Shown piece after piece: positions 1 through 64,000 of a DNA stretch of 64,000 nucleotides. The position numbers and the translations under genes are program-made. A model generated the notes under the pieces. That model saw only the letters and a program-made list of their open reading frames with translations, was not told the DNA's origin and searched no databases. Numbering within the stretch: position 1 is the stretch's first letter; every line of letters starts with the position of its first letter. The stretch spans positions 744,001 through 808,000 of the forward strand of contig NZ_CP129884.1 of the NCBI RefSeq assembly GCF_030490285.1. The letters run 5' to 3'. Source of the stretch: Methylomonas montana (GTDB taxonomy: Bacteria; Pseudomonadota; Gammaproteobacteria; Methylococcales; Methylomonadaceae).

Positions 1-626
1 TCGCCGACACCGTCGGCGTGATGGAACCGTTCGGGGTATTCGAAGCGATTCGTAAGTTGCGCACTGTCACCGACATGGACATCGAAATGCACGCCCACGA
101 CGATCTGGGTTTAGCCACCGCTAATACGCTGGCGGCAGCATTCGCCGGCGCCACCCACGTCAACACGACCGTCAACGGCTTGGGCGAGCGGGCCGGTAAC
201 GCGGCGCTGGAAGAGGTCGTGGTCGGTTTGAAACAACTGTACGGTTTTGAAACCGGCGTCGATCTGCGTAACTTTCCGGCTTTGTCGCATCAAGTGGCCA
301 CTGCTTCCGGCGACACCATCGGCAGCCGTAAAAGCTTGATCGGCCGCGATGTGTTCAGCCACGAAGCCGGCATCCACGTCGATGGTTTGCTGAAAGATCC
401 CAACAATTATCAAGGCGTCGATCCGGCCTTGGTCGGCCGCAGCCACCAACTGGTATTGGGCAAGCATTCCGGCAGCCAAGGGGTAATGCATGCTTACCGC
501 CAACTGGGTATCCAAATTAACCGCTGGCAGGCCGGTCGCCTGCTACCGCTGATCCGCGAGTTTGTCAGTCTGCATAAACGCGCGCCGCAATCGACCGATT
601 TAAATCAATTTTTACATAGCCTATAG
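1..626 (+). CDS. nifV: Homocitrate synthase NifV, C-terminal part (5' end outside window)
   Basis: NifV condenses acetyl-CoA and 2-oxoglutarate into homocitrate, the organic ligand of the nitrogenase FeMo-cofactor. The reading frame is open from base 3, so the start lies upstream of the window and about 207 residues are visible. They hold the HAHDD metal-binding motif of the DRE-TIM metallolyase barrel, the GLGERAGNA motif typical of homocitrate/isopropylmalate synthases, and a C-terminal part with FSHEAGIHVDG and LGKHSG. The downstream nifW, nifZ and nifM genes favour NifV over LeuA. It is the first visible gene of a tightly packed nif run; the next start is 12 nt after its stop. Confidence 0.93.
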   Translation, partial: ADTVGVMEPFGVFEAIRKLRTVTDMDIEMHAHDDLGLATANTLAAAFAGATHVNTTVNGLGERAGNAALEEVVVGLKQLYGFETGVDLRNFPALSHQVATASGDTIGSRKSLIGRDVFSHEAGIHVDGLLKDPNNYQGVDPALVGRSHQLVLGKHSGSQGVMHAYRQLGIQINRWQAGRLLPLIREFVSLHKRAPQSTDLNQFLHSL

Positions 627-637
627 CGAGGTGTCCG

Positions 638-805
638 ATGAGTAGCAATCGTCAAAAACCAGCCGTGCCCAGCACCGCCAAAGTAGACGTACCACAGCAC
701 AATCCTGCGCAACACGAGGTTCAGGACGACCGTTACCCAGGTACATTTTTCCGGGTGCCGGGTGTACCGATGCCGGGCAAAACCACTTGGAGCCTAGCAA
801 AATGA
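638..805 (+). CDS. Small 55-residue protein between nifV and cysE
   Basis: This short frame starts at an ATG 12 nt after the nifV stop and ends in TGA overlapping the cysE start (ATGA). A GAGGTG sequence lies just upstream as a possible ribosome site. The predicted protein is hydrophilic and Pro/Gln-rich, with a C-terminal segment containing [11 protein letters not shown]. There is no signal peptide or membrane segment. The tight spacing on both sides argues for a real translated gene in the nif operon. I do not recognise the family. Confidence 0.62.
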
Positions 806-1578
806 TGTTCTTCTCGCCGTTCCGCCCCGGCACCAAGCCCGGCCTTTGGCAGGACTGGCGCGAGGATGTGGCTTGTGTATTCGCCCGCGATCCGGCGGCG
901 CGCGGTTTGCCGGAAGTGTTGCTGGCTTATCCGGGCGTGCATGCGGTGCTGCTGCATCGAGTAACCCATCGTTTGTGGCATGCGGATTGGAAATTGACGG
1001 CGCGTTTGCTGGCGGCATTTGCCCGCTGGCTGACCAATGTCGATATTCATCCCGGTGCGACGATAGGCAAACGCTTTTTCATCGATCATGGCGCTGGCGT
1101 GGTGATCGGCGAAACCGCCGAGATTGGTCACGACGTGACGATGTATCACGGCGTGACGCTGGGCGGTACCACCTGGAACAAGGAAAAACGCCATCCGACA
1201 TTAGGTAACAACGTGTTGATCGGCGCCGGTGCCAAGATATTGGGGGCGATCAATCTGGGCGACAACGTTCGGGTAGGCGCCAACTCGGTGGTGATCAAGG
1301 ATGTGCCGCCATGCTGTACGGTGATAGGGATTCCAGGCCGGATTATTCAGCAAAAAGGCGTGAAGATTCAGGACCCTCGCGGTATCGATCTGGATCATCA
1401 TCTGGTGCCCGACCCGGTCGGCAAAGCGCTGAATTGTCTGGTAGAACGTTTGGACGAGCTGGAGAACAACCAAAAACGTTTCGTGGTGGCGGAAGAAACC
1501 TGCGGCAGTTGCGAAGCGGAAGCCGTCTGTCACGGCGAAGACGTAGTGATCCTGAAACAAGCGGCGGGCGGTAAGTGA
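802..1578 (+). CDS. cysE: Serine O-acetyltransferase, nif-associated
   Basis: CysE acetylates serine to O-acetylserine, the precursor of cysteine; inside a nif operon it would feed the cysteine desulfurase NifS. The 258-residue protein has a helical N-terminus and a left-handed beta-helix of hexapeptide repeats with the conserved FFIDHG and VTLGGT segments. I chose the ATG at 802 because it overlaps the upstream stop; an alternative ATG is at 805, and a TTG at 787 is less likely. The C-terminal tail carries three cysteines (C-x2-C-x6-C), which may bind a metal; that is inference. Its stop overlaps the next start. Azotobacter nif clusters carry cysE in the same position. Confidence 0.92.
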
Positions 1579-2117
1579 TGGAAATGGATTTGTTGCAATT
1601 CGACGCCAAGGATCTGTACTACGAGAAAGCGGACACTCAGGAAGTGGAGGATTTGATCCAATACGCATCCGAGCGTTACGCCAGCGGCGAGGCCGAATTG
1701 CCATTGCTGCAAGCCTATCTCAGGGCGCCGGAGTCGTTGAACGTGTTGGTGTCTTTGAACAGATTTTATTACTACCAGCATCGCTTGGCAGAAGCCTTGC
1801 TGATATCCGAGAGAGCGTTGACGCTGATCCGACCCGGCATTGGTTTTCCGGATGATTGGCGGCAGCTGGAAAGACAGCACATCAGCGAGGCGCCGAAAGA
1901 CTTGCTGACCCGGATCAGGCTGTATCTGTTTACCTTGAAGTCGATCGGTTTTTTGAACATGCGTTTAGAGAATCTGGAGTTGAGCCGGTCGATTTTCGAA
2001 AAGTTGGTGTCATTGGACGACAAGGACAGGATAGGCGCGCAGGGCTTGTTGGAGTTGGTCGTGCGCCGTCAGGAAGCGGCGGAAGGGATTTTCCGGATGC
2101 CGGAGGCTTTCGGGTAG
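1578..2117 (+). CDS. Helical-repeat (TPR-like) protein of the nif operon
   Basis: This 179-residue protein starts at an ATG overlapping the cysE stop (TGATG). It is almost entirely helical and shows TPR-like spacing, for example around YYYQHRLAEALLISERAL and LENLELSRSIFEKLVSLDD. No catalytic motif is visible. Its position between cysE and nifW suggests a protein-protein interaction role in nitrogenase maturation, which is inference. I do not know a gene name for it. Confidence 0.8.
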   Translation: MEMDLLQFDAKDLYYEKADTQEVEDLIQYASERYASGEAELPLLQAYLRAPESLNVLVSLNRFYYYQHRLAEALLISERALTLIRPGIGFPDDWRQLERQHISEAPKDLLTRIRLYLFTLKSIGFLNMRLENLELSRSIFEKLVSLDDKDRIGAQGLLELVVRRQEAAEGIFRMPEAFG

Positions 2118-2189
2118 GCATCGCCCAATAGTCAGATGCAAAACGATGGGCGATGCCCATACCGCACAATTAACCTAAAGGTGATTGCC

Positions 2190-2315
2190 ATGATGAAGCA
2201 ACGTAAATCCGATCCATTTCTGGCCCAAACAGCGGTGATGTTGGTGGTTTTGTTAGTGGTTTATGCACTGGGAGAACAACCCCCTGCCAATCTCGATCAC
2301 CTAATGATGAGGTAA
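2190..2315 (+). CDS. 41-residue single-span membrane peptide upstream of nifW
   Basis: The frame opens with ATG ATG at 2190, preceded by AAGGTGATT, and closes 5 nt before the nifW start. The N-terminus is basic and polar (MMKQRKSDPF), followed by one hydrophobic segment (roughly residues 13-27, TAVMLVVLLVVYALG) and a short polar tail. The pattern fits a small inner-membrane protein translated with nifW. I do not recognise the family, and a non-coding leader is the alternative. Confidence 0.55.
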   Translation: MMKQRKSDPFLAQTAVMLVVLLVVYALGEQPPANLDHLMMR

Positions 2316-2320
2316 TAACG

Positions 2321-2635
2321 ATGAGTTTAGAAGAAGATATGGAAGAGCTGGAAGCCGCCGAAGACTTTCTGCGGTATTTCGAGCTGGAATACGATACGAC
2401 CGTCGTTCACGTCAACCGGCTACATATCTTGCAGCGCTTCCACAATTATCTGAGTCAAGCCGGCGATAGCATGCCGGAAGACGAAGATGCGCAACGGGAA
2501 GTCTACAAAAAACTGTTGCATCGCGCTTACAGCGACTTCGTGGACTCCGACGCCCAGACCGAAAAAGTCTTTAAAGTCTTCAAGATGATGGAACCGCAAA
2601 CCGTGTTTGTTTCACTAGGCGACATTAAAACATGA
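2321..2635 (+). CDS. nifW: Nitrogenase-stabilising/protective protein NifW
   Basis: NifW is a small accessory protein that associates with immature or oxygen-challenged MoFe protein and helps full activity. The 104-residue length, the acidic helical N-terminus (LEAAEDFLRYFELEYD), the HILQRFHNYL segment and the ending near PQTVFVSLGDI fit the family. Its stop overlaps the nifZ start by four bases, indicating translational coupling. Confidence 0.93.
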   Translation: MSLEEDMEELEAAEDFLRYFELEYDTTVVHVNRLHILQRFHNYLSQAGDSMPEDEDAQREVYKKLLHRAYSDFVDSDAQTEKVFKVFKMMEPQTVFVSLGDIKT

Positions 2636-3108
2636 TAGAAGAACGTTACGACGAAGAGCGCTTCGAATTCGGCGAGCGAGTCAGGCTGACTCGCAACGTG
2701 CGCAACGACGGCACTTATCCCGGCATGGATGTCGGCGATTTCCTGCTCCGGCGCGGCAGCGTCGGCAATGTGATCGAAGTGGGCACGTTTTTGCAGGATC
2801 AAGTGATTTATACCGTGCATTTTCTGGATGCGGGACGCATGGTCGGCTGTCGGGCGGAAGAGTTGATTTCGGCCGACGCGCCCTGGAACCCCAGCCGTTT
2901 TGAGTTCCGCGATCAGGTGCTTTGCACCATCGATTTGCCCACTCAAGACGGCAGTTTTCCGGCCGGCACTCAAGGCGAAATCCTGAAAGTGCTGAGAGAA
3001 AGCGACCCCTTGCTATACCACGTGCGTTTTCCCGGCAAGACCATGCAAGTCCCGGAAAGTGTGCTTGAGCCGGCCGACCCGGCAAATTTTAAAGAACCGG
3101 AGGCATAA
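2632..3108 (+). CDS. nifZ: Nitrogenase maturation protein NifZ
   Basis: NifZ acts in forming the second P-cluster of the MoFe protein. This 158-residue protein shows two copies of the NifZ fold: residues about 8-80 (FGERVRLTRNVRNDGTYPG) and about 85-145 (FRDQVLCTIDLPTQDGSFPAG), each with an RNDGT/TQDGS turn followed by a G-x-G-hydrophobic stretch. The ATG overlaps the nifW stop, and nifM begins 1 nt after its stop. Confidence 0.92.
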   Translation: MIEERYDEERFEFGERVRLTRNVRNDGTYPGMDVGDFLLRRGSVGNVIEVGTFLQDQVIYTVHFLDAGRMVGCRAEELISADAPWNPSRFEFRDQVLCTIDLPTQDGSFPAGTQGEILKVLRESDPLLYHVRFPGKTMQVPESVLEPADPANFKEPEA

Positions 3109-3109
3109 G

Positions 3110-3970
3110 ATGAGCCAGACTTCCGAAGTCCAGATAGAGCCTTACACCTTGTTGCGGGCTGCCTTGACACTGTTCAAAAAGGCCCCGGCGGAACTGGAAC
3201 AGCTGCAATTGCGGCAGGTGGAAGTGCAGGCCAAAAACGAATACGAAATCGAAGGCCGGGTGTTGAATTCCGCCGAAGCTACCGGAGTGGTGATTTCCGA
3301 TACCGAGCTGAATAGGGCCTATCAGGAAGTACGCGGTCGCTTCGAAGACGAAGATGCGTTTCTCGCGGCGCTTGCCGCCAACGGTTTGGATACGGATGCG
3401 CTAAAGGCCGCGTTGTATCGGCAGTGTAAGGTCGATGCGGTGATGGACCGAGTGGCCGCGCGGGCGCCCAAGGTTAACGAAGTCGAAATCGGCATTTTCT
3501 ACCACTCGCATCAGGAAAAATTTCATAAACCGGAGCAGCGCACAGCGAGGCATATTCTGATCAGCATTAATCCGGATTATCCGGACAACACCCGTGAGGC
3601 CGCCTGGAAACGGATCAACGAGGTTGCCGACACCTTGAAGCGTAAGCCGCACAAGTTCGCCGATCTGGCGCTGAAATATTCGGAGTGTCCGACGGCGGTG
3701 CAGGGCGGTGAAGTCGGTAGCGTGGTCAAGGGCACCCTGTTTCCTGAGCTGGATGCGGTGTTGTTTGGCATGAAAGAAGACGCCATCAGTGATGTGGTGG
3801 AAACCGAGATGGGTTTTCACGTGATTCAATGCCTGAAAATCATCCACGCCGAAACGATGTCGTTAAAGAAAGCTACACCGAAGATTCAGCAAATTATGCA
3901 GGATCGTTACCGCAGAAATTGTCAGCGCACTTGGCTGGCTAGTCTGCCCGCAGTCAACAGGAGTGCTTAA
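3110..3970 (+). CDS. nifM: NifM, parvulin-type peptidyl-prolyl isomerase for NifH
   Basis: NifM is needed to produce active, stable nitrogenase iron protein (NifH). The 286-residue protein has a helical SurA-like N-terminal half and a C-terminal parvulin domain from about residue 140: RTARHILISI, then FADLALKYSECPTA, GGEVG and TEMGFHVIQC. I took the ATG at 3110 (AGGCATAAG upstream) and not the earlier in-frame codon inside nifZ. The next gene starts 1 nt after its stop. Confidence 0.93.
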   Translation: MSQTSEVQIEPYTLLRAALTLFKKAPAELEQLQLRQVEVQAKNEYEIEGRVLNSAEATGVVISDTELNRAYQEVRGRFEDEDAFLAALAANGLDTDALKAALYRQCKVDAVMDRVAARAPKVNEVEIGIFYHSHQEKFHKPEQRTARHILISINPDYPDNTREAAWKRINEVADTLKRKPHKFADLALKYSECPTAVQGGEVGSVVKGTLFPELDAVLFGMKEDAISDVVETEMGFHVIQCLKIIHAETMSLKKATPKIQQIMQDRYRRNCQRTWLASLPAVNRSA

Positions 3971-3971
3971 C

Positions 3972-5273
3972 ATGGTAAAAGAACCCAAACATTGTTCGTT
4001 TTGCGGTATCGAAGCGTCGGCATCGGTGCCGATGATCGCGGGCACCGAAGGCTATATTTGCGAAGCCTGTGTGATGCTGGCCAGCCAAGTGGTCTCCAGC
4101 TGGGGCAAGAAAAAGGAATTGGCTGATATGCAGGGGCCGTTGCCCAAGCCCGCCGAAATGAAAGCCATGCTTGATCAGTATGTGATCGGCCAGGATTTGG
4201 CCAAGGAAATCCTGGCGGTGGCGGTTTACAACCATTACAAACGCCTGAAAAACGTCAGCCGTAAAACCGGCGGCTTGGGCGAATCCGATCAGAGCGTCGA
4301 AATCGGCAAATCCAATATTTTGATGATAGGTCCGTCCGGCACCGGTAAAACCTTGTTGGCCAGCACCCTGGCAAAAATCGTCGGCGTGCCGTTTGCGGTA
4401 GCCGATGCCACCACGCTGACCCAGGCCGGGTATGTCGGCGACGACGTGGAAAATATCCTGGTGCGTTTGCTGGACGTGGCCGACGGCCAGATCAGCAAGG
4501 CCGAGTGGGGCATCGTTTATATCGATGAGGTGGACAAGATCGCCCGCAGTCCGGAACAAGCGTTTGGCACTCGCGATGTCTCCGGCGAAGGCGTGCAGCA
4601 GGCACTGTTGAGGCTGGTGGAAGGCTCGCAAGTCAAGGTCTCGGCTAAGGGCAGGCGCAAGGATCACAGCGGCAACGACTCGGTGATGGTCGATACCAGC
4701 AATATTTTGTTCATCGCCGGCGGCGCGTTCCCTGGCTTGGAAAAACATGTCGAAAAACGCTTGTTGCCGCCGAAAACTGCTATCGGTTTTCATGCGGAAG
4801 TCAGCAATCCCGACGACAAGCCCACACTGGAAGCGATGTTAAATGCCACCCAGCCGGACGATTTGAAACGTTTCGGTTTGATCCCGGAGTTCATCGGTCG
4901 TTTCCCGGTACTGGCGCCGCTGGAGCCGTTGGATGTCGATGCCCTGATTCAGGTGTTGACCGAGCCGAAAAATGCCTTGGTCAAACAGTACCAGCATTTG
5001 TTCGCCTTCGACGAAGTCGAGCTGGAGTTTACCCAGGATGCCTTGGTGGAAATTGCCGAGAAAGCCATCGCCCGCAACACCGGCGCTCGCGGTTTGCGCG
5101 GCATCATGGAGCATGTGCTGCGCCGGACCATGTTCGACTTGCCTTCACGGCCCGATGTCGAGCGCTGCATTGTCAACGCCGAAGTGATCCGCGGTGAGGC
5201 CGATATCCAAGTCGTGGAAAAGGACAAGCCGGGTGAAACGGACGAATTGCAAAAGCTGGCTGGCGGAGAGTAA
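3972..5273 (+). CDS. clpX: ClpX-type AAA+ unfoldase in the nif operon
   Basis: ClpX unfolds tagged proteins and feeds them to ClpP. The 433-residue protein has the N-terminal zinc finger (Cys 8, 11, 30, 33), Walker A GPSGTGKT (about 120-127), the GYVG pore loop (153-156), Walker B with D185-E186, and an IGF tripeptide (271-273) at the place used for ClpP docking. The pore-entry RKH loop reads RKDH. There is no clpP or lon beside it, so this is the nif-linked copy, as in Azotobacter, and the housekeeping clpX should lie elsewhere. A role in turnover of nif proteins or cofactor assembly factors is inference. Confidence 0.9.
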
Positions 5274-5331
5274 TACCGAAATCGTGTGACGATGGTTCGC
5301 CCCGAAAAATTTTAGTTAATCGAGAAACACT

Positions 5332-5949
5332 ATGAGCGTTAAAGAAAAAATCCTGCAACAACTCGCCGAAAACCCGGTGCTGATTTATATGAAAGGCGTG
5401 CCTAGCGCCCCGGAGTGCGGATTTTCCGCCAAGACCGTCGCTATCTTGAACGAAACCAAGGTCCCTTACGGGTATGTCAATGTCTTGCAATCGCCGTTCA
5501 TTCGCGAGAAATTACCGTCCATATCGAAATGGCCGACGTTTCCGCAAGTGTTCATCAAGGGCGAATTGGTCGGCGGAGCCGACATTGTCGAAGCGATGTA
5601 CAACGATGGCAGCCTGCTGCCAATGCTACAGGCTGCCGTGAAGCCAGCGGACAGCGCCGAAGCCAGCCAGACCATCACCCACTCGGAAGTGGAAGCGCTG
5701 ATTCTGGCCGTTTATCCTGGCGCGACCATCGGTATCGAAGGCCAAGGCTGCGATTTGAACATCAGCGTGGTCAGCGATTTGTTCGCCGACCAAGCGATGA
5801 TCAAGCAGCATCAAGGCGTGATGGCGACCTTGAGCGAACCGCTGGCCTCCGGCCGTTTGCACGCGGTCACCCTGAAAACCTATACCGCCGCAGAGTGGCA
5901 GGCGCAACAAGCACCGGCCAATCCGGGCTTGCTACAAATTCAAATCTAA
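5332..5949 (+). CDS. Monothiol CGFS glutaredoxin fused to an IbaG/BolA domain
   Basis: The N-terminal 105 residues are a class II glutaredoxin with the CGFS active site (C29-S32), WPTFPQVF (cis-Pro loop) and a GELVGGADI glutathione-binding turn. After a short linker, residues about 118-195 match BolA proteins of the IbaG type: an acidic first part, SDLF, and GRLHAVTLKTYTAAEW with the invariant His. CGFS glutaredoxins and BolA proteins form [2Fe-2S]-bridged heterodimers that deliver clusters; here both partners are one chain. The gene lies 58 nt after clpX and 23 nt before flavodoxin, so a role in Fe-S supply to nitrogenase is likely but inferred. Confidence 0.9.
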   Translation: MSVKEKILQQLAENPVLIYMKGVPSAPECGFSAKTVAILNETKVPYGYVNVLQSPFIREKLPSISKWPTFPQVFIKGELVGGADIVEAMYNDGSLLPMLQAAVKPADSAEASQTITHSEVEALILAVYPGATIGIEGQGCDLNISVVSDLFADQAMIKQHQGVMATLSEPLASGRLHAVTLKTYTAAEWQAQQAPANPGLLQIQI

Positions 5950-5972
5950 TTAGCTCACAAGGAGACATCATC

Positions 5973-6503
5973 ATGGCAAAAGTAGGCATTTTTTTCGGAA
6001 CCGATACCGGCGCCACCCGCAAAGTCGCCAAGACGATCGCCACGCAATTGGGCGATGCGGCCGACAAACCGGTCAATATCAACAAAGCCTCCGTTGACGA
6101 TTTATTGGCTTACGACGTATTGATTCTGGGTTCGCCGACTTATGGCGAAGGCGAATTGCCCGGCATGAGCGCCGGACACGATAACGAGAGCTGGGAAGAG
6201 TTTCTGCCGACGTTGGCCGGCGCGGACTTTTCCGGTAAAACCGTTGCCCTTTACGGATTGGGCGATCAGGAAGGTTATCCGGGCCATTTTGTCGATGCCT
6301 TGGGCTTTTTGTACGACGCTTTCGCCGATGCTGGCGCCAACATCGTCGGCATGACTAGCAGCGCCGGTTACACCTTTAAAAAATCCAAAGCTTTGCTCGG
6401 CGATCAATTTGTCGGCTTGGCGCTGGACGAAGATAACCAAAAAGACCTCAGTGAAGCGCGTTTGAAAGACTGGCTGGCGGCGATTAGCCCGGCTTGGGCA
6501 TAA
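5973..6503 (+). CDS. nifF: Flavodoxin (NifF type)
   Basis: This FMN electron carrier would donate electrons to the nitrogenase iron protein. The 176-residue length and the FFGTDTGATRKVA phosphate-binding loop at the N-terminus, GSPTYGEGELPG around the first FMN-contact loop and ALYGLGDQEGYPGHF in the second mark a long-chain flavodoxin. A strong ribosome site (CAAGGAGACATC) precedes the ATG at 5973. The position after nifM-clpX matches nifF in Azotobacter; I did not test for other flavodoxins. Confidence 0.9.
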   Translation: MAKVGIFFGTDTGATRKVAKTIATQLGDAADKPVNINKASVDDLLAYDVLILGSPTYGEGELPGMSAGHDNESWEEFLPTLAGADFSGKTVALYGLGDQEGYPGHFVDALGFLYDAFADAGANIVGMTSSAGYTFKKSKALLGDQFVGLALDEDNQKDLSEARLKDWLAAISPAWA

Positions 6504-6513
6504 ATCGCGGCCC

Positions 6514-6957
6514 ATGATCGAAGAAGCGGCGGTGGTGACCAGGGTTGGCGACGGCCAGACCTGGATCAAAAGCCTGCAAAGCAGTGCTTGCGGCGGCTGT
6601 ATGCAACAGCAGTCCTGCGGCACTGCGACCTTGGCGAAAATCCTGCCAAAACGCGAATTTGCGGTAGACAGCGAGCTGGCTTTGCAGCCCGGCGACCGGG
6701 TGATGGTGGCGATAGAGGATGCCCACTTGCTGTTAACCTCGGTATTGTTGTATTTACTGCCCTTGCTGATAATGTTGGCCGGTGTCGGGCTGGCCGAATC
6801 TTATCTGCCAGCCGACATCGCCGCCGACTGGTTGCCGGAAATCGCATTACTGTTCTTGCTGGTTAGCTTCTGGCTGATTCATCGTTTTCAAAATCTGTTA
6901 TTGCTGCAACTGTGTTTTAAGCCGCAGATCGTCAGGAAATTAGCCGACGGCGAGTAA
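6514..6957 (+). CDS. rseC: RseC/MucC-like integral membrane protein
   Basis: The 147-residue protein has an N-terminal soluble part with a cysteine cluster (ACGGCMQQQSC, about residues 26-36), a KREFAVD/GDRVMVAI segment, and two membrane helices (about 70-90 and 108-128). This is the layout of RseC/SoxR-reducing-system proteins, which are tied to Rnf complexes and to sigma-E control. It starts 10 nt after flavodoxin, so a link to low-potential electron flow is plausible. No rnf gene is in the window. Confidence 0.82.
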   Translation: MIEEAAVVTRVGDGQTWIKSLQSSACGGCMQQQSCGTATLAKILPKREFAVDSELALQPGDRVMVAIEDAHLLLTSVLLYLLPLLIMLAGVGLAESYLPADIAADWLPEIALLFLLVSFWLIHRFQNLLLLQLCFKPQIVRKLADGE

Positions 6958-7026
6958 GCGCGCGGTTGTCAGATGTCCCACAATGTTGCGCTATTGTTGG
7001 ATAACTGTCCTAAATCGGTGCGATAA

Positions 7027-7047
7027 GCGCCGGTATCGGCGCCGATA
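7027..7047. repeat. GC-rich inverted repeat downstream of rseC
   Basis: Two overlapping perfect palindromes are seen: GCGCCG-GTAT-CGGCGC at 7027-7042 and TATCGGC-GCCGATA at 7034-7047. Without a clear U-run it could be a weak terminator or a protein-binding site at the end of the nif run. Confidence 0.5.
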
Positions 7048-7107
7048 AAGCCCTTATTTCCTGGTTTCGCCAGTCATTATCTTGATGGCATCTATATTGC
7101 TAATAAG

Positions 7108-7136
7108 CGCTTGAAAACCATTGGGATTTTCAAGCG
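7108..7136. repeat. 10-bp stem inverted repeat upstream of the 99-aa gene
   Basis: CGCTTGAAAA (7108-7117) pairs with TTTTCAAGCG (7127-7136) around a 9-nt loop. It lies about 60 nt before the next gene. Its function is unknown; it could be a hairpin in the 5' untranslated region. Confidence 0.5.
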
Positions 7137-7197
7137 GGCGGCGGGCGAGAGCCAATGCCTGTCGCTGATTTTTTGGCAATGTCATTAAGGTGATGAT

Positions 7198-7497
7198 ATG
7201 AGTGAAGTTCTACTGGTAGGATTGATTATGTTGATTGTCGCAGCCTGCGCCTTTGCGCCTTTGGGTTGCATGCTATCGGCTTATTCAAAGTCGAGAAAGT
7301 CCAGCGGCGCAAGAAAATCCGCAGCAGGCGATGCTGGGCTTAGCTTGCCCGAGGACTCCATCCTCAAACGGCATTTTTTGACGCAATTGCAAAGTGAGAT
7401 CGAAGCGACCTTGTTTCCTAGGCCAACCGATTCCATGCTGCAGCGCCATTATGATTCATTGGTGGCCGCCAAGGTGGAAAATCGGCTGGGCAGATAA
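7198..7497 (+). CDS. Small hypothetical protein with N-terminal membrane helix
   Basis: The 99-residue protein has a hydrophobic segment at about residues 4-26 followed by a basic linker and a soluble C-terminal part containing two similar motifs: DSILKRHFLTQLQSEIEATL and DSMLQRHYDSLVAAKVENRL. The D-S-x-L-x-R-H repeat is clear in the sequence. AAGGTGATGAT precedes the ATG. I do not recognise a family; the internal duplication argues that it is a real protein. Confidence 0.68.
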   Translation: MSEVLLVGLIMLIVAACAFAPLGCMLSAYSKSRKSSGARKSAAGDAGLSLPEDSILKRHFLTQLQSEIEATLFPRPTDSMLQRHYDSLVAAKVENRLGR

Positions 7498-7695
7498 TCC
7501 GGCGTCCGGTCAATTCGGCGCTATTGCCGTCAAACGAGAGTTATACGGGTGTGGATTGGTTCGCACCCACATTCTTTCATCGCTGTTTTTCCTCTTCAAA
7601 GCGTATTTTTCTGGCATTCCACCCGGCTGTTTAGCGAGAATAGGCGGGATGTTTCGCGTCCCGGCGATTCCCTTGTCGATTCTTGAAGGCTATCC

Positions 7696-8382
7696 ATGCT
7701 AAACGCCGCCGATCTGGCTACCTTATTTCTGACCTTCCGGGTTGCCGGGCTGGCTACCGTGCTGCTGTTGTTACTGGGTACGCCGCTGGCCTGGAAGCTG
7801 GCGCGTAGCCGCTCGCGCTGGAAAGGCGTGATCAATAGCGTGGTGGCGCTGCCCTTGGTATTGCCGCCAACGGTGTTGGGTTTTTATTTGTTGGTCTTGA
7901 TGGGGCCGGCCGGGCTGGTGGGTAAATTCACCCAGTGGTTGGGCATCGGTACCTTGCCATTCAGTTTCGGCGGTTTGGTGGTGGCGTCGGTGCTGTATTC
8001 TTTGCCATTTGTGGTGCAGCCTTTGCAGAATGCTTTCGTCGCAATGGGCGAAGCGCCCTTGGAAGCAGCCGCCACCTTGGGTGCCGGGCCGCTGGATCGC
8101 TTTTTCAGCGTGGTGTTGCCCCTGGCCAAACCGGGTTTTTTAACGGCTGCGGTCTTGGGTTTTACGCATACCGTCGGCGAGTTCGGCGTGGTGTTGATGG
8201 TCGGCGGCAATATTCCTGATAAAACCCGTGTGGTATCGGTGCAAATCTATAACCATGTCGAAGCCTTGGAATACGGCCAAGCGCATTGGTTAGCCGGCGG
8301 ATTACTGATCTTTTCCTTCTTGGTGTTATTGCTGCTGTACAACAGCCAACAAACTCAAACGCTGACCCAATCCTTGAAATGA
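7696..8382 (+). CDS. modB: Molybdate ABC transporter permease
   Basis: ModB forms the membrane channel of the high-affinity molybdate importer. The 228-residue protein has about five hydrophobic helices and the permease EAA loop ([25 protein letters not shown], near residues 118-142) that docks on the ATPase. The stop overlaps the modC start (ATGA). Lying next to nif genes, it would supply molybdenum for the FeMo-cofactor. No modA precedes it, so the binding protein must be encoded elsewhere. Confidence 0.92.
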
Positions 8383-9470
8383 CCATGGCCCAGGTTCAAC
8401 GCATTCAGGCCCGCTTTCGCTTGGCTTACGGCCAATTCGATTTGCATGTCGATTTAAATCTGCCGGCCAGCGGCGTGACTGTTCTGTTCGGCCATTCCGG
8501 TTCCGGCAAGACCACTTTGTTGCGCTGTATCGCTGGTTTGGAACGGCCGCCGCAGGGCTTCTTGAAAATTGGCGAGACGCTCTGGCAAGACAGCGAGAAC
8601 GATTTTTTCTTGCCCGCCCATCAACGCAACCTAGGCTATGTGTTTCAGGAAGCCAATCTGTTCCCGCATCTGACGGTACGCGGTAATCTGGACTATGCGG
8701 TGCGGCGCTTACGTGGCAAGGACCGGGCATTTTCGTTGGATCAGGCCATCGAATTGCTGGCGATTGCGCCCTTGCTGCAACGTTTGCCGGCCAGGCTCTC
8801 CGGCGGCGAGCGGCAGCGAGTAGCCATTGCCAGGGCGCTGGCCGCCAGTCCGGATGTGTTGTTGATGGACGAACCGATGGCGTCGCTGGACGAACAGCGC
8901 AAGCAGGAGTTTTTGCCGTACCTGATCGGCTTGCACCAAAGCCTGCAAATACCGATCCTGTATGTCACCCACTCGCTGCAAGAGGTCAATCAACTGGCGG
9001 ATCATCTGTTGGTGATGGCGGGCGGAAAAGTCGTGGTCTGCGGGCCGTTGGTGGAGACGTTGACCCGCTTGGACGGGCCGCTGGCATTGGACCGGCAGGC
9101 TGCCAGCGTCTGGCAGGGTAGGCTGGTCAGCCACGAAGCGGAATATCACCTCAGTCACGCCGAGTTCGCCGGCGGTAGCCTCAGCTTGCCGTATCTGGAG
9201 TTGCCGATCGGCAGTCCGGTCAGAATAAGGATTTTTGCCAGCGATGTCAGCATCACCCTGCAACCGCCGGAAGCCTCCAGTATCCTGAATATCCTGCCGG
9301 CCACCATTAGGGAGATTAGCGATATGGGCCAAGGCCAAACTGTGGTGCAATTGGCGGTGGGCGGCGAGATTTTATTGGCGCATATCACCGAAAAATCGGC
9401 GATGTTGCTGAATCTCCAGCCCGGTATGGCCGTGTATGCACAGATCAAGGGGACTTCGATCGTGAGATAG
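8379..9470 (+). CDS. modC: Molybdate ABC transporter ATP-binding protein
   Basis: ModC powers molybdate import. The 363-residue protein has Walker A GHSGSGKT, the [10 protein letters not shown] signature, Walker B ([12 protein letters not shown]) and a C-terminal Mop-like oxyanion-binding domain from about residue 290. The ATG at 8379 overlaps the modB stop; a second ATG at 8385 is possible. The upstream extension of this frame lies inside modB and is not used. Confidence 0.93.
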
Positions 9471-9596
9471 GGTTTTCAGGAAATGCTTTTGAGTTACTTG
9501 GCGCAAATACAGGCGGTAAATTTGGTTTAAAATAAACAAAGAAACTGTTGGCACAGGGCGGGTTCCCGGAGCCTTAGTGCAGGGTATTCATATTTT

Positions 9597-9642
9597 GCAA
9601 CTATCGTAAAGCAAAAATATATTGTCTCCGATAGTTGCTTTT
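9597..9642. terminator. Hairpin between convergent modC and the next gene
   Basis: GCAACTATCG (9597-9606) is perfectly complementary to CGATAGTTGC (9629-9638), followed by TTTT on the plus strand. The loop of 22 nt is long. It sits between two convergent genes and probably ends modBC transcription. Confidence 0.55.
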
Positions 9643-9677
9643 AAAAAGAATACGCGTTGCCGAAAAGCTGATTTTGT

Positions 9678-9938
9678 TTAAGCAGTTAATTCGCAAATTT
9701 TGTCAAACTCGGGTATGCCAGCCGTCAAGCGCTTGCGTAAGAAATTTAACTGACGCTGTAGTTCATCTTCGGCATCGCCGACATTTTTAAACACCTGAAT
9801 CATTTTTTGATCATTCAACAGGTCCGGATGCTGCGAATCAATGAATTCAAGTATTTCCGCATCCATTTCGCTGATATTTTTCAAAGCACTTTCCATTTGG
9901 GACAATACTGCATGTAATTCTGTAAGATTTTTGGCCAT
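9678..9938 (-). CDS. Small helical hypothetical protein
   Basis: The 86-residue protein is predicted from the ATG at 9938 (MAKNLTELHAV); an ATG four codons upstream is an alternative. It appears wholly helical with heptad-like patterning (LHAVLSQMESALKNISEM and DAEDELQRQLNFLRKRL). No motif identifies a function. It faces modC and may belong with the neighbouring SIR2-like gene, although 295 nt separate them. Confidence 0.62.
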   Translation of the reverse strand: MAKNLTELHAVLSQMESALKNISEMDAEILEFIDSQHPDLLNDQKMIQVFKNVGDAEDELQRQLNFLRKRLTAGIPEFDKICELTA

Positions 9939-10233
9939 AAAAACCACCATTTAAAAATATGACTAGGTTAAAAGAGAATGTTTTGTAAAAATAAAAACGA
10001 TAAGTTATTTTTCAAGTATTCGATAAAATCAAAAATGTCGGCCGGTTAAAATCGCGTGTTTTTAATGCCTGGGGCCATTGAATATTTACCAGGCAGGCTG
10101 CCTTAGAATATTGGGCTCGCTTAAACTCGGGCTGACTAAGAGACTATCAAAATCAATAGGGCGGCCAGAAAAGCACTGTCCACCCTAAATTTAAAACCTA
10201 AGACGGCATCGTTGGCGCCAGGTTCGGATAGCC
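9939..10233. other. AT-rich intergenic stretch with one hairpin
   Basis: The stretch separates two minus-strand genes. TGCCTGG (10066-10072) and CCAGGCA (10089-10095) could form a stem. No conserved coding frame and no sigma-54 type -24/-12 element was found. Confidence 0.5.
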
Positions 10234-11100
10234 TTAAGCGGCAACGGCCGAGTCTTGTACCGATTGCAGGAAGTCCTTGCAGTCGGCGTTGATCAATTCA
10301 AACCCCATTTTTTCACTGAAGCGTTTTTCTTTATCAGTGGGATTTTTTCTTAAGAACCAGCCTTTATGTTCGGCGGCGCCGTAGACAATGTCGCTCATCA
10401 CCATGCGTTCGGAGTCGCGATTTAAAGGCAGGCCCAACAACAGGTATTTTTTGCCCTTGCGGTATTCTTTTAAGAAATCCGGAATCGCAAAACCGCCCAT
10501 CAGCTCGGTGATGTAATCGACGTAATCGGCGTCGGAAGCAATATAGTTGGATTCCGGTTTGGGGGTGCCCATCGGTTTAAACAGGATCGGCAGGTTTCTA
10601 TCGACTTGTTCCTGCGGAATCTCGAAATAGCTGCTGCCGTCGTAATGAAAGATTTTGAAACGAAAGGCGGTGGCGACGATACGCGCCACGCCGACGATCA
10701 GCGTGTGTTCTTCATCGGCATAACTTTCTTGCAACTGGGTGTCGCGGTTAATGTCGATGACGTATTTGGGCCGCCATTCCTGTAGCCAGTCGTGTAGCGA
10801 AGCGCGGGTATATTGAGTGTCGCCGTATAACTTGTCCAAAAACTGGCCGAGAAAATTGCGGCCGCGTTTCAGTTCTTGATTCATGGCCGCGCGTGGAAAT
10901 TCGTACATCAGTTTCGGCGCCATCGGTTTGCCGCCGTTCATCGCCAGAATCAGGCTGTCGCTGTCGGCCGGCATCGCTTCGTGTGTCAGCTTGTTTTGAG
11001 CGTCGAACAGTACCCCAGGCCCCAGATAAGGAATGACTTGGTTATCGTACAAGCCGCTTAAAATTTCGGAAAAAACAGTGCTCGACATATTGCGCCCCAT
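10234..11100 (-). CDS. SIR2-like domain protein near the nif/mod region
   Basis: The 288-residue protein has an N-terminal NQVIPYLGPGVLFD segment resembling the nucleotide-binding start of SIR2-like domains (typically PFLGAG). Later it has an RASLHDWLQEW segment, a KYVIDINRDTQL strand and a C-terminal LLGLPLNRDSERMVMSDIVYG strand-turn. These are consistent with a Rossmann-like SIR2_2 fold. I saw no catalytic zinc site of the deacetylase type. The first ATG at 11100 and a second at 11088 are both usable. A link to nitrogen fixation is suggested only by position. Confidence 0.65.
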   Translation of the reverse strand: MGRNMSSTVFSEILSGLYDNQVIPYLGPGVLFDAQNKLTHEAMPADSDSLILAMNGGKPMAPKLMYEFPRAAMNQELKRGRNFLGQFLDKLYGDTQYTRASLHDWLQEWRPKYVIDINRDTQLQESYADEEHTLIVGVARIVATAFRFKIFHYDGSSYFEIPQEQVDRNLPILFKPMGTPKPESNYIASDADYVDYITELMGGFAIPDFLKEYRKGKKYLLLGLPLNRDSERMVMSDIVYGAAEHKGWFLRKNPTDKEKRFSEKMGFELINADCKDFLQSVQDSAVAA

Positions 11101-11459
11101 GTGGATGAAAAGTAATGCATTTGCTAATGCAAAAATTAATCCAATTCTGGCGGATAGTGCGGCAAGCCTTTAACCACAAGGGTTGCGAGGATGTTTTAGC
11201 CAGCGATGTTTCGGCAACAACCATACGAATTGGGGTGAATTTGTCGCAAGTCCGACAATCGCAGGCTTGCCGGCTTCCATGCCGGCAGAGAAGGGGCAAT
11301 GTCATTTAGTTAAGCTTTGGCGTTGTTAATTCCCCCCTTTTAAAAAGAGGGGCCGGGGAGATTTTCTAAATAAATCTCCTCGATCCCCTTTATGTCCCGC
11401 AGGTACTTTTTCGGAGGGGGAAGCGCCTTAACTTAACGGAATTGGCGTAAGTAGAGAGA
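11101..11459. other. Gene-free stretch containing a MITE-like element
   Basis: This 359-nt gap lies between two minus-strand genes. It contains the palindromic element listed separately at 11309-11437. The part next to the SIR2-like gene is AT-rich and may hold its promoter, but no clear -35/-10 or -24/-12 box was found. Confidence 0.6.
11309..11437. repeat. Imperfect palindromic, MITE-like intergenic element
   Basis: The two ends are related as an imperfect inverted repeat. The left end runs GTTAAG...GGCG...TTCCCCCC and the right end, read on the other strand, GTTAAG...GGCG..TTCCCCC. Inside are CCCCTTTT/AAAAAGAGGGG and GGAGATTT (11357-11364) / AAATCTCC (11372-11379). The structure would fold into a long hairpin and resembles a non-coding mobile palindrome. 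Confidence 0.6.
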
Positions 11460-12011
11460 CTAGTGCCAGCCGCCATATTGAGAGGTCGGATCGCCGCGGA
11501 AACCGGACGTGGTTTTATTGGCATCCGGCACATGCGCGGTATTTTCGGCGGCCCGCACCATATTGTTATGGGTGTAGCCGCCCATGGCCTTGGCTTGCTT
11601 GGCGATGGCGGTGGTGGTCGGGTTGATGTCGTATTTGCTGGTGTCGGGATGGACGATCGCGCTGATCAATGTTTCGTCTTTAGCGGCGTTTGCGCTGGGC
11701 GAATAACTCAAAATCACCGGTAGCGTCGTGCCGGACGGCACCGGGACTTCATAGCGTGGGCTGTTGTTGAGTTCGGTGCTGGCCAGCACTGCGCCGCTTT
11801 CCGAAAGCAATTTGACGCTGCCGGTTTTGATCGGCCCGGCGTTGTTGCTGACCGCGCCCAGCAGTGAGGTAGCCCGTAGCGTTTGTGTGGCCGCGGTTTT
11901 GCTGGGGACGCTCGATTTCGCTTGGTCCTGGCCGCAGCCAGTTAGTGCGGCGCAACTCAGCAAGGTAAGGCCGGCGACTAGCGCCCGGCTGAAAATAGTC
12001 GGTGTTTGCAT
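11460..12011 (-). CDS. Predicted lipoprotein of unknown function
   Basis: From the ATG at 12011 the 183-residue protein begins with a lipoprotein signal (basic start, hydrophobic core, LSCAALTGC lipobox with Cys about 25). The mature part has a beta-rich middle (VKLLSESGAVLASTELNN...YEVPVPSGTTLPVILSY) like a small carboxypeptidase-regulatory or Ig-like fold. The C-terminus is Asn/Thr-rich. ACGGAGATAT is upstream as ribosome site. The longer frame to 12314 is not used because it would bury the signal peptide. Confidence 0.72.
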   Translation of the reverse strand: MQTPTIFSRALVAGLTLLSCAALTGCGQDQAKSSVPSKTAATQTLRATSLLGAVSNNAGPIKTGSVKLLSESGAVLASTELNNSPRYEVPVPSGTTLPVILSYSPSANAAKDETLISAIVHPDTSKYDINPTTTAIAKQAKAMGGYTHNNMVRAAENTAHVPDANKTTSGFRGDPTSQYGGWH

Positions 12012-12171
12012 GCATATCTCCGTAGTCCTGGGCTTAAGATACCCGCTTAACCGATGCCCGACAAGTGCGGTTTGTCTGGCGCGAGTCGCCGTGGGTTTGC
12101 CGATATCGCAGTTGAATAATGCTGCCGAGGCCGTTATAGTTACCCACCTTTTATACTTGTAAATCAATGCT

Positions 12172-12654
12172 ATGCCATCATTCGACATCGTTTCAGAACT
12201 TGACAGCCACGAAGTGACCAATGCCGTGGACCAAGCCAATAAAGAAGTCTCCACCCGTTTCGATTTCAAGGGCTCCAACGCCTGTTTCGAAGAGCAGGAC
12301 GACAGCATCGTCATGAAAGCCGAATCGACCTTTCAATTGCAACAAATGCTGCCGATTTTGTATTCGAAAATGGGCAAGCGCGGTATCGATATTTCCAGCC
12401 TGGAGAGCGGCAAGATTCAGGACACCGGCAAGACTGCCCAGCAAACCATCACCTTGAAGCAGGGCGTCGGCACCGATCTGGCAAAAAAAATCGTCAAGTT
12501 GATTAAAGACAAGAAACTAAAAGTGCAGGCCGCGATCAACGGCGATAAGGTGCGGGTGACCGGTAAAAAACGTGACGATTTGCAGGAAGTGATCCAAATG
12601 TTGCGCACGGAAGATTTGGAACAACCGCTGCAATTCAATAATTTTAGAGATTAG
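12172..12654 (+). CDS. yajQ: YajQ family nucleotide-binding protein
   Basis: YajQ proteins bind cyclic di-GMP or nucleic acid in several proteobacteria. The 160-residue protein matches the family over its whole length: MPSFDIVSELD at the start, STRFDFKGS, then GKTAQQTITLKQG, KKLKVQAAINGDKVRVTGKKRDDLQ and the FNNFRD end. It appears to be a single-gene unit. Confidence 0.95.
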   Translation: MPSFDIVSELDSHEVTNAVDQANKEVSTRFDFKGSNACFEEQDDSIVMKAESTFQLQQMLPILYSKMGKRGIDISSLESGKIQDTGKTAQQTITLKQGVGTDLAKKIVKLIKDKKLKVQAAINGDKVRVTGKKRDDLQEVIQMLRTEDLEQPLQFNNFRD

Positions 12655-12843
12655 CTTCCGGCGTTGTGATTCGGCAACTGCTGGCGTTAGTGCTCAAAGT
12701 CGCTAAGCGGGTCGTTAACATGCGCTGATGAATACCATTTGTCGTTCGTGCGGTCGCGAATTCAGCAGCGTCGGAAGCCTGTAACCAAGCGGGGTAGGCA
12801 CCGGCGGGTGTTTGCTTAATTAACTTTGTCCGGGGAGAGTGTC

Positions 12844-13506
12844 ATGGCAACAGTCAAGATCGGTCAGAAAGTGCCGCCGTTGTCGGTATCGGCATGGGTG
12901 CAAGGCCAGCCCACCAATTTCGAGGCCTTGCTCGGCCGAGTGGTCTTGGTGGCGGTGTTTCAAGTCAATTGCCCCGGCTGTTTTTTGTATTGCTTACCGC
13001 AAGTGCTGGCGCTAAACCAGCGTTACGCCGACAGCGGTTTAGCGGTACTAGGCCTGGCTACCGCATTCGAGGATTTCGATAAAAACAATCTGGAAAATCT
13101 GAAACGCCTGGTCGAAACCGGCGAGGTAGTCGGCGAAACCTGGAAGGCGCTGAACAAGAGGCGCTTGCTGTGCGACGGCAAATTGCTGTATCGCATCGAC
13201 TTTCCGGTGGCGATGGATAGATTGACCAAGCGCGAATTCGGCAGCATCGAAAACGAAATAGATGCCTTCATCAGCCAGCGCTTGAACGATTTCGAGCAGC
13301 AAGCGGAGCCACGCCAACAGCAGGTGCGGCGGCAAGTGCAACAATATCTGCAAGCGCAGGAATATCAGGCCGAAACCTTCGAGCGCTTTCAATTGCAAGG
13401 CACGCCTTCTTATATTCTGGTCGATAAAGCCGGCTTGCTGGCCGCTTGCCGGTTCGGCAATTATCCGGAGCTGGAAGCCGATGTCGTCAGGCTGCTGCAA
13501 CAATAA
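12844..13506 (+). CDS. Thioredoxin-fold (TlpA/AhpC-like) redox protein
   Basis: The 220-residue protein begins at ATG 12844 after GGGGAGAGTGTC. Residues about 1-75 form a thioredoxin-like start with a CPGC motif (VFQVNCPGCFLYCLPQV), then GLAVLGLATAFEDFDKNNLENLKRLV, a long helical insertion rich in Gln/Glu (about 135-180) and LQGTPSYILVDKAGLL with the cis-Pro. It has no signal peptide, so it is cytoplasmic. The substrate is unknown. Confidence 0.78.
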   Translation: MATVKIGQKVPPLSVSAWVQGQPTNFEALLGRVVLVAVFQVNCPGCFLYCLPQVLALNQRYADSGLAVLGLATAFEDFDKNNLENLKRLVETGEVVGETWKALNKRRLLCDGKLLYRIDFPVAMDRLTKREFGSIENEIDAFISQRLNDFEQQAEPRQQQVRRQVQQYLQAQEYQAETFERFQLQGTPSYILVDKAGLLAACRFGNYPELEADVVRLLQQ

Positions 13507-13586
13507 GCCCTAGGGCGTATACCGAGGCAACTCGGGCATGATATGGTTGCGACATTTTATCGCTGTCGATTTTTCTGGAAGCTCCC

Positions 13587-15086
13587 ATGACCGAACCCTT
13601 GCTGATCGCCAAATCCGCCAACACCGAACTTTGCCTATTGCCAGCCATGGCCAATCGCCACGGCTTGATCGCCGGCGCCACCGGCACCGGTAAAACCATC
13701 ACGCTGCAATCCCTGGCGGAAGCGTTCTCGCAAATCGGCGTGCCGGTATTCATGGCCGATGTGAAAGGCGATTTGTCCGGCATCAGCAGGACGGGAGGCG
13801 GCAATGCCAAAGTCGAGGCGCGGCTGGCCGAGCTGGGTATAGACGCTAGCTATGCGGCGGTGCCGACGTTATTTTGGGATGTGCTCGGTAAAAAAGGCCA
13901 CCCCTTGCGTTCGACCGTGTCGGAAATGGGACCATTGTTGCTGGCGCGAATGCTGGATTTGAACGAGGTGCAAAGCGGCGTACTGACTGCCGCCTTCAAA
14001 ATTGCCGACGACAACGGCTGGCTGTTGCTGGACTTGAAAGACCTGCGGGCCTTGCTGCAATACGCTTCGGAAAATGCCTCGGAGCTGTCCGGCGAATACG
14101 GCAGCATCTCGGCGGCCAGCGTCGGCGCGATCCAGCGCGGCTTGTTACAACTGGAGCACGAAGGCGGCGAGAACCTGTTCGGCGAGCCGGCTTTGGATTT
14201 CAACGACTTGCTGCAAACCGACGGCGGCCGGGGCGTGATCAATATTCTGGCGGCCGACGCCCTCTATAATTCGCCGCGCGTCTACGCCACCTTGCTGCTG
14301 TGGCTATTGTCCGAGCTGTTTGAAAATTTGCCGGAAGCCGGCGATTTGGCTAAACCCAAACTGGTATTTTTCTTCGACGAGGCGCATTTGCTATTTAACG
14401 ACGCCCCGGCCGCGCTGCTGCAAAAAATCGAACAAGTGGTGCGCTTGATTCGTTCCAAGGGCGTGGGCGTGTATTTTGTCAGTCAAAACCCGCTGGATAT
14501 TCCCGACGTGATTTTGGGACAACTTGGCAACCGCGTGCAGCACGCTTTGCGCGCCTTCACGCCGCGCGATCAGAAAGCCGTGAAAGCGGCTGCGGAAACC
14601 TTCCGGGCCAATCCAGGCCTGAATGTAGAAACCGCGATTACCGAACTGGGCGTGGGTGAAGCCTTGGTGTCTTTCCTTGACGAAAAAGGTACGCCTATGC
14701 CGGTGCAACGGGCCATGATCAAGCCACCGAGTTCCCGAGTCGGCCCGGCCAGCGACGCCGAACGCCAGGAATCGATCAGCACCTCCGTGATTGCCGGGCA
14801 TTATGAAAAACAGATTGATCGCGAATCGGCTTACGAAATTTTGAAAGGCCGCGCCGAAAAAGCCGCGCCGCCCGAGCTCGCCGGCGAGAGCGGCGGTTCA
14901 GGCTCCGGTTTTAATTGGGGCGAGGTATTGCTGGGCGGTGTTACCGGCAAATCCCGTTCGCGCCGTAGCGGCGGCCAAAGCGTATTGGAAGCGGCCGCCA
15001 AAAGTGCCGCCCGCAGCATCGGCCAGGAAGTGGGCAAGCAAATTATTCGCGGGGTGTTGGGTTCGCTGTTGGGCGGCCGGCGCTAA
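13587..15086 (+). CDS. HerA-like ATPase, DUF853 (YjgR) family
   Basis: The 499-residue protein has Walker A GATGTGKT (about 28-35), [14 protein letters not shown], a Walker B-like [12 protein letters not shown] (about 254-265) and the [19 protein letters not shown] sensor region. The C-terminus is Gly/Ser-rich and ends in a Gly-rich helix. This fits the cytoplasmic HerA/FtsK-related DUF853 family, with an unclear role in E. coli (YjgR). Confidence 0.88.
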
Positions 15087-15168
15087 CGCGAAAACATTGC
15101 TGACATAACGCTGTCAGTAGGGCTGTTTTAGGATGACGGCTCTTTTAACGACAACGAGGAAACGCATC

Positions 15169-15543
15169 ATGATTAACAATGTAGCAACTTGGTTTGAATT
15201 GCCGGTGACCGATATGCCGCGCGCCCAGGACTTTTACCGTAGTGTCTTCAACGCCTCATTCAAGGAAGAGGAAATGGGCGTTTATCAATTGGCAATCTTC
15301 GAAGCCGAGGAAGGCGCGGTCAGCGGTATGCTAGTGTTAGGCGAACATTACCAGCCCAACGCGACCGGCGCAGTGGTGTACTTCAACGGCGGGGCCGATT
15401 TGAGCGAAGCGCTGGCCAAAGTCGAGCCAAGCGGCGGTAGCGTGTTGATGCCGAAAACGCCGATTCACGATGGCGAATGCGGCTATTTCGCGATGTTTCT
15501 CGATAGCGAAGGCAATCGAGTCGGCGTCTATTCTCAAGCTTAA
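15169..15543 (+). CDS. VOC-family (glyoxalase-like) protein
   Basis: The 124-residue protein consists of one vicinal-oxygen-chelate module pair: VATWFELPVTDMPRAQDFYRSVF at the start and GYFAMFLDSEGNRVGVYS at the end. The ATG at 15169 follows ACGAGGAAACGC. Members are metal-dependent isomerases/dioxygenases or binding proteins; the substrate cannot be told. It is followed directly by a WYL-domain regulator, suggesting linked function. Confidence 0.85.
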   Translation: MINNVATWFELPVTDMPRAQDFYRSVFNASFKEEEMGVYQLAIFEAEEGAVSGMLVLGEHYQPNATGAVVYFNGGADLSEALAKVEPSGGSVLMPKTPIHDGECGYFAMFLDSEGNRVGVYSQA

Positions 15544-15556
15544 TTCCTTCCAGGAC

Positions 15557-15578
15557 GGCGGCCAAGCGCTTGGCCGCC
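15557..15578. promoter_or_regulatory. Perfect 22-bp palindrome just before the WYL regulator
   Basis: GGCGGCCAAGC (15557-15567) is immediately followed by its exact inverse GCTTGGCCGCC. It lies 13 nt after the VOC stop and 12 nt before the regulator ATG. No U-run follows, so it may be an operator or an RNA hairpin blocking translation start instead of a classical terminator. Confidence 0.5.
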
Positions 15579-15590
15579 CATTCTCAGCCC

Positions 15591-16274
15591 ATGCGTCGAG
15601 CCGATCGTCTGTTTCAAATCGTCCAAATCCTCCGTAACAAGCGGCTGGTAACGGCCAAGGCCTTGGCCGAGCGCTTGGAAGTTTCCGAACGCACCATCTA
15701 TCGGGACATCCAGGTTTTAAGCCTGTCGGGAATTCCTATCGAAGGCGAGGCCGGCGTCGGTTACATGCTGCGCCATTCGTTAGACATACCGCCGATCATG
15801 TTCAGCGCCGCCGAACTGGAAGCATTGGTGATCGGGGCGCGGATGGCAAAAACCTGGGCCGGCACCGAGCTGGGCCATTCGGCGCAATCGGTGTTGGACA
15901 AGATTGCGGCAGTGATCCCGGCAGAATTGCGAGATAACATCGAGCGCAGCAAACTGTTTGCCCTGCGTTTCGGCGCGCGTGAAGACATCGATATTACCCT
16001 GGATATTTGCCGCAAAGCCATCGATGACAAGCGCGTGCTACGTTTGACTTATCGACGCGCCGACGGCGAGCAAAGTCAACGGCGGATACGGCCGCTGGGA
16101 TTATATTTTTGGGGCAATGTCTGGTCCTTGGTTGGCTGGTGTGAGTTGCGCGACGATTTTCGCAATTTCCGGCTGGACCGTATTCTGGGCATTCTGGTGG
16201 AAACGGAATTTTTTGAAGATGGCGAAGGCCGCAGTTTGCAGGATTTTGTCAGGCAAATGACTGGCAGCCATTAA
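15591..16274 (+). CDS. YafY-type HTH and WYL-domain transcriptional regulator
   Basis: The 227-residue protein has an N-terminal DeoR-like winged helix (RLFQIVQILRNKRLVTAKALAERLEVSERTIYRDIQ) and a C-terminal WYL domain (LRLTYRRADGEQSQRRIRPLGLYFWGNVWSLVGWCELRDDFRNFRLDRI), which usually senses ligands. I use the ATG at 15591; a TTG upstream falls in the palindrome. It probably regulates itself and the upstream VOC gene. Confidence 0.9.
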   Translation: MRRADRLFQIVQILRNKRLVTAKALAERLEVSERTIYRDIQVLSLSGIPIEGEAGVGYMLRHSLDIPPIMFSAAELEALVIGARMAKTWAGTELGHSAQSVLDKIAAVIPAELRDNIERSKLFALRFGAREDIDITLDICRKAIDDKRVLRLTYRRADGEQSQRRIRPLGLYFWGNVWSLVGWCELRDDFRNFRLDRILGILVETEFFEDGEGRSLQDFVRQMTGSH

Positions 16275-16450
16275 TGTGCGCATTTAAGACGCGACGGACA
16301 CCGAAAAATCCTGATTTCGATCATGTATTTTTATTTATCATGTCGGCCTGACGCGATGGACTGTATTTTTGCGATAGGCTCATAGCGAGTCCAGCGGCCG
16401 TAAACGGCAGCCAGCCACCCCATTTCTCAACTTCGGAACTGAAAATCCCC

Positions 16451-17878
16451 ATGACAACAATCAATACCCAACAAATGATGGCCAATAGCGGCGTGGCGTT
16501 CGGCACCAGCGGTGCGCGTGGCCTGGTCGGCCAGATGAGCGATCAAGTATGCGCCGCCTACACCTTGGCGTTTCTGCAAGGGCTGGCTTTGGCGCGACCC
16601 GGTCAAAAAATTGCGCTGGGCATGGATTTACGGCCGTCCAGTCCGGCGATCGCTCGGGCTTGCGCGGCGGGCATTCGTCAGGCCGGTTGCGAAGTGGAGT
16701 TTTGCGGGGTGTTGCCGACGCCGGCATTGGCGCTGTATGGTTTGGTGCATGGCTTACCGGCCATCATGGTCACCGGTAGCCATATTCCGTTTGACCGCAA
16801 CGGCATCAAGTTTTATCGGGCAGAAGGCGAGATCAGCAAGGCCGATGAAGTAGCGATGACTGGCGCGGTGGTGGATGTGCAAGCGCTTGCCAATGACGAA
16901 TCTTTGCCGGCCGTTAACGGCAAGGCTTTACGGGAATTTCAACAGCGCTATACCGATTTGTTTGCCGACGATTTACTGAAGGGCTGGCGAGTTGGTGTGT
17001 ACGAACATTCCAGCGCCGCCCGCGACGTGTTGAAAGACATCTTGTCCGAACTGGGCGCGGAAGTGATCGGTTTGGAGCGCACCGATACCTTCGTGCCTAT
17101 CGATACCGAAGCGGTCAGCGACGCCGATCGTCAACGCGGCCAAGCCTGGGCCCGTGAACATAAACTGGATGCGATCATCTCCACCGACGGCGACGGCGAC
17201 CGGCCCTTGATCGGCGACGAAACCGGCGAATGGCTGCGCGGCGACATCGTGGGTTTGCTGTGCGCTAAATTTCTGGGCGCCGATACCGTGGTGACGCCGG
17301 TCAGTTGCAATACCGCTATCGAAGCTTCCGGATTGTTCAAGCAGGTAGTTCGCACCCGTATCGGTTCGCCGTATGTGATTGCCGGCATGGAGCAAGTTTC
17401 AAGCGGTGGCGTAGCCGGCTTCGAAGCCAATGGCGGCTTTCTGGCCGGCAATGGTTTGGCGGTAAACGGTAAAGTTTTGACGGCGTTGCCGACCCGCGAC
17501 TCGGTACTGCCGGCTCTGGCGATATTGGCGATGGCAAGGCAGCAAGGCGGCAGGGTGTCGGCTTTATTAAGCGATTTGCCGAAACGCTATACAGCCAGCG
17601 ACCGCTTGCAGGATTTTCCGGTCGCCAACAGCCGGGCGCTATTGGATAGATTGCAAGGCGATGACAGCGCTTATCGAAGCCTATGGAGTACCGAACTGGG
17701 GACGGTGATTGGGCGAGATTTGACCGACGGTTTGCGGTTGACTTTCGATAACGGCGAAATCGTCCATCTGCGCCCCTCCGGCAATGCGCCGGAACTGCGT
17801 TGTTATGCCGAAGCCGACGGCATGGCGCGCGCTGAATCACTGGTTAGTTCCACGCTAAAACGGATTGCCGGGCATTGA
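16451..17878 (+). CDS. Phosphohexomutase (phosphomannomutase/phosphoglucomutase family)
   Basis: The 475-residue protein carries all four landmark loops of alpha-D-phosphohexomutases: the TSGARG start (18-24), the phosphoserine loop VTGSHIPFDRNG, the metal loop STDGDGDRPL and the phosphate-binding RPSGNAPELR near the C-terminus. It interconverts hexose 1- and 6-phosphates for sugar nucleotide synthesis. Whether mannose, glucose or glucosamine is used cannot be decided from the sequence. Confidence 0.88.
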   Translation: MTTINTQQMMANSGVAFGTSGARGLVGQMSDQVCAAYTLAFLQGLALARPGQKIALGMDLRPSSPAIARACAAGIRQAGCEVEFCGVLPTPALALYGLVHGLPAIMVTGSHIPFDRNGIKFYRAEGEISKADEVAMTGAVVDVQALANDESLPAVNGKALREFQQRYTDLFADDLLKGWRVGVYEHSSAARDVLKDILSELGAEVIGLERTDTFVPIDTEAVSDADRQRGQAWAREHKLDAIISTDGDGDRPLIGDETGEWLRGDIVGLLCAKFLGADTVVTPVSCNTAIEASGLFKQVVRTRIGSPYVIAGMEQVSSGGVAGFEANGGFLAGNGLAVNGKVLTALPTRDSVLPALAILAMARQQGGRVSALLSDLPKRYTASDRLQDFPVANSRALLDRLQGDDSAYRSLWSTELGTVIGRDLTDGLRLTFDNGEIVHLRPSGNAPELRCYAEADGMARAESLVSSTLKRIAGH

Positions 17879-17976
17879 GTGTTTGTATGGTACGCCAGTA
17901 ATAGTGTTAATCAGCCGTTAAGTTTGGCTGGGGTATTCTGTCCCTGCGTTAATAACTATTACTAAGGAGTTTCACC

Positions 17977-18423
17977 ATGCAACACAAAAATGTATTTTTG
18001 GCTTCACTGTTGTTAATTTCTGGCTCCGCTTTCGCCGAAAGCCCTGTTTTAGGCGGTATTGCCAAGCAAGCCGCGACCAGCGCCGCAACTGTGGCAGTGC
18101 CGACTGCGGTGCCGGGTGCGACAACGGCAGCTCAGGCTGTCGAATCCGCGGGCGCGGCAAAAAAGGCTGTACAAGCAGCGCCTGGCGTGGTTAAGGATCA
18201 GGCGCAGGATGCGGTGAAAGACGCCGCGCAGCAAAAAGTGGAGCAGGCGGTGCCGGCGGAAGCCAAGCAAGGCGTGGAAACCTTGAAAGCCGGCAAGGAA
18301 GCGGCAACGGATCTGAAAGGCAAAGTCGATGCGGCGCCTAAATCAACCGGCGAAGCGGTCGGAGTAGTAAAAGGTAAGGCTAAAGAAAAAGCCGCAGAGA
18401 AAGCGCTGGATCTATTGAAATAA
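17977..18423 (+). CDS. Secreted Ala/Lys-rich, LEA-like protein
   Basis: The 148-residue protein has a Sec signal peptide (cleavage likely after SGSAFA) and a mature part of degenerate Ala/Lys/Val-rich repeats (VKDQAQDAVKDAAQQKVEQAV, LKAGKEAATDLKGKVDAA) that would form amphipathic helices. This resembles LEA or apolipophorin-like proteins. It is preceded by ACTAAGGAGTTTCACC, a strong ribosome site, and followed by a clear terminator. Function unknown. Confidence 0.75.
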   Translation: MQHKNVFLASLLLISGSAFAESPVLGGIAKQAATSAATVAVPTAVPGATTAAQAVESAGAAKKAVQAAPGVVKDQAQDAVKDAAQQKVEQAVPAEAKQGVETLKAGKEAATDLKGKVDAAPKSTGEAVGVVKGKAKEKAAEKALDLLK

Positions 18424-18438
18424 CAACTGTAGCTTGAC

Positions 18439-18467
18439 GCGGAAACCTCTGCATTCGAGGTTTCCGC
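18439..18467 (+). terminator. Rho-independent terminator of the LEA-like gene
   Basis: An 11-bp perfect stem, GCGGAAACCTC / GAGGTTTCCGC, surrounds a 7-nt loop, with CTCATTTAA after it. It lies 16 nt after the stop. Confidence 0.75.
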
Positions 18468-18494
18468 TCATTTAATCGCTAAAATCCTCATACC

Positions 18495-18519
18495 GCTTAC
18501 CGTCAAGCTGACGGTAAGC
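18495..18519 (-). terminator. Hairpin at the 3' end of cysN
   Basis: GCTTACCGTCA and TGACGGTAAGC form an 11-bp stem around a 3-nt loop. Read on the minus strand it lies 5 nt after the cysN stop and is followed by GGTATGAGGATTTT, so it probably terminates cysN. Confidence 0.7.
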
Positions 18520-18524
18520 CCCAT

Positions 18525-20150
18525 TTAATGAATCACTTCCCGATTTTTCAACGCAACGTAAATCTCATCGACGTTGTATTGATCGCAATCGAAACTCAGA
18601 TCGGCGGCAGCCGGTTTTTCATCGAGACATAAACACAACAAGCCGGCGTTTTTGATCGCGTTAGCCAGCGCATCGTTCGCTTGTTCCAATACCGTGGTGG
18701 CATGGCCGGTATCGAACAGTTTACGTTCCAGCTGATAAGCCACTTGCTGGGCATTGGCGCCGCTCAAGGCAATGATGCTGGCGGTTTGGCTAAAGCGTAT
18801 CGCCCGCTCGGCCGCAGACACCGGCGACCAGTCTTCGGCGCTGGCGTCGCCGGTGATCATGCCGGCGCCGACCGTGACGTTGGTCAGTCGGTCGATGACG
18901 ATAAACGAGCCGGTGGTTTTGTTGCGCTTGTAGGGGTCGAACACCACCGGCGCGTTGACCGCCACGGTGCAGGAGCCAATTTCGTTGAGTTTCAATTCGT
19001 CGGCGTCGTGATGTTCCAGCGTGTTGACGTCGATGCGGTGATGAATCATCGATACCGAGCCGGACACACTACGCGTCGCCAGCTTGATCGTATATTGGCG
19101 GCCGGGCACCATGGCTTGCTCGGTCATCCAGACGATAGTGGCTTTGAATTTGTCGGCAATGCTGGGCGCAGCTTGCTGCTGACCGAGGATGATGTCGCCG
19201 CGGCTGATGTCGATTTCGTCTTCCAGCGTCAAGGTGATCGCCATTGAGGCAAAAGCTTGTTCCAACTCGCCGTCGAAGGTAACGATGGACTTGATCTTAC
19301 TGGTTTTGCCTGACGGCAGCGCGGTGATTGCATCGCCCTTGTGGAACACGCCGGATGCCACAGTGCCGCAGAAGCCGCGGAAATCCAGGTTGGGACGGTT
19401 GACGTATTGCACCGGGAAGCGTGCGTCGTCGAAATTGTGATCGCTGGCGATTTCGATGCTGTTCAGCAATTCCATCATCGGCATGCCGGTAAACCAGGGC
19501 ATATTGGCGCTGGGGTTGACCACGTTGTCGCCGTCCAAGGCCGACATCGGGATGAAATGCACGTCGTGCAACTCCAAGGTTTTCACGAAGGCCAGATAGT
19601 CGTCCTGGATTTTGCGGTAAGTTTCTTCGCTATAACCTACCAAATCCATTTTATTGATGGCGACGATGATGTGCTTCAGGCCCAGCAAGGATGCAATGAA
19701 ACTGTGGCGCTTGGTCTGGGTTTGCACGCCGTAACGAGCGTCGATCAAAATCACCGCCAAATCGCAAGTCGAAGCGCCGGTCGCCATGTTGCGGGTGTAT
19801 TGTTCGTGGCCCGGCGTGTCAGCGATGATGAATTTGCGGGTCGAGGTCGAGAAGTAACGGTAAGCCACATCGATGGTGATGCCTTGTTCGCGCTCGGCTT
19901 GCAAGCCGTCCACCAGCAAAGCCAAATCGATCTTGCCGGCGCCGGTGGTGCCGGACTTGACGCTGTCGGCTTGCACCGCCGCCAGTTGGTCTTCGTAAAT
20001 CATTTTTGAATCGTGCAGCAGGCGGCCGATCAGGGTGCTCTTGCCGTCGTCGACATTGCCGCAGGTCAAAAAGCGCAGTAATTCCTTGCGTTCGTGTTGA
20101 GCCAGATAGGCGTTGATGTCGGTACTGATTAAGTCGGATTGGTGGGACAT
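18525..20150 (-). CDS. cysN: Sulfate adenylyltransferase subunit 1 (GTPase)
   Basis: CysN is the GTPase subunit of ATP sulfurylase, driving APS formation from sulfate. The 541-residue protein has the translation-factor-like G domain ([35 protein letters not shown]), then beta-barrel domains; the C-terminus extends beyond the usual about 475 residues by a short tail. No APS kinase P-loop was seen there. A secreted-protein gene lies between it and cysD. Confidence 0.93.
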
Positions 20151-20189
20151 GGTTTTAGGTTCAAGGTAAAAGGTTCAAGGCACAAATAT

Positions 20190-20639
20190 TTATCGACACC
20201 ACTGGCTTTCGCAGGGAACGCCGTCGTTGTCGCCATCCATTTCGGTGTTTGGGCAGTGATTGATGAAAAAAGTCGCTTCCTCGCAGGAAGTCATTTGCGA
20301 ACAGCGGGTACGGCCGTCACATCGAGTATTTAGGAATTTGTTTGCCGAAGCGCTGGACGCAGGGGTTGAATTGGCTTGCTCTGTGTTAGATGTGCTTTGG
20401 AAAAGGCTTTTGAATTTATTAGCCATTCTGGATAGAAACGGCTCATGCGCTTTGACTTCTGCAAGTGGCTGCAACTCGACAGTTTCGCGATTGGCTTTGC
20501 TGTCGCAAGCTGTATCGGAATAAGTCACGCGGCCGTTAGCATCACTGCATTTATAAACCGCAGCCAAGCCGTCGGTCGAATAAAGCAAGATAAAAGCCAA
20601 AAATAAATTTCTCATCGCCGTTAATACTTTCACATTCAT
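20190..20639 (-). CDS. Secreted DUF4124 and excalibur-domain protein
   Basis: The 149-residue protein has an N-terminal signal (FLAFILLYSTDGLA), a DUF4124 module (AVYKCSDANGRVTYSDTACD) and a C-terminal excalibur calcium-binding module with the DGDNDGVPCE motif and paired Cys (CSQMTSCEEATFFINHCP). The start may be at residue 1 or at MRNLF (residue 9). It sits in the same direction between cysD and cysN; its 3' end is 39 nt before cysN, and its ATG is 14 nt after cysD, so it may be co-transcribed. Confidence 0.82.
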   Translation of the reverse strand: MNVKVLTAMRNLFLAFILLYSTDGLAAVYKCSDANGRVTYSDTACDSKANRETVELQPLAEVKAHEPFLSRMANKFKSLFQSTSNTEQANSTPASSASANKFLNTRCDGRTRCSQMTSCEEATFFINHCPNTEMDGDNDGVPCESQWCR

Positions 20640-20653
20640 CAGACCGCCGAATT

Positions 20654-21562
20654 TTAAAAGTAACCCTCGCGCTTCTTCTGCTCCATAGAACCTGCCTGGT
20701 CGTGGTCGATCAAACGGCCTTGGCGTTCGGAGGTGGTGGTCAGCAGCATTTCCTGGATGATTTCCGGGAGCGTCGTGGCGGTGGATTCGACTGCGCCGGT
20801 CAGTGGATAACAGCCCAGCGTGCGGAAACGCACCATTTTCATTTCGATTTTGTCGTCGGGGCCGATCGGCATCCGATCGTCGTCGACCATGATCAGCATG
20901 CCGTCTTTGTTGACCACCGGGCGTTCCTTGGCGAAGTACAACGGCACGATGGGAATGTTTTCCAGGTGAATGTATTGCCAGATGTCCAGCTCGGTCCAGT
21001 TGGACAGCGGGAAGACGCGGATAGACTCGCCCTTGTCGATCTTGCCGTTAAAGACGTTCCACAATTCAGGACGCTGGTTTTTGGGGTCCCAGCGGTGGTT
21101 CTTGTCGCGGAACGAATAGACGCGTTCCTTGGCGCGGGATTTTTCCTCGTCGCGGCGGGCGCCGCCGAAAGCTGCGTCGAACTGATATTTGTTCAGGGCT
21201 TGTTTCAGTCCGTCAGTTTTCATCACGTCGGTGTGCTTTTTACTGCCGTGCGTAAACGGGCCTATGCCTTGTTCCAGACCCTCCGGATTGATGTGTACCA
21301 GTAAGTCTAGCCCCAGTTTTTTGACCATCTGGTCGCGGAACTCGATCATCTCCCGGAATTTCCAGTTAGTGTCGACATGCAGCAGGGGAAACGGCGGTTT
21401 GCCGGGGAAAAATGCCTTCATGGTCAGATGCAGCATCACCGCCGAGTCCTTGCCGATGGAATACAGCATTACCGGCTTTTCGAATTCCGCCGCCACTTCG
21501 CGAATGATATGGATGCTTTCTGCTTCGAGCTGTTTCAGATGGGTTAATTTATAATCGGTCAT
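20654..21562 (-). CDS. cysD: Sulfate adenylyltransferase subunit 2
   Basis: CysD is the catalytic subunit that adenylates sulfate. The 302-residue protein shows the PP-loop [28 protein letters not shown] and the conserved end KKREGYF. The ATG at 21562 gives the standard length; a longer frame to 21613 adds a non-homologous N-terminus. It should pair with CysN although a third gene lies between them. Confidence 0.94.
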
Positions 21563-21652
21563 CAAATATCCGGGGCGCACGGCCATGTTTGCAAACAAGT
21601 GTAAGCGTGCCATTTTAAAGGCAAACCCCCCTCGACGCTATCGGCAAAGCTT

Positions 21653-22075
21653 ATGAGACAGATGCACGGACTGGAAAAATTGCGGCGGCAACAGCCGGGA
21701 CTGCTGAATGCTCAAAAACTGGCGGAGCTGCTATTGGCTGATTTACGCCATTGCCATTGCAGTATTTACGGCTGTATCGGCGACGATGAGCGAGTGTTGT
21801 TGGCGGAACTGGATTTGTTGCCGGACAGCCTGACATACGAAATGTTCGACCAGCGCGTCGATTTGATTGTCGCCGGACCAATACTGCGCGCCGATTGCGT
21901 GCCGTTAACGTATCGGCTGCAAGGCGAACAGTTTGCGATCAGCGGCCGCTGCTCGATGATCGCCCGGGTGTGCGGTGTGGATTTGTATTTGCAGCGCAGT
22001 TACACCGGCGTGGTCGGCGACATCGCCCGGCAAAAATTTGCCATTCCAGTGAAGTCTTTGTTGCAGATGATGTAG
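21653..22075 (+). CDS. Hypothetical protein divergent from cysD
   Basis: The 140-residue protein starts 90 nt from the cysD start on the opposite strand. It has a helical N-terminus (LEKLRRQQPGLLNAQKLAELLLADL), then alternating strands (LLAELDLLPDSLTYEMFDQRVDLIVAGP, DCVPLTYRLQGEQFAISGRCSMIARVCGVDLYLQRSYTG split over several strands). I see no signal peptide and no known active site. I do not recognise it. Confidence 0.65.
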   Translation: MRQMHGLEKLRRQQPGLLNAQKLAELLLADLRHCHCSIYGCIGDDERVLLAELDLLPDSLTYEMFDQRVDLIVAGPILRADCVPLTYRLQGEQFAISGRCSMIARVCGVDLYLQRSYTGVVGDIARQKFAIPVKSLLQMM

Positions 22076-22192
22076 CGATTCGTCGTTGCGCCCGATAAAT
22101 CGGGCTGGTCGGTGGATATGGAGTACCATGAGACTCAGGTCCCGTGCATGTTGGCGGGCATATGGGGCAGGATGGCGGCGGAGCGGTAAGAG

Positions 22193-23563
22193 ATGAAACA
22201 CTATGATCGCAGTCGTAGCCTTTGCGAATGGGAGCGTTTGGCGGAGTGGCGCGAAAAAATGCGCGATAGCCTGGCGGCCGAGGAAAGCAACACTATTTCG
22301 CCTTTTCATTTGTTGTCGATACCGGGCGTGAGCGCGGCGGAACAACGGCTCAGCGCCGACCTTTGGTTGAAAGATCGTATAGATGCCAGCGCCGGTGAGC
22401 GAGCCGATCTGAGGTTTAGCTATGATGCCGTCAGCAAACCCAAAATTCGCTTGGGGTATTTGTCTTGCGATTTTCATGATCACGCCACGTCTTTTCTGCT
22501 GGCGGAGCTGTTCGAAGCCCACGACCGGCAGTTTTTCGAAGTGTTTGCCTATTCCTACGGCGCGGACGACGGCAAGGACATGCGCCAGCGGCTTTGCCGC
22601 AGTTTTGACCGCTTCGTCGACCTGCAAGCGCTGTCTTTATCGGAGGCAGCTCAAGCTATCCATGACGACGGCGTCGACATTCTGGTGGATTTAAAAGGTT
22701 ATACCCGCGGCACCCGCACCGAAATATTGAGCTATCGGCCGGCGCCGATTCAGGTCAATTACCTGGGTTATCCGGGCACATTAGGCGGCGACTTCTGCGA
22801 TTACATCATTACCGACCCGTATCTGACGCCGGCGGCCTGCGCGGCCGATTACAGCGAGGCATTCGCTTACCTGCCCGATAGTTATCAACCTCATGGCCGG
22901 CATGCTGAGATTGGCAAGCTTACTAAACGCGCACAGCATGGCTTGGACGCACACAGTTTCGTGTTTTGCTGTTTCAATCAGGCTTACAAAATTACGCCGG
23001 AAGTATTCGATATTTGGTGCCGCTTGCTGTATAGCGTGCCTGGCAGCGTATTGTGGTTGCTGAAAAATTCGCAAGCCAAGGGCCGGCTCAGAAATGAGGC
23101 TTATCAACGCGGCATCGCGCCGGATCGATTGATATTTGCCGACGATCTGCCGCAGATCGAGCATTTGGGCCGATTGGCCCTGGCTGATCTGGTGCTGGAT
23201 ACCCAGCCCTACAATGCCCATACCACCGCCAGCGATGCCTTATGGGTTGGCGTGCCGCTGGTAACTTGCGCGGGCGATACCTTTGCCTCGCGGGTGGCTG
23301 GTAGTTTATTGCATGCCATCGGCTTGCCGGAATTGATCGCCGCCGATTTGGAAAGCTATTACGACATAGCCCTGGAATTGGCAACCAGTCCGGCGCGTTT
23401 AAGCGAGCTCAAACAAAAGCTTGCCGACAATCGCCTGAGTACGCCGTTGTTCGATATCAAGGCCTATACCCGGCATTTGGAAGCTTTGTATAAAACCATG
23501 TGGCAGCGGCACGCTGCCGGCGATCTGCCCACCGCGATAGGCCAAACCGAGCCCTTGTTATAA
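22193..23563 (+). CDS. GT41 (O-GlcNAc transferase-like) glycosyltransferase without TPR domain
   Basis: The 456-residue protein aligns with the catalytic half of OGT/SPY proteins. It starts at the CEWERLAEWREKM linker, has KIRLGYLSCDFHDHATSFL, LVDLKGYTRGTRTEIL, APIQVNYLGYPGTLGG, then the C-terminal Rossmann part with FCCFNQAYKITPEVFDIW, RLIFADDLPQIEHLGRL, DTQPYNAHTTASDALW and PLVTCAGDTFASRVAGSLL. A TAA codon is in frame two codons before the ATG, so no TPR superhelix is attached. The acceptor protein is unknown. The 3' end overlaps trxC by six bases. Confidence 0.9.
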   Translation: MKHYDRSRSLCEWERLAEWREKMRDSLAAEESNTISPFHLLSIPGVSAAEQRLSADLWLKDRIDASAGERADLRFSYDAVSKPKIRLGYLSCDFHDHATSFLLAELFEAHDRQFFEVFAYSYGADDGKDMRQRLCRSFDRFVDLQALSLSEAAQAIHDDGVDILVDLKGYTRGTRTEILSYRPAPIQVNYLGYPGTLGGDFCDYIITDPYLTPAACAADYSEAFAYLPDSYQPHGRHAEIGKLTKRAQHGLDAHSFVFCCFNQAYKITPEVFDIWCRLLYSVPGSVLWLLKNSQAKGRLRNEAYQRGIAPDRLIFADDLPQIEHLGRLALADLVLDTQPYNAHTTASDALWVGVPLVTCAGDTFASRVAGSLLHAIGLPELIAADLESYYDIALELATSPARLSELKQKLADNRLSTPLFDIKAYTRHLEALYKTMWQRHAAGDLPTAIGQTEPLL

Positions 23564-23992
23564 CTGGCTATTGACCCAGCGCACGATGTCTTGTGCGCTC
23601 AGTGCGCCGGATTGTCTAGCCAGTTCTCGGCCGCCCTTGAACAGAATCAGCGTCGGAATGCTGCGAATGTTGAAACGTGCGCTGATTTGTTGCTCGGCTT
23701 CCGTGTCGATCTTGCCGAATCGAACACGCGGTTCCAGCAGTTGCGTGGCCTGCGCAAAAGCCGGCGCCATCATTTTGCACGGACCGCACCAATCCGCCCA
23801 AAAATCCACCAGCAGCGGAATATCGTTGCGGGCCAGATGTATCTCAAAGCTTTTCGCAGTCAACGCCAAAGGATGGCCGTTGAACAATGTTTGGTGACAT
23901 TGCCCGCATTTGGGGCTTTGCGACAGGCGGTTAGCCGGTAACCGGTTGACTGCTTGGCAATGCGGGCAGACTAAATGTAAGGATTCGCTCAT
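23558..23992 (-). CDS. trxC: Thioredoxin 2
   Basis: The 144-residue protein has the N-terminal zinc-binding CPHC...CGQC pairs (residues 9-12 and 29-32) and a thioredoxin domain with WCGPC and the IPTLILFKGG loop. This combination defines TrxC, a cytoplasmic disulfide reductase. It is convergent with the glycosyltransferase. Confidence 0.95.
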   Translation of the reverse strand: MSESLHLVCPHCQAVNRLPANRLSQSPKCGQCHQTLFNGHPLALTAKSFEIHLARNDIPLLVDFWADWCGPCKMMAPAFAQATQLLEPRVRFGKIDTEAEQQISARFNIRSIPTLILFKGGRELARQSGALSAQDIVRWVNSQL

Positions 23993-24027
23993 AAAATTAA
24001 TCTCGGCGCTTGAGAATGGGATTGTAG

Positions 24028-24045
24028 GGGCGAATTTATTCGCCC
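24028..24045. repeat. Short palindrome of REP-like type
   Basis: GGGCGAAT (24028-24035) and ATTCGCCC (24038-24045) form a perfect 8-bp stem, inside a TAGGGGCGAAT context often seen dispersed in intergenic DNA. It could end transcription from the M48 protease gene. Confidence 0.45.
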
Positions 24046-24058
24046 AAGGAATAACCGA

Positions 24059-25012
24059 TTATCGCCACAAACCGCCCATGCGCCAACGTGCCGGCCGGAT
24101 AGCCAACCGGTTACCGTAACCCGGCGCGATGAACGGTTCTTGCCAAAGCGTTTGCGGCCGGCTGGGACTGAGGGCTTGCAGGCGGCGGATGCGTTCGGCG
24201 GTCGGTGGGTGAGTGCGTAACCAGGAGGGTGCCGGGTTGCCCCAGCCCGGCAGCAATATCGACAACCAGCTGCCGCCGACTTGTTCGATGCGCGCCAAGG
24301 CCGTTGCTAAACCTAATGGATCGCCGGTCAGCGCCGCCGCATTCAGATCGGCATCGTATTCGCGGATGCGGGATAAGCCCAACTGCATCAACAAGGCCAA
24401 ATGCGGCGAAAATAAAAGCAGCAACAAGCCCGGCCAATTGATTTGAAAGTTGACCCCGCCGAACAGCAGCAAGGGGATAGCCAGTATAAGAAACATCTGC
24501 CCCGTGGCCGCGAACAATGCGGTAATCCGGCTCACCGCGTCGGCCAAGCCCATCACCCGCAAATCGTTATTGGCGATATGCGCCATTTCGTGCGCCAGTA
24601 CCCCGGCCAGTTCCCGTGAGTTAAGTTGCTTGAATAAACCATCAGTCAGGGCGATGGCCGATTGTTGGCGGCTGCCGACTGCAAACGCATTGATTAGCGG
24701 GCTGGGAATGTAATACGGCGTCGGGATGCTCGGTAGCTCAGCGCGCTCGGCTAACACTTGCAAGATTTGCCAGAGCGCCGGGGCTTCCTGCGGATAGATC
24801 GGCCGCGCTTGGTAAAGACGCAGCGTCAAGCGCCAGGCTGTAGCCGGTTCGAAGAGCAGTGCAAACACGCCGGTCGCCAAGGCGAGCCAGATGCCTTGTT
24901 CGCCGAATAGCAGGCTGCCGGCCAAGGTGCAGATCGCCAATAAAGCCAGCATCAGCAGCATGGTTTGCAGCCGGTTAAGCCAGCGATGGCGATGCCATTC
25001 GGCGACTTGCAT
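24059..25012 (-). CDS. M48 family (HtpX-like) membrane metalloprotease
   Basis: The 317-residue protein has two N-terminal membrane helices (about 17-33 and 39-54), the zinc motif HEMAH (about 140-144), two more hydrophobic segments (about 169-186, 194-210) and the third ligand region REYDADLNAA. HtpX-type proteases degrade damaged inner-membrane proteins with the active site facing the cytoplasm. It lies 6 nt downstream of cbpM. Confidence 0.88.
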   Translation of the reverse strand: MQVAEWHRHRWLNRLQTMLLMLALLAICTLAGSLLFGEQGIWLALATGVFALLFEPATAWRLTLRLYQARPIYPQEAPALWQILQVLAERAELPSIPTPYYIPSPLINAFAVGSRQQSAIALTDGLFKQLNSRELAGVLAHEMAHIANNDLRVMGLADAVSRITALFAATGQMFLILAIPLLLFGGVNFQINWPGLLLLLFSPHLALLMQLGLSRIREYDADLNAAALTGDPLGLATALARIEQVGGSWLSILLPGWGNPAPSWLRTHPPTAERIRRLQALSPSRPQTLWQEPFIAPGYGNRLAIRPARWRMGGLWR

Positions 25013-25018
25013 TCTTGG

Positions 25019-25327
25019 TTACTCCAGGCCGGCCCGACGCAGGCGGCGGCGCAATTCGTCGATCTCTTCCTGCATGTCCGCGACCAACGCGGCCAGCTCC
25101 GGCACTGCTTCGAAATTGCGTTCCAAACTGACGATGCGCCGTACCCGCACCAGATGCGCGCTGGAAAAACGCCACTCGGTATGCTGTTGCGGTAGCGGGT
25201 CGAGCAAGCCTTCCTCGACATGCCGGGCGATCCATTCCGGTTCCACCGCACAGAGCGTCGCCAATTGCTGCAAAGTCAGGCCACTGTCCTCAAGAACCGC
25301 GTCGATCAAGTTCTCTGGTGTTTGCAT
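25019..25327 (-). CDS. cbpM: Chaperone modulatory protein CbpM
   Basis: CbpM binds the J-domain of CbpA and inhibits it. The 102-residue protein has a MerR-like helical N-terminus (LTLQQLATLCAVEPEWIARHVEEGLL), FSSAHLVRVRRIVSLERNF and a C-terminal coiled coil (MQEEIDELRRRLRRAG). It begins 3 nt after the cbpA stop. Confidence 0.92.
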   Translation of the reverse strand: MQTPENLIDAVLEDSGLTLQQLATLCAVEPEWIARHVEEGLLDPLPQQHTEWRFSSAHLVRVRRIVSLERNFEAVPELAALVADMQEEIDELRRRLRRAGLE

Positions 25328-25330
25328 GCG

Positions 25331-26275
25331 TTAACTCCTTTGGTTCGCGCGTGGGTCGAAAGCCAGTTCGCGCGCCATGGTTTCGTACAATTCTTTAGCT
25401 CTTTGCGATTTGGCCGGCGGCAATACCACTTGAATATCCAGCAGCAAATCGCCGGGCGTCGCGCTGGGGATGCCCTTGCCGCGCAGCCTAAGTTGCTGAC
25501 CGCTTTGGGTGCCTTCCGGAATCCGCACCTTCAACCCGGTATCGAATAAGTTCACCGGTACCATCGCCCCCAGCGCCGCTTCCCAAGGCGTTACCGGCAG
25601 GCTCATATGCAGATTGCTGCCGTCTACTCGCAAACGCGGATGCGGATTGAAATGCACTTCCAGCAACAAGTCGCCGGGTTTGCCCTTGCCCAGGCCTGGC
25701 GCACCCTGACCGGCCAGACGGATGATCTGGCCCTCGTACACGCCCTTGGGAATTTTTACGTTCAAGGTGCGGGTATCCAAACCGACATGGCCGCCGGCAT
25801 CCATGCGCGGTACCCGCAAGCTGATTTGCCGGGCGGCGCCGTTAAAGGCGTCGGCTATATCCAGCAGCACTTTGGCGTGATGATCCTCGCCTTGGGCTTG
25901 AAAGCCGGCTTGGCTTTCGAACGGCCCGCCGCGCGCTCGGCCGGCGCCCATCTTCCCGAATAACTGGCTGAAAAAATCGCCGAAATCGGCCGTATCGGTG
26001 CTGGAAAACTCGAAGCCGGCATCCCAATTTGGCGGCGGATGAAACTCCTGTCCTGGCCGGTAGCCGCGTCCCAATTGATCGTAAGCCGCGCGTTTTTCCG
26101 TGTCGGACAGTACCGCATAGGCTTCGTTAAGCTCCTTCATGCGGGCCTCTGCATCCGGTTCCTTGGAGATATCCGGATGATATTTGCGCGCCAACTTGCG
26201 GTAGGCTTTTTTGATGTCCGCCAGCACCGCCTCGCGATTGACGCCGAGAATCTGGTAATAATCTTTATATTGCAC
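25331..26275 (-). CDS. cbpA: Curved DNA-binding protein/co-chaperone CbpA (DnaJ-like)
   Basis: The 314-residue protein has an N-terminal J-domain with the HPD motif (RKYHPDIS, residues about 32-39), a Gly/Phe linker ([12 protein letters not shown]) and two C-terminal beta-sandwich substrate domains, and it lacks the zinc-finger region. This is the class II DnaJ layout of CbpA. The adjacent cbpM supports the call. Confidence 0.94.
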
Positions 26276-26496
26276 GCAGTTGCTCCTATTGGCGAAGTGA
26301 CGAGGGCCGAGCGCTATGTTTTTCGTTGATTTATAGCGGATAGCATGGGCTGGGACAACTTATAAAAATGCGGGTAGATCAGTGTTGAGCGCAAGAGGCC
26401 GCGAGCTGTCACCTAAAGCAACTTAACGCTAGGACGGATTGGCTTAGGCGAGTGGGAAATGGGGTTCTTGAAATAATTGATTTCAAACCCATATTA

Positions 26497-26526
26497 CTGA
26501 CAATTATTTTAGCGATTTGCTAAAAT
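26497..26526 (+). promoter_or_regulatory. Sigma-70 promoter of ssrA
   Basis: CTGACA (26497-26502) and TAAAAT (26521-26526) are separated by 18 nt, 11 nt before the mature tmRNA 5' end. Both boxes are one base from consensus. Confidence 0.7.
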
Positions 26527-26536
26527 GAAATCTCTT

Positions 26537-26933
26537 GGGGGTGACATGGCTTCGACGTGGGTAGCAAAACCTCAGGTGCATGCCGAGCACAGTACAGCTC
26601 GTAAAACCTACTGAAACTAAGTATTCGCAAACGACGAAAACTACTCAGTGGCCTTAGCAGCTTAAAACCTGCACCACTTCTCTGACTGTGTGTACTTATG
26701 CGTGCAGAGTTCCTAAGTATCCTTCGGGGTGTAAGGGAGCGTTCAGGGATCATATTACATAAGATCGCGCCAAGGCTTAGTTCGGAGCCCGAATCGCTAA
26801 ATCCAATCGAAATCGCTGTTGATCCTCTTGGCCCGACGGGTAGTCAACAGTTAAATCAAAAGCGCGGGATAAGCATGTAGAGCTTGTGGCGGAGTGCTTG
26901 CGGACGGGGGTTCAATTCCCCCCACCTCCACCA
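26537..26933 (+). ncRNA. ssrA: Transfer-messenger RNA (tmRNA)
   Basis: tmRNA rescues stalled ribosomes by adding a degradation tag. The 5' end GGGGGTG pairs with CACCTCC before the discriminator A and encoded CCA at 26931-26933, forming the tRNA-like acceptor stem with one G-U pair. The T-loop region GGGGGTTCAATTCCCCC is present. The tag frame runs 26627-26665 and encodes ANDENYSVALAA followed by TAA. The one-piece structure has the usual pseudoknot-rich middle of about 400 nt. Confidence 0.96.
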
Positions 26934-26968
26934 AATACTAGTACCAGAAAAACCCAAGACGTACCCAA

Positions 26969-27001
26969 CCCTGCGAAGTATCTAGCTTCGCGGGGTTTTT
27001 T
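26969..27001 (+). terminator. Terminator of ssrA
   Basis: A 10-bp stem (CCCTGCGAAG / CTTCGCGGGG, one T-G pair) with a 7-nt loop is followed by six T residues. It lies 35 nt after the tmRNA CCA end. Confidence 0.85.
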
Positions 27002-27096
27002 ATGTCCGATAAAGTCTACTAAAATCACAGCACCCATTCGTTTACCTGATTACATGGCTGAAAGGCGTGCAGATGCTGTTAAAGGAGCGATAAACC

Positions 27097-27405
27097 ATGC
27101 GGTTATCACAATCTCAAGCCCAAACAATACGTGAAAGCGTCCTAAACAATTTTGGTGAAGATGCCCATGTGTGGTTGTTCGGCTCAAGAGTACGAGATGA
27201 CGAGAAAGGTGGCGACATCGACCTCTATATTGAGGTCCAATCGCAATCGGCCGCGGACTTGATCAATAGTAAGTTGAAATTTCTACGTGATTTACACAAA
27301 AGGCTCGGGGATCAAAAAATCGACGTCGTGTTGCGTAAGGCCAATGGCTCGGTTGACTTACCTATTTATCAAATTGCTAAACAGACCGGGATTAAGTTGC
27401 AATGA
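27097..27405 (+). CDS. mntA: MntA-type antitoxin (minimal nucleotidyltransferase)
   Basis: MntA antitoxins neutralise HepT by adding AMP residues to it. The 102-residue protein has the nucleotidyltransferase signature: FGS at 28-30 followed by nine residues and D40-I-D42 (RVRDDEKGGDID), plus a later KIDVVLRK strand that could give the third acidic ligand. AAAGGAGCGATAAACC is a good ribosome site. The stop overlaps the next start by four bases. The GS-to-DxD spacing is nine residues as counted here. Confidence 0.85.
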   Translation: MRLSQSQAQTIRESVLNNFGEDAHVWLFGSRVRDDEKGGDIDLYIEVQSQSAADLINSKLKFLRDLHKRLGDQKIDVVLRKANGSVDLPIYQIAKQTGIKLQ

Positions 27406-27860
27406 TTACTGTCATACAAGAGATACTAAAAATCTGTGACCGTCATGCTGATAGACTGCGTTGGGCGGTGAGTCAACTGCAATGCCATGCGCCATTTGAC
27501 GAACAAGGTTTAAGTCGTTTGACCGATACTGAGATTGCCGTCTTGGATCAGTTTTCTGTGCGATTTGGGAAATTGCAGGATGCAATGGGCGCCAAGCTTT
27601 TTCCGGCTGTGTTAGAACTTACAAAAGAACCGGGTGAGTTGAAAGCTTTTATTGATAAGTTGAATCGCCTTGAAAAAATTGGTGCGATTCCATCGGCAGA
27701 TGATTGGTTGCTGCTGCGTGAAGTCAGAAACACCTTTGCACACGATTACCCGGATGATCCTGAACTCAAAGCAGAAGTCATCAACAAAGCTCTTAATCTA
27801 ACCGCATCTCTTCTTGATGTGTTGGATGCGGTAAAACGTTTCGTCCAACCTTATTTGTAG
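27402..27860 (+). CDS. hepT: HepT-type HEPN toxin
   Basis: HepT is a HEPN-fold toxin, usually an RNase. The 152-residue, all-helical protein has the exact R-x4-H-x-Y motif: R109-NTFA-H114-D-Y116 within EVRNTFAHDY. In characterised pairs this Tyr is the AMP acceptor for MntA. It is translationally coupled to the upstream antitoxin gene. The first gene pair after ssrA, it may stabilise the island. Confidence 0.85.
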   Translation: MITVIQEILKICDRHADRLRWAVSQLQCHAPFDEQGLSRLTDTEIAVLDQFSVRFGKLQDAMGAKLFPAVLELTKEPGELKAFIDKLNRLEKIGAIPSADDWLLLREVRNTFAHDYPDDPELKAEVINKALNLTASLLDVLDAVKRFVQPYL

Positions 27861-27915
27861 TGATTGGTAAACACCGATAAATCCCACTAGACTCCAGAAT
27901 CAATTTAAAAACCTC

Positions 27916-29760
27916 ATGCCCATGGTCAATGACGACGAACAACAGTTTTTAAACAACCTCGATAAAAAACTCTGGACCAGCGCCGACAAGTTACGCGCCA
28001 CCCTGGATGCCTCGCAATACAAACATACCGTACTCGGCTTGATCTTTTTAAAATACGTCAGCGACTCGTTTGATATTCGGCGTCAAGAGCTTACCGGCCA
28101 ATTTAAAAATCCGTATCACGAATACTACTTAGACCCTGCTGATTTTGGCGGTGCGGACAGCGCCGACTATCAAGCGGAAATCAACACCGAACTGGAACAA
28201 CGCGACTACTACGCCGAAACCAACGTATTTTGGGTGCCGAAAGTGGCGCGTTGGGAGTTTTTGCAAAACCAAAACAAGGTGGTCATTAACGGCGTGATTT
28301 GGCTCAATAAAGCCGGTGAGGTGCTTACCCAAGCACCGGAAGACGAAACCGAAAAACGCCTATGCACCCGTATTAGCTCCGTCGGGCAATTGATCGACCA
28401 TGCGCTGGAAGCCATCGAACAAGACAACGCCAAACTCAAAGGCATCCTCAACAAACGCTATACCAGCCTGCAAATCGACCCCGCCAAACTGGGCGAGCTG
28501 ATTGATTTAATCGCCACCATCCCGTTTAAACACGCCAGCCTCAGCAGCAAAGACATCCTCGGCCATGTTTACGAATACTTTCTCGGCCAATTTGCCTTAG
28601 CCGAAGGCAAAAAAGGCGGGCAGTTTTACACGCCCAAATCCATCGTCAGCCTGATTGTGCAAATGCTGGAACCCTTTAAAGGCCGCGTCTACGACCCAGC
28701 AATGGGCAGCGGCGGTTTTTTTGTGCAATCGGAAAACTTTATCCGCGAGCATCAAGGCCGCATTGGCGATGTGTCGATTTACGGCCAAGAATACAACCAC
28801 ACCACTTGGCAACTGGCCGCCATGAACATGGTGATTCGCGGCATTGACTTTAACTTTGGCAAAGAACCTGCCAACACCTACACCAACGACCAACACCCCG
28901 ATTTACGCGCCGACTTTGTGATGGCCAATCCGCCGTTCAACATGCGCGAGTGGGATACCGGCGTCAGTGACGACGATCCGCGCTGGGTGTACGGCAAACC
29001 GCCCAGCGGCAACGCCAACTTTGCCTGGCTGCAACACATGCTGTATCACCTCGCGCCCAACGGCAGTATGGGTTTGTTGCTCGCCAACGGCTCCATGAGC
29101 TCCAACACCAACAACGAAGGTGAAATCCGCAAAGCGCTGATCGACAACGACTTGGTGGAATGCATGGTCGCCTTGCCCGGCCAATTGTTCACCAATACCC
29201 AAATCCCCGCCTGCATCTGGTTTTTAACTAAAAACAAAGGCCAACGCACATCGGCTAGCGGCAGGACATTACGGGATCGCAAAGGCGAAATTTTGTTTAT
29301 CGACGCCCGCAATCTGGGCTACATGAAAGACCGTGTATTGCGCGACTTTAGCCAAGCCGATTTAAACAAAGTCACCGAGACCTTTCATTGTTGGCAAACC
29401 GTAGGTTGGGCTGACGACTGCATGGATGCAGGAGGTAGGGCAATGCGGGGAGCAATTGCCGAGCAACGCGATGCCCAACAAGCCCAAGTGGCCGAATCTG
29501 TTGGGGTTCCTAACGTCACCCCAACCTACGCCGACATTCCTGCCTTTTGTAAATCCGCCACCCTGGCCGAAATCCAAAAACACGATTACGTGCTGACCCC
29601 CGGTCGTTATGTCGGCGCGGCGGATGCCGTGGAAGATGGCGAAGTGTTTGCCGAGAAAATGGCACGATTGACGACACAGCTTAAAAGCCAGTTTGAACAA
29701 GGCGATAAGCTAGAAGCGGAAATTAAAAAGAACTTGGCGGGGTTGGGTTATGAGTTCTGA
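27916..29760 (+). CDS. hsdM: Type I restriction-modification system methyltransferase subunit
   Basis: HsdM makes N6-methyladenine in the target DNA together with HsdS. The 614-residue protein has the helical HsdM N-terminal domain (LWTSADKLRATLDASQYKH), the SAM-binding motif DPAMGSGG (about 260-267) and the catalytic NPPF (338-341). The C-terminus is helical. Two ATGs (27916 and 27922) are possible. The last 11 bases overlap hsdS. Confidence 0.95.
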   Translation: MPMVNDDEQQFLNNLDKKLWTSADKLRATLDASQYKHTVLGLIFLKYVSDSFDIRRQELTGQFKNPYHEYYLDPADFGGADSADYQAEINTELEQRDYYAETNVFWVPKVARWEFLQNQNKVVINGVIWLNKAGEVLTQAPEDETEKRLCTRISSVGQLIDHALEAIEQDNAKLKGILNKRYTSLQIDPAKLGELIDLIATIPFKHASLSSKDILGHVYEYFLGQFALAEGKKGGQFYTPKSIVSLIVQMLEPFKGRVYDPAMGSGGFFVQSENFIREHQGRIGDVSIYGQEYNHTTWQLAAMNMVIRGIDFNFGKEPANTYTNDQHPDLRADFVMANPPFNMREWDTGVSDDDPRWVYGKPPSGNANFAWLQHMLYHLAPNGSMGLLLANGSMSSNTNNEGEIRKALIDNDLVECMVALPGQLFTNTQIPACIWFLTKNKGQRTSASGRTLRDRKGEILFIDARNLGYMKDRVLRDFSQADLNKVTETFHCWQTVGWADDCMDAGGRAMRGAIAEQRDAQQAQVAESVGVPNVTPTYADIPAFCKSATLAEIQKHDYVLTPGRYVGAADAVEDGEVFAEKMARLTTQLKSQFEQGDKLEAEIKKNLAGLGYEF

Positions 29761-31117
29761 TGTGCGATTGCTAAAGCTCTCGGATATTTGCACAGATGTT
29801 TCTTATGGTTATACAGAAAGCGCAATCGACGAGGCGGTTGGCCCAAAGTTTTTGAGAATTACTGATATACAGGGCGGGGAAGTAAATTGGAAAAATGTGC
29901 CGTACTGTTCGATTGATGAAGAAAAAGTTGCCAAGTATTTATTGGAACATGGAGATATAGTTGTTGCTCGTACAGGGAATAGTACAGGCGAAAATTACGC
30001 ATATAAAGGGAATGAACAAACAGTATTTGCTTCGTACTTAATTAGATTTCGTATCGATAGACTAAAGGCGAACCCATTTTTTATTTGGTATCAAATGCGA
30101 TCGCGGCGTTGGTGGGATTTTGTTGAAAGCTCGAAAAGCGGCTCGGCTCAGGCAGGTGCAAATGCAAAAGTTCTTGGTGCATTTGAAGTTAACTTGCCTT
30201 CATTGTCATTACAAAATGAAATTGTTCGTTTCTTGGAGAGCATTGACAACAAAATCCAACTCAATCGCCAAACCAACCAAACCCTGGAACAAATCGCCCA
30301 AGCCCTATTTAAAAGCTGGTTTGTCGATTTTGAGCCTGTTAAAGCCAAAATGGTTGCCAAACAAGCAGGCGTAAATGCCGAGCAAATCGAACACGCCGCC
30401 CTATGCGCCATCAGCGGCAAAACCCCGGAACAACTCGCCCAACTCGACCCGCAAACCCTACAACAACTCAAAACCACCGCCGCCTTATTTCCCGATGCCT
30501 TGGTAGATTCTGAGTTGGGGGAAATACCGGAAGGGTGGGAAATTACAGTATTAGGTGAATTGTTAGAGTTCAATCCTAAGCGCACACTTAAATCTGGTAC
30601 GTTAGCGCCTTATCTTGATATGAAAAATGTTCCTACTCAAGGGCACTTGGCTGATGAAGTTTTGTTACGGGAAATGGCAAGCGGAACAAAATTTATCAAC
30701 GGAGATACATTGCTGGCTCGAATCACTCCTTGTCTGGAAAATGGTAAGACTGCATACGTGGATTTTTTAGAAAAAGAGCAGGTCGGTTGGGGGTCAACTG
30801 AGTATATTGTCATGCGACCAAAAAACGGTAGGCCGACTTCGCTAGGTTATATGATTGCTCGGTTGGATTCATTTAGAGCAAAAGCAATTCAAACTATGAC
30901 AGGTACTAGTGGTCGTCAACGTGCTAGTTCTCAGGCACTAGCGGAACAAGCATGGGTCGATTATCCCATCGAACTATTAAACATTTACGATCTTGTAGCA
31001 GGTCGTTATTTGGATAAAGCCAAAATTAATGGGGACGAAAATAAAGTATTGTCTGAGCTCAGAGACTCTCTACTCCCCAAACTCCTCTCCGGCGAAATCA
31101 AGCTGAGTAATTTTTAA
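29750..31117 (+). CDS. hsdS: Type I restriction-modification specificity subunit
   Basis: HsdS recognises the bipartite DNA target. The 455-residue protein has two target recognition domains (about 5-150 and 265-400), with the conserved helical spacer IDNKIQLNRQTNQTLEQIAQALFKSWFVDFEPVKAKM between them and a LLPKLLSGEI end helix. The recognition domains are visibly more AT-rich than the spacer and hsdM, fitting domain exchange between systems. Target bases cannot be read from the sequence. Confidence 0.93.
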   Translation: MSSDVRLLKLSDICTDVSYGYTESAIDEAVGPKFLRITDIQGGEVNWKNVPYCSIDEEKVAKYLLEHGDIVVARTGNSTGENYAYKGNEQTVFASYLIRFRIDRLKANPFFIWYQMRSRRWWDFVESSKSGSAQAGANAKVLGAFEVNLPSLSLQNEIVRFLESIDNKIQLNRQTNQTLEQIAQALFKSWFVDFEPVKAKMVAKQAGVNAEQIEHAALCAISGKTPEQLAQLDPQTLQQLKTTAALFPDALVDSELGEIPEGWEITVLGELLEFNPKRTLKSGTLAPYLDMKNVPTQGHLADEVLLREMASGTKFINGDTLLARITPCLENGKTAYVDFLEKEQVGWGSTEYIVMRPKNGRPTSLGYMIARLDSFRAKAIQTMTGTSGRQRASSQALAEQAWVDYPIELLNIYDLVAGRYLDKAKINGDENKVLSELRDSLLPKLLSGEIKLSNF

Positions 31118-31146
31118 TTATTCAAATTTAGTTTGTTTTCATTCCC

Positions 31147-31284
31147 CCCTCACCCAACCCTCTCCCGCGAGGAGAGGGAGCTTTTACAACAGCCTCCGCA
31201 GGGAGAGGGGGCTTTTACGACACTCTCCGAAAGAAGGGGAAGGGGATTTTTCCCTCTCCCTCTGGGAGAGGGTTAGGGTGAGGG
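31147..31284. repeat. MITE-like inverted-repeat element between hsdS and hipB
   Basis: The left end CCCTCACCCAACCCTCTCCC (31147-31166) is the near-perfect inverse of the right end 31264-31284 (GGGAGAGGG-TTAGGGTGAGGG). Between them are further GAGAGGG/CCCTCTCC tracts. The 138-bp element has no coding capacity and resembles non-autonomous palindromic elements common in intergenic DNA of proteobacteria. Confidence 0.75.
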
Positions 31285-31330
31285 AATTTATTGATGGATA
31301 CAGTGATGTCTATTTTCTGCTTGTATCGCC

Positions 31331-31353
31331 TATAATGGATACCATTGTATCCA
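31331..31353 (+). promoter_or_regulatory. Promoter -10 box overlapped by a HipB-type operator
   Basis: A perfect TATAAT (31331-31336) runs into the inverted repeat TGGATAC-CATT-GTATCCA (31336-31353); a further GGATAC lies at 31296-31301. GGATAC/GTATCC half-sites resemble the TATCC-type operator of E. coli hipBA. HipB binding here would block the promoter. No convincing -35 box is seen. Confidence 0.65.
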
Positions 31354-31368
31354 TGTGACTGATTAATC

Positions 31369-31662
31369 ATGCGTCGATTTTTATTGCTGGATGAGGCGGA
31401 AGTGCAACAGGCGTTTGCTGCCCATCTGCGTGGCCTGCGTGAACAGGCAAAATTGTCGAGAGAAGCGCTGGCGGAGCGTAGCAGTGTGCCTGCCGCGACC
31501 ATCAAAAAGTTTGAACGCACGGGGCAGATCGCTTTTCGGCAACTGCTGCTGCTTTGGCAAAGCCTGGATGATTTACAACGCTTGTATGCCTTGACTCAGC
31601 CCGCAAGCAAGGGCGCGGCGCTGCCCAGCTCGATTGATGAGGTGCTGAAAGATGAATTTTAA
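31369..31662 (+). CDS. hipB: HipB-like XRE-family antitoxin/regulator
   Basis: The 97-residue protein has a single XRE-type helix-turn-helix (AAHLRGLREQAKLSREALAERSSVPAATIKKFERTG split over about residues 17-50) that would bind the operator just upstream and neutralise HipA. Its last 11 bases overlap hipA. No clear Shine-Dalgarno sequence precedes the ATG, 26 nt after the predicted transcription start. Confidence 0.85.
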   Translation: MRRFLLLDEAEVQQAFAAHLRGLREQAKLSREALAERSSVPAATIKKFERTGQIAFRQLLLLWQSLDDLQRLYALTQPASKGAALPSSIDEVLKDEF

Positions 31663-32944
31663 GCCCATCCAAAAGCTAACCGTGAGTCGCACGTTGTCAA
31701 CCGGCGATTCGGTAGCGGTGGGGGTGCTGGCGCAAAATCGCCAGGGGGTGTTTTTTCAATACGATGCAATTTACCTTGAGCGCTACGGTAACGTGTCGCC
31801 GTTTACTTTAAAGCCGAGCACGGAACTACAGCGGGCGCCCGCTGCGCCGCACCAAGGTATTCACGGGGTGTTTGCCGATTGCCTGCCCGATGGTTGGGGG
31901 CTGCTGTTACAAGATCGGGTGTTTCGTCAGCACGGTATTTTGGCGGCGCAAGTGACCGCGATGGACCGGCTGGCGTTTGTGGGGCATAACGGCATGGGGG
32001 CGCTGAGTTTTGAGCCGGTAGCGGATTGGCTGCCAGACATGAGCGAGGCGATTGATTTGGCACGCTTGGGTCTTGAGGCGCAGGCACTGTTCGAGGGTGA
32101 AACGGAGCAAGTGCTGGCCGATTTGGTGGCGGTAGGCAGTTCGGGTGGAGCCAGGCCCAAGGCGCAATTGTTTATGTCGCCGGATCAGCCGCAGCACTGG
32201 CGGACGCGGGCACAGCCGGGCGATGAGGCGTGGTTGGTGAAGTTCACTTCGCAAAATCTGCCTTTGGGGCACGAAGAGGGTTTATGCGAAGCGGCGTATT
32301 TGCAGTTGGCGCAGCGGGCGAGCCTTGAGCCGCCCGAATGGCAGTTATTGCATGTGCCTACCCGCAATGGCCGCCGTTCCTGGTTGGCGGTAAAACGCTT
32401 TGATTGGCTGGGGCGTGCCGGGCATATGGCCGGGCGCTATCATTTGCACAGTGCCTGTGGCTTGTTGGATGCCGATTTTCGTACCCCCAGTCTGGATTAT
32501 GCCGATTTGATTAAGGCCAGCCGACAGCTGTGCAAATCGCCTGCCGTGGGGCAACGGCAATTTCGGCGGGCGTTGTTTAATTTGTTTGCCTGTAATCAGG
32601 ACGATCACAGTAAAAACTGGGCATTTTTGCAGGATGACAGCGGCGCTTGGCGCTTGGCGCCGTTTTATGATGTGACGTTTAGTCCGCATCCTTACGCCGA
32701 ACATGCCACGTCATTTGCGGGTTACGGAAAAAACCCACCTCTTAAAGCCATGCAGGCGCTGGCTCGCCATGCCGGATTTGCCAACTGGAAACTGGCGCAG
32801 CAAGCCATTGCGGAAGTCGTCGATGTCGTTGCCGGCTTTGCTGACGTTGCCAGAGAGCTGGAGGTTAACACGGAAACGATAACGCTGATTACGCAGCAAT
32901 TAAACGCGGTTTGGCAAGCCAATAAGGCTTTGCTTGCCTCTTGA
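31652..32944 (+). CDS. hipA: HipA-like serine/threonine kinase toxin
   Basis: HipA toxins phosphorylate translation factors, in E. coli glutamyl-tRNA synthetase, and induce dormancy. The 430-residue protein keeps the kinase core: Gly-rich loop GSSGGARPKA (about 161-170), catalytic loop CNQDDHSKNW (about 314-323) and the metal-binding FYDVTFSP. The N-terminal HipA_N part (DSVAVGVLAQNRQGVFFQYD) is present. The gene is intact and lies between hsdS and hsdR in the same orientation; its stop is 25 nt before the hsdR start. Confidence 0.9.
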   Translation: MNFKPIQKLTVSRTLSTGDSVAVGVLAQNRQGVFFQYDAIYLERYGNVSPFTLKPSTELQRAPAAPHQGIHGVFADCLPDGWGLLLQDRVFRQHGILAAQVTAMDRLAFVGHNGMGALSFEPVADWLPDMSEAIDLARLGLEAQALFEGETEQVLADLVAVGSSGGARPKAQLFMSPDQPQHWRTRAQPGDEAWLVKFTSQNLPLGHEEGLCEAAYLQLAQRASLEPPEWQLLHVPTRNGRRSWLAVKRFDWLGRAGHMAGRYHLHSACGLLDADFRTPSLDYADLIKASRQLCKSPAVGQRQFRRALFNLFACNQDDHSKNWAFLQDDSGAWRLAPFYDVTFSPHPYAEHATSFAGYGKNPPLKAMQALARHAGFANWKLAQQAIAEVVDVVAGFADVARELEVNTETITLITQQLNAVWQANKALLAS

Positions 32945-32969
32945 AACTGACACGCTCTAAGGACAGCAC

Positions 32970-35900
32970 ATGATCTCGGAAGACCAACTGGAACAACTCT
33001 GCCTCGACTGGTTTAGGAACATTGGCTATGACTACATCAATGGTTATGACATTGCGCCTGATGGCGAATATCCTGAGCGTGTCGATTATCGCCAAGTAGT
33101 GCTATTTGACCGTTTACTCAGCCAGCTGCAAAAAATCAACCCGCATATTCCGCTCGACGTACTAGAGCGTGTATCACAGCAAATCGCCAAGCCGGAATCT
33201 CCGGTTTTAATCAAAAGCAACCATGTGTTTCATCGCTTGTTATTAGAAGGCGTGAAGGTTGATTTTAAAATCGACGGCGAAGAGAAAACCGATTATGTGG
33301 CCTTGCTGGATTTTGCTATGGTCAGCAATAACCAGTTCTTGGTGGTGAATCAATACACGATTGCTGGCAGCAAAGGCCATCGTCGCCCGGATGTGTTGGT
33401 GTTTGTGAATGGCTTGCCGTTGGCTGTGTTGGAGCTGAAAAATCCGGTTGATCAAAATGCCGATATTTGGGCGGCTTATCAGCAGTTGCAAACTTATAAG
33501 GATGAAATCAGCGATTTATTCATCTTTAACGCGGCATTGGTAGTCAGTGATGGTTTGCATGCGCGGGTGGGTTCGCTCACCGCTAATAAAGAACGCTTTT
33601 TGCCGTGGCGCACGGTGGCCAATGAAGACGATAAGCCGCTGTTTGAATACCGTCTGGAAACCTTGGTGAAGGGCTTTTTTCAGCCGGCATTGTTTTTAGA
33701 TTATCTGCATTACTTTATTTTGTTTGAGCAGGACGACGGCCAGCTGATTAAAAAGATTGCCGGGTACCATCAGTTTCATGCAGTGCGGGAAGCGGTGAAA
33801 GCCACGGTGATCGCTGCGCAACAGATAGACGACCGTTCTGCCGAACCCCGCGCCGATTACGCGCAGCGGGTGGTGCCGGGATCGGGTAAGGCGGGGGTGG
33901 TGTGGCATACCCAGGGTTCGGGCAAGTCGATTTCGATGGTGTGTTACGCCAGCAAGTTATTGGCGCAGCCGGAAATGAATAATCCCACCATCGTGGTGGT
34001 GACCGATAGAAACGATCTGGACGGTCAGCTGTTTAATACCTTTAGCATGGCGGTGGAAACCCTGAAACAAACCCCGGTGCAGGCCGGTGATCGCGACGAT
34101 TTGCGCGAGATGCTGGCGGCGCGGCAAGCGGGCGGGATTATTTTTACCACCATCCAAAAATTTGCGTTGCTGGCCGATGAAACCAGTCATCCGGTATTAA
34201 GCAATCGCCATAATATCGTGGTGATTAGCGATGAAGCGCACCGCAGCCAGTATGGCGATAAAGCCAAGTTAAATGCCAAAACCGGGCAATATAGCTTTGG
34301 TTATTCCAAGCATTTGCGCGATGCCTTGCCCAGCGCCAGTTTTATTGGCTTTACCGGCACGCCGATTGCCGCGCAGGATAAAGATACGCGGGCGGTGTTT
34401 GGCGATTATGTCTCTATCTACGATATTCAGGATGCGGTGGATGACGGCGCGACGGTGCCGATTTATTATGAATCGCGCTTGGCTAAGCTGGATATAAACA
34501 CGGCAGACATCGAAGCCTTGAATGCGGAAGTGGACGAGGTCATTGAAGACGAAGAAGACATCGCCAGCCGCGAAAGCACCAAATCACAATGGGCGGCCTT
34601 GGAAAAGCTGGTGGGCAGTGCGCCGCGTGTGGCGCAAGTCGCTAACGATTTGGTCAGCCATTTTGAAACCCGCATTGCCAGCATGCCGGGCAAAGCCATG
34701 ATCGTGTGCATGAGCCGCGATATTTGTGTGGAGCTGTACAACGCCATTGTGGCGCTTAAGCCTGAATGGCACGATGCCGACCCCAACAAAGGCGCGATTA
34801 AAATTGTGATGACCGGCTCGGCCTCTGACCATGCCAAGCTTCAGCCGCATATTTATAGCAAGACCACTAAAAAGCTGTTTGAAAAACGCTTTAAAGACAT
34901 TAACGATCCGCTGCAATTGGTGATTGTGCGCGATATGTGGCTGACGGGTTTTGATGCGCCTTGTTGCCATACCATGTATATCGACAAGCCAATGAAAGGC
35001 CATAACCTGATGCAGGCCATTGCGCGAGTGAATCGGGTATTTAAAGATAAGCCCGGCGGCTTGGTGGTGGATTATATCGGCATTGCCAGCGAGCTGAAGC
35101 AGGCGCTGAAAACCTATACCGATTCCAAAGGCAAAGGCGCGCCCACGCTGGATACGCACGAGGCGTATGCGGTGCTGTTGGAAAAAATGGATATTGTGCA
35201 TGGCATGATGCAGGGCTTTGATTACAGCGCGTTTGAAACCAAGGCTTTGCAGTTATTGCCGGGCGCAATGAATCATATTTTAAGTTTGCAAGGCCGCAGT
35301 GGTGAGTTGGACGGCAAAAAGCGCTTTTTAGACGTGATGACGGCGCTGAACAGTGCTTACACCTTATGTTCTACCTTGGATGAAGCCGAACCGCTGAAAA
35401 AAGAAATTGCGTTTTTAGGGGCAGTGAAAAGTGCGATTAGCAAATTTACCTCGGTGGATAAGCGCCGCACCGATGAGGAGAAAAACTCTGCCCTGAAACA
35501 GATTATTGATAACGCCATTGTTGCCAATGGCGTAGACGATATTTTTAGTTTGGTGGGCTTGGATAAACCCAATATTGGCTTGCTCTCGCCTGAGTTTATG
35601 GATGATGTGGCGCGGCTGAAAGAGAAAAATCTGGCGGTGGATTTATTAGAGCGTTTGCTGCGCGATGAAGTGAAAGCGCGCATGAAAACCGATGTGGTGT
35701 CGGAGAAAAAATATTCTGAGCGTATTCTGGAATCTTTGCGCAAATACCACAACCGCGCCATCGAAACCGCTCAGGTGATTGAAGAGCTAATTGCCATTGC
35801 CAAAGACATGCAGGCGGATTTGGCGCAAGCGGAAAAACTGGGTTTAAATCCGGACGAAATCGCCTTTTATCGAGCGTTAATTCAGAATGAGTCTGCGGTG

Positions 35901-36131
35901 CGTGAATTGGGGGATAACAATCTGCGTGAGCTTGCTAAAGAGATTACCGAGCAATTGCGTAAAAGCACCACTGTTGATTGGGCAAAGCGGGATAGTGTGC
36001 GGGCGAGGTTGGGTAATCTAGTCAGGCGCGCACTGCGTAAATGGAAGTATCCACCCGATAAAGCTGATGAAGCTGTAGAACTGTGTTTAAAACAAGCTGA
36101 GGTGCTGAGTGAGGCTTGGAGTGCGGGCTAA
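32970..36131 (+). CDS. hsdR: Type I restriction endonuclease/translocase subunit
   Basis: HsdR cuts unmethylated DNA after ATP-driven translocation. The 1053-residue protein has an N-terminal PD-(D/E)xK nuclease ([19 protein letters not shown]), Walker A HTQGSGKS (about 312-319), the DEAH box in [11 protein letters not shown] (about 419-429), FTGTPI, and the second RecA motifs ([17 protein letters not shown]). The long C-terminal helical region docks on HsdM. The gene appears intact, so the system is probably active. Confidence 0.95.
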
Positions 36132-36251
36132 TGAGACACCGAATGTGCCTTGGCTTTATGATTTAGTAACATCTAAATATATTAATGACTTAAATTTAGA
36201 TTTGTATCAAATAGATAACGTATTAGTTAAGCTTCCCCACCCCAAATACCA

Positions 36252-36280
36252 AACCCCAGCCGGTTCCGATTGGGGTTTTT
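36252..36280 (+). terminator. Terminator downstream of hsdR
   Basis: AACCCCA (36252-36258) and TGGGGTT (36271-36277) form a stem followed by TTT. It lies 120 nt after the hsdR stop. Confidence 0.7.
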
Positions 36281-36378
36281 ATTGCCGGAAGGTTTGTGGA
36301 CTTGTTGGAAAAACTTGCAACCAAGCGGTAGGCTGAGAGAAAGTATAGTTTCTCCGATCAAACTCTAAAGGTATTGAA

Positions 36379-36894
36379 ATGAAATTCCAGATAGTTGCGG
36401 CTACTTTTTTTATCACATCCACTCTGACTTCAGGTGCGTCTTGGGCAGAAAGCATATGTTATGACGTAGTAGAAAGTTCTACTTCCACAACCAATATCAC
36501 GTCTACTTTACAGACGGGACAAATCAAACTCAAATTAGTGAGGGCCGGTACATCCGATGTCGTTTTTAATAAAACCGGTACGCTTGTCGGCGTCATCACC
36601 GGTACCTTACCGGATGGTCGGCCAATTTTGACTCATACTGCTAAATTCAGCGAGGGCTTCAGCTATACCACCCAAGGCGATGTTGCAACGCCAATGGGTG
36701 ATCCTACTCAGTGTTCTTTCGCCGCAATCGAATTCATAAGCCATATTGCAAGAGGAACAAAGCTATTTGACAATCTTCAGCCTTACTTTGATGAAACTGT
36801 TTATAACGGAGTCGTTGCTACCGGAGAAATTAGCAACTGTCCCGACCTTAATCGGAACACTTTCAGTTTAGCGGGAAGGCTTTGTAAGCCTTAA
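36379..36894 (+). CDS. Secreted hypothetical protein
   Basis: The 171-residue protein has a Sec signal peptide (cleavage likely after SGASWA) and a mature part with four cysteines (the CYDVVES start, QCSF, NCPD and LCKP), predicted mostly beta. CTAAAGGTATTGAA precedes the ATG. No known domain is recognised. It lies alone between hsdR and the large helicase gene, so its relation to either is unclear. Confidence 0.75.
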   Translation: MKFQIVAATFFITSTLTSGASWAESICYDVVESSTSTTNITSTLQTGQIKLKLVRAGTSDVVFNKTGTLVGVITGTLPDGRPILTHTAKFSEGFSYTTQGDVATPMGDPTQCSFAAIEFISHIARGTKLFDNLQPYFDETVYNGVVATGEISNCPDLNRNTFSLAGRLCKP

Positions 36895-37204
36895 TCCATC
36901 AGCCATTTTCAATGCAAAACAGCGAGTTTGTTGCTAAAGACAAATACAAGTTCGACTAATTTTGTTTGAGTGTTGTCGCGGTTGAATGAACTCACCTGAT
37001 GCGTATTTTTTGCTTGGAACCTTTGAACATAGTTCAGAACGTTCAACTATAGCGCTTGTTTGAACGGCGATCTGAGCATTAAATACAAAGTCACGGCACT
37101 GCAATCCGACATTGATCGGCCGTTTGACGGGATTAGGCCTAATAGCGCTAAGCAATTTCAATCGTCGCTAACCTGAACATTTAAGTGCATTCCTTTCCAA
37201 GCTA
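36895..37204. other. Gene-free stretch before the large helicase gene
   Basis: The 310-nt gap holds only a weak 75-codon minus-strand frame (36934-37161) with no ribosome site or recognisable domain. No Shine-Dalgarno sequence and no clear promoter is seen before the helicase ATG. Confidence 0.5.
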
Positions 37205-40200
37205 ATGGCTCATCAAACCGACAGAACCCGAGCCAAATGCCTTTGCATTGATATCGAAACCGCCCGTCAGGATAGCTTGAAGTTGCGGGAAATAGGCGCC
37301 TATCGCCCGGACACCGATGTGCGCCTGCGCGTATCCGGCAAGGCGCCTGACTTGGTTAAAAAGCTGGATCAAATCAGCGAAGGCGCGGCGTTTGTGTTGG
37401 GGCATAACGTGATTGCCTTCGACCAGCCGGCTCTATCGGCACTGCATCCCGATTTGGCGCTGCATCGCTTGCCTTTGGTCGATACGCTGGAACTGTCGCC
37501 GGTGGCCTTTCCGCAAAATCCTTATCACCGCTTGGTGAAAGACTACAAACTCTGCACCACCACCCGCAACGATCCGGTCCGCGACGCGGAACTGGCTTAC
37601 GAATTGTTTCTGGATCAGGCCGATGCGTTGCGGCAGCGGGTGGCGGAACATCCTGACGAAGCGCTGTGCCTGCATTTTTTATTGGCGCCGGAGAACGGTA
37701 AGGGTGTGGCGAATTTCTTTGCCACCTTGCGCGCCGCGTTGCGGCCTTCCTTGAGCGATGCACAAGCGGCCTGGCAGCGAGCCACCGGCGGCAAGGTGTG
37801 CCGCGCCGGACAGCAGCTGGTCGTCAACGACTTTTTGCCCGAGCCGGCTTGGCATAAGTCTCTGGCTTATGTGTTGGCTTGGCTGCGGGTGGCGGGCGGC
37901 AATTCGGTGCTGCCGCCCTGGGTGAGTTTGTCCTTCCCGAAAACCCGCGAGTTGATCGCGACCTTGCGCGATGTGCCTTGCGGCGATGCCGAGTGTGAGT
38001 GGTGCCGGGAGCAGCATGATCTGTCGCAATTGTTGCCGCGCTATTTTCCGGGCATCACGCAGTTCCGGCCGACGCCAACTAGCGAGGATGGTGGGTCCTT
38101 GCAACAAGCCATCGTCGAACATGGCTTTGCCGGCACGCCGACGCTGGCGATTCTGCCGACCGGCGGCGGCAAATCCTTGTGTTATCAATTGCCGGCCTTG
38201 GCGCGCTTTTACCGCAACGGCAGCCTGACGGTGATCATCTCGCCGCTGCAATCCTTGATGAAGGATCAGGTCGACAATCTGGAAGCGCGCGGCATTACCT
38301 GCGCCGGTTACATCAATAGTTTGCTGAATCCTATGGAACGACAACTGATGCTGGATAAGTTGCGGCTGGGCGATTTGGGTTTGATCTTTGTCGCGCCGGA
38401 ACAATTTAGAAGCAGCGCCTTCGGCAAGGCCTTGATGCACAGGGAAGTCGGCGCCTGGGTGTTCGACGAGGCGCACTGTTTATCCAAATGGGGACACGAT
38501 TTTCGCCCGGATTATTTGTACGTGTCGCGTTTTATAAAAACCCGGCAAAAGGACAAGCCGTCGCCGGTATTTTGTTTTACCGCCACCGCCAAACCGGACG
38601 TGGTGCAAGACATTGTCGAGCATTTTCGCAAGCGCTTGGGTATTAGGCTGGCGTGTTTGACTGGCGGCGTCAGCCGGGAAAACCTGCTATACGAAGTGCA
38701 TGCGGTGCCTGCCCAAGCCAAATACCCGGAAGTGCTACGCTTGCTGGAGCAAAGCTTGCGCGACGAGGGCGGTGCCATCGTGTTCTGCGCGCGACAGAAG
38801 ACAGTGGAGGAAATGGCGGAATTTTTGAAACAGGCCGGCCTGGATTGCGGTTATTTCCACGGCGGCATGCAGCCCGAGCAAAAACGGCAGGTGCAGGAAG
38901 CCTTTATCGCCGGCGAGCTGCGGGTGATCGCCGCCACCAATGCCTTCGGCATGGGCGTGGATAAGGCCGATGTGCGTTTGGTGATTCATTTGGACACGCC
39001 AGGCTCATTGGAAAATTATCTACAGGAAGCCGGGCGGGCCGGTCGCGATCAAGACCCGGCGCGTTGCGTGTTGCTGTATGACGATACCGATCTGGATGTG
39101 CAGTTTCGTTTACTGCGTAATTCCAGGCTGACGCAACACGATATTTCCGCGATTTTAAAAGCCTTGCGCAGCATCGAGCGCAAAGACCGCAGCGAAGGTT
39201 CGGTGGTGGTCACCAGCGGCGAAATCTTGCTGGAAATACCGGACAAACACGGTATCGATCCCGATGCCGCCGATGCCGACACCAAGGTCCGCATCGCGGT
39301 GGCCTGGCTGGAAGAAGCCCGTCTGCTGGAGCGCCAGGAAAATCATACCCGCGTCTTTCCGGGCAGTTTGCAGGTGGCTAGTATCGATGAGGCCAGAGTC
39401 TTGCTGCAGAAAAAGCTGGAGCCGAATGCCGACATCGAGCCTTATATCGTGCTGCTGTCGCAGTTGTTTTATAGCGAAGACGACGAAGGCATCAGCACCG
39501 ACGACCTGATGCTTGCTACCGGCCGCAATTCTCATGAAGTGCAGAGCATGTTGCGCGAGCTGGACCGCTTTAAACTGGTGTCCAACGATACCGAAATCGG
39601 CGTCACGCTGTACCGCGATCCCGACACGGTCGATAGGCTGGAGGACTTGCGCAAGCTGGAAGACGCGTTGATCGCCAGCTTGCGCGAGGAAGCGCCGGAC
39701 GCGGATCGGGAGCAATGGCAGATTCTGAATGTGCGGCGGCTGTGCGATACCTTGCGCCGCGAGGCCGGCGTGGAGTTGACGCCGGACAAATTGACGCGTT
39801 TGATGAAATCGTTTGCCGAAGCCTTTGGCGATAATACCAGCCTGCGCGGTTTTTTTGCGTTACGCCCGGCCGGCCAGGACAATCGCTATCTGAAATTGCT
39901 GCGCAGCTGGCAGAAGATAGATGACATCCGCTGCAAGCGCATGCGGCTGGCTCAGGCCTTGCTGAATTACTTTCTGGTGCAACGCCAGGGCAATAATCTG
40001 CTGGTCACCTGCAAGCAAGGCGATTTGGAAGCAGCTTTGCGAGTCGATCTGACGTTACAGGATCTGGATGTACGCGATTGGAATGTGGCTTTGGCGGCGG
40101 CGTTGATTTATCTGGACAGCAACGAAGTATTGCATCTGGCCCGTGGCAAGGCCGTGTTCCGGGCGGCGATGAGCATTCAGCTGAATGCCGAAGCCCGGCG

Positions 40201-42349
40201 CCGGCAGTTTAAAAAATCAGATTACGCCGAGCTGGCCTTGCATTACAAGGACAAGATCATCCAGGTGCATGTGATGGCGGAATACGCGCGGCTGGCGCTA
40301 GGCAAGATTCAGGCGGCGATGGCGTTTATCGTCGATTACTTTGCCATGGATAGACACGAATTTGTACGCCGCTATTTTGCCGGCCGCCAGGATATTCTGG
40401 AAATGGCCACCACTGAGGCCGCGCATCGACGCATTCTCAGCGATCTGCAAAATCCGGAACAACAAGCCATCGTCGCCGCGCCGCCGGAAGGCAGTCAACT
40501 GGTGCTGGCCGGCCCCGGTTCCGGCAAGACCAGGGTCATCGTGCATCGGGTGGCCTGGTTACTGCGCGAATGCATGGTGTTGCCGGAAGACATCATGGTT
40601 TTGAGCTATAACCGTTCGGCGGCCGTCGAAATTCGTAAACGCTTGTGGGCCTTGATCGGCGCGGATGCCGTTGGTGTAACCGTGCAAACCCTGCACAGCC
40701 TGGCGATGCGCTTGACCGGCACCAGTTATGCTGTCGCCGCCGAGCATGGCGAGACAGTCGATTTTTCCGCCGTTATCAAAAACGCCACCACGCTCTTGAA
40801 ACAAGCGGAGCAGGGCGACGACATCGGTCCGGGCATACAACGCGACCGCTTGCTGTCGGGCTTGCGCTATCTGCTGGTCGACGAATATCAGGACATCAAC
40901 GCCGAGCATTACGAGTTGATTAGCGCGTTGGCCGGCAGGGCTATCAATAGCGAGGACGATAAATTGTCGCTGTTGGCGGTGGGCGACGACGATCAGAATA
41001 TTTACGCGTTTGGCGGCGCGAACGTTCGCTTCATCAAACAGTTTACCGAGGACTATCAGGCCAGGACTTTTTACCTGATCGAAAACTACCGCTCCACGGC
41101 GCATATCATTCATTGCGCGAATCGGGTGATTGCGCCGGCGCGGGAGCGGATGAAAACCCAGCAGACCATCCAAATCAATTACGCCCGCCGAGATGCGGCG
41201 GATGGCGGCGAATTTGCCAAACTGGATAGTTTGACTCAAGGCCGGGTGCATATCCTGGAAACCCCGGCGCCGCTCTATGGTGAAGTCGAGCTGGCGCTGG
41301 CCGAATTGATTCGGTTGAACAGGCTGGCAAACGCAGGTCAAACCAGCCATTGGGGCCGTTTTGCGGTGATCGCCAGACATTGGGAAACGTTGGAACCAAT
41401 GGCGGAATTGTGCCGGTTGCAAGGCATTCCGGTGCGCTTGATGCGCGACAAGTATCTATTGAATTTGTATAGCACGCGGGAAGGCTATGGCTTGCTGGCA
41501 TTATTGAACAAGCAAGGGCGAAAGTCTCGCAAACCCCGGCTGTTGTTGCGCTGGGGGACGTTGTCGCGCTGGTTCAAACGCCGCTATCGTCAGAAGGTGG
41601 ACGACCCGATCGAACATCCCTATCGAGCCATGCTGGCGCAATTCATCAGTGCCTCCGAATCGATCGCGCCAGGATGCCAGCAGGTGGTCAGCAATCTGGT
41701 CGAAGCGCTTTACGAATTCGATTCCGGTAGTCAGATCGGCGAAAACGATAGCCGGCATGCGCCGTTGTTGTTATTGACGGCGCATCGTGCCAAGGGCTTG
41801 GAATTCGATCATGTGCTGATTCTGGATGGCGGCGGCTGGCAGCAAACCCGCGACGAAGAGCGGCGGTTATTCTACGTGGCGATGACCCGGGCCCGCAAGA
41901 CCCTGACTTTGTCTACCAGATCAGGTGGGCGGCATGCTTTCGTTCGCGATTGCGAAGCGCTTTGCGTTAAAACGCAGCCGCAAGCCACTCGCGAGTTTCA
42001 AGCGCTGGGCCAACGCACTTGGCTGGCCGATTTGGGGCAAGTCGTATTGTCATGGCCGGGATATTTCGCGCCGGATAAGGCTATTCACCGGGCGATTGCG
42101 CAGCTGGAGGTCGGCTGCGAATTGATCTTGCGTACCAGGAGCGACGGGCAAACCGGTTGGGAACTGGCGGACAAAAACGGTGTGGCGGTTACCCGAATGG
42201 CTTTGGCTTTTACGCCGCCGCCGGGCAATATCGTGGCGGTAAGGGTGGCGGCGATTGCGGTTTGGCACAGAAAGTCCGGCGATGACGAAAAACTGCGTTG
42301 CGAGCATTGGGAGGTGGTGTTGCCGGAAATTTCGTATATGCCGCGCTGA
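37205..42349 (+). CDS. Exonuclease-RecQ-UvrD three-module fusion protein
   Basis: The 1714-residue protein joins three DNA-processing modules. Residues about 10-140 resemble a DEDD 3'-5' exonuclease: D16-I-E18, GHN...FD (N68, D73) and the third motif NDPVRDA ending at D127. Residues about 285-640 are a RecQ helicase: Walker A TGGGKS (319-324), DEAH (421-424), FTATA and QEAGRAGRD; the four-Cys RecQ zinc domain was not seen. Residues about 1085-1600 form a UvrD/Rep-type SF1 helicase: GPGSGKT (1103-1109), DEYQD (1226-1230), DDDQNIYAFGG, TAHRAKGLEFD and FYVAMTRAR. The linker (640-1080) is helical. Such a protein could unwind, degrade and strip DNA in repair or phage defence; that is inference. 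Confidence 0.9.
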   Translation: MAHQTDRTRAKCLCIDIETARQDSLKLREIGAYRPDTDVRLRVSGKAPDLVKKLDQISEGAAFVLGHNVIAFDQPALSALHPDLALHRLPLVDTLELSPVAFPQNPYHRLVKDYKLCTTTRNDPVRDAELAYELFLDQADALRQRVAEHPDEALCLHFLLAPENGKGVANFFATLRAALRPSLSDAQAAWQRATGGKVCRAGQQLVVNDFLPEPAWHKSLAYVLAWLRVAGGNSVLPPWVSLSFPKTRELIATLRDVPCGDAECEWCREQHDLSQLLPRYFPGITQFRPTPTSEDGGSLQQAIVEHGFAGTPTLAILPTGGGKSLCYQLPALARFYRNGSLTVIISPLQSLMKDQVDNLEARGITCAGYINSLLNPMERQLMLDKLRLGDLGLIFVAPEQFRSSAFGKALMHREVGAWVFDEAHCLSKWGHDFRPDYLYVSRFIKTRQKDKPSPVFCFTATAKPDVVQDIVEHFRKRLGIRLACLTGGVSRENLLYEVHAVPAQAKYPEVLRLLEQSLRDEGGAIVFCARQKTVEEMAEFLKQAGLDCGYFHGGMQPEQKRQVQEAFIAGELRVIAATNAFGMGVDKADVRLVIHLDTPGSLENYLQEAGRAGRDQDPARCVLLYDDTDLDVQFRLLRNSRLTQHDISAILKALRSIERKDRSEGSVVVTSGEILLEIPDKHGIDPDAADADTKVRIAVAWLEEARLLERQENHTRVFPGSLQVASIDEARVLLQKKLEPNADIEPYIVLLSQLFYSEDDEGISTDDLMLATGRNSHEVQSMLRELDRFKLVSNDTEIGVTLYRDPDTVDRLEDLRKLEDALIASLREEAPDADREQWQILNVRRLCDTLRREAGVELTPDKLTRLMKSFAEAFGDNTSLRGFFALRPAGQDNRYLKLLRSWQKIDDIRCKRMRLAQALLNYFLVQRQGNNLLVTCKQGDLEAALRVDLTLQDLDVRDWNVALAAALIYLDSNEVLHLARGKAVFRAAMSIQLNAEARRRQFKKSDYAELALHYKDKIIQVHVMAEYARLALGKIQAAMAFIVDYFAMDRHEFVRRYFAGRQDILEMATTEAAHRRILSDLQNPEQQAIVAAPPEGSQLVLAGPGSGKTRVIVHRVAWLLRECMVLPEDIMVLSYNRSAAVEIRKRLWALIGADAVGVTVQTLHSLAMRLTGTSYAVAAEHGETVDFSAVIKNATTLLKQAEQGDDIGPGIQRDRLLSGLRYLLVDEYQDINAEHYELISALAGRAINSEDDKLSLLAVGDDDQNIYAFGGANVRFIKQFTEDYQARTFYLIENYRSTAHIIHCANRVIAPARERMKTQQTIQINYARRDAADGGEFAKLDSLTQGRVHILETPAPLYGEVELALAELIRLNRLANAGQTSHWGRFAVIARHWETLEPMAELCRLQGIPVRLMRDKYLLNLYSTREGYGLLALLNKQGRKSRKPRLLLRWGTLSRWFKRRYRQKVDDPIEHPYRAMLAQFISASESIAPGCQQVVSNLVEALYEFDSGSQIGENDSRHAPLLLLTAHRAKGLEFDHVLILDGGGWQQTRDEERRLFYVAMTRARKTLTLSTRSGGRHAFVRDCEALCVKTQPQATREFQALGQRTWLADLGQVVLSWPGYFAPDKAIHRAIAQLEVGCELILRTRSDGQTGWELADKNGVAVTRMALAFTPPPGNIVAVRVAAIAVWHRKSGDDEKLRCEHWEVVLPEISYMPR

Positions 42350-42374
42350 TGCGCTAAAAAACCGATAAAAGCAC

Positions 42375-42863
42375 TTATAACTGTGCCAGATGCGCGCTTA
42401 AGTCTTTAACATCGAATTTGCCGACTTTGTGCATCGCGATGGCGCCCTGGCGGTCGATCAAAAAAGTGGTCGGCGTCAGTTGCACATTGCCGAAGGCTCG
42501 GACATGGCGGCCGTCGATATCCAGCGCGACCGCGTACGGCAACTGTCTTTCCTTGCTTAGCGTTTGCACGCGGCTGGGCGGGTCGTAGGGCATCGCCACC
42601 GCGACGATTTGCAAGCCGCGATCCTTGAATTGCTCATGCAGAGCGATTAAATCCGGTATTTCCTCGATGCAGCTGGGACAATCCGTCGCCCAAAAAGTGA
42701 TTAGTACCGGTTTGCCTTTCAAGTCGGCAATGGCGAGCTGTTCGCCTTTTAAGGTGGTGAAGACGGCATTGGGGGCTAGGCTTTTCGTGTAGGTCAGCCA
42801 CCAGGCGATGACGCCTAGCAAGCAAATGGCCGAAAGGACGCCAAGCGCCGATTTTATTCTCAT
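42375..42863 (-). CDS. Membrane-anchored TlpA/ResA-type thioredoxin
   Basis: From ATG 42863 the 162-residue protein has one N-terminal membrane helix (about 7-24) and a periplasmic thioredoxin fold with ATDCPSCIEEIPDLI (CPSC active site) and LTPTTFLIDRQG (cis-Pro loop). Such proteins reduce disulfides, often for cytochrome c maturation. An upstream TTG was not used. It is divergent from serA. Confidence 0.85.
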   Translation of the reverse strand: MRIKSALGVLSAICLLGVIAWWLTYTKSLAPNAVFTTLKGEQLAIADLKGKPVLITFWATDCPSCIEEIPDLIALHEQFKDRGLQIVAVAMPYDPPSRVQTLSKERQLPYAVALDIDGRHVRAFGNVQLTPTTFLIDRQGAIAMHKVGKFDVKDLSAHLAQL

Positions 42864-42961
42864 AAGCAAGGGATATCCGGTAGTGGGTCTGGAACGCGCA
42901 TTACGGCGATTATAGCAAAGCTGCTAGAATGCAGACTTTATCCAATAATCCAGTCAAGGCG

Positions 42962-44545
42962 ATGAAAAAGATACTGATTTCAGACAAGCTCGCGGAAGAT
43001 GGCATTAATTTCTTAAATGCACAGGAAGGCATACAGATACATATTCAAACCGGTCTGAATGAAGATGCGCTGTGTGAGATTATCCCGGAATACGATGCCT
43101 TGCTGATTCGCAGCGATACTCAGGTGACTGCGCGGGTATTAAAAGCGGCGACGCGTCTGAAAGTGGTCGGCCGCGCCGGCATCGGGGTGGATAACGTCGA
43201 TTTAAATGCTGCCACCGAGCAAGGCATCATCGTGATGAACACCCCGGACGCCAATGCGACGACGACGGCGGAATTGGCGATTGCCCATATGTTTTCCTTG
43301 AGCCGCAATCTGCCGATCGCCAACCAGTCGGTGAGAGAAGGCAAATGGGAGCGCTCCAAGTTGATGGGTGCCGAAATTGCCCATAAGACCTTGGCGGTGC
43401 TGGGCTTCGGCACCATAGGCCGGATCGTCGCGCAACGCGGCAACGGCTTGGGCATGCGGGTCATCGCTTACGATCCGTTCGTGGCGCCCGACATTTTTAC
43501 CAAGCACGGCGCGGAAATGGTTGATCTGGATACTTTGGTCAAACAAGCCGACTATCTGACCCTGCATTGCCCTTTACTGGAAAAAACTAAAAACATCATC
43601 GGCCGCGCGCAGTTGGCGGTGATGAAAAAATCGGCGCGCTTGATTAACTGCGCACGCGGCGGCTTGGTCGATGAAACGGCTTTGTTCGACGCCTTGAAAG
43701 AAGGCCGTATCGCCGGCGCGGCGCTGGATGTATACGAAAACGAGCCGCCCAAGGATTCGCCGTTGTTGACGCTGGATAATGTGGTGTTTACGCCGCATTT
43801 AGGTGCTTCGACCAAGGAGGCGCAAGTGGCGGTCAGCGTGGAGATTGCCCGGCAGGCGGTTAAATATTTGCAGACCGGCGAAGCGGTCAATGCCTTGAAT
43901 CTGCCCAGATTGTCGGCCGAAGAGTTGAAAAACGCCCAGCCGTTTATGAATCTTGCCAATATTCTCGGCAAGGTGCTGGTCGGCTTGATCGATAAGCCGA
44001 TCGAAAAGCTGGAAGTGGCGGTGTTTGGTAAGGCTGCGCGGGTCAAAATCCGGCCGATCTCGGCCGAAGCGATGGTGGGTTTACTGGGTGGGCAGTTTTC
44101 CACGCCGGTCAATCGGGTGAATGTCGAGAATATTGCCAAGCGCCAGGGTATTACCTTGATCGAGTCGCAGACCGATGAATCCGAAGGCTATCAGTCCTTG
44201 ATCAAGATCACCGGACATTGCGGCGACAAATCGGTGTCCCTGGCCGGCACCTTGTTGGGCGACCAGCACCCGCGTCTGGTCAGTATCAATCAATTCGAAA
44301 TCGAAGTGGTACCGGAAGGCGCGTTATTGATTACGCGTCATGACGACAAGCCGGGCGTGATCGCCGCGATCAGTTCGATCCTGGGCGCCGCCAATATCAA
44401 TATTACCCGGATGCAGGTCAGTATTGCCGACGAGCACCAGTTGGCAATGATGGTGATCAGTGTGTCCAATCCTTTAAACGAACAGGTGTTGAAGTCGGTT
44501 TGCGAAGTGCCGGCGGTACATACGGCGAGGCAAATTGCTTTATGA
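42962..44545 (+). CDS. serA: D-3-phosphoglycerate dehydrogenase
   Basis: SerA commits 3-phosphoglycerate to serine synthesis. The 527-residue long form has the NAD-binding LGFGTIGRIVAQRG, the catalytic region INCARGGLVDETAL with HLGAST, an intervening domain (about 315-450) and a C-terminal ACT domain (LLITRHDDKPGVIAAISSIL). ATG 42962 gives the usual length; an in-frame ATG at 42929 would add 11 residues. Its stop overlaps serB (ATGA). Confidence 0.95.
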   Translation: MKKILISDKLAEDGINFLNAQEGIQIHIQTGLNEDALCEIIPEYDALLIRSDTQVTARVLKAATRLKVVGRAGIGVDNVDLNAATEQGIIVMNTPDANATTTAELAIAHMFSLSRNLPIANQSVREGKWERSKLMGAEIAHKTLAVLGFGTIGRIVAQRGNGLGMRVIAYDPFVAPDIFTKHGAEMVDLDTLVKQADYLTLHCPLLEKTKNIIGRAQLAVMKKSARLINCARGGLVDETALFDALKEGRIAGAALDVYENEPPKDSPLLTLDNVVFTPHLGASTKEAQVAVSVEIARQAVKYLQTGEAVNALNLPRLSAEELKNAQPFMNLANILGKVLVGLIDKPIEKLEVAVFGKAARVKIRPISAEAMVGLLGGQFSTPVNRVNVENIAKRQGITLIESQTDESEGYQSLIKITGHCGDKSVSLAGTLLGDQHPRLVSINQFEIEVVPEGALLITRHDDKPGVIAAISSILGAANINITRMQVSIADEHQLAMMVISVSNPLNEQVLKSVCEVPAVHTARQIAL

Positions 44546-45183
44546 GTTTTGATGTTATTTGTTTTGATTGCGACAGCACATTGAGCCGGGTCGAGGGTAT
44601 AGACGAACTGGCCCGTCGCCACGGTTTGTTCGAACAAGTGGCGGCATTGACCGAGGCGGCGATGAACGGCGAGCTGGCGCTGGAAGCCGTTTATGCCAAC
44701 CGGCTGGAGTTGATCAAGCCGGATAAGGCGGCGATAGAGTGGCTGGCGGAGTTGTATATCGCCGAAATGGTCGAAGGCGTCAGCGAAACCATTCAGACCT
44801 TGCAGGCCAATCAGAAGCTGATTCATATCATCAGCGGCGGCTTGCGTCAGGCAATTTTGCCTTTGGCCGAGCAGCTGGGGATTCCGGAAGATCATGTGCA
44901 TGCGGTCGATGTGCTATTCGATGAGGATGGCAATTATCAGGATTTCGCCAGGCATTCGCCTTTGGCCGTCAGCGGCGGCAAGGCGCGGATTTGCCGACGG
45001 CTGAGAATGCATCATTCGTCCTTGGTGATGATAGGCGACGGCAAGACCGATCTGGAAGCCAAATTGGCCGGCGCGTATATGATCGGTTTCGGCGGCGTCG
45101 TGCGCCGGCCCTTGGTTGAGGAGCAGGCCGACCACTATGTCGCGGACGCTTCGCTGGCGGCGATATTACCGCTGGTATTGTAA
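44542..45183 (+). CDS. serB: Phosphoserine phosphatase-like HAD protein
   Basis: The 213-residue HAD hydrolase has DCDSTLSRVEGIDEL with the catalytic Asp pair, IISGGLRQAI and GDGKTDLEAK. This is the short SerB type without an ACT domain. Translational coupling to serA supports phosphoserine as substrate, completing part of the serine pathway. Confidence 0.92.
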   Translation: MSFDVICFDCDSTLSRVEGIDELARRHGLFEQVAALTEAAMNGELALEAVYANRLELIKPDKAAIEWLAELYIAEMVEGVSETIQTLQANQKLIHIISGGLRQAILPLAEQLGIPEDHVHAVDVLFDEDGNYQDFARHSPLAVSGGKARICRRLRMHHSSLVMIGDGKTDLEAKLAGAYMIGFGGVVRRPLVEEQADHYVADASLAAILPLVL

Positions 45184-45252
45184 GCTAAGGGTCGATAAGC
45201 GGGCGCGACGATGATAAAATCCTTAAATTTTTAAAAGATTCAGAGAGATACA

Positions 45253-46005
45253 ATGGCAGGGCATAGTAAGTGGGCTAACATCAAGCATCGCAAAGGCGCT
45301 CAGGACGCAAAACGCGGCAAGATTTTTACCAAAATGATTCGCGAGATTACCGTGGCCGCGAAGGGTTCCGGCGGCGGCGATCCCTCCAACAACCCGAGTC
45401 TGCGCACCGCTATCGATAAGGCGCTCGGCGCCAACATGAAACGCGATACCATCGATAACACCATCAAAAAAGCTATCGGCGCGGTCGACGGTGTAGTCTA
45501 TGAAGAAGTGCGTTATGAAGGTTATGGTCCTGGCGGCACGGCGGTGATGGTCAATTGCTTGACCGATAACCGCAATCGCACCGTGGCCGATGTCCGGCAT
45601 GCGTTCTCCAAGGCTGGCGGCAATTTGGGTACCGACGGTTCGGTGGCTTATATGTTCCGCAAGGCCGGGATTATCAGCTATTCCAACGAAGTCGATGAAG
45701 ATGCGTTGATGGAAGCGGCGATGGAAGCCGGCGCCGAGGATGTCGTCACCAATGACGACGGCTCCATCGATGTGTTCACCACCCCGGAAGATTATCTGAC
45801 CGTCAAGGAAGCCATGGTCGCCGCCGGGTTTGAGCCGGAAAACGCCGAAGTGACGATGCACGCGGACGTCAAAACCGAACTGGACGCCGAGGCAGCGGAA
45901 AAAATGCTGAAGTTGATCGACAGGCTGGAAGATCTGGACGATGTGCAGGATGTGTATTCCAATGCCGACATCAGCGACGACATCATGACTGCACTCGATG
46001 CCTAA
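45253..46005 (+). CDS. yebC: YebC/TACO1 family protein
   Basis: The 250-residue protein begins [15 protein letters not shown], followed by the conserved acidic middle and GYGPGG(T). YebC proteins bind ribosomes and help translation of polyproline stretches; some act in transcription. It precedes ruvC, a classical gene order. Confidence 0.96.
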
Positions 46006-46038
46006 TCACTCGATTAAATTACCCGCACCAATACACTG

Positions 46039-46536
46039 TTGACCAGAATTTTAGGTATCGATCCAGGTTCGCGCATCACCGGATACGGGGTGGTGGAGTC
46101 CACGCCGCGCGGCATTCGTTATGTGGCCAGCGGCTGTATTCGGGTCAAGTCCGACCAGTTCCCCGAGCGCTTGAAGCAGATTTTCGACGGTGTCAGTCAA
46201 GTCATCGAATTGTACCGGCCTGAGCAAATGGCCATTGAGCAAGTATTCATGCACAAGAACGCCGATTCGGCCTTAAAGCTGGGCCAGGCGCGCGGTGCGG
46301 CTATTTGCGCCACGCTGAATCGAGATTTGCCGGTGTTCGAATACGCCGCGCGGCAGGTGAAGCAGGCCTTGGTGGGTAAAGGTAATGCCGATAAGCTGCA
46401 AGTCCAGCACATGGTGAAAATTTTGTTGAGTATTCAAGGTGATATGCAAATCGACGCCAGCGACGCGCTGGCGATCGGTTTGTGCCACAGCCATTATCAG
46501 GAAACCGCAATGCGCTTGCAGAAGGTAAGTTCATGA
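46039..46536 (+). CDS. ruvC: Holliday junction resolvase RuvC
   Basis: RuvC cuts Holliday junctions. The 165-residue protein has the RNase H fold with [15 protein letters not shown] (first catalytic Asp), MAIEQVF (Glu), and [12 protein letters not shown] (final Asp pair). I assign the TTG at 46039 as start, since no ATG/GTG is available upstream in frame and the protein then matches the family. Its stop overlaps ruvA (ATGA). Confidence 0.94.
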
Positions 46537-47135
46537 TCGGCTTTTTACGCGGCCGCTTGATCCACAAGGCGCCGCCGCAGCTATTGCTGGATGTGCAGGG
46601 TGTCGGCTATGAAGTGGAAGCGCCGATGAACACCTTTTACGACCTGCCGGCGCTGGGAGAGGAAGTCAAGCTGCATACCCATCTGGTGGTGAGGGAAGAC
46701 GCCCATATCTTGTTCGGCTTTGCCACCGAAAACGAACGCATGCTGTTCAGGACCTTGATCAAGGTCAACGGGGTCGGTCCGAAGCTGGCGTTGACGATAT
46801 TGTCCGGGCAAAGCACCGAAGAATTTTATCGCTGCGTCGACGATAACGATGTCAAAGGTTTGGTACGCTTGCCGGGCGTCGGCCAAAAAACCGCCGAGCG
46901 CTTGATTATCGAAATGCGCGGCCGCTTGCCGGAATTGAGCAAACTGTCGGTGTCGCTTGATCGATCCGGTCCGGCGACCAACTCATCGGCCAGTCCCAAG
47001 CAGGAAGCGATTAGCGCGTTGTGCGCCTTGGGTTATAAGCCGCAGGATGCGGCGCGGATGGTGCAAGCGATTGCCGTCGAGGATAAAAGCTGTGAGGACA
47101 TCATTCGGCTGGCGCTACGCGGTGCGGTTAAATGA
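46533..47135 (+). CDS. ruvA: Holliday junction branch migration protein RuvA
   Basis: RuvA binds four-way junctions and loads RuvB. The 200-residue protein starts MIGFLRGRL, has helix-hairpin-helix motifs ([10 protein letters not shown] and [12 protein letters not shown]) and a C-terminal three-helix domain ([19 protein letters not shown]). It overlaps ruvC and ruvB by four bases each. Confidence 0.96.
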
Positions 47136-48169
47136 TCGAAAGCGACCGTTTGGTGACCGCGCAAGGCAATAACGACGAAGAACGCGTCGATCGGGCGATT
47201 CGCCCCAAGCGCCTGAAAGATTATGTCGGTCAAAAAGAGCTGCGCCAGCAAATGGAAATTTTTATTCAGGCGGCGGTGACGCGCTCGGAAGCGCTGGATC
47301 ATGTATTGATCTTCGGGCCACCGGGGTTGGGTAAGACCACCTTGGCCAATATCGTTGCCATGGAAATGAACGTCAACATTCGCCAAACTTCCGGTCCTGT
47401 GCTGGATAAAGCCGGCGATTTGGCGGCTTTGCTGACCAATCTGCAAGCGCACGACGTGTTATTCATCGATGAAATCCATAGGCTCAGCCCGGCGGTCGAA
47501 GAGGTGCTGTATCCGGCTATGGAAGACTACCAAATTGATATTATAATAGGCGAAGGCCCGGCCGCCCGCTCGATCAAGCTGGATTTGCCGCCGTTTACGC
47601 TGATAGGCGCCACCACCCGAGCCGGTTTGTTGACATCGCCTTTGCGCGACCGTTTCGGTATCGTCCAACGCCTTGAGTTTTACACCGTCGACGAGCTGGC
47701 CAGCATTGTCAGTCGGTCGGCGAAACTGTTGAATATAGGCATGGACAGTGGTGGCGCGGACGAAATCGCTTGCCGCTCGCGCGGTACGCCGAGGATTGCT
47801 AACCGGTTGTTGCGCAGAGTTCGCGACTTCGCCGAAGTCAAAGGCAACGGCACCGTGACTCGCGAGATTGCCCAGCAGGCATTGGAGATGTTGAAAATCG
47901 ATCTGCAAGGTTTCGATATGCTGGACCGTAAACTGTTGACGGCCATGATCGAACATTTTCAAGGCGGTCCGGTCGGTTTGGATACCTTGGCGGCGGTGAT
48001 CAGCGAAGAGCGCGGCACGGTGGAAGATGTGTTGGAGCCTTATCTGTTGCAGCAGGGTTTTATCATGCGTACCCCGAGAGGTCGGGTGGTGACGCACAAG
48101 GCTTACAGCCATTTTGGCTTGCCAGCGCCTAGGCAACAACCCGGTACCGATGACCTTTTTGATCGTTAA
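47132..48169 (+). CDS. ruvB: Holliday junction branch migration ATPase RuvB
   Basis: The 345-residue AAA+ motor has [11 protein letters not shown], Walker [10 protein letters not shown], Walker [10 protein letters not shown], the sensor GATTRAG and arginine finger region LRDRFG, and a winged-helix C-terminus with RTPRGR. It completes the yebC-ruvC-ruvA-ruvB set. Confidence 0.97.
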
Positions 48170-48187
48170 TAATTCGTTAAGAGACGA

Positions 48188-48586
48188 ATGAAAGAATTTA
48201 ACTGGCCGGTACGAGTGTATTACGAAGATACCGATGCCGGCGGCGTAGTGTTTTACGCCAATTATTTGAAATTTTTTGAACGCGCCAGAACCGAAATGCT
48301 GCGTAGCTTGGGCTTTGAACAGGATAGCCTGATGGCTGAACAAAACCTGATTTTCGTGGTCCGCTCGGTGAAAGTCGACTATTTAAAACCCGCCCGTTTC
48401 AACGAATTGTTGGATGTGAGCGCAAAAGTCATTGAACATAAAAAAACCAATTTCACCTTTGAGCAATCGATTACCCGGCAACAGGACTTGTTATGCAATG
48501 CTGAAATTCGAATTGCCTGTCTTGATGCGCACAGCATGAAGCCCAAACTTATTCCCTCTGCTATTTTGGAACAATTAAACCAATGA
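48188..48586 (+). CDS. ybgC: Tol-Pal-associated acyl-CoA thioesterase YbgC
   Basis: The 132-residue hot-dog protein has the VYYEDTDAGGVVFYANYLKF motif with the catalytic Asp. It is the first gene of the Tol-Pal operon; its 3' end overlaps tolQ by four bases. Confidence 0.95.
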   Translation: MKEFNWPVRVYYEDTDAGGVVFYANYLKFFERARTEMLRSLGFEQDSLMAEQNLIFVVRSVKVDYLKPARFNELLDVSAKVIEHKKTNFTFEQSITRQQDLLCNAEIRIACLDAHSMKPKLIPSAILEQLNQ

Positions 48587-49260
48587 ATACCGATTTATCC
48601 ATCCTGACGCTGGTCAAAGAAGCCAGTATCGTCGTTCAGTTTGTCATGTTCATTTTGCTGTCGGCATCGGTTGCGTCATGGACCTTCATCTTTTCCAAGC
48701 GTAAGGAACTCAGCAAGGCCATCGAGATTACCGACGATTTTGAAGACGAATTTTGGTCGGGTGTCGGTCTGGCCGAGTTGTATAAAAAAATGTCCAGCGA
48801 CCGGTTCGAGCCGGAAGGTATCGAAAAAATCTTCCTGGCCGGTTACCGCGAATTCGCGCGGATGCGCCAGAAAGGCGATGTCGAACCCTCGGTACAGGTG
48901 GAAAGCGCGCAGCGGGCGATGCGGATCGAGTTATCCCGCGAGCTGGATAGGCTCGACGAGACTTTGCCGTTTTTAGCGACAGTCGGTTCCACCAGTCCGT
49001 ATATCGGCCTGTTTGGTACCGTCTGGGGCATCATGAACTCGTTCCGCGCCTTGGGGGAGATTAAAAATGCCACCTTGGCCAATGTCGCGCCGGGTATTTC
49101 CGAAGCCTTGATCGCCACCGCGATCGGCTTGTTTGCGGCGATTCCGGCGGTTATTGCCTATAACCGTTTCTCCACCCGCTTGGATCGTTTGGCCGGCCGT
49201 TATGAGTTATTCGTCGACGAGTTCGTGGTATTACTGCAAAGACAGGCGCACAGCAAATGA
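48583..49260 (+). CDS. tolQ: Tol-Pal system protein TolQ
   Basis: TolQ forms the proton channel of the Tol motor with TolR. The 225-residue protein has three membrane helices (about 17-37, 129-149 and 165-187) with the typical TVGSTSPYIGLFGTVWGIM segment. It overlaps both neighbouring genes. Confidence 0.96.
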   Translation: MNTDLSILTLVKEASIVVQFVMFILLSASVASWTFIFSKRKELSKAIEITDDFEDEFWSGVGLAELYKKMSSDRFEPEGIEKIFLAGYREFARMRQKGDVEPSVQVESAQRAMRIELSRELDRLDETLPFLATVGSTSPYIGLFGTVWGIMNSFRALGEIKNATLANVAPGISEALIATAIGLFAAIPAVIAYNRFSTRLDRLAGRYELFVDEFVVLLQRQAHSK

Positions 49261-49715
49261 ATGTAGGCGGCAGCAATCGCAGATCGCGTAAAAAACGCGG
49301 GGTAATGGCTGAAATCAACGTCGTGCCCTATATCGACGTCACATTCGTGCTGTTGATGATATTCATGATCACCGCGCCGCTGGTACAAACCGGTGTCGAT
49401 GTCGAGTTACCGCAAGCCGAAGCCGAGTCGGTGGATTTGCAGGATCAGGTGCCGGTGATCGTCTCGATCAAGAAAGACGGCAGTTTGTATGTCGATATCG
49501 GCAATGGCGACGAAGAAGCCGATACCCCGGTTGATGTCGATACCGTCAAAACCCGAGTGGCGGCGGTATTCAGAAACAATCCCAAAGCCCAGCTTTATGT
49601 ACGCGGTGACCATGAAGTGGATTATGGCAGCATCGTCAAAGTGATGGTCGAACTCAAAAAAACCGGCGCGCCTAAAGTCGGCTTGATGACCGCGCCTCCG
49701 CCAGACAGTAAATAA
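49257..49715 (+). CDS. tolR: Tol-Pal system protein TolR
   Basis: The 152-residue protein has MAEINVVPYIDVTFVLLMIFM, including the conserved membrane Asp used for proton flow, and a periplasmic domain with DxGxG-like turns ending in VGLMT. It starts inside tolQ and is followed by tolA 9 nt later. Confidence 0.96.
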   Translation: MNVGGSNRRSRKKRGVMAEINVVPYIDVTFVLLMIFMITAPLVQTGVDVELPQAEAESVDLQDQVPVIVSIKKDGSLYVDIGNGDEEADTPVDVDTVKTRVAAVFRNNPKAQLYVRGDHEVDYGSIVKVMVELKKTGAPKVGLMTAPPPDSK

Positions 49716-49724
49716 CCATAGCGC

Positions 49725-51206
49725 ATGAGAAACTTCAAACCCTCGTTTGTATTGGCGGTTGCTTTACATATCCTGATCGTGTTGTTGTTCAGTATTAGCT
49801 TCTTGACCGACAGCGATACGGCGCAAACCTCGCCACCGGCCGACATTATCGAAGCAACCGTGATGGATGGCGCGGAAATAGACGCCGAAGCCGAGCGCTT
49901 GAAACAAAACGAAGCCAATAAGCACCAAGCCGACGTCGAGCATCAGCAACAGCTGGAAAATGCCCGAAAGGCCGAAGAACAGGCCTTGCAGCAAGCTAAA
50001 AAGCAGCGCGTGCTCGAAGAGCAAAAAATCCAGGAAGCCGCCGAGCGACGCAAGCAAGAGGCTTTGGAAGAGCAGAAGAAACAAGAGCAACTGGAAACCA
50101 AGCGCAAGGAAGAGGAAAAAAAGTTAGAGGAAGCCAAGGAACGGCGAGCTCTGGAAGAGAAAAAAGCCAAGGAAGTCGCCGAAAAGCAGAAACAGGCCGA
50201 GTTGGAGAAGCAAAAGGAGACAGCGGAAAAACAGAAGCAAGCGGAGCTGGAAAAGCAAAAGGAAGTCGAGAAACAAAAACAGCTGGAAAAACAAAAACAG
50301 CAGGAAGTGGAGCGCGAAGCCAAGCTCAAGGAACAAAAGCTAGCGGAACAAACTCGGGCCAAACAGCAGCAGGAAGCCGAAGTCAAAAAGCTGGAGCAAG
50401 AAAAGAAGTTGCAGGAACAAAAAACTCTGGAGCAGCAAAAAAAATTACAGGAACAAAAAGCCGAGGAAGCCAAGCGGCAAGAACAACTAAAACAAGCCGA
50501 AGCCAAGGCTAAAGCGGAAAAGGATCAGCAGTTGGCCGAGGAAAAAGCCAAGGCCGATAAGGAAAAACAAGCCGCGCTTAACGCCGAAAAGGCGGAAAAA
50601 GCCAAGCAAGCCGCCGAAGCCGAGGCCAGGGCCAAAGCCGAGAAGGAAAAACAATTAGCCGCCGAGAAAGCGGAAAAAGATCGGCAAGCCAAGATAGCTG
50701 CCGAAGCGGAGGCTAAAGCCAAGGCCGAAAAGGAGCGCCAAGCCAAGTTGGCGGCGGAAAAAGCCGAGAAGGCCGAGAAAGAACGACTGGCGGCCGAAGC
50801 GGCGGCAAAAGCTAAAGCCGAGCAAGAACGCCAAGCCGCGATAGCGGCTGCAGAGAAAGCCGAAAAAGATAGGCAAGCTGCAGAAGCCGCTGCGGCGGCT
50901 GCGGCAAAAGCTGCATCGGATAAGCAGGCTGTCGATTCAGCCAAACAGATGATCGCCCGAAAAGTGGAGGGTGCCTGGACGCGGCCAATCAACGCGACAC
51001 AAGGCTTGAAATGCACAATTCAGGTAAAATTGTTAGCTAGCGGCGATGTGATGGATGCTGTAGTAATCAGCAGCAGCGGCGATCCGATTTTTGACCGGTC
51101 GGCCGAAAACGCGGTGAGAAAAGCCTCGCCGTTGCCAGTGCCTCAAGATAGGAATTTGTTTAATCAGGAATTTAGAGTTTTCACCTTCGTGTTTAAACCG
51201 GAATAA
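49725..51206 (+). CDS. tolA: Tol-Pal system protein TolA
   Basis: TolA links the inner-membrane motor to the outer envelope. The 493-residue protein has one N-terminal membrane helix (about 8-25), a very long Lys/Glu/Ala/Gln-rich helical domain (about 55-395) with many KAEKE- and EKQKQ-type repeats, and a globular TolA C-domain (ARKVEGAWTRPINATQGLKC...). It is longer than the E. coli protein, mainly in the helical rod. Confidence 0.94.
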   Translation: MRNFKPSFVLAVALHILIVLLFSISFLTDSDTAQTSPPADIIEATVMDGAEIDAEAERLKQNEANKHQADVEHQQQLENARKAEEQALQQAKKQRVLEEQKIQEAAERRKQEALEEQKKQEQLETKRKEEEKKLEEAKERRALEEKKAKEVAEKQKQAELEKQKETAEKQKQAELEKQKEVEKQKQLEKQKQQEVEREAKLKEQKLAEQTRAKQQQEAEVKKLEQEKKLQEQKTLEQQKKLQEQKAEEAKRQEQLKQAEAKAKAEKDQQLAEEKAKADKEKQAALNAEKAEKAKQAAEAEARAKAEKEKQLAAEKAEKDRQAKIAAEAEAKAKAEKERQAKLAAEKAEKAEKERLAAEAAAKAKAEQERQAAIAAAEKAEKDRQAAEAAAAAAAKAASDKQAVDSAKQMIARKVEGAWTRPINATQGLKCTIQVKLLASGDVMDAVVISSSGDPIFDRSAENAVRKASPLPVPQDRNLFNQEFRVFTFVFKPE

Positions 51207-51227
51207 TCAGTAAACGGAAACGAGAGA

Positions 51228-52511
51228 ATGATGTTAATCACAAGAATTTTAGTCGGCGGTATGTTGGCTGGTATGCTCACAGTGGCGCAGGCGGCCGGTT
51301 TAACCATCGAAATTACCAAAGGCTCGCAAACCGCGGTACCCATCGCGATTGTGCCGTTTGCCCAACAAGGCTCTATCGGCAACGTCAAATTAGCCGATGT
51401 GATTAGTTCGGATTTGGGCGGCAGCGGTTTTTTCAAAGCCTTGCCCGAAGACGATATGCTGACCAAGCCCAGCGAGCCGGAACGTATCAATTTCAAGGAC
51501 TGGCAGGTGCTGGGTCAAGATTACATGGCGATAGGCCAGGTGGTCGGCAACGGCGGCAGCTACAACATTCAGTTTCATCTGTTTAACGTTCATAACGGCC
51601 AGTTGCTGATGGGCTATCGTTTGACGGCGGGTGCCAACGAATTGCGCCGTGCCGCGCATCACATCAGCGATTTGATTTACGAAAAACTCACCGGTCGCAA
51701 GGGTGCGTTTAATACCCGTATCGCCTATGTGACCAGCGTCGGTCGCGGCAACGGTAAACAATATATGCTGCAAGTGGCGGACGCCGACGGCTATAACCCG
51801 CGCACCATCGCCGAGTCGCCGGAACCGATCATGGCGCCTGCCTGGTCGCCGGACGGCAGCAAAATCGCTTATGTGTCTTTCCATACCAAGCGTTCGGAAA
51901 TTTGGATGCAAACTTTGGCAACCGGACAGCGCGAGAGTGTTTCCTCGTATCCGGGCATCAACGGCGCACCGGCTTTTTCACCGGATGGCAGTCGTCTGGC
52001 AATGACCTTGTCCAAGGACGGCAGCCCGGATGTTTATGTGTTGAATTTGGGTAGCCGGTCGTTGACTCGCTTGACCAGCGGTTTATCGATCGATACCGAA
52101 CCGACTTGGTCGCCGGACGGCAGCTCTATATTATTTACCTCCGATCAGGGCGGCAAACCGCAGCTTTACCTGATGCCTGCTTCCGGCGGCAAAGCCAGTC
52201 GCGTAACTTTCCAGGGCGATTACAACGCCAGGGGCCGTTTTTCCGCCGACGGCAGAAGCCTGGCGATGGTCACCGGCAGTGGCGGTGGTTACAAGATAGC
52301 CGTCATGGATATGGCCTCGCGTACCGTCAACGTATTGACTGAAGGCAATCTGGACGAGTCGCCCAGCTTTGCGCCGAATGGCAGCATGGTCTTGTTTGCC
52401 GCGAATCGCGGCGGTCGATCGGCTTTATCGGTGGTGTCCACCGACGGCGCCATGCAACAGAAATTGGCATTCGAGAGTGGCGAGGTCCGCGAACCGGCCT
52501 GGGCACCTTGA
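51228..52511 (+). CDS. tolB: Tol-Pal system beta-propeller protein TolB
   Basis: The 427-residue periplasmic protein has a signal peptide (cut near AQAAG), an N-terminal alpha/beta domain and a six-bladed propeller with repeated PxWSPDG/SPDGS motifs. It binds Pal. CGAGAGA precedes the ATG pair; the second ATG at 51231 is also possible. Confidence 0.95.
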
Positions 52512-52572
52512 TTGCGATCGCGATAGCCCTCAAACTATCGATACCTGAGTTTTACTTAATATCTGGAGAAAA

Positions 52573-53136
52573 TTGATGAGATTTAACAAAACCTATTTGG
52601 CTTTAGCCATGACTGCGATTTTGATAACAACCGGCTGCAGCTCAACCGAAGAAGAAGGTTTGGCCGAGTCAACCCAAGGTACCGACGCTTCGACCAGCGG
52701 CTATGCCGATGGCTCTATGTCCGGTAGCCAATTCGGTTCAGGCTCTGGCCTTGGTTCCGGTTCCGGCGCTAACTTGGGCCCCGAATTCAGCGACCCTAAC
52801 AACCCATTATCGAAACAAGTGATTTACTTTGAATTGGACAGCAGCCAAGTCAAACAAGACTACGTGCCTGTCGTCGCGGCGCATGCGCGTTATTTGGCTT
52901 CGCATCCCAATCAACACGTGATTTTGTCCGGCCACGCCGACGAGCGCGGTTCCAGCGAATACAACATCGCCTTGGGCGAACAACGCGCTAAATCGGTGGA
53001 AAGAATGATGCGTTCGCAAGGCGTCACCGCCGGCCAATTGGAAGTGGTTAGCTATGGCGAAGAAAAACCGGCTACCGGCGGACACGACGAATCGGCATGG
53101 CAAATGAATCGCCGCGTGGAAGTTGGCTATCAATGA
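52573..53136 (+). CDS. pal: Peptidoglycan-associated lipoprotein Pal
   Basis: The 187-residue lipoprotein has a lipobox (LITTGC), a Gly/Ser-rich linker (SGSQFGSGSGLGSGSGA) and an OmpA-like peptidoglycan-binding domain (LSGHADERGSSEYNIALGEQRA). Its stop overlaps cpoB. The Gly/Ser linker is longer than in E. coli. Confidence 0.96.
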   Translation: MMRFNKTYLALAMTAILITTGCSSTEEEGLAESTQGTDASTSGYADGSMSGSQFGSGSGLGSGSGANLGPEFSDPNNPLSKQVIYFELDSSQVKQDYVPVVAAHARYLASHPNQHVILSGHADERGSSEYNIALGEQRAKSVERMMRSQGVTAGQLEVVSYGEEKPATGGHDESAWQMNRRVEVGYQ

Positions 53137-54032
53137 GTAAGCGTGCGCTTCTGATGTTGGGTCTTGGCTTGGGCTTTTGCGCCGAAGCCGATGCCGCGCC
53201 AGTCAACAGCGCCGGGTACCCGGCGGCCAACGGCTATGCGCAGCAGGCCGCCGCGCCAACCGACAATGCTATTTTTGAAGTGTTGGGTAGATTGGAGCAG
53301 TTACAATCGGAAGTGCAGCAATTGCGCGGCATGGTCGAAGAGCAATCGCAGACCATTGCCGATTTGCAAAGGAAACAGAGCAATATGTATTCCGATCTTG
53401 ACGATAGGATGCAGGCTTTGACGGCGGGTACTCAAGGCGCGCAAGCGCAGCCAGGTCAAACTCCGGCAGCGCAAGCGGCGGCTGGAGAGGCGACTGCGGT
53501 AGCGCCTGGGGCGGCAACCCCGGCTCAACCGGCTACAGCAGCACCAGTATCGCCCAGCCCTGCGCCGGCGGCGCCTGTCGCCAGCCCGACACCTGCTCAG
53601 CAAGCCCCTGCGGCCGTGGCTGAAAACAAGGCTGCTGCCGCGACGGTGACGTCAGGCAACGAGAAGGAGCGGTATCAGGCGGCCTACGATACCTTGCGTA
53701 ACGGCCACAATGCTCAAGCCATTAAAATGTTTCAAGATTTGCTGAAAGATTTTCCGGCCGGCGAGTTTTCCGATAATTCGCAATATTGGCTGGCGGAAGC
53801 CTATAAGATCAACCGCGAATTCGATGCGGCGCGCGCGGCTTTTAACAAGGTGGTTAGTCAATATCCCAACAGTTCCAAAGTGCCCGATGCCCTGTTGAAA
53901 CTGGGTTATATCGAATTCGATACCCAAAATATCGCAAAAGCTCGCGATTATCTGACCAGGGTGACGACCAGTTATCCGGATACCACTGCGGCGCATCTGG
54001 CGGCGAAAAAACTGGCGCAAATGCCTCAATAA
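53133..54032 (+). CDS. cpoB: Tol-Pal-linked cell division coordinator CpoB
   Basis: The 299-residue protein has a signal peptide (LGLGFCAEADA), an N-terminal coiled coil (residues about 55-100), an Ala/Pro-rich linker (105-185) and C-terminal TPR repeats (YQAAYDTLRNGHNAQAIKMF and following). CpoB couples envelope constriction to Tol. I use ATG 53133, which overlaps the pal stop. Confidence 0.93.
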   Translation: MSKRALLMLGLGLGFCAEADAAPVNSAGYPAANGYAQQAAAPTDNAIFEVLGRLEQLQSEVQQLRGMVEEQSQTIADLQRKQSNMYSDLDDRMQALTAGTQGAQAQPGQTPAAQAAAGEATAVAPGAATPAQPATAAPVSPSPAPAAPVASPTPAQQAPAAVAENKAAAATVTSGNEKERYQAAYDTLRNGHNAQAIKMFQDLLKDFPAGEFSDNSQYWLAEAYKINREFDAARAAFNKVVSQYPNSSKVPDALLKLGYIEFDTQNIAKARDYLTRVTTSYPDTTAAHLAAKKLAQMPQ

Positions 54033-54044
54033 GCCGGCGTTCGG

Positions 54045-54689
54045 ATGGATCAATCGCTGCGCATTACCGAAATTTTCTATTCCTTGCAGGGTGAGGCGAA
54101 TACGGTGGGACTACCTACCGTATTTATTCGCTTGACCGGCTGTCCGTTACGCTGCTCCTACTGCGATACCGCTTATGCGTTTAGCGGTGGCGAAAAACTC
54201 GGCATCGACGAAATTTTGCGGCAAGTCGGCCTCTACAACACTCGCTACGTGACGGTGACCGGCGGCGAACCGCTGGCTCAACCGGCTTGCAATCCTTTGA
54301 TGGTCCGGTTGCTCGACGCCGGTTACCATGTTTCGTTGGAAACCAGCGGAGCGTTGGATGTTTCGACTGTCGATAGCCGGGTCAGCAAGGTGATGGACCT
54401 AAAAACGCCGAGTTCCGGCGAGATGGCTCGCAATCGCTACGAGAACATTCAATATTTAACGGTTCGCGATCAGGTTAAATTCGTCATCGCCAATAACGCC
54501 GATTACCAATGGGCCAAGCAACAGCTTGAACAATATCATTTACCTGAATTCTGCGAAATTCTATTTTCGCCGGTGATGGATGTGATGTCACCCACCGAGT
54601 TGGCCGAGTGGATATTGGCGGATCAGTTGCTGGTTCGTTTTCAAATTCAATTACATAAATTTCTCTGGAATGACGCGCGCGGAAAATAA
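54045..54689 (+). CDS. queE: 7-carboxy-7-deazaguanine synthase
   Basis: QueE is a radical SAM enzyme of queuosine synthesis. The 214-residue protein has [20 protein letters not shown] followed by [14 protein letters not shown], with the CxxxCxxC iron-sulfur motif, and TVTGGEPL. It overlaps queC by 20 nt. Confidence 0.95.
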
Positions 54690-55380
54690 GGCCAAATCCA
54701 GGCCAGCCATCATATTATTGTCCGGCGGCTTGGATTCCGTCACGGTATTGGCGCTGGCCAAGCAACAAGGTTTCACTTGCTACGCCTTGAGTTTCGATTA
54801 CGGTCAACGCCACAATGCCGAATTGGAAGCCTCCAAAAGAATAGCCCAACGCTATCAGGTGACGGATCATAAGATTATCAATCTGGGCTTAAGCGCGATT
54901 GGTGGTTCGGCCTTGACCGACGCCAAGATCGATGTGCCAACTTCGCCGCAAGCCGGGATTCCGGTGACGTATGTGCCGGCCCGAAATACTATCTTTCTGG
55001 CTTTTGCGTTGGGTTGGGCGGAAGTGTTGAATGCGCACGATGTGTTTATCGGCGTCAATGCCGTCGATTATTCCGGTTACCCCGATTGTCGGCCGGAGTT
55101 CATCAAAGCCTTCCAGGATATGGCCAATCTGGGTACCAAGGCTGGCGTCGAAGGTCATAAAATTCAGATTCACACGCCGTTGATAGCACTGAGTAAGGCC
55201 GAAATCATCGGGCAAGGTATGGCGCTAGGCGTCGATTACGCCGATACCGTTTCTTGCTATTCGGCAGATGTCGACGGCCGGGCCTGCGGCGTTTGCGATG
55301 CTTGTCGCTTGCGGGCCGCCGGTTTTCAAAATCTGGGCGTGGCCGATCCGACCCGTTATCGGCGCAATAACCCGGCTTGA
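54670..55380 (+). CDS. queC: 7-cyano-7-deazaguanine synthase
   Basis: QueC makes preQ0 from CDG using ATP and ammonia. The 236-residue protein has the PP-loop [12 protein letters not shown] and the C-terminal zinc cysteines in [21 protein letters not shown]. It overlaps queE and completes a queuosine pair. Confidence 0.96.
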
Positions 55381-55481
55381 CGCGCATTTATAAAAAACAC
55401 TAATGGCACGAGCCATTATTTGTCGGCTAAGCTATTCGGTAGTTTTAAACGAATTTACCGTCGATCCGAGGGTTCGCGAAT

Positions 55482-56096
55482 ATGCATATCAATCAAGCCA
55501 AATCCCAGTTTGTCGCTGTGGCATCCATTGCCGCCGAGCTGAGCGCGGTGATGGAAGTAGCCAAGGAAATTTCCTTGGCGGCGGCCAATGCCAAGGCTAT
55601 CGCTTTTCGTGCCGGCGAAAAGGCCAAGGGTTTTCAGCCGATCACCGATTTTATCAACGAGTTGGCCAAGGACACGATCGAATTGGTCAATAGCATTAAC
55701 GAATTTGCCTTTCTGCTTTATCGGTTGACGGTCAATGAACAACGTATGACCGAGGCCTGTCGCCGTTTCGAGCGCGTCGAGCAATTGGCCGTTGGTGCGC
55801 GATATGCTGATTCCTTGGCGATACCGTTGCAAGACGCCAGGCAAAAAGCTCAAACTTGTCATCGGGAATTTATCGCCCATGTTTCCGAGTTGCTGATCAA
55901 ATTAGCCGAGGTGATGCATCCGGCCAGAGCCGCGCGGGTGATTGCCGCCAATTCCCGGATCGAAGCCTCGCAAGCTGGCGAATACCTGCAAAGTCTGCAA
56001 GCAGTGGCCGAAAGCGTCGATCATGCTGCGCAGATTATCAACGATAAGGTGCACAAATGCCGGAGCGCGTTGACGGTTATCAATATCGCCGAGTAG
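55482..56096 (+). CDS. Cytoplasmic MCP-like helical protein
   Basis: The 204-residue protein is entirely helical without membrane segments. It has segments like AAELSAVMEVAKEISLAAANAKAIA and FINELAKDTIELVNSINEFA that resemble parts of chemotaxis receptor signalling helices. A full receptor hairpin tip was not seen. It is 36 nt upstream of a diiron MBL protein, a partnership known for soluble oxygen-sensing chemoreceptors; function inferred. Confidence 0.68.
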   Translation: MHINQAKSQFVAVASIAAELSAVMEVAKEISLAAANAKAIAFRAGEKAKGFQPITDFINELAKDTIELVNSINEFAFLLYRLTVNEQRMTEACRRFERVEQLAVGARYADSLAIPLQDARQKAQTCHREFIAHVSELLIKLAEVMHPARAARVIAANSRIEASQAGEYLQSLQAVAESVDHAAQIINDKVHKCRSALTVINIAE

Positions 56097-56132
56097 CCCT
56101 GTCACCCCCCATTGCCTAGAGGTACCGTTAGC

Positions 56133-56861
56133 ATGAGAATGACCAAAATTTACGAGGGAGCGTACCAATGGATTATGTTGGGTCGCGATCCGCATAAGCC
56201 CGAGAAAATTATCGATACCAACCAGTATATGGTCAGAACCGCCAATCGCTGTTTGTTGATCGATCCGGGCGGCATAGAACTGTTTGCGCCGATGCTGGCG
56301 GCGGTGTTGCACCATGCGCCGGTCGAGGAGATCACCGATTTGTTCGCTTCGCATCAGGACCCTGACATTATTTCGTCCTTGGGTTTGTGGGATCAGGCGC
56401 TGCCGCACGCCAAGTTGCATGCCGCCGCTTTGTGGGAAGGTTTTTTAAGGCATTTCGGCTGCGAATCCATCGAATACGTCGCGATACCCGATCATGGCGG
56501 CGTCATCAATCTTGGTGCTACCGAACTACAAATCGTGCCGGCGCATTATCTGCATTCGTCCGCCAACTTTCATCTTTACGACCCGCAGGCCAAAATTCTG
56601 ATGTCCGGCGATGTCGGCGCCGCCTTGGAAGCGCCCGGCGGGCCGGTTTTTGTCGATAATTTTGACACCCATATCGAGAAAATGAGATTTTTTCACCAAC
56701 GCTGGATGCCCTCCAATCAAGCCAAACGAGCTTGGATAGACCGGGTCAGAAAACTGGATATTCAGATTCTGGCGCCGCAACACGGCCGGATGTTCAAGGG
56801 CGACGACGTCAAGCGTTTTCTGGATTGGTTCGAGGCTTTGCAAGTAGGGATTGCCGTATAA
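56133..56861 (+). CDS. Oxygen-binding diiron (ODP-like) MBL-fold protein
   Basis: The 242-residue protein has a flavodiiron-type metallo-beta-lactamase fold without a flavodoxin domain. Likely metal ligands are H74 and D76/D78 (SHQDPD, in the place of HxExD), H138 (VPAHYL), D160 (SGDVG) and H217 (PQHG). ODP proteins bind oxygen or act as iron/oxygen sensors for chemoreceptors. The adjacent MCP-like gene fits this. The Glu-to-Asp change in the first motif is a variation. Confidence 0.78.
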   Translation: MRMTKIYEGAYQWIMLGRDPHKPEKIIDTNQYMVRTANRCLLIDPGGIELFAPMLAAVLHHAPVEEITDLFASHQDPDIISSLGLWDQALPHAKLHAAALWEGFLRHFGCESIEYVAIPDHGGVINLGATELQIVPAHYLHSSANFHLYDPQAKILMSGDVGAALEAPGGPVFVDNFDTHIEKMRFFHQRWMPSNQAKRAWIDRVRKLDIQILAPQHGRMFKGDDVKRFLDWFEALQVGIAV

Positions 56862-56907
56862 AACAAGCATTTGCCAAAAATTGGGTTTATAATCCGGCCA
56901 TTAGGAG

Positions 56908-56933
56908 CCCCCGTCGTGAGATGGGGGTTTTTT
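56908..56933 (+). terminator. Rho-independent terminator before miaB
   Basis: CCCCCGTC and GATGGGGG form an 8-bp stem (one G-T pair) around GTGA, followed by six T residues. It separates the ODP-like gene from miaB. Confidence 0.85.
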
Positions 56934-56966
56934 GTTAGTGAGAGTAGTTGGGGTATCTCATCAAGC

Positions 56967-58322
56967 ATGGCGCAAAAACTTTATATACAGACTAACGGTT
57001 GTCAAATGAACGAGTACGATTCCGACAAGATGCGGGACGTACTGATGGCATCGCACGGCATGGAGTTGACGGACATTCCGGAACACGCCGATGTGTTATT
57101 GCTGAACACTTGTTCGATTCGTGAAAAAGCCCAGGAAAAAGTGTTTTCCGCGGTCGGGCGCTGGAAAAAAATCAAGGACAAACGCCCCGAAGTGATCATC
57201 GGTGTCGGCGGCTGCGTAGCCAGTCAGGAAGGCGCGGCGCTACAAAAGCGCGCGCCGTATGTCGACATCGTCTTCGGTCCGCAAACCCTGCATCGCTTGC
57301 CGGAACTGTTGAACCAGGCGCGCAGCGGCAGTAAGCATGTGGTGGATATTTCCTTTCCGGAAATCGAAAAATTCGACAACTTGCCCGAACCGCGTGCCGA
57401 AGGTCCGAAGGCCTATGTATCGGTGATGGAAGGCTGCAGCAAATACTGTACTTACTGCGTGGTGCCCTACACCCGCGGCGAAGAAGTCAGTCGGCCGCTG
57501 AACGACGTCATCGCCGAGATCGAAACCTTGGCCAAACAGGGCGTGCGCGAGATCAACCTGTTAGGCCAGAACGTCAACGCTTATCGCGGGGCGATGGAAG
57601 ACGGCGACAGCGCCAGTTTCGCGCTATTGCTGCATTTTGTCGCCGCTGTCGATGGTATCGACCGGATTCGCTTCACCACCTCGCATCCATTGGAATTTAG
57701 CGACGACATCATTGAAGCCTTTGCCGAGATTCCGCAGTTGGTCAATCATCTGCATTTGCCGGTGCAAAGCGGCAGTAATCGGATTTTGGCCGAGATGAAA
57801 CGCGGCCACGTCCGCGAGGATTATCTGGAGATCATGCGCAAAATCAAAGCCGTGCGGCCTGGCATTAGCTTGTCGTCGGATTTCATCGTCGGTTTCCCCG
57901 GCGAAACCGAGCAGGATTTCGAAGATACCATGGCGCTGATCGAGGAAGTCGGTTACGACTTTTCCTATAGCTTTATCTTTAGCGCCAGACCGGGTACGCC
58001 CGCGGCTAACTTTGCCGACGATGTCAGTATGGCAATCAAGGAACAGCGTTTGCAGCGGCTAAAAGGACGTTTGAACGAGATGTTCATGGCCATTTCCGAG
58101 TCCATGATCGGCAGCGTGCAAAGCGTCTTGGTGGAAGGTATTTCCAAGAAAAATCCGTTGCATCTGACCGGGCGTACCGAGAATAACCGAGTGGTTAATT
58201 TCGCCGCGCACCCGCGTTTGATCGGGCAATTCGTCGATGTGCTGATCATGGAAGCCTTGCCTAACTCGCTACGGGGTCGCCTTGTAGAATCGTCCATCGA
58301 AAAAATTACCCAGACCGCCTAG
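56967..58322 (+). CDS. miaB: tRNA-2-methylthio-N6-dimethylallyladenosine synthase
   Basis: MiaB adds a methylthio group to position 37 of tRNAs. The 451-residue protein has the N-terminal UPF0004 domain ([15 protein letters not shown]), a radical SAM centre ([18 protein letters not shown]) and a C-terminal TRAM domain. I use the ATG at 56967; the frame is open further upstream through the terminator. phoH follows directly. Confidence 0.96.
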
Positions 58323-59311
58323 TGTTAACTGCCAGCCATTTTTCTCAAGAAATCACCTTGTTACCTGCCGATGCGCAACGCTTGTCCAACTTTTGCGGAC
58401 AATTGGATGCGCATATCCGTCAGATCGAACAACGCTTGCATGTCGAGATCGCCAATCGCAGCAATCATTTCAAAGTCACCGGCGTCGACGGCGCGGTCAA
58501 GGCGGCGTGTGCGGTGATCCAGAAGCTATTCGAGCTGACCGAGCGCGAGGAAATTACCCCGGAGCAAGTGCATCTGAGTTTGCAGGATGCCAGCATCGAC
58601 CAATTGATGCAGGAAACGCCGCCGGTCAGGGTTGAACAAGTGGCGATAAAAACCAAGCGCGGCGTAATCAAGGGCCGCGGCCATAATCAACAGGATTATC
58701 TGCGCAAAATCCTGTCGCACGACATCAATTTCGGCGTCGGTCCGGCTGGCACCGGCAAGACTTATCTGGCGGTGGCCTGCGCGGTCGAGGCGCTGCAAAA
58801 CGAAACGGTGCGGCGGATTGTGCTGGTGCGGCCGGCGGTGGAAGCCGGCGAGAAGCTGGGATTTTTGCCGGGCGACATGGCGCAGAAAGTCGATCCTTAT
58901 CTGCGGCCGTTGTACGACGCCTTGTATGACATGCTCGGTTTCGAGCGGGTGGAAAAGCTACTGGAAAAGAACGTCATCGAAGTGGCTCCGTTAGCGTTCA
59001 TGCGTGGTCGGACCTTGAACGACTCTTTCATTATTCTCGACGAAGCGCAAAACACCACTACCGAGCAGATCAAGATGTTTTTGACACGGGTCGGTTTCGG
59101 TTCGACGGCGGTGATTACCGGTGACGTCACCCAAATCGATTTGCCCAACGAAAAAATGTCTGGCCTAAAACATGTTTTGAAAGTGTTGAAGGATGTCGAA
59201 GGTATCAGCTTCACATTTTTCGGCGTACGCGATGTGGTTAGACACCCCCTGGTGCAGCGGATAGTCGCGGCTTACGAGCAGTACGAGCAAGAGCAAAGCC
59301 CCGCCTCCTAA
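58322..59311 (+). CDS. phoH: PhoH-like ATPase
   Basis: The 329-residue protein has an N-terminal KH-like region and a P-loop ATPase with GPAGTGKTYLA, VRPAVEAGEKLGFLPGD, FIILDEAQNTT and GDVTQIDLP. The GTG start at 58322 overlaps the last base of the miaB stop, suggesting coupling. The miaB-phoH-ybeY-corC order is typical of gammaproteobacteria and points to RNA metabolism. Confidence 0.94.
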   Translation: MLTASHFSQEITLLPADAQRLSNFCGQLDAHIRQIEQRLHVEIANRSNHFKVTGVDGAVKAACAVIQKLFELTEREEITPEQVHLSLQDASIDQLMQETPPVRVEQVAIKTKRGVIKGRGHNQQDYLRKILSHDINFGVGPAGTGKTYLAVACAVEALQNETVRRIVLVRPAVEAGEKLGFLPGDMAQKVDPYLRPLYDALYDMLGFERVEKLLEKNVIEVAPLAFMRGRTLNDSFIILDEAQNTTTEQIKMFLTRVGFGSTAVITGDVTQIDLPNEKMSGLKHVLKVLKDVEGISFTFFGVRDVVRHPLVQRIVAAYEQYEQEQSPAS

Positions 59312-59314
59312 GTC

Positions 59315-59782
59315 ATGAATTATATCGATTTACAAATCGCCACTTCGGCGGTGCATCCCGAGCCCGAGCAGTTTCAACGCTGGGTGAATGCGGCTTTGGA
59401 GTCTTTCGAGAATAATGACGAGGATAGCGAGATCGTGATTCGTTTGGTCGACGCTGCGGAAAGCGCCGAGCTGAATCAGCAATATCGCCATAAGAACGGT
59501 CCCACCAATATTTTGAGTTTTCCGTTTGAAGTACCGGACGGCATGGAAATGGATTTGCTGGGGGATCTGGTGATTTGCGCGCCGCTGATCGCCCTGGAAG
59601 CCGAGCAACAAAATAAATTAGCCGAGCATCACTGGGCGCATATCACTGTACACGGCGTACTGCATTTGTTAGGGTATGACCATGTCGAGGAACAGGATGC
59701 CGAAGAAATGGAAGCGCTAGAGATAGAAGTTTTAAGTAGATTAGACATAGCCAACCCTTATATGGAGGATAATAAGCAATGA
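59315..59782 (+). CDS. ybeY: Endoribonuclease YbeY
   Basis: YbeY takes part in 16S rRNA 3' processing and ribosome quality control. The 155-residue protein has the zinc motif [11 protein letters not shown] and TNILSFPFE. It overlaps corC by four bases. Confidence 0.95.
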
Positions 59783-60615
59783 GCGATGGTAACCCCCCGA
59801 GTAGTCAGCCCCATAAGAGTTTGATCGAACGCATCGGTCATTTTCTGAGTGGGGAACCGCAAGATCAGGAAGACTTGCTGGAGATATTGAGAGAGTCGCA
59901 AGAAAAACATCTGCTGGATTCCGATGCGCTGTCCATGATGGAGGGCGTGATGCATGTGGCGGAAATGCGGGTTCGCGACATCATGATTCCGCGTTCGCAA
60001 ATGGTGGTGGTGCCTAGAGACGCGGAGCTGGAAACCATCTTCCCGCTGGTCGTCGAATTTGCCCATTCCCGTTTTCCTGTCATCGAAGAAGATCGCAGTA
60101 AAGTCGTCGGCGTGTTACTCGCCAAAGACTTACTGGCCCACGCGTTGCGCGATAAAACCCTGAAAGTGGAAGATGTGATGCGGCCGGTCAACGTGGTACC
60201 GGAAAGCAAGCGTTTAAACGTGTTGCTAAAAGAGTTCCGCACCGAACGTAATCACATGGCCATCGTCGTCGACGAATATGGCAATGCCGCGGGATTGGTC
60301 ACCATCGAAGACGTGCTGGAGCAAATCGTCGGTAAGATCGAAGACGAGCATGACGACGACGAAGTACAGGAGTTTATTTCGCAACGTGGCGAAAAAGAAT
60401 TTATTGTCAGTGCGTTGACGCCCATCGAAGAGTTCAACGACTATTTTTCCGCCGATCTGGAAGACGACGAGTACGATACCCTGGGCGGACTGATCGTGCA
60501 GCGTTTGGAACATTTTCCGAAGAAAGGCGAAAAAGTCGAGCTGGACGATTTTTGTTTCGAGGTTTTGCGCGCCGATAATCGGCGGGTGCATCTGTTGAAG
60601 TTGAAAATCAGATAA
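59779..60615 (+). CDS. corC: CorC/YbeX CBS-domain protein
   Basis: The 278-residue soluble protein has two CBS domains (about 60-190; [11 protein letters not shown] and [12 protein letters not shown]) and a CorC_HlyC domain ([17 protein letters not shown]). It is linked to magnesium/cobalt efflux or ribosome-associated functions. It ends the miaB-phoH-ybeY cluster, and the next gene converges on it. Confidence 0.94.
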
Positions 60616-60618
60616 GGC

Positions 60619-61404
60619 TCAATCAGCCAGATCGACCTTGATCAAAATCCGCAAATCGTTTTGGCGGGTACTGTGATTGATACCGCCGAATCCCTGGCTA
60701 TCGGAACGCTCGTTGTCGGCATTGCCGGCAATTTCCACCCACTCACCCAGATTGGCTCGCAAAGACGTGTGCGCGGACTGGGTTTCGATCCGACCGTTTT
60801 GCTGGAAGCGATCCGACCAAGGTTCGATATCGATAGTGACTTGTTGACCGGTTAAGCGGGGCGTGACGGCAAAGCCCGTGCTCGCTTCTATCATCTGGGT
60901 GTTGCTGATCACCGCGTTGCCATAGCCGGAACCGTAGACACTGTAATTCTGTATAGGCCGTACCTCGCCGGTTTGAATGTGGGCCGGTTGACCTTCCAAT
61001 GTCCGCAACTGCTGATGCTGTTGCCGGTTTTGCAAATCCTCGGTACTGCCGACCATGCCGCGCATGTTGATGGCATGGCGAGAGGCGGCAAGCGCCGCTT
61101 CCGCATTCAACTCGGCGGCGGTTTTGCTGCTGGTTTGCAGTACGCTGATCAATAAATTGCTGAGTCGGGTATCGAGCTTTTGGATTAGCGCCCGAATCTC
61201 GCCGAGTTTGGCAGGACTGGTCTTGATGATTAGGCTGGAGCCGTTGTCGATTACCCGGTCTTCGGCATCCAGCAAAGGTGCCAGCAAAGCCTGTAATTCC
61301 GTGGCCGGGCGGTTGGCGAGGGGGATGACTTCCATCACCGCCTCGTCGGCAACCGCAATGCCGTGCCAAACCATCAGACCGGCTAGCCAGGCTTTAAATT
61401 TCAT
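60619..61404 (-). CDS. Secretin N-domain-like periplasmic protein
   Basis: From ATG 61404 the 261-residue protein has a signal peptide (AWLAGLMVWHGIAVA), an N-domain-like segment (EVIPLANRPATELQALLAPLLD followed by VIDNGSSLIIKTSPAKLGEIRALIQKLD), and a C-terminal beta part with VTPRLTGQQVTIDIEPW and LGEWVEIAG. The first part matches secretin N1-type domains of type II/IV systems. The usual secretin pore domain is absent or very divergent. Its start lies inside the 3' end of glgA. Confidence 0.75.
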   Translation of the reverse strand: MKFKAWLAGLMVWHGIAVADEAVMEVIPLANRPATELQALLAPLLDAEDRVIDNGSSLIIKTSPAKLGEIRALIQKLDTRLSNLLISVLQTSSKTAAELNAEAALAASRHAINMRGMVGSTEDLQNRQQHQQLRTLEGQPAHIQTGEVRPIQNYSVYGSGYGNAVISNTQMIEASTGFAVTPRLTGQQVTIDIEPWSDRFQQNGRIETQSAHTSLRANLGEWVEIAGNADNERSDSQGFGGINHSTRQNDLRILIKVDLAD

Positions 61405-62827
61405 TGTAAAGCGCCAGATACTGATTGGCGCTGTTTTGCCAGGAAAAATCCTTGACCATTGCATTACGTTGAATCTGCCGCCAGACGGGTTGGTTGTGGA
61501 ACAGCACCAAGCTGCGTTTGATGGCTTCAATTAGCGCCGCTGCCGAGGTGTCGTTGAAGGCGATGCCGCTGGCGGTGCCGTTGGCGATGCTTTCCGGCAA
61601 GGCATCGACGACCGTGTCCGCCAAACCGCCGGTTTTTCTGACGATGGGCAGCGTGCCGTAGCGTTGGCTGTACATCTGGTTCAAACCGCAGGGTTCGAAG
61701 CGCGATGGCATCAGAAATATATCGGCGCCGGCTTCGATCTGATGCGCTAAACGCTCGTCGTAACCGATGGTGATAGCCATTTTTTCAGGATACAGGCGGG
61801 CAAATTCTTGCAGCCGGTATTCGATGCTCTTGTCGCCGCTGCCTAACAGCGCGAATTGTAATGGCAGCGTGGTCATTTCTTGCAGACAACTCAGTACCAA
61901 GTCGATGCCTTTTTGTTCGACCAGTCGGCCTATCAGGCCGAACAATGGTAATTCCGAATCTACCGGCAAGCCCAATTGCTGTTGCAATGCAGCTTTGTTG
62001 ACTTTCTTGTCTTTCAAGGTTTTGACGCTGTAAGTATGGGTGATATACGCGTCGCTAGTCGGATCCCACACAGATGTGTCTATGCCGTTGATGATGCCTC
62101 GCAGATGTTCTTGCTTATGCGCCAACAGCCCTTCCAAACCATAACCGAATTCCGGTGTCTGGATTTCCTGGGCATAGGTGGGGCTCACGGTGGTGATCCG
62201 GTCGGCGTAACTCAGGCCGCCTTTGATGAAAGACAGCATGCCGTGGAATTCCAGACCGTCCGGATGCAGCAATTGTCCGGGCAAGTTCAGTTGTGAATAG
62301 GTATTGCCGGGGAATAGGCCTTGATAGGCCATGTTATGAATCGTAAAAATGGTTGCCGGCGGATGTGATTCCAGGGACAGCAAGGCCGGTACCAAGCCGG
62401 TTTGCCAGTCGTTGCAGTGCACGATGTCGGCATGCCAATCCAGATAGGCGCGATTCATCGCCACTTCCACGATGATCCGGCAGAACAGCGCGAAGCGTTC
62501 GCCGATATTCGCCCAGGGCCGGCCGGCTTCATCGAGATAGGGGTTGCCGGGAAAATTGAAGAATGGCGGATAATCGACCAGCCAGACAATGACATTGTTG
62601 CCGGGCAAGCGGGTTTCCAGCAGGTTGACATCGCAATTGTTGACCCGAACCGTACAGAGGTAGCGGCCGGGCTCGCAATTTTTGATGGCCTGGTAATTGG
62701 GCATGATGATGCGCACGTCCTGGCCTAGTTCAGCAAGGGCTGGTGGCAGGCTGCCGGCGACATCGGCTAAACCGCCGGTCTTGATTAAAGGGTGGGTTTC
62801 GCTGCTCGCGAACAGAATTTTTTTCAT
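61394..62827 (-). CDS. glgA: Glycogen synthase
   Basis: GlgA adds glucose from ADP-glucose to glycogen. The 477-residue GT5 protein has FASSETHPLIKTGGLADVAGSLP at the start (KTGGL binds ADP-glucose), HCNDWQTGLVPALL, LIGRLVEQKGIDL, and MPSRFEPCGLNQMYSQRYGTLPIV. I use ATG 62827. It lies 11 nt downstream of glgB. Confidence 0.95.
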   Translation of the reverse strand: MKKILFASSETHPLIKTGGLADVAGSLPPALAELGQDVRIIMPNYQAIKNCEPGRYLCTVRVNNCDVNLLETRLPGNNVIVWLVDYPPFFNFPGNPYLDEAGRPWANIGERFALFCRIIVEVAMNRAYLDWHADIVHCNDWQTGLVPALLSLESHPPATIFTIHNMAYQGLFPGNTYSQLNLPGQLLHPDGLEFHGMLSFIKGGLSYADRITTVSPTYAQEIQTPEFGYGLEGLLAHKQEHLRGIINGIDTSVWDPTSDAYITHTYSVKTLKDKKVNKAALQQQLGLPVDSELPLFGLIGRLVEQKGIDLVLSCLQEMTTLPLQFALLGSGDKSIEYRLQEFARLYPEKMAITIGYDERLAHQIEAGADIFLMPSRFEPCGLNQMYSQRYGTLPIVRKTGGLADTVVDALPESIANGTASGIAFNDTSAAALIEAIKRSLVLFHNQPVWRQIQRNAMVKDFSWQNSANQYLALYNEI

Positions 62828-62838
62828 AACGGTTAAAA

Positions 62839-64000
62839 CTACATTCTCAGAATAATGCCGGCCAAGGGCGGCAAGGTAACGGAAATGGAGTGGTCCTGAT
62901 TCATCCACGGTTGCGGTTCGGAATGCACGGCGCCGTTGCCGGCATTGCTGCCGTCGTAATATTGGGAATCGGAGTTGAAGATTTCGTGGTAGATGCCCGG
63001 ATTGGGCACGCCAATTCGGTATTGCTCGCGCGGTACCGGCGTGAAGTTCAGAATGACGATCAAGTCTTCATGCGCGGATTTGCGTCGATAGCTAATGATG
63101 GATTGCTGATAATCGTGGCAATCGATCCATTCAAAGCCCTGGTGCTCGAAATCGTAGCGGTGTAATGCCGGATGGTCGGCGTAGAGTTTGTTCAGGTCCT
63201 TGACCAGGGTTTGTAGGCCTTTGTGATGCGCATAGTCCAATACATACCAATCCAGCGTGCGGTTACAACTCCACTCGGTGCCTTGTCCGAATTCGCAGCC
63301 CATGAACAATAGCTTTTTACCGGGGTAGGTAAACATCATGGTGTACAGCAAACGCAAATTGGCGAAACGCTGCCATTCGTCACCGGGCATTTTATTCAGC
63401 ATGGAGCCTTTGCCGTGCACAACCTCGTCGTGCGAAAACGGCAGCACAAAGTTTTCGGTAAAGGCGTACAGCAAACCAAAGGTCAGTTCATCATGATGAT
63501 AGGAGCGATGGATCGGCTGTTCCTGCATATAGTGCAGAATGTCGTGCATCCAACCCATGTTCCATTTCATCGAGAAGCCCAAGCCGCCGGTCCAGGTGGG
63601 GCGGGTGACTTGCGGCCAGGAAGTCGATTCCTCGGCCATGATGACCGTGCCGGGATGCTGTTCATGGGTGACGGTATTCATGTGGCGCAGGAAGTCTATC
63701 GCTTCCAGATTTTCGTTGCCGCCATACATATTAGGAATCCAGTCGTTGGCATCGCGCGAGTAATCCAAATACAGCATCGACGCCACCGCATCGACGCGCA
63801 GGCCGTCCAGGTGAAATTCCTCCAGCCAGAAGAAGGCGCTGGATAGCAGGAAGTTTTTGACTTCGTTGCGGCTGTAGTTGTAAATCAATGTACCCCAGTC
63901 GCGGTGTTCGCCCTTGCGCGGATCTTCGTGCTCGTACAGCGGTGTGCCATCGAAGCGGCCCAGCGCGAAGCTATCCTTGGGAAAGTGGGCGGGCACCCAG
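62839..64000 (-). CDS. glgB: 1,4-alpha-glucan branching enzyme, C-terminal part (5' end outside window)
   Basis: GlgB makes the alpha-1,6 branches of glycogen. The frame is open to the window edge and about 386 residues are visible. They include [19 protein letters not shown] with the catalytic nucleophile Asp, MAEEST with the acid/base Glu, [14 protein letters not shown] with the transition-state His-Asp, and the C-terminal beta domain (ISYRRKS...[10 protein letters not shown]). It forms a glg operon with glgA. Confidence 0.95.

Follow-up and report, generated by a model that had tools for sequence, protein, structure and literature searches.

A fused bacterial protein with an exonuclease-like domain and RecQ and UvrD motors is patchily distributed and sometimes adjoins anti-virus genes

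The fused gene and its locus in Methylomonas montana

The stretch of DNA analyzed here (the window) comprises 64,000 nt of Methylomonas montana (assembly GCF_030490285.1, contig NZ_CP129884.1, positions 744,001-808,000 of the forward strand). On its plus strand lies an intact open reading frame (37205..42349), supported by homolog alignment, for a fused exonuclease-RecQ-winged-helix-UvrD protein of 1714 amino acids. It is preceded, in this order, by a tmRNA gene (26537-26933), an MNT/HEPN-like pair, whose second member has no Pfam match, HsdM, HsdS, a HipB-like ORF, HipA, HsdR, and a small ORF. On its 3′ side, an ORF on the opposite strand that by eye is thioredoxin-like is followed by serA, yebC, and ruvB. 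An earlier note on this DNA had placed the gene next to a type I restriction island, and this adjacency was confirmed in the window.

The island behind the tmRNA gene (26537-36131) contains the MNT/HEPN-like pair, the type I restriction-modification (R-M) genes, and HipA. G+C content per kb is 0.44-0.56 in this tmRNA-side island and 0.55-0.57 over the fused gene. The small ORF between HsdR and the fused gene (36379-36894) has, by eye, a signal-peptide-like start; it gave no Pfam or NCBIfam match at E≤0.001. Further downstream, an A over T skew of 0.72 on the plus strand (50001-51000) corresponds to the A-rich-codon part of tolA, which by eye is rich in Lys, Glu, Gln, and Ala.

Ten close relatives (L203-L212, 90-92% identity) were compared for their surroundings. 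Nine of them carry a downstream gene that we take, from its sequence, to be gatB-like (L203-L211); it was not seen in L212. An HsdR of 94-95% identity lies nearby in five of the ten and one of 30% in two, with L212 including hardly any upstream DNA, and the R-M proteins of the window find no match between dnaJ and the fused gene in L207. Since gatB is located 3 Mb from the fused gene in the genome of the window, the fused gene either travels with the tmRNA-side island or was moved.

Domain architecture and conservation

Only the two motors gave Pfam matches above cut-off: RecQ-type DEAD/Helicase_C domains at residues 299-615 and the N and C parts of UvrD at about 1083-1573. The remaining domains were assigned from structural models, fold matches, and conservation. 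An alignment over the whole length was possible for 13 diverse copies, with the exception of L040, which ends near residue 1560. Conservation was scored on 94 rows, the protein of the window and 93 loci; L044 and L099 passed the score rule and were left out because no RecQ Walker A pattern could be located in them, while L219, the initial part of a copy split in two, was kept unchanged. Pfam, modeling, fold matches, and the homolog alignment agree with the claim of the earlier note that an exonuclease-like domain, RecQ, and UvrD share one chain, and the motor motifs described there as intact are conserved across the 94 sequences. Two features described below, an array of winged helices and a site of four cysteines, go beyond that sequence-only reading.

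The RecQ SF2 motor (residues 296-627; 38090..39085, plus strand) was identified by Pfam, NCBIfam, and alignment. It shows a Walker A lysine (K323), a DEAH box (421-424), and an aromatic-rich loop with W429, F433, and R434, which together with D436 are present in all 94 sequences. Its score exceeds the cut-off of the RecQ subfamily model TIGR00614 (294.8 bits, cut-off 219.8) and lies far under that of the housekeeping RecQ equivalog TIGR01389 (336.5 bits, cut-off 640.2). A RecQ zinc domain had not been seen before, and its absence is borne out: none of the 94 sequences has at least four cysteines in the stretch aligned to residues 618-735. According to the model, winged-helix units come after the RecQ core; RQC and HRDC gave no Pfam match in the protein of the window, and neither is among the best 25 of 48 Pfam families matched by the middle region of 55 sequences.

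The second motor, of the UvrD/Rep SF1A type (residues 1076-1590; 40430..41974, plus strand; Pfam and alignment), carries Walker A and B and motifs III-VI, including K1108, DEYQD at 1226-1230, and R1562 of motif VI. K1108 is found in 88 of 94 sequences, with four gaps and a single R and a single P in the others, and D1226, E1227, Q1229, Q1264, and R1296 are present in 87, the other seven having gaps. Among the best 25 of 54 NCBIfam families, no UvrD, Rep, or PcrA equivalog cut-off was reached (UvrD, 164.4 against 1144.45). When the protein was compared with PADLOC, the best 25 of 92 models were helicase models covering a single motor each, and none was a full-length match to a PADLOC system protein. 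Listed relatives that have a name are called RecQ helicase or "DNA 3′-5′ helicase," a label that hides the remaining domains.

The N-terminal domain (residues 12-148; 37238..37648, plus strand) is predicted to adopt the RNase H-like fold of DEDDh exonucleases, based on model, fold match, and conservation. Its modeled fold matches DnaQ/DinG/RNase T-type nucleases, with DinG of Staphylococcus aureus (PDB 9ii8) as the closest hit, and all four carboxylates of motifs I-III are in place as putative metal ligands (D16, E18, D73, and D127). D16, D73, and D127 are invariant in the 94 sequences and E18 is replaced only once (Gly in L067). The DEDD-type domain proposed earlier is thus supported by fold and ligands, and so is the unusual Asn122 at the position of the catalytic His of HxAxxD, where the alignment contains 88 Asn, six Ser, and no His.

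This substitution allows the domain to be read as an inactive nuclease that acts as a 3′-end or metal-dependent DNA clamp, with the protein only unwinding or remodeling DNA. Such a clamp, a possibility against which we lean only mildly, would be compatible with a role in defence, in repair, or on mobile elements. Dead nucleases usually lose their metal ligands, however, and 93 of the 94 sequences retain all four carboxylates; moreover, H108 (92/94) or K112 (94/94) could replace the missing His. What speaks for the clamp, besides the absence of His from the alignment, is the reported effect of an alanine at the matching position of S. aureus DinG, where H149A nearly abolishes exonuclease activity (PMC12345164). 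By analogy, the fused protein may have little nuclease activity; trimming by the N-terminal domain may be slow, may rely on H108/K112, or may give way to clamping.

A helical linker (residues 149-295; 37649..38089, plus strand) connects the nuclease-like domain to RecQ. Its set of cysteines C199, C259, C264, and C267 is complete in 89 of 94 sequences. The C259/C264/C267 set is missing from five copies (two from cyanobacterial plasmids, one from a Deinococcus plasmid, and two from Campylobacterota), four of which also lack C199. This joint conservation suggests that the four cysteines could form one metal site, a candidate for binding Zn or Fe-S. Between the motors, the model predicts some four winged-helix-like units in a row (residues 628-1075; 39086..40429, plus strand), in line with Pfam HTH matches and winged-helix fold matches. 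RPC62/RPC3, a subunit with several winged helices, was among the top Foldseek rows for this middle model at low confidence, and no kinship is claimed. The C-terminal domain (residues 1591-1714; 41975..42346, plus strand) gave nothing below E 2 in a profile search against the PDB and evolves fast: in comparisons with eight relatives its dN/dS was the highest of all domains in seven pairs and saturated in the eighth. In the same comparisons, the whole gene had a dN/dS of 0.061-0.174, the exonuclease-like domain one of 0.037-0.113, and RecQ one of 0.030-0.087. Every domain is under selection.

Distribution and genomic neighbors

A search with the N-terminal domain returned 1,989 proteins at E≤0.001, and nearly all of the best 120 are about 1,700 amino acids long. 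Among 80 loci retained in a genome scan, 61 (L043-L103) are family members, some of them clipped at contig ends; in the other 19 (L104-L122) the match is confined to the RecQ core. The gene was found in 14 of 396 Pseudomonadota genomes (including that of the window) and, in full length, in 13 of 296 Bacteroidota genomes (including the known carrier G081), where five further matches were plain RecQ. A blastn search for a copy in Escherichia coli with one 3.9-kb piece of a Pseudomonas copy gave no match, which says little because divergence is high. Within the genus Methylomonas, 23 of 37 genomes are carriers, again including that of the window, and four of these have a version with only 43-45% identity. 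Three of 25 matching genus genomes contain an internal stop or a split copy (G036, G030, and G012; L012, L021, and L026/L033), which fits either a dispensable gene or assembly errors.

A tree was calculated from 64 rows with copies longer than 1,500 amino acids; as a quick tree, it has long branches and 12 open forks. Its rows come from Pseudomonadota, Bacteroidota, Bacillota, Thermodesulfobacteriota, Verrucomicrobiota, Actinomycetota, Cyanobacteriota, and Campylobacterota, plus plasmids including one from Deinococcus. The version of the window groups with copies from Thauera, Comamonas, and an Allochromatium plasmid, and the two of the 43-45% versions that were included in the tree group with other Methylococcaceae. 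The genus contains two far-apart clades of the fused gene, which as a whole is patchily spread across several bacterial phyla.

Plasmids carry the gene in 24 of 72,556 records at a cover of at least 80%. Copies lie on plasmids of Allochromatium, Thiothrix, Cereibacter, Microvirga, Nostoc, Phocaeicola, Pseudanabaena, Aliarcobacter, and Deinococcus. One plasmid copy lies beside type I R-M genes and another near a type I-D CRISPR locus. The Aliarcobacter copy adjoins parA, parB, and replication genes, and by eye parB-like genes adjoin the fused gene in L258. Such locations would be expected of a maintenance factor that serves replication or resolution of plasmids and islands, or excludes competitors, and is carried on islands for that reason. 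This explanation appears improbable to us: the gene is also found on large contigs (the 4.63-Mb contig of the window and contigs of 1 to 5 Mb in G190, G469, G533, G612, and G525), none of 50,697 phage records reached 80% cover, and no neighbor is constant. The same phage search led us to reject a phage origin of the gene. Near full-length copies, spanning roughly 1,500 or more query residues, were present in 10 of 80 IMG/VR loci listed (among L123-L134).

Clustering the neighbors of 70 loci revealed no constant partner, as the most frequent neighbor family, which by eye resembles short-chain dehydrogenases, occurs at only six loci. Type I R-M was rejected as a general partner as well: outside Methylomonas it was found at 2 of 70 loci, in a search that was queried with the Hsd, HipA, and MNT/HEPN proteins encoded in the window and that distant systems can escape. 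N6 methylases are not clearly enriched: among 72 genomes, two have one within 10 kb of the fused gene, with an expectation of 0.73 (P about 0.16, places compared by hand).

At E≤1e-10, 127 PADLOC models matched the 122 adjacent proteins from 69 loci and 291 models matched 139 proteins around 25 loci drawn evenly from Pseudomonadota and Bacteroidota, compared with 24 models for a control of 104 proteins flanking 19 plain-recQ loci; these tallies count models rather than proteins, so that one true R-M gene matches many, and the control loci are fewer and come from other genomes. Among the 25 models listed of the 127 and of the 291, the strongest were DrmD (8e-295), PDC-S41 (2.1e-285), PDC-S68 (1.2e-283), MTase_I (7.8e-267), and LmuA (3.2e-253), with DrmD, MTase_I, and LmuA in the list for the 25 evenly drawn loci, whereas the best match in the complete control list reached 5.6e-48. 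Some listed matches are to general classes such as sigma-54 regulators and AAA proteins and carry little weight. A simple longest-ORF rule defined the neighbor ORFs, some of which are not genes. A 90-1500 aa filter removed one of 123 adjacent ORFs (1963 aa), leaving those 122 from 69 of the 70 loci, and the set of 139 omits three of 142 proteins (L268:13130-16618, L269:4043-7408, and L273:15988-18738). Ordinary-looking neighbors, as judged by eye, surround the fused gene at many of the 25 loci drawn evenly. The survey of homolog neighborhoods proposed in the earlier note thus yielded more defence models than the plain-recQ control.

Restriction-like genes of varying content recur near the fused gene. 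L063 (979-4731) contains a methyltransferase and a protein in which Pfam recognizes PLD, ResIII, and DUF3427 domains and whose start resembles HIT by eye only. In L088 (14693-17775), a methyltransferase gene and one for a homolog of this DUF3427 helicase follow the fused gene after 28 bases, and both are fused into one upstream protein of 1286 amino acids in L091 (1149-5006). Two loci of the evenly drawn set add to this: L264 harbors a pair of DUF3427 proteins together with a GmrSD enzyme, a HIT-like gene, and an HNH-type gene, and in L274 (5632-7604), the only locus where Pfam supports the HIT assignment, an HNH gene and a gene that fuses methyltransferase and HIT lie directly upstream. DUF3427 helicase genes were located at 11 places, spread over 8 of 72 genomes, and lie within 10 kb of the fused gene in three (G075, G098, and G723), with 0.054 places expected; since G075 and G098 prompted this test, only G723 is independent. 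Genes for methyltransferases, PLD-like nuclease/helicase/DUF3427 proteins, HIT, and HNH proteins were observed beside the fused gene in several phyla, and this recurrent set may itself be a defence system.

Proposed role and comparison with known systems

Based on its distribution, we favor a role of the fused protein against foreign DNA, with repair as a still serious rival. We tentatively propose, at a little short of an even chance, that it is an accessory-gene DNA-processing machine directed against phage and plasmid DNA. Known relatives of both motors move with 3′-5′ polarity. The winged helices would grip duplex DNA while the two motors each pull one strand of an end, fork, or gap in the 3′-5′ direction, and the freed 3′ end would be handed to the nuclease-like domain for slow trimming or an altered chemistry. 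Unprotected or aberrant phage and plasmid DNA could be removed in this way, by the protein alone or alongside restriction-type neighbors. For this role we count the conserved motors and ligands, the patchy spread, the plasmid copies, the two clades, the excess of PADLOC models, the proximity of DUF3427 genes, and the position at an island; against it, the lack of a constant neighbor, the many ordinary-looking neighbors, the model-based nature of the tallies, and the missing catalytic His. The defence idea of the earlier note is therefore upheld in part: the accessory distribution and the higher number of PADLOC models than near plain recQ agree with it, while the many copies among ordinary-looking genes and the rarity of type I R-M outside Methylomonas do not.

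The ordinary-looking surroundings would suit an accessory repair or recombination enzyme that acts on host forks when these break or stall, much like RecQ and UvrD on their own and like exonuclease-fused DinG, and that provides stress tolerance in some lineages. Both motors belong to repair helicase families, and S. aureus DinG, the closest fold match, has been reported to function in the repair of MMC damage (PMC12345164). Housekeeping repair nevertheless seems the less favored role, since the genome of the window already encodes separate RecQ-like and UvrD/Rep-like genes elsewhere; the patchy spread, plasmid carriage, two distant versions in one genus, and frequent defence models near homologs also argue against repair, and we consider this explanation less likely than defence. 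A more far-reaching version of the defence proposal is doubtful in our view: a widespread single-protein immune machine combining motors of two superfamilies, a nuclease with an Asn site, duplex reading by winged helices, and a four-Cys metal site, which in a subset of genomes partners with the methyltransferase and the PLD-nuclease-helicase-DUF3427 protein as a new restriction-like pathway.

What becomes of broken and foreign DNA is decided by helicase-nuclease machines. A chain that unites SF2 and SF1 motors with a nuclease-like domain is a candidate one-gene defence system, and the replacement of His in all 94 copies offers a natural test of how DEDD nucleases function, or are reused, without it.

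Among systems covered by PADLOC, GajB of Gabija, DpdF, and PsyrT contain UvrD-like or RecQ-like helicases that each match one core of the fused protein, and none of the best 25 models spans both motors. WRN, which to our knowledge lacks a UvrD motor, shares the order of exonuclease and RecQ in a single chain. This part of the earlier comparison stands, but kinship appears unlikely: the modeled N-terminal domain matches DnaQ/DinG/RNase T-type folds, whereas the WRN exonuclease was placed with PF01612 (Majorek et al. 2014; PMC3985635). The resemblance therefore looks like parallel assembly. The best 25 of 29 Pfam families matched by 61 N-terminal members do not include PF01612. Majorek et al. 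also describe a cluster F.14 of PF13482 members together with "RecQ ATP-dependent DNA helicases" and T7 polymerases; UvrD is not mentioned in the main text (PMC3985635). In this cluster, the N-terminal domain of the fused protein had probably already been noticed. A literature search, which covered few subscription papers, found no description of the whole architecture.

RecBCD and AddAB follow a similar multi-motor or motor-nuclease logic but use separate subunits, SF1 motors only, and a different nuclease fold. MrfAB of Bacillus subtilis differs in consisting of two proteins, with a true DEDDh nuclease and no known UvrD motor. It has been described as a helicase and DEDDh exonuclease that repairs DNA damage (PMC11194089). 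S. aureus DinG is likewise a helicase-exonuclease, reported to combine His149 with a 5′-3′ helicase (PMC12345164); the fused protein has Asn or Ser in place of His, a RecQ motor, and an additional UvrD motor. The whole architecture is a variant on known helicase-nuclease themes.
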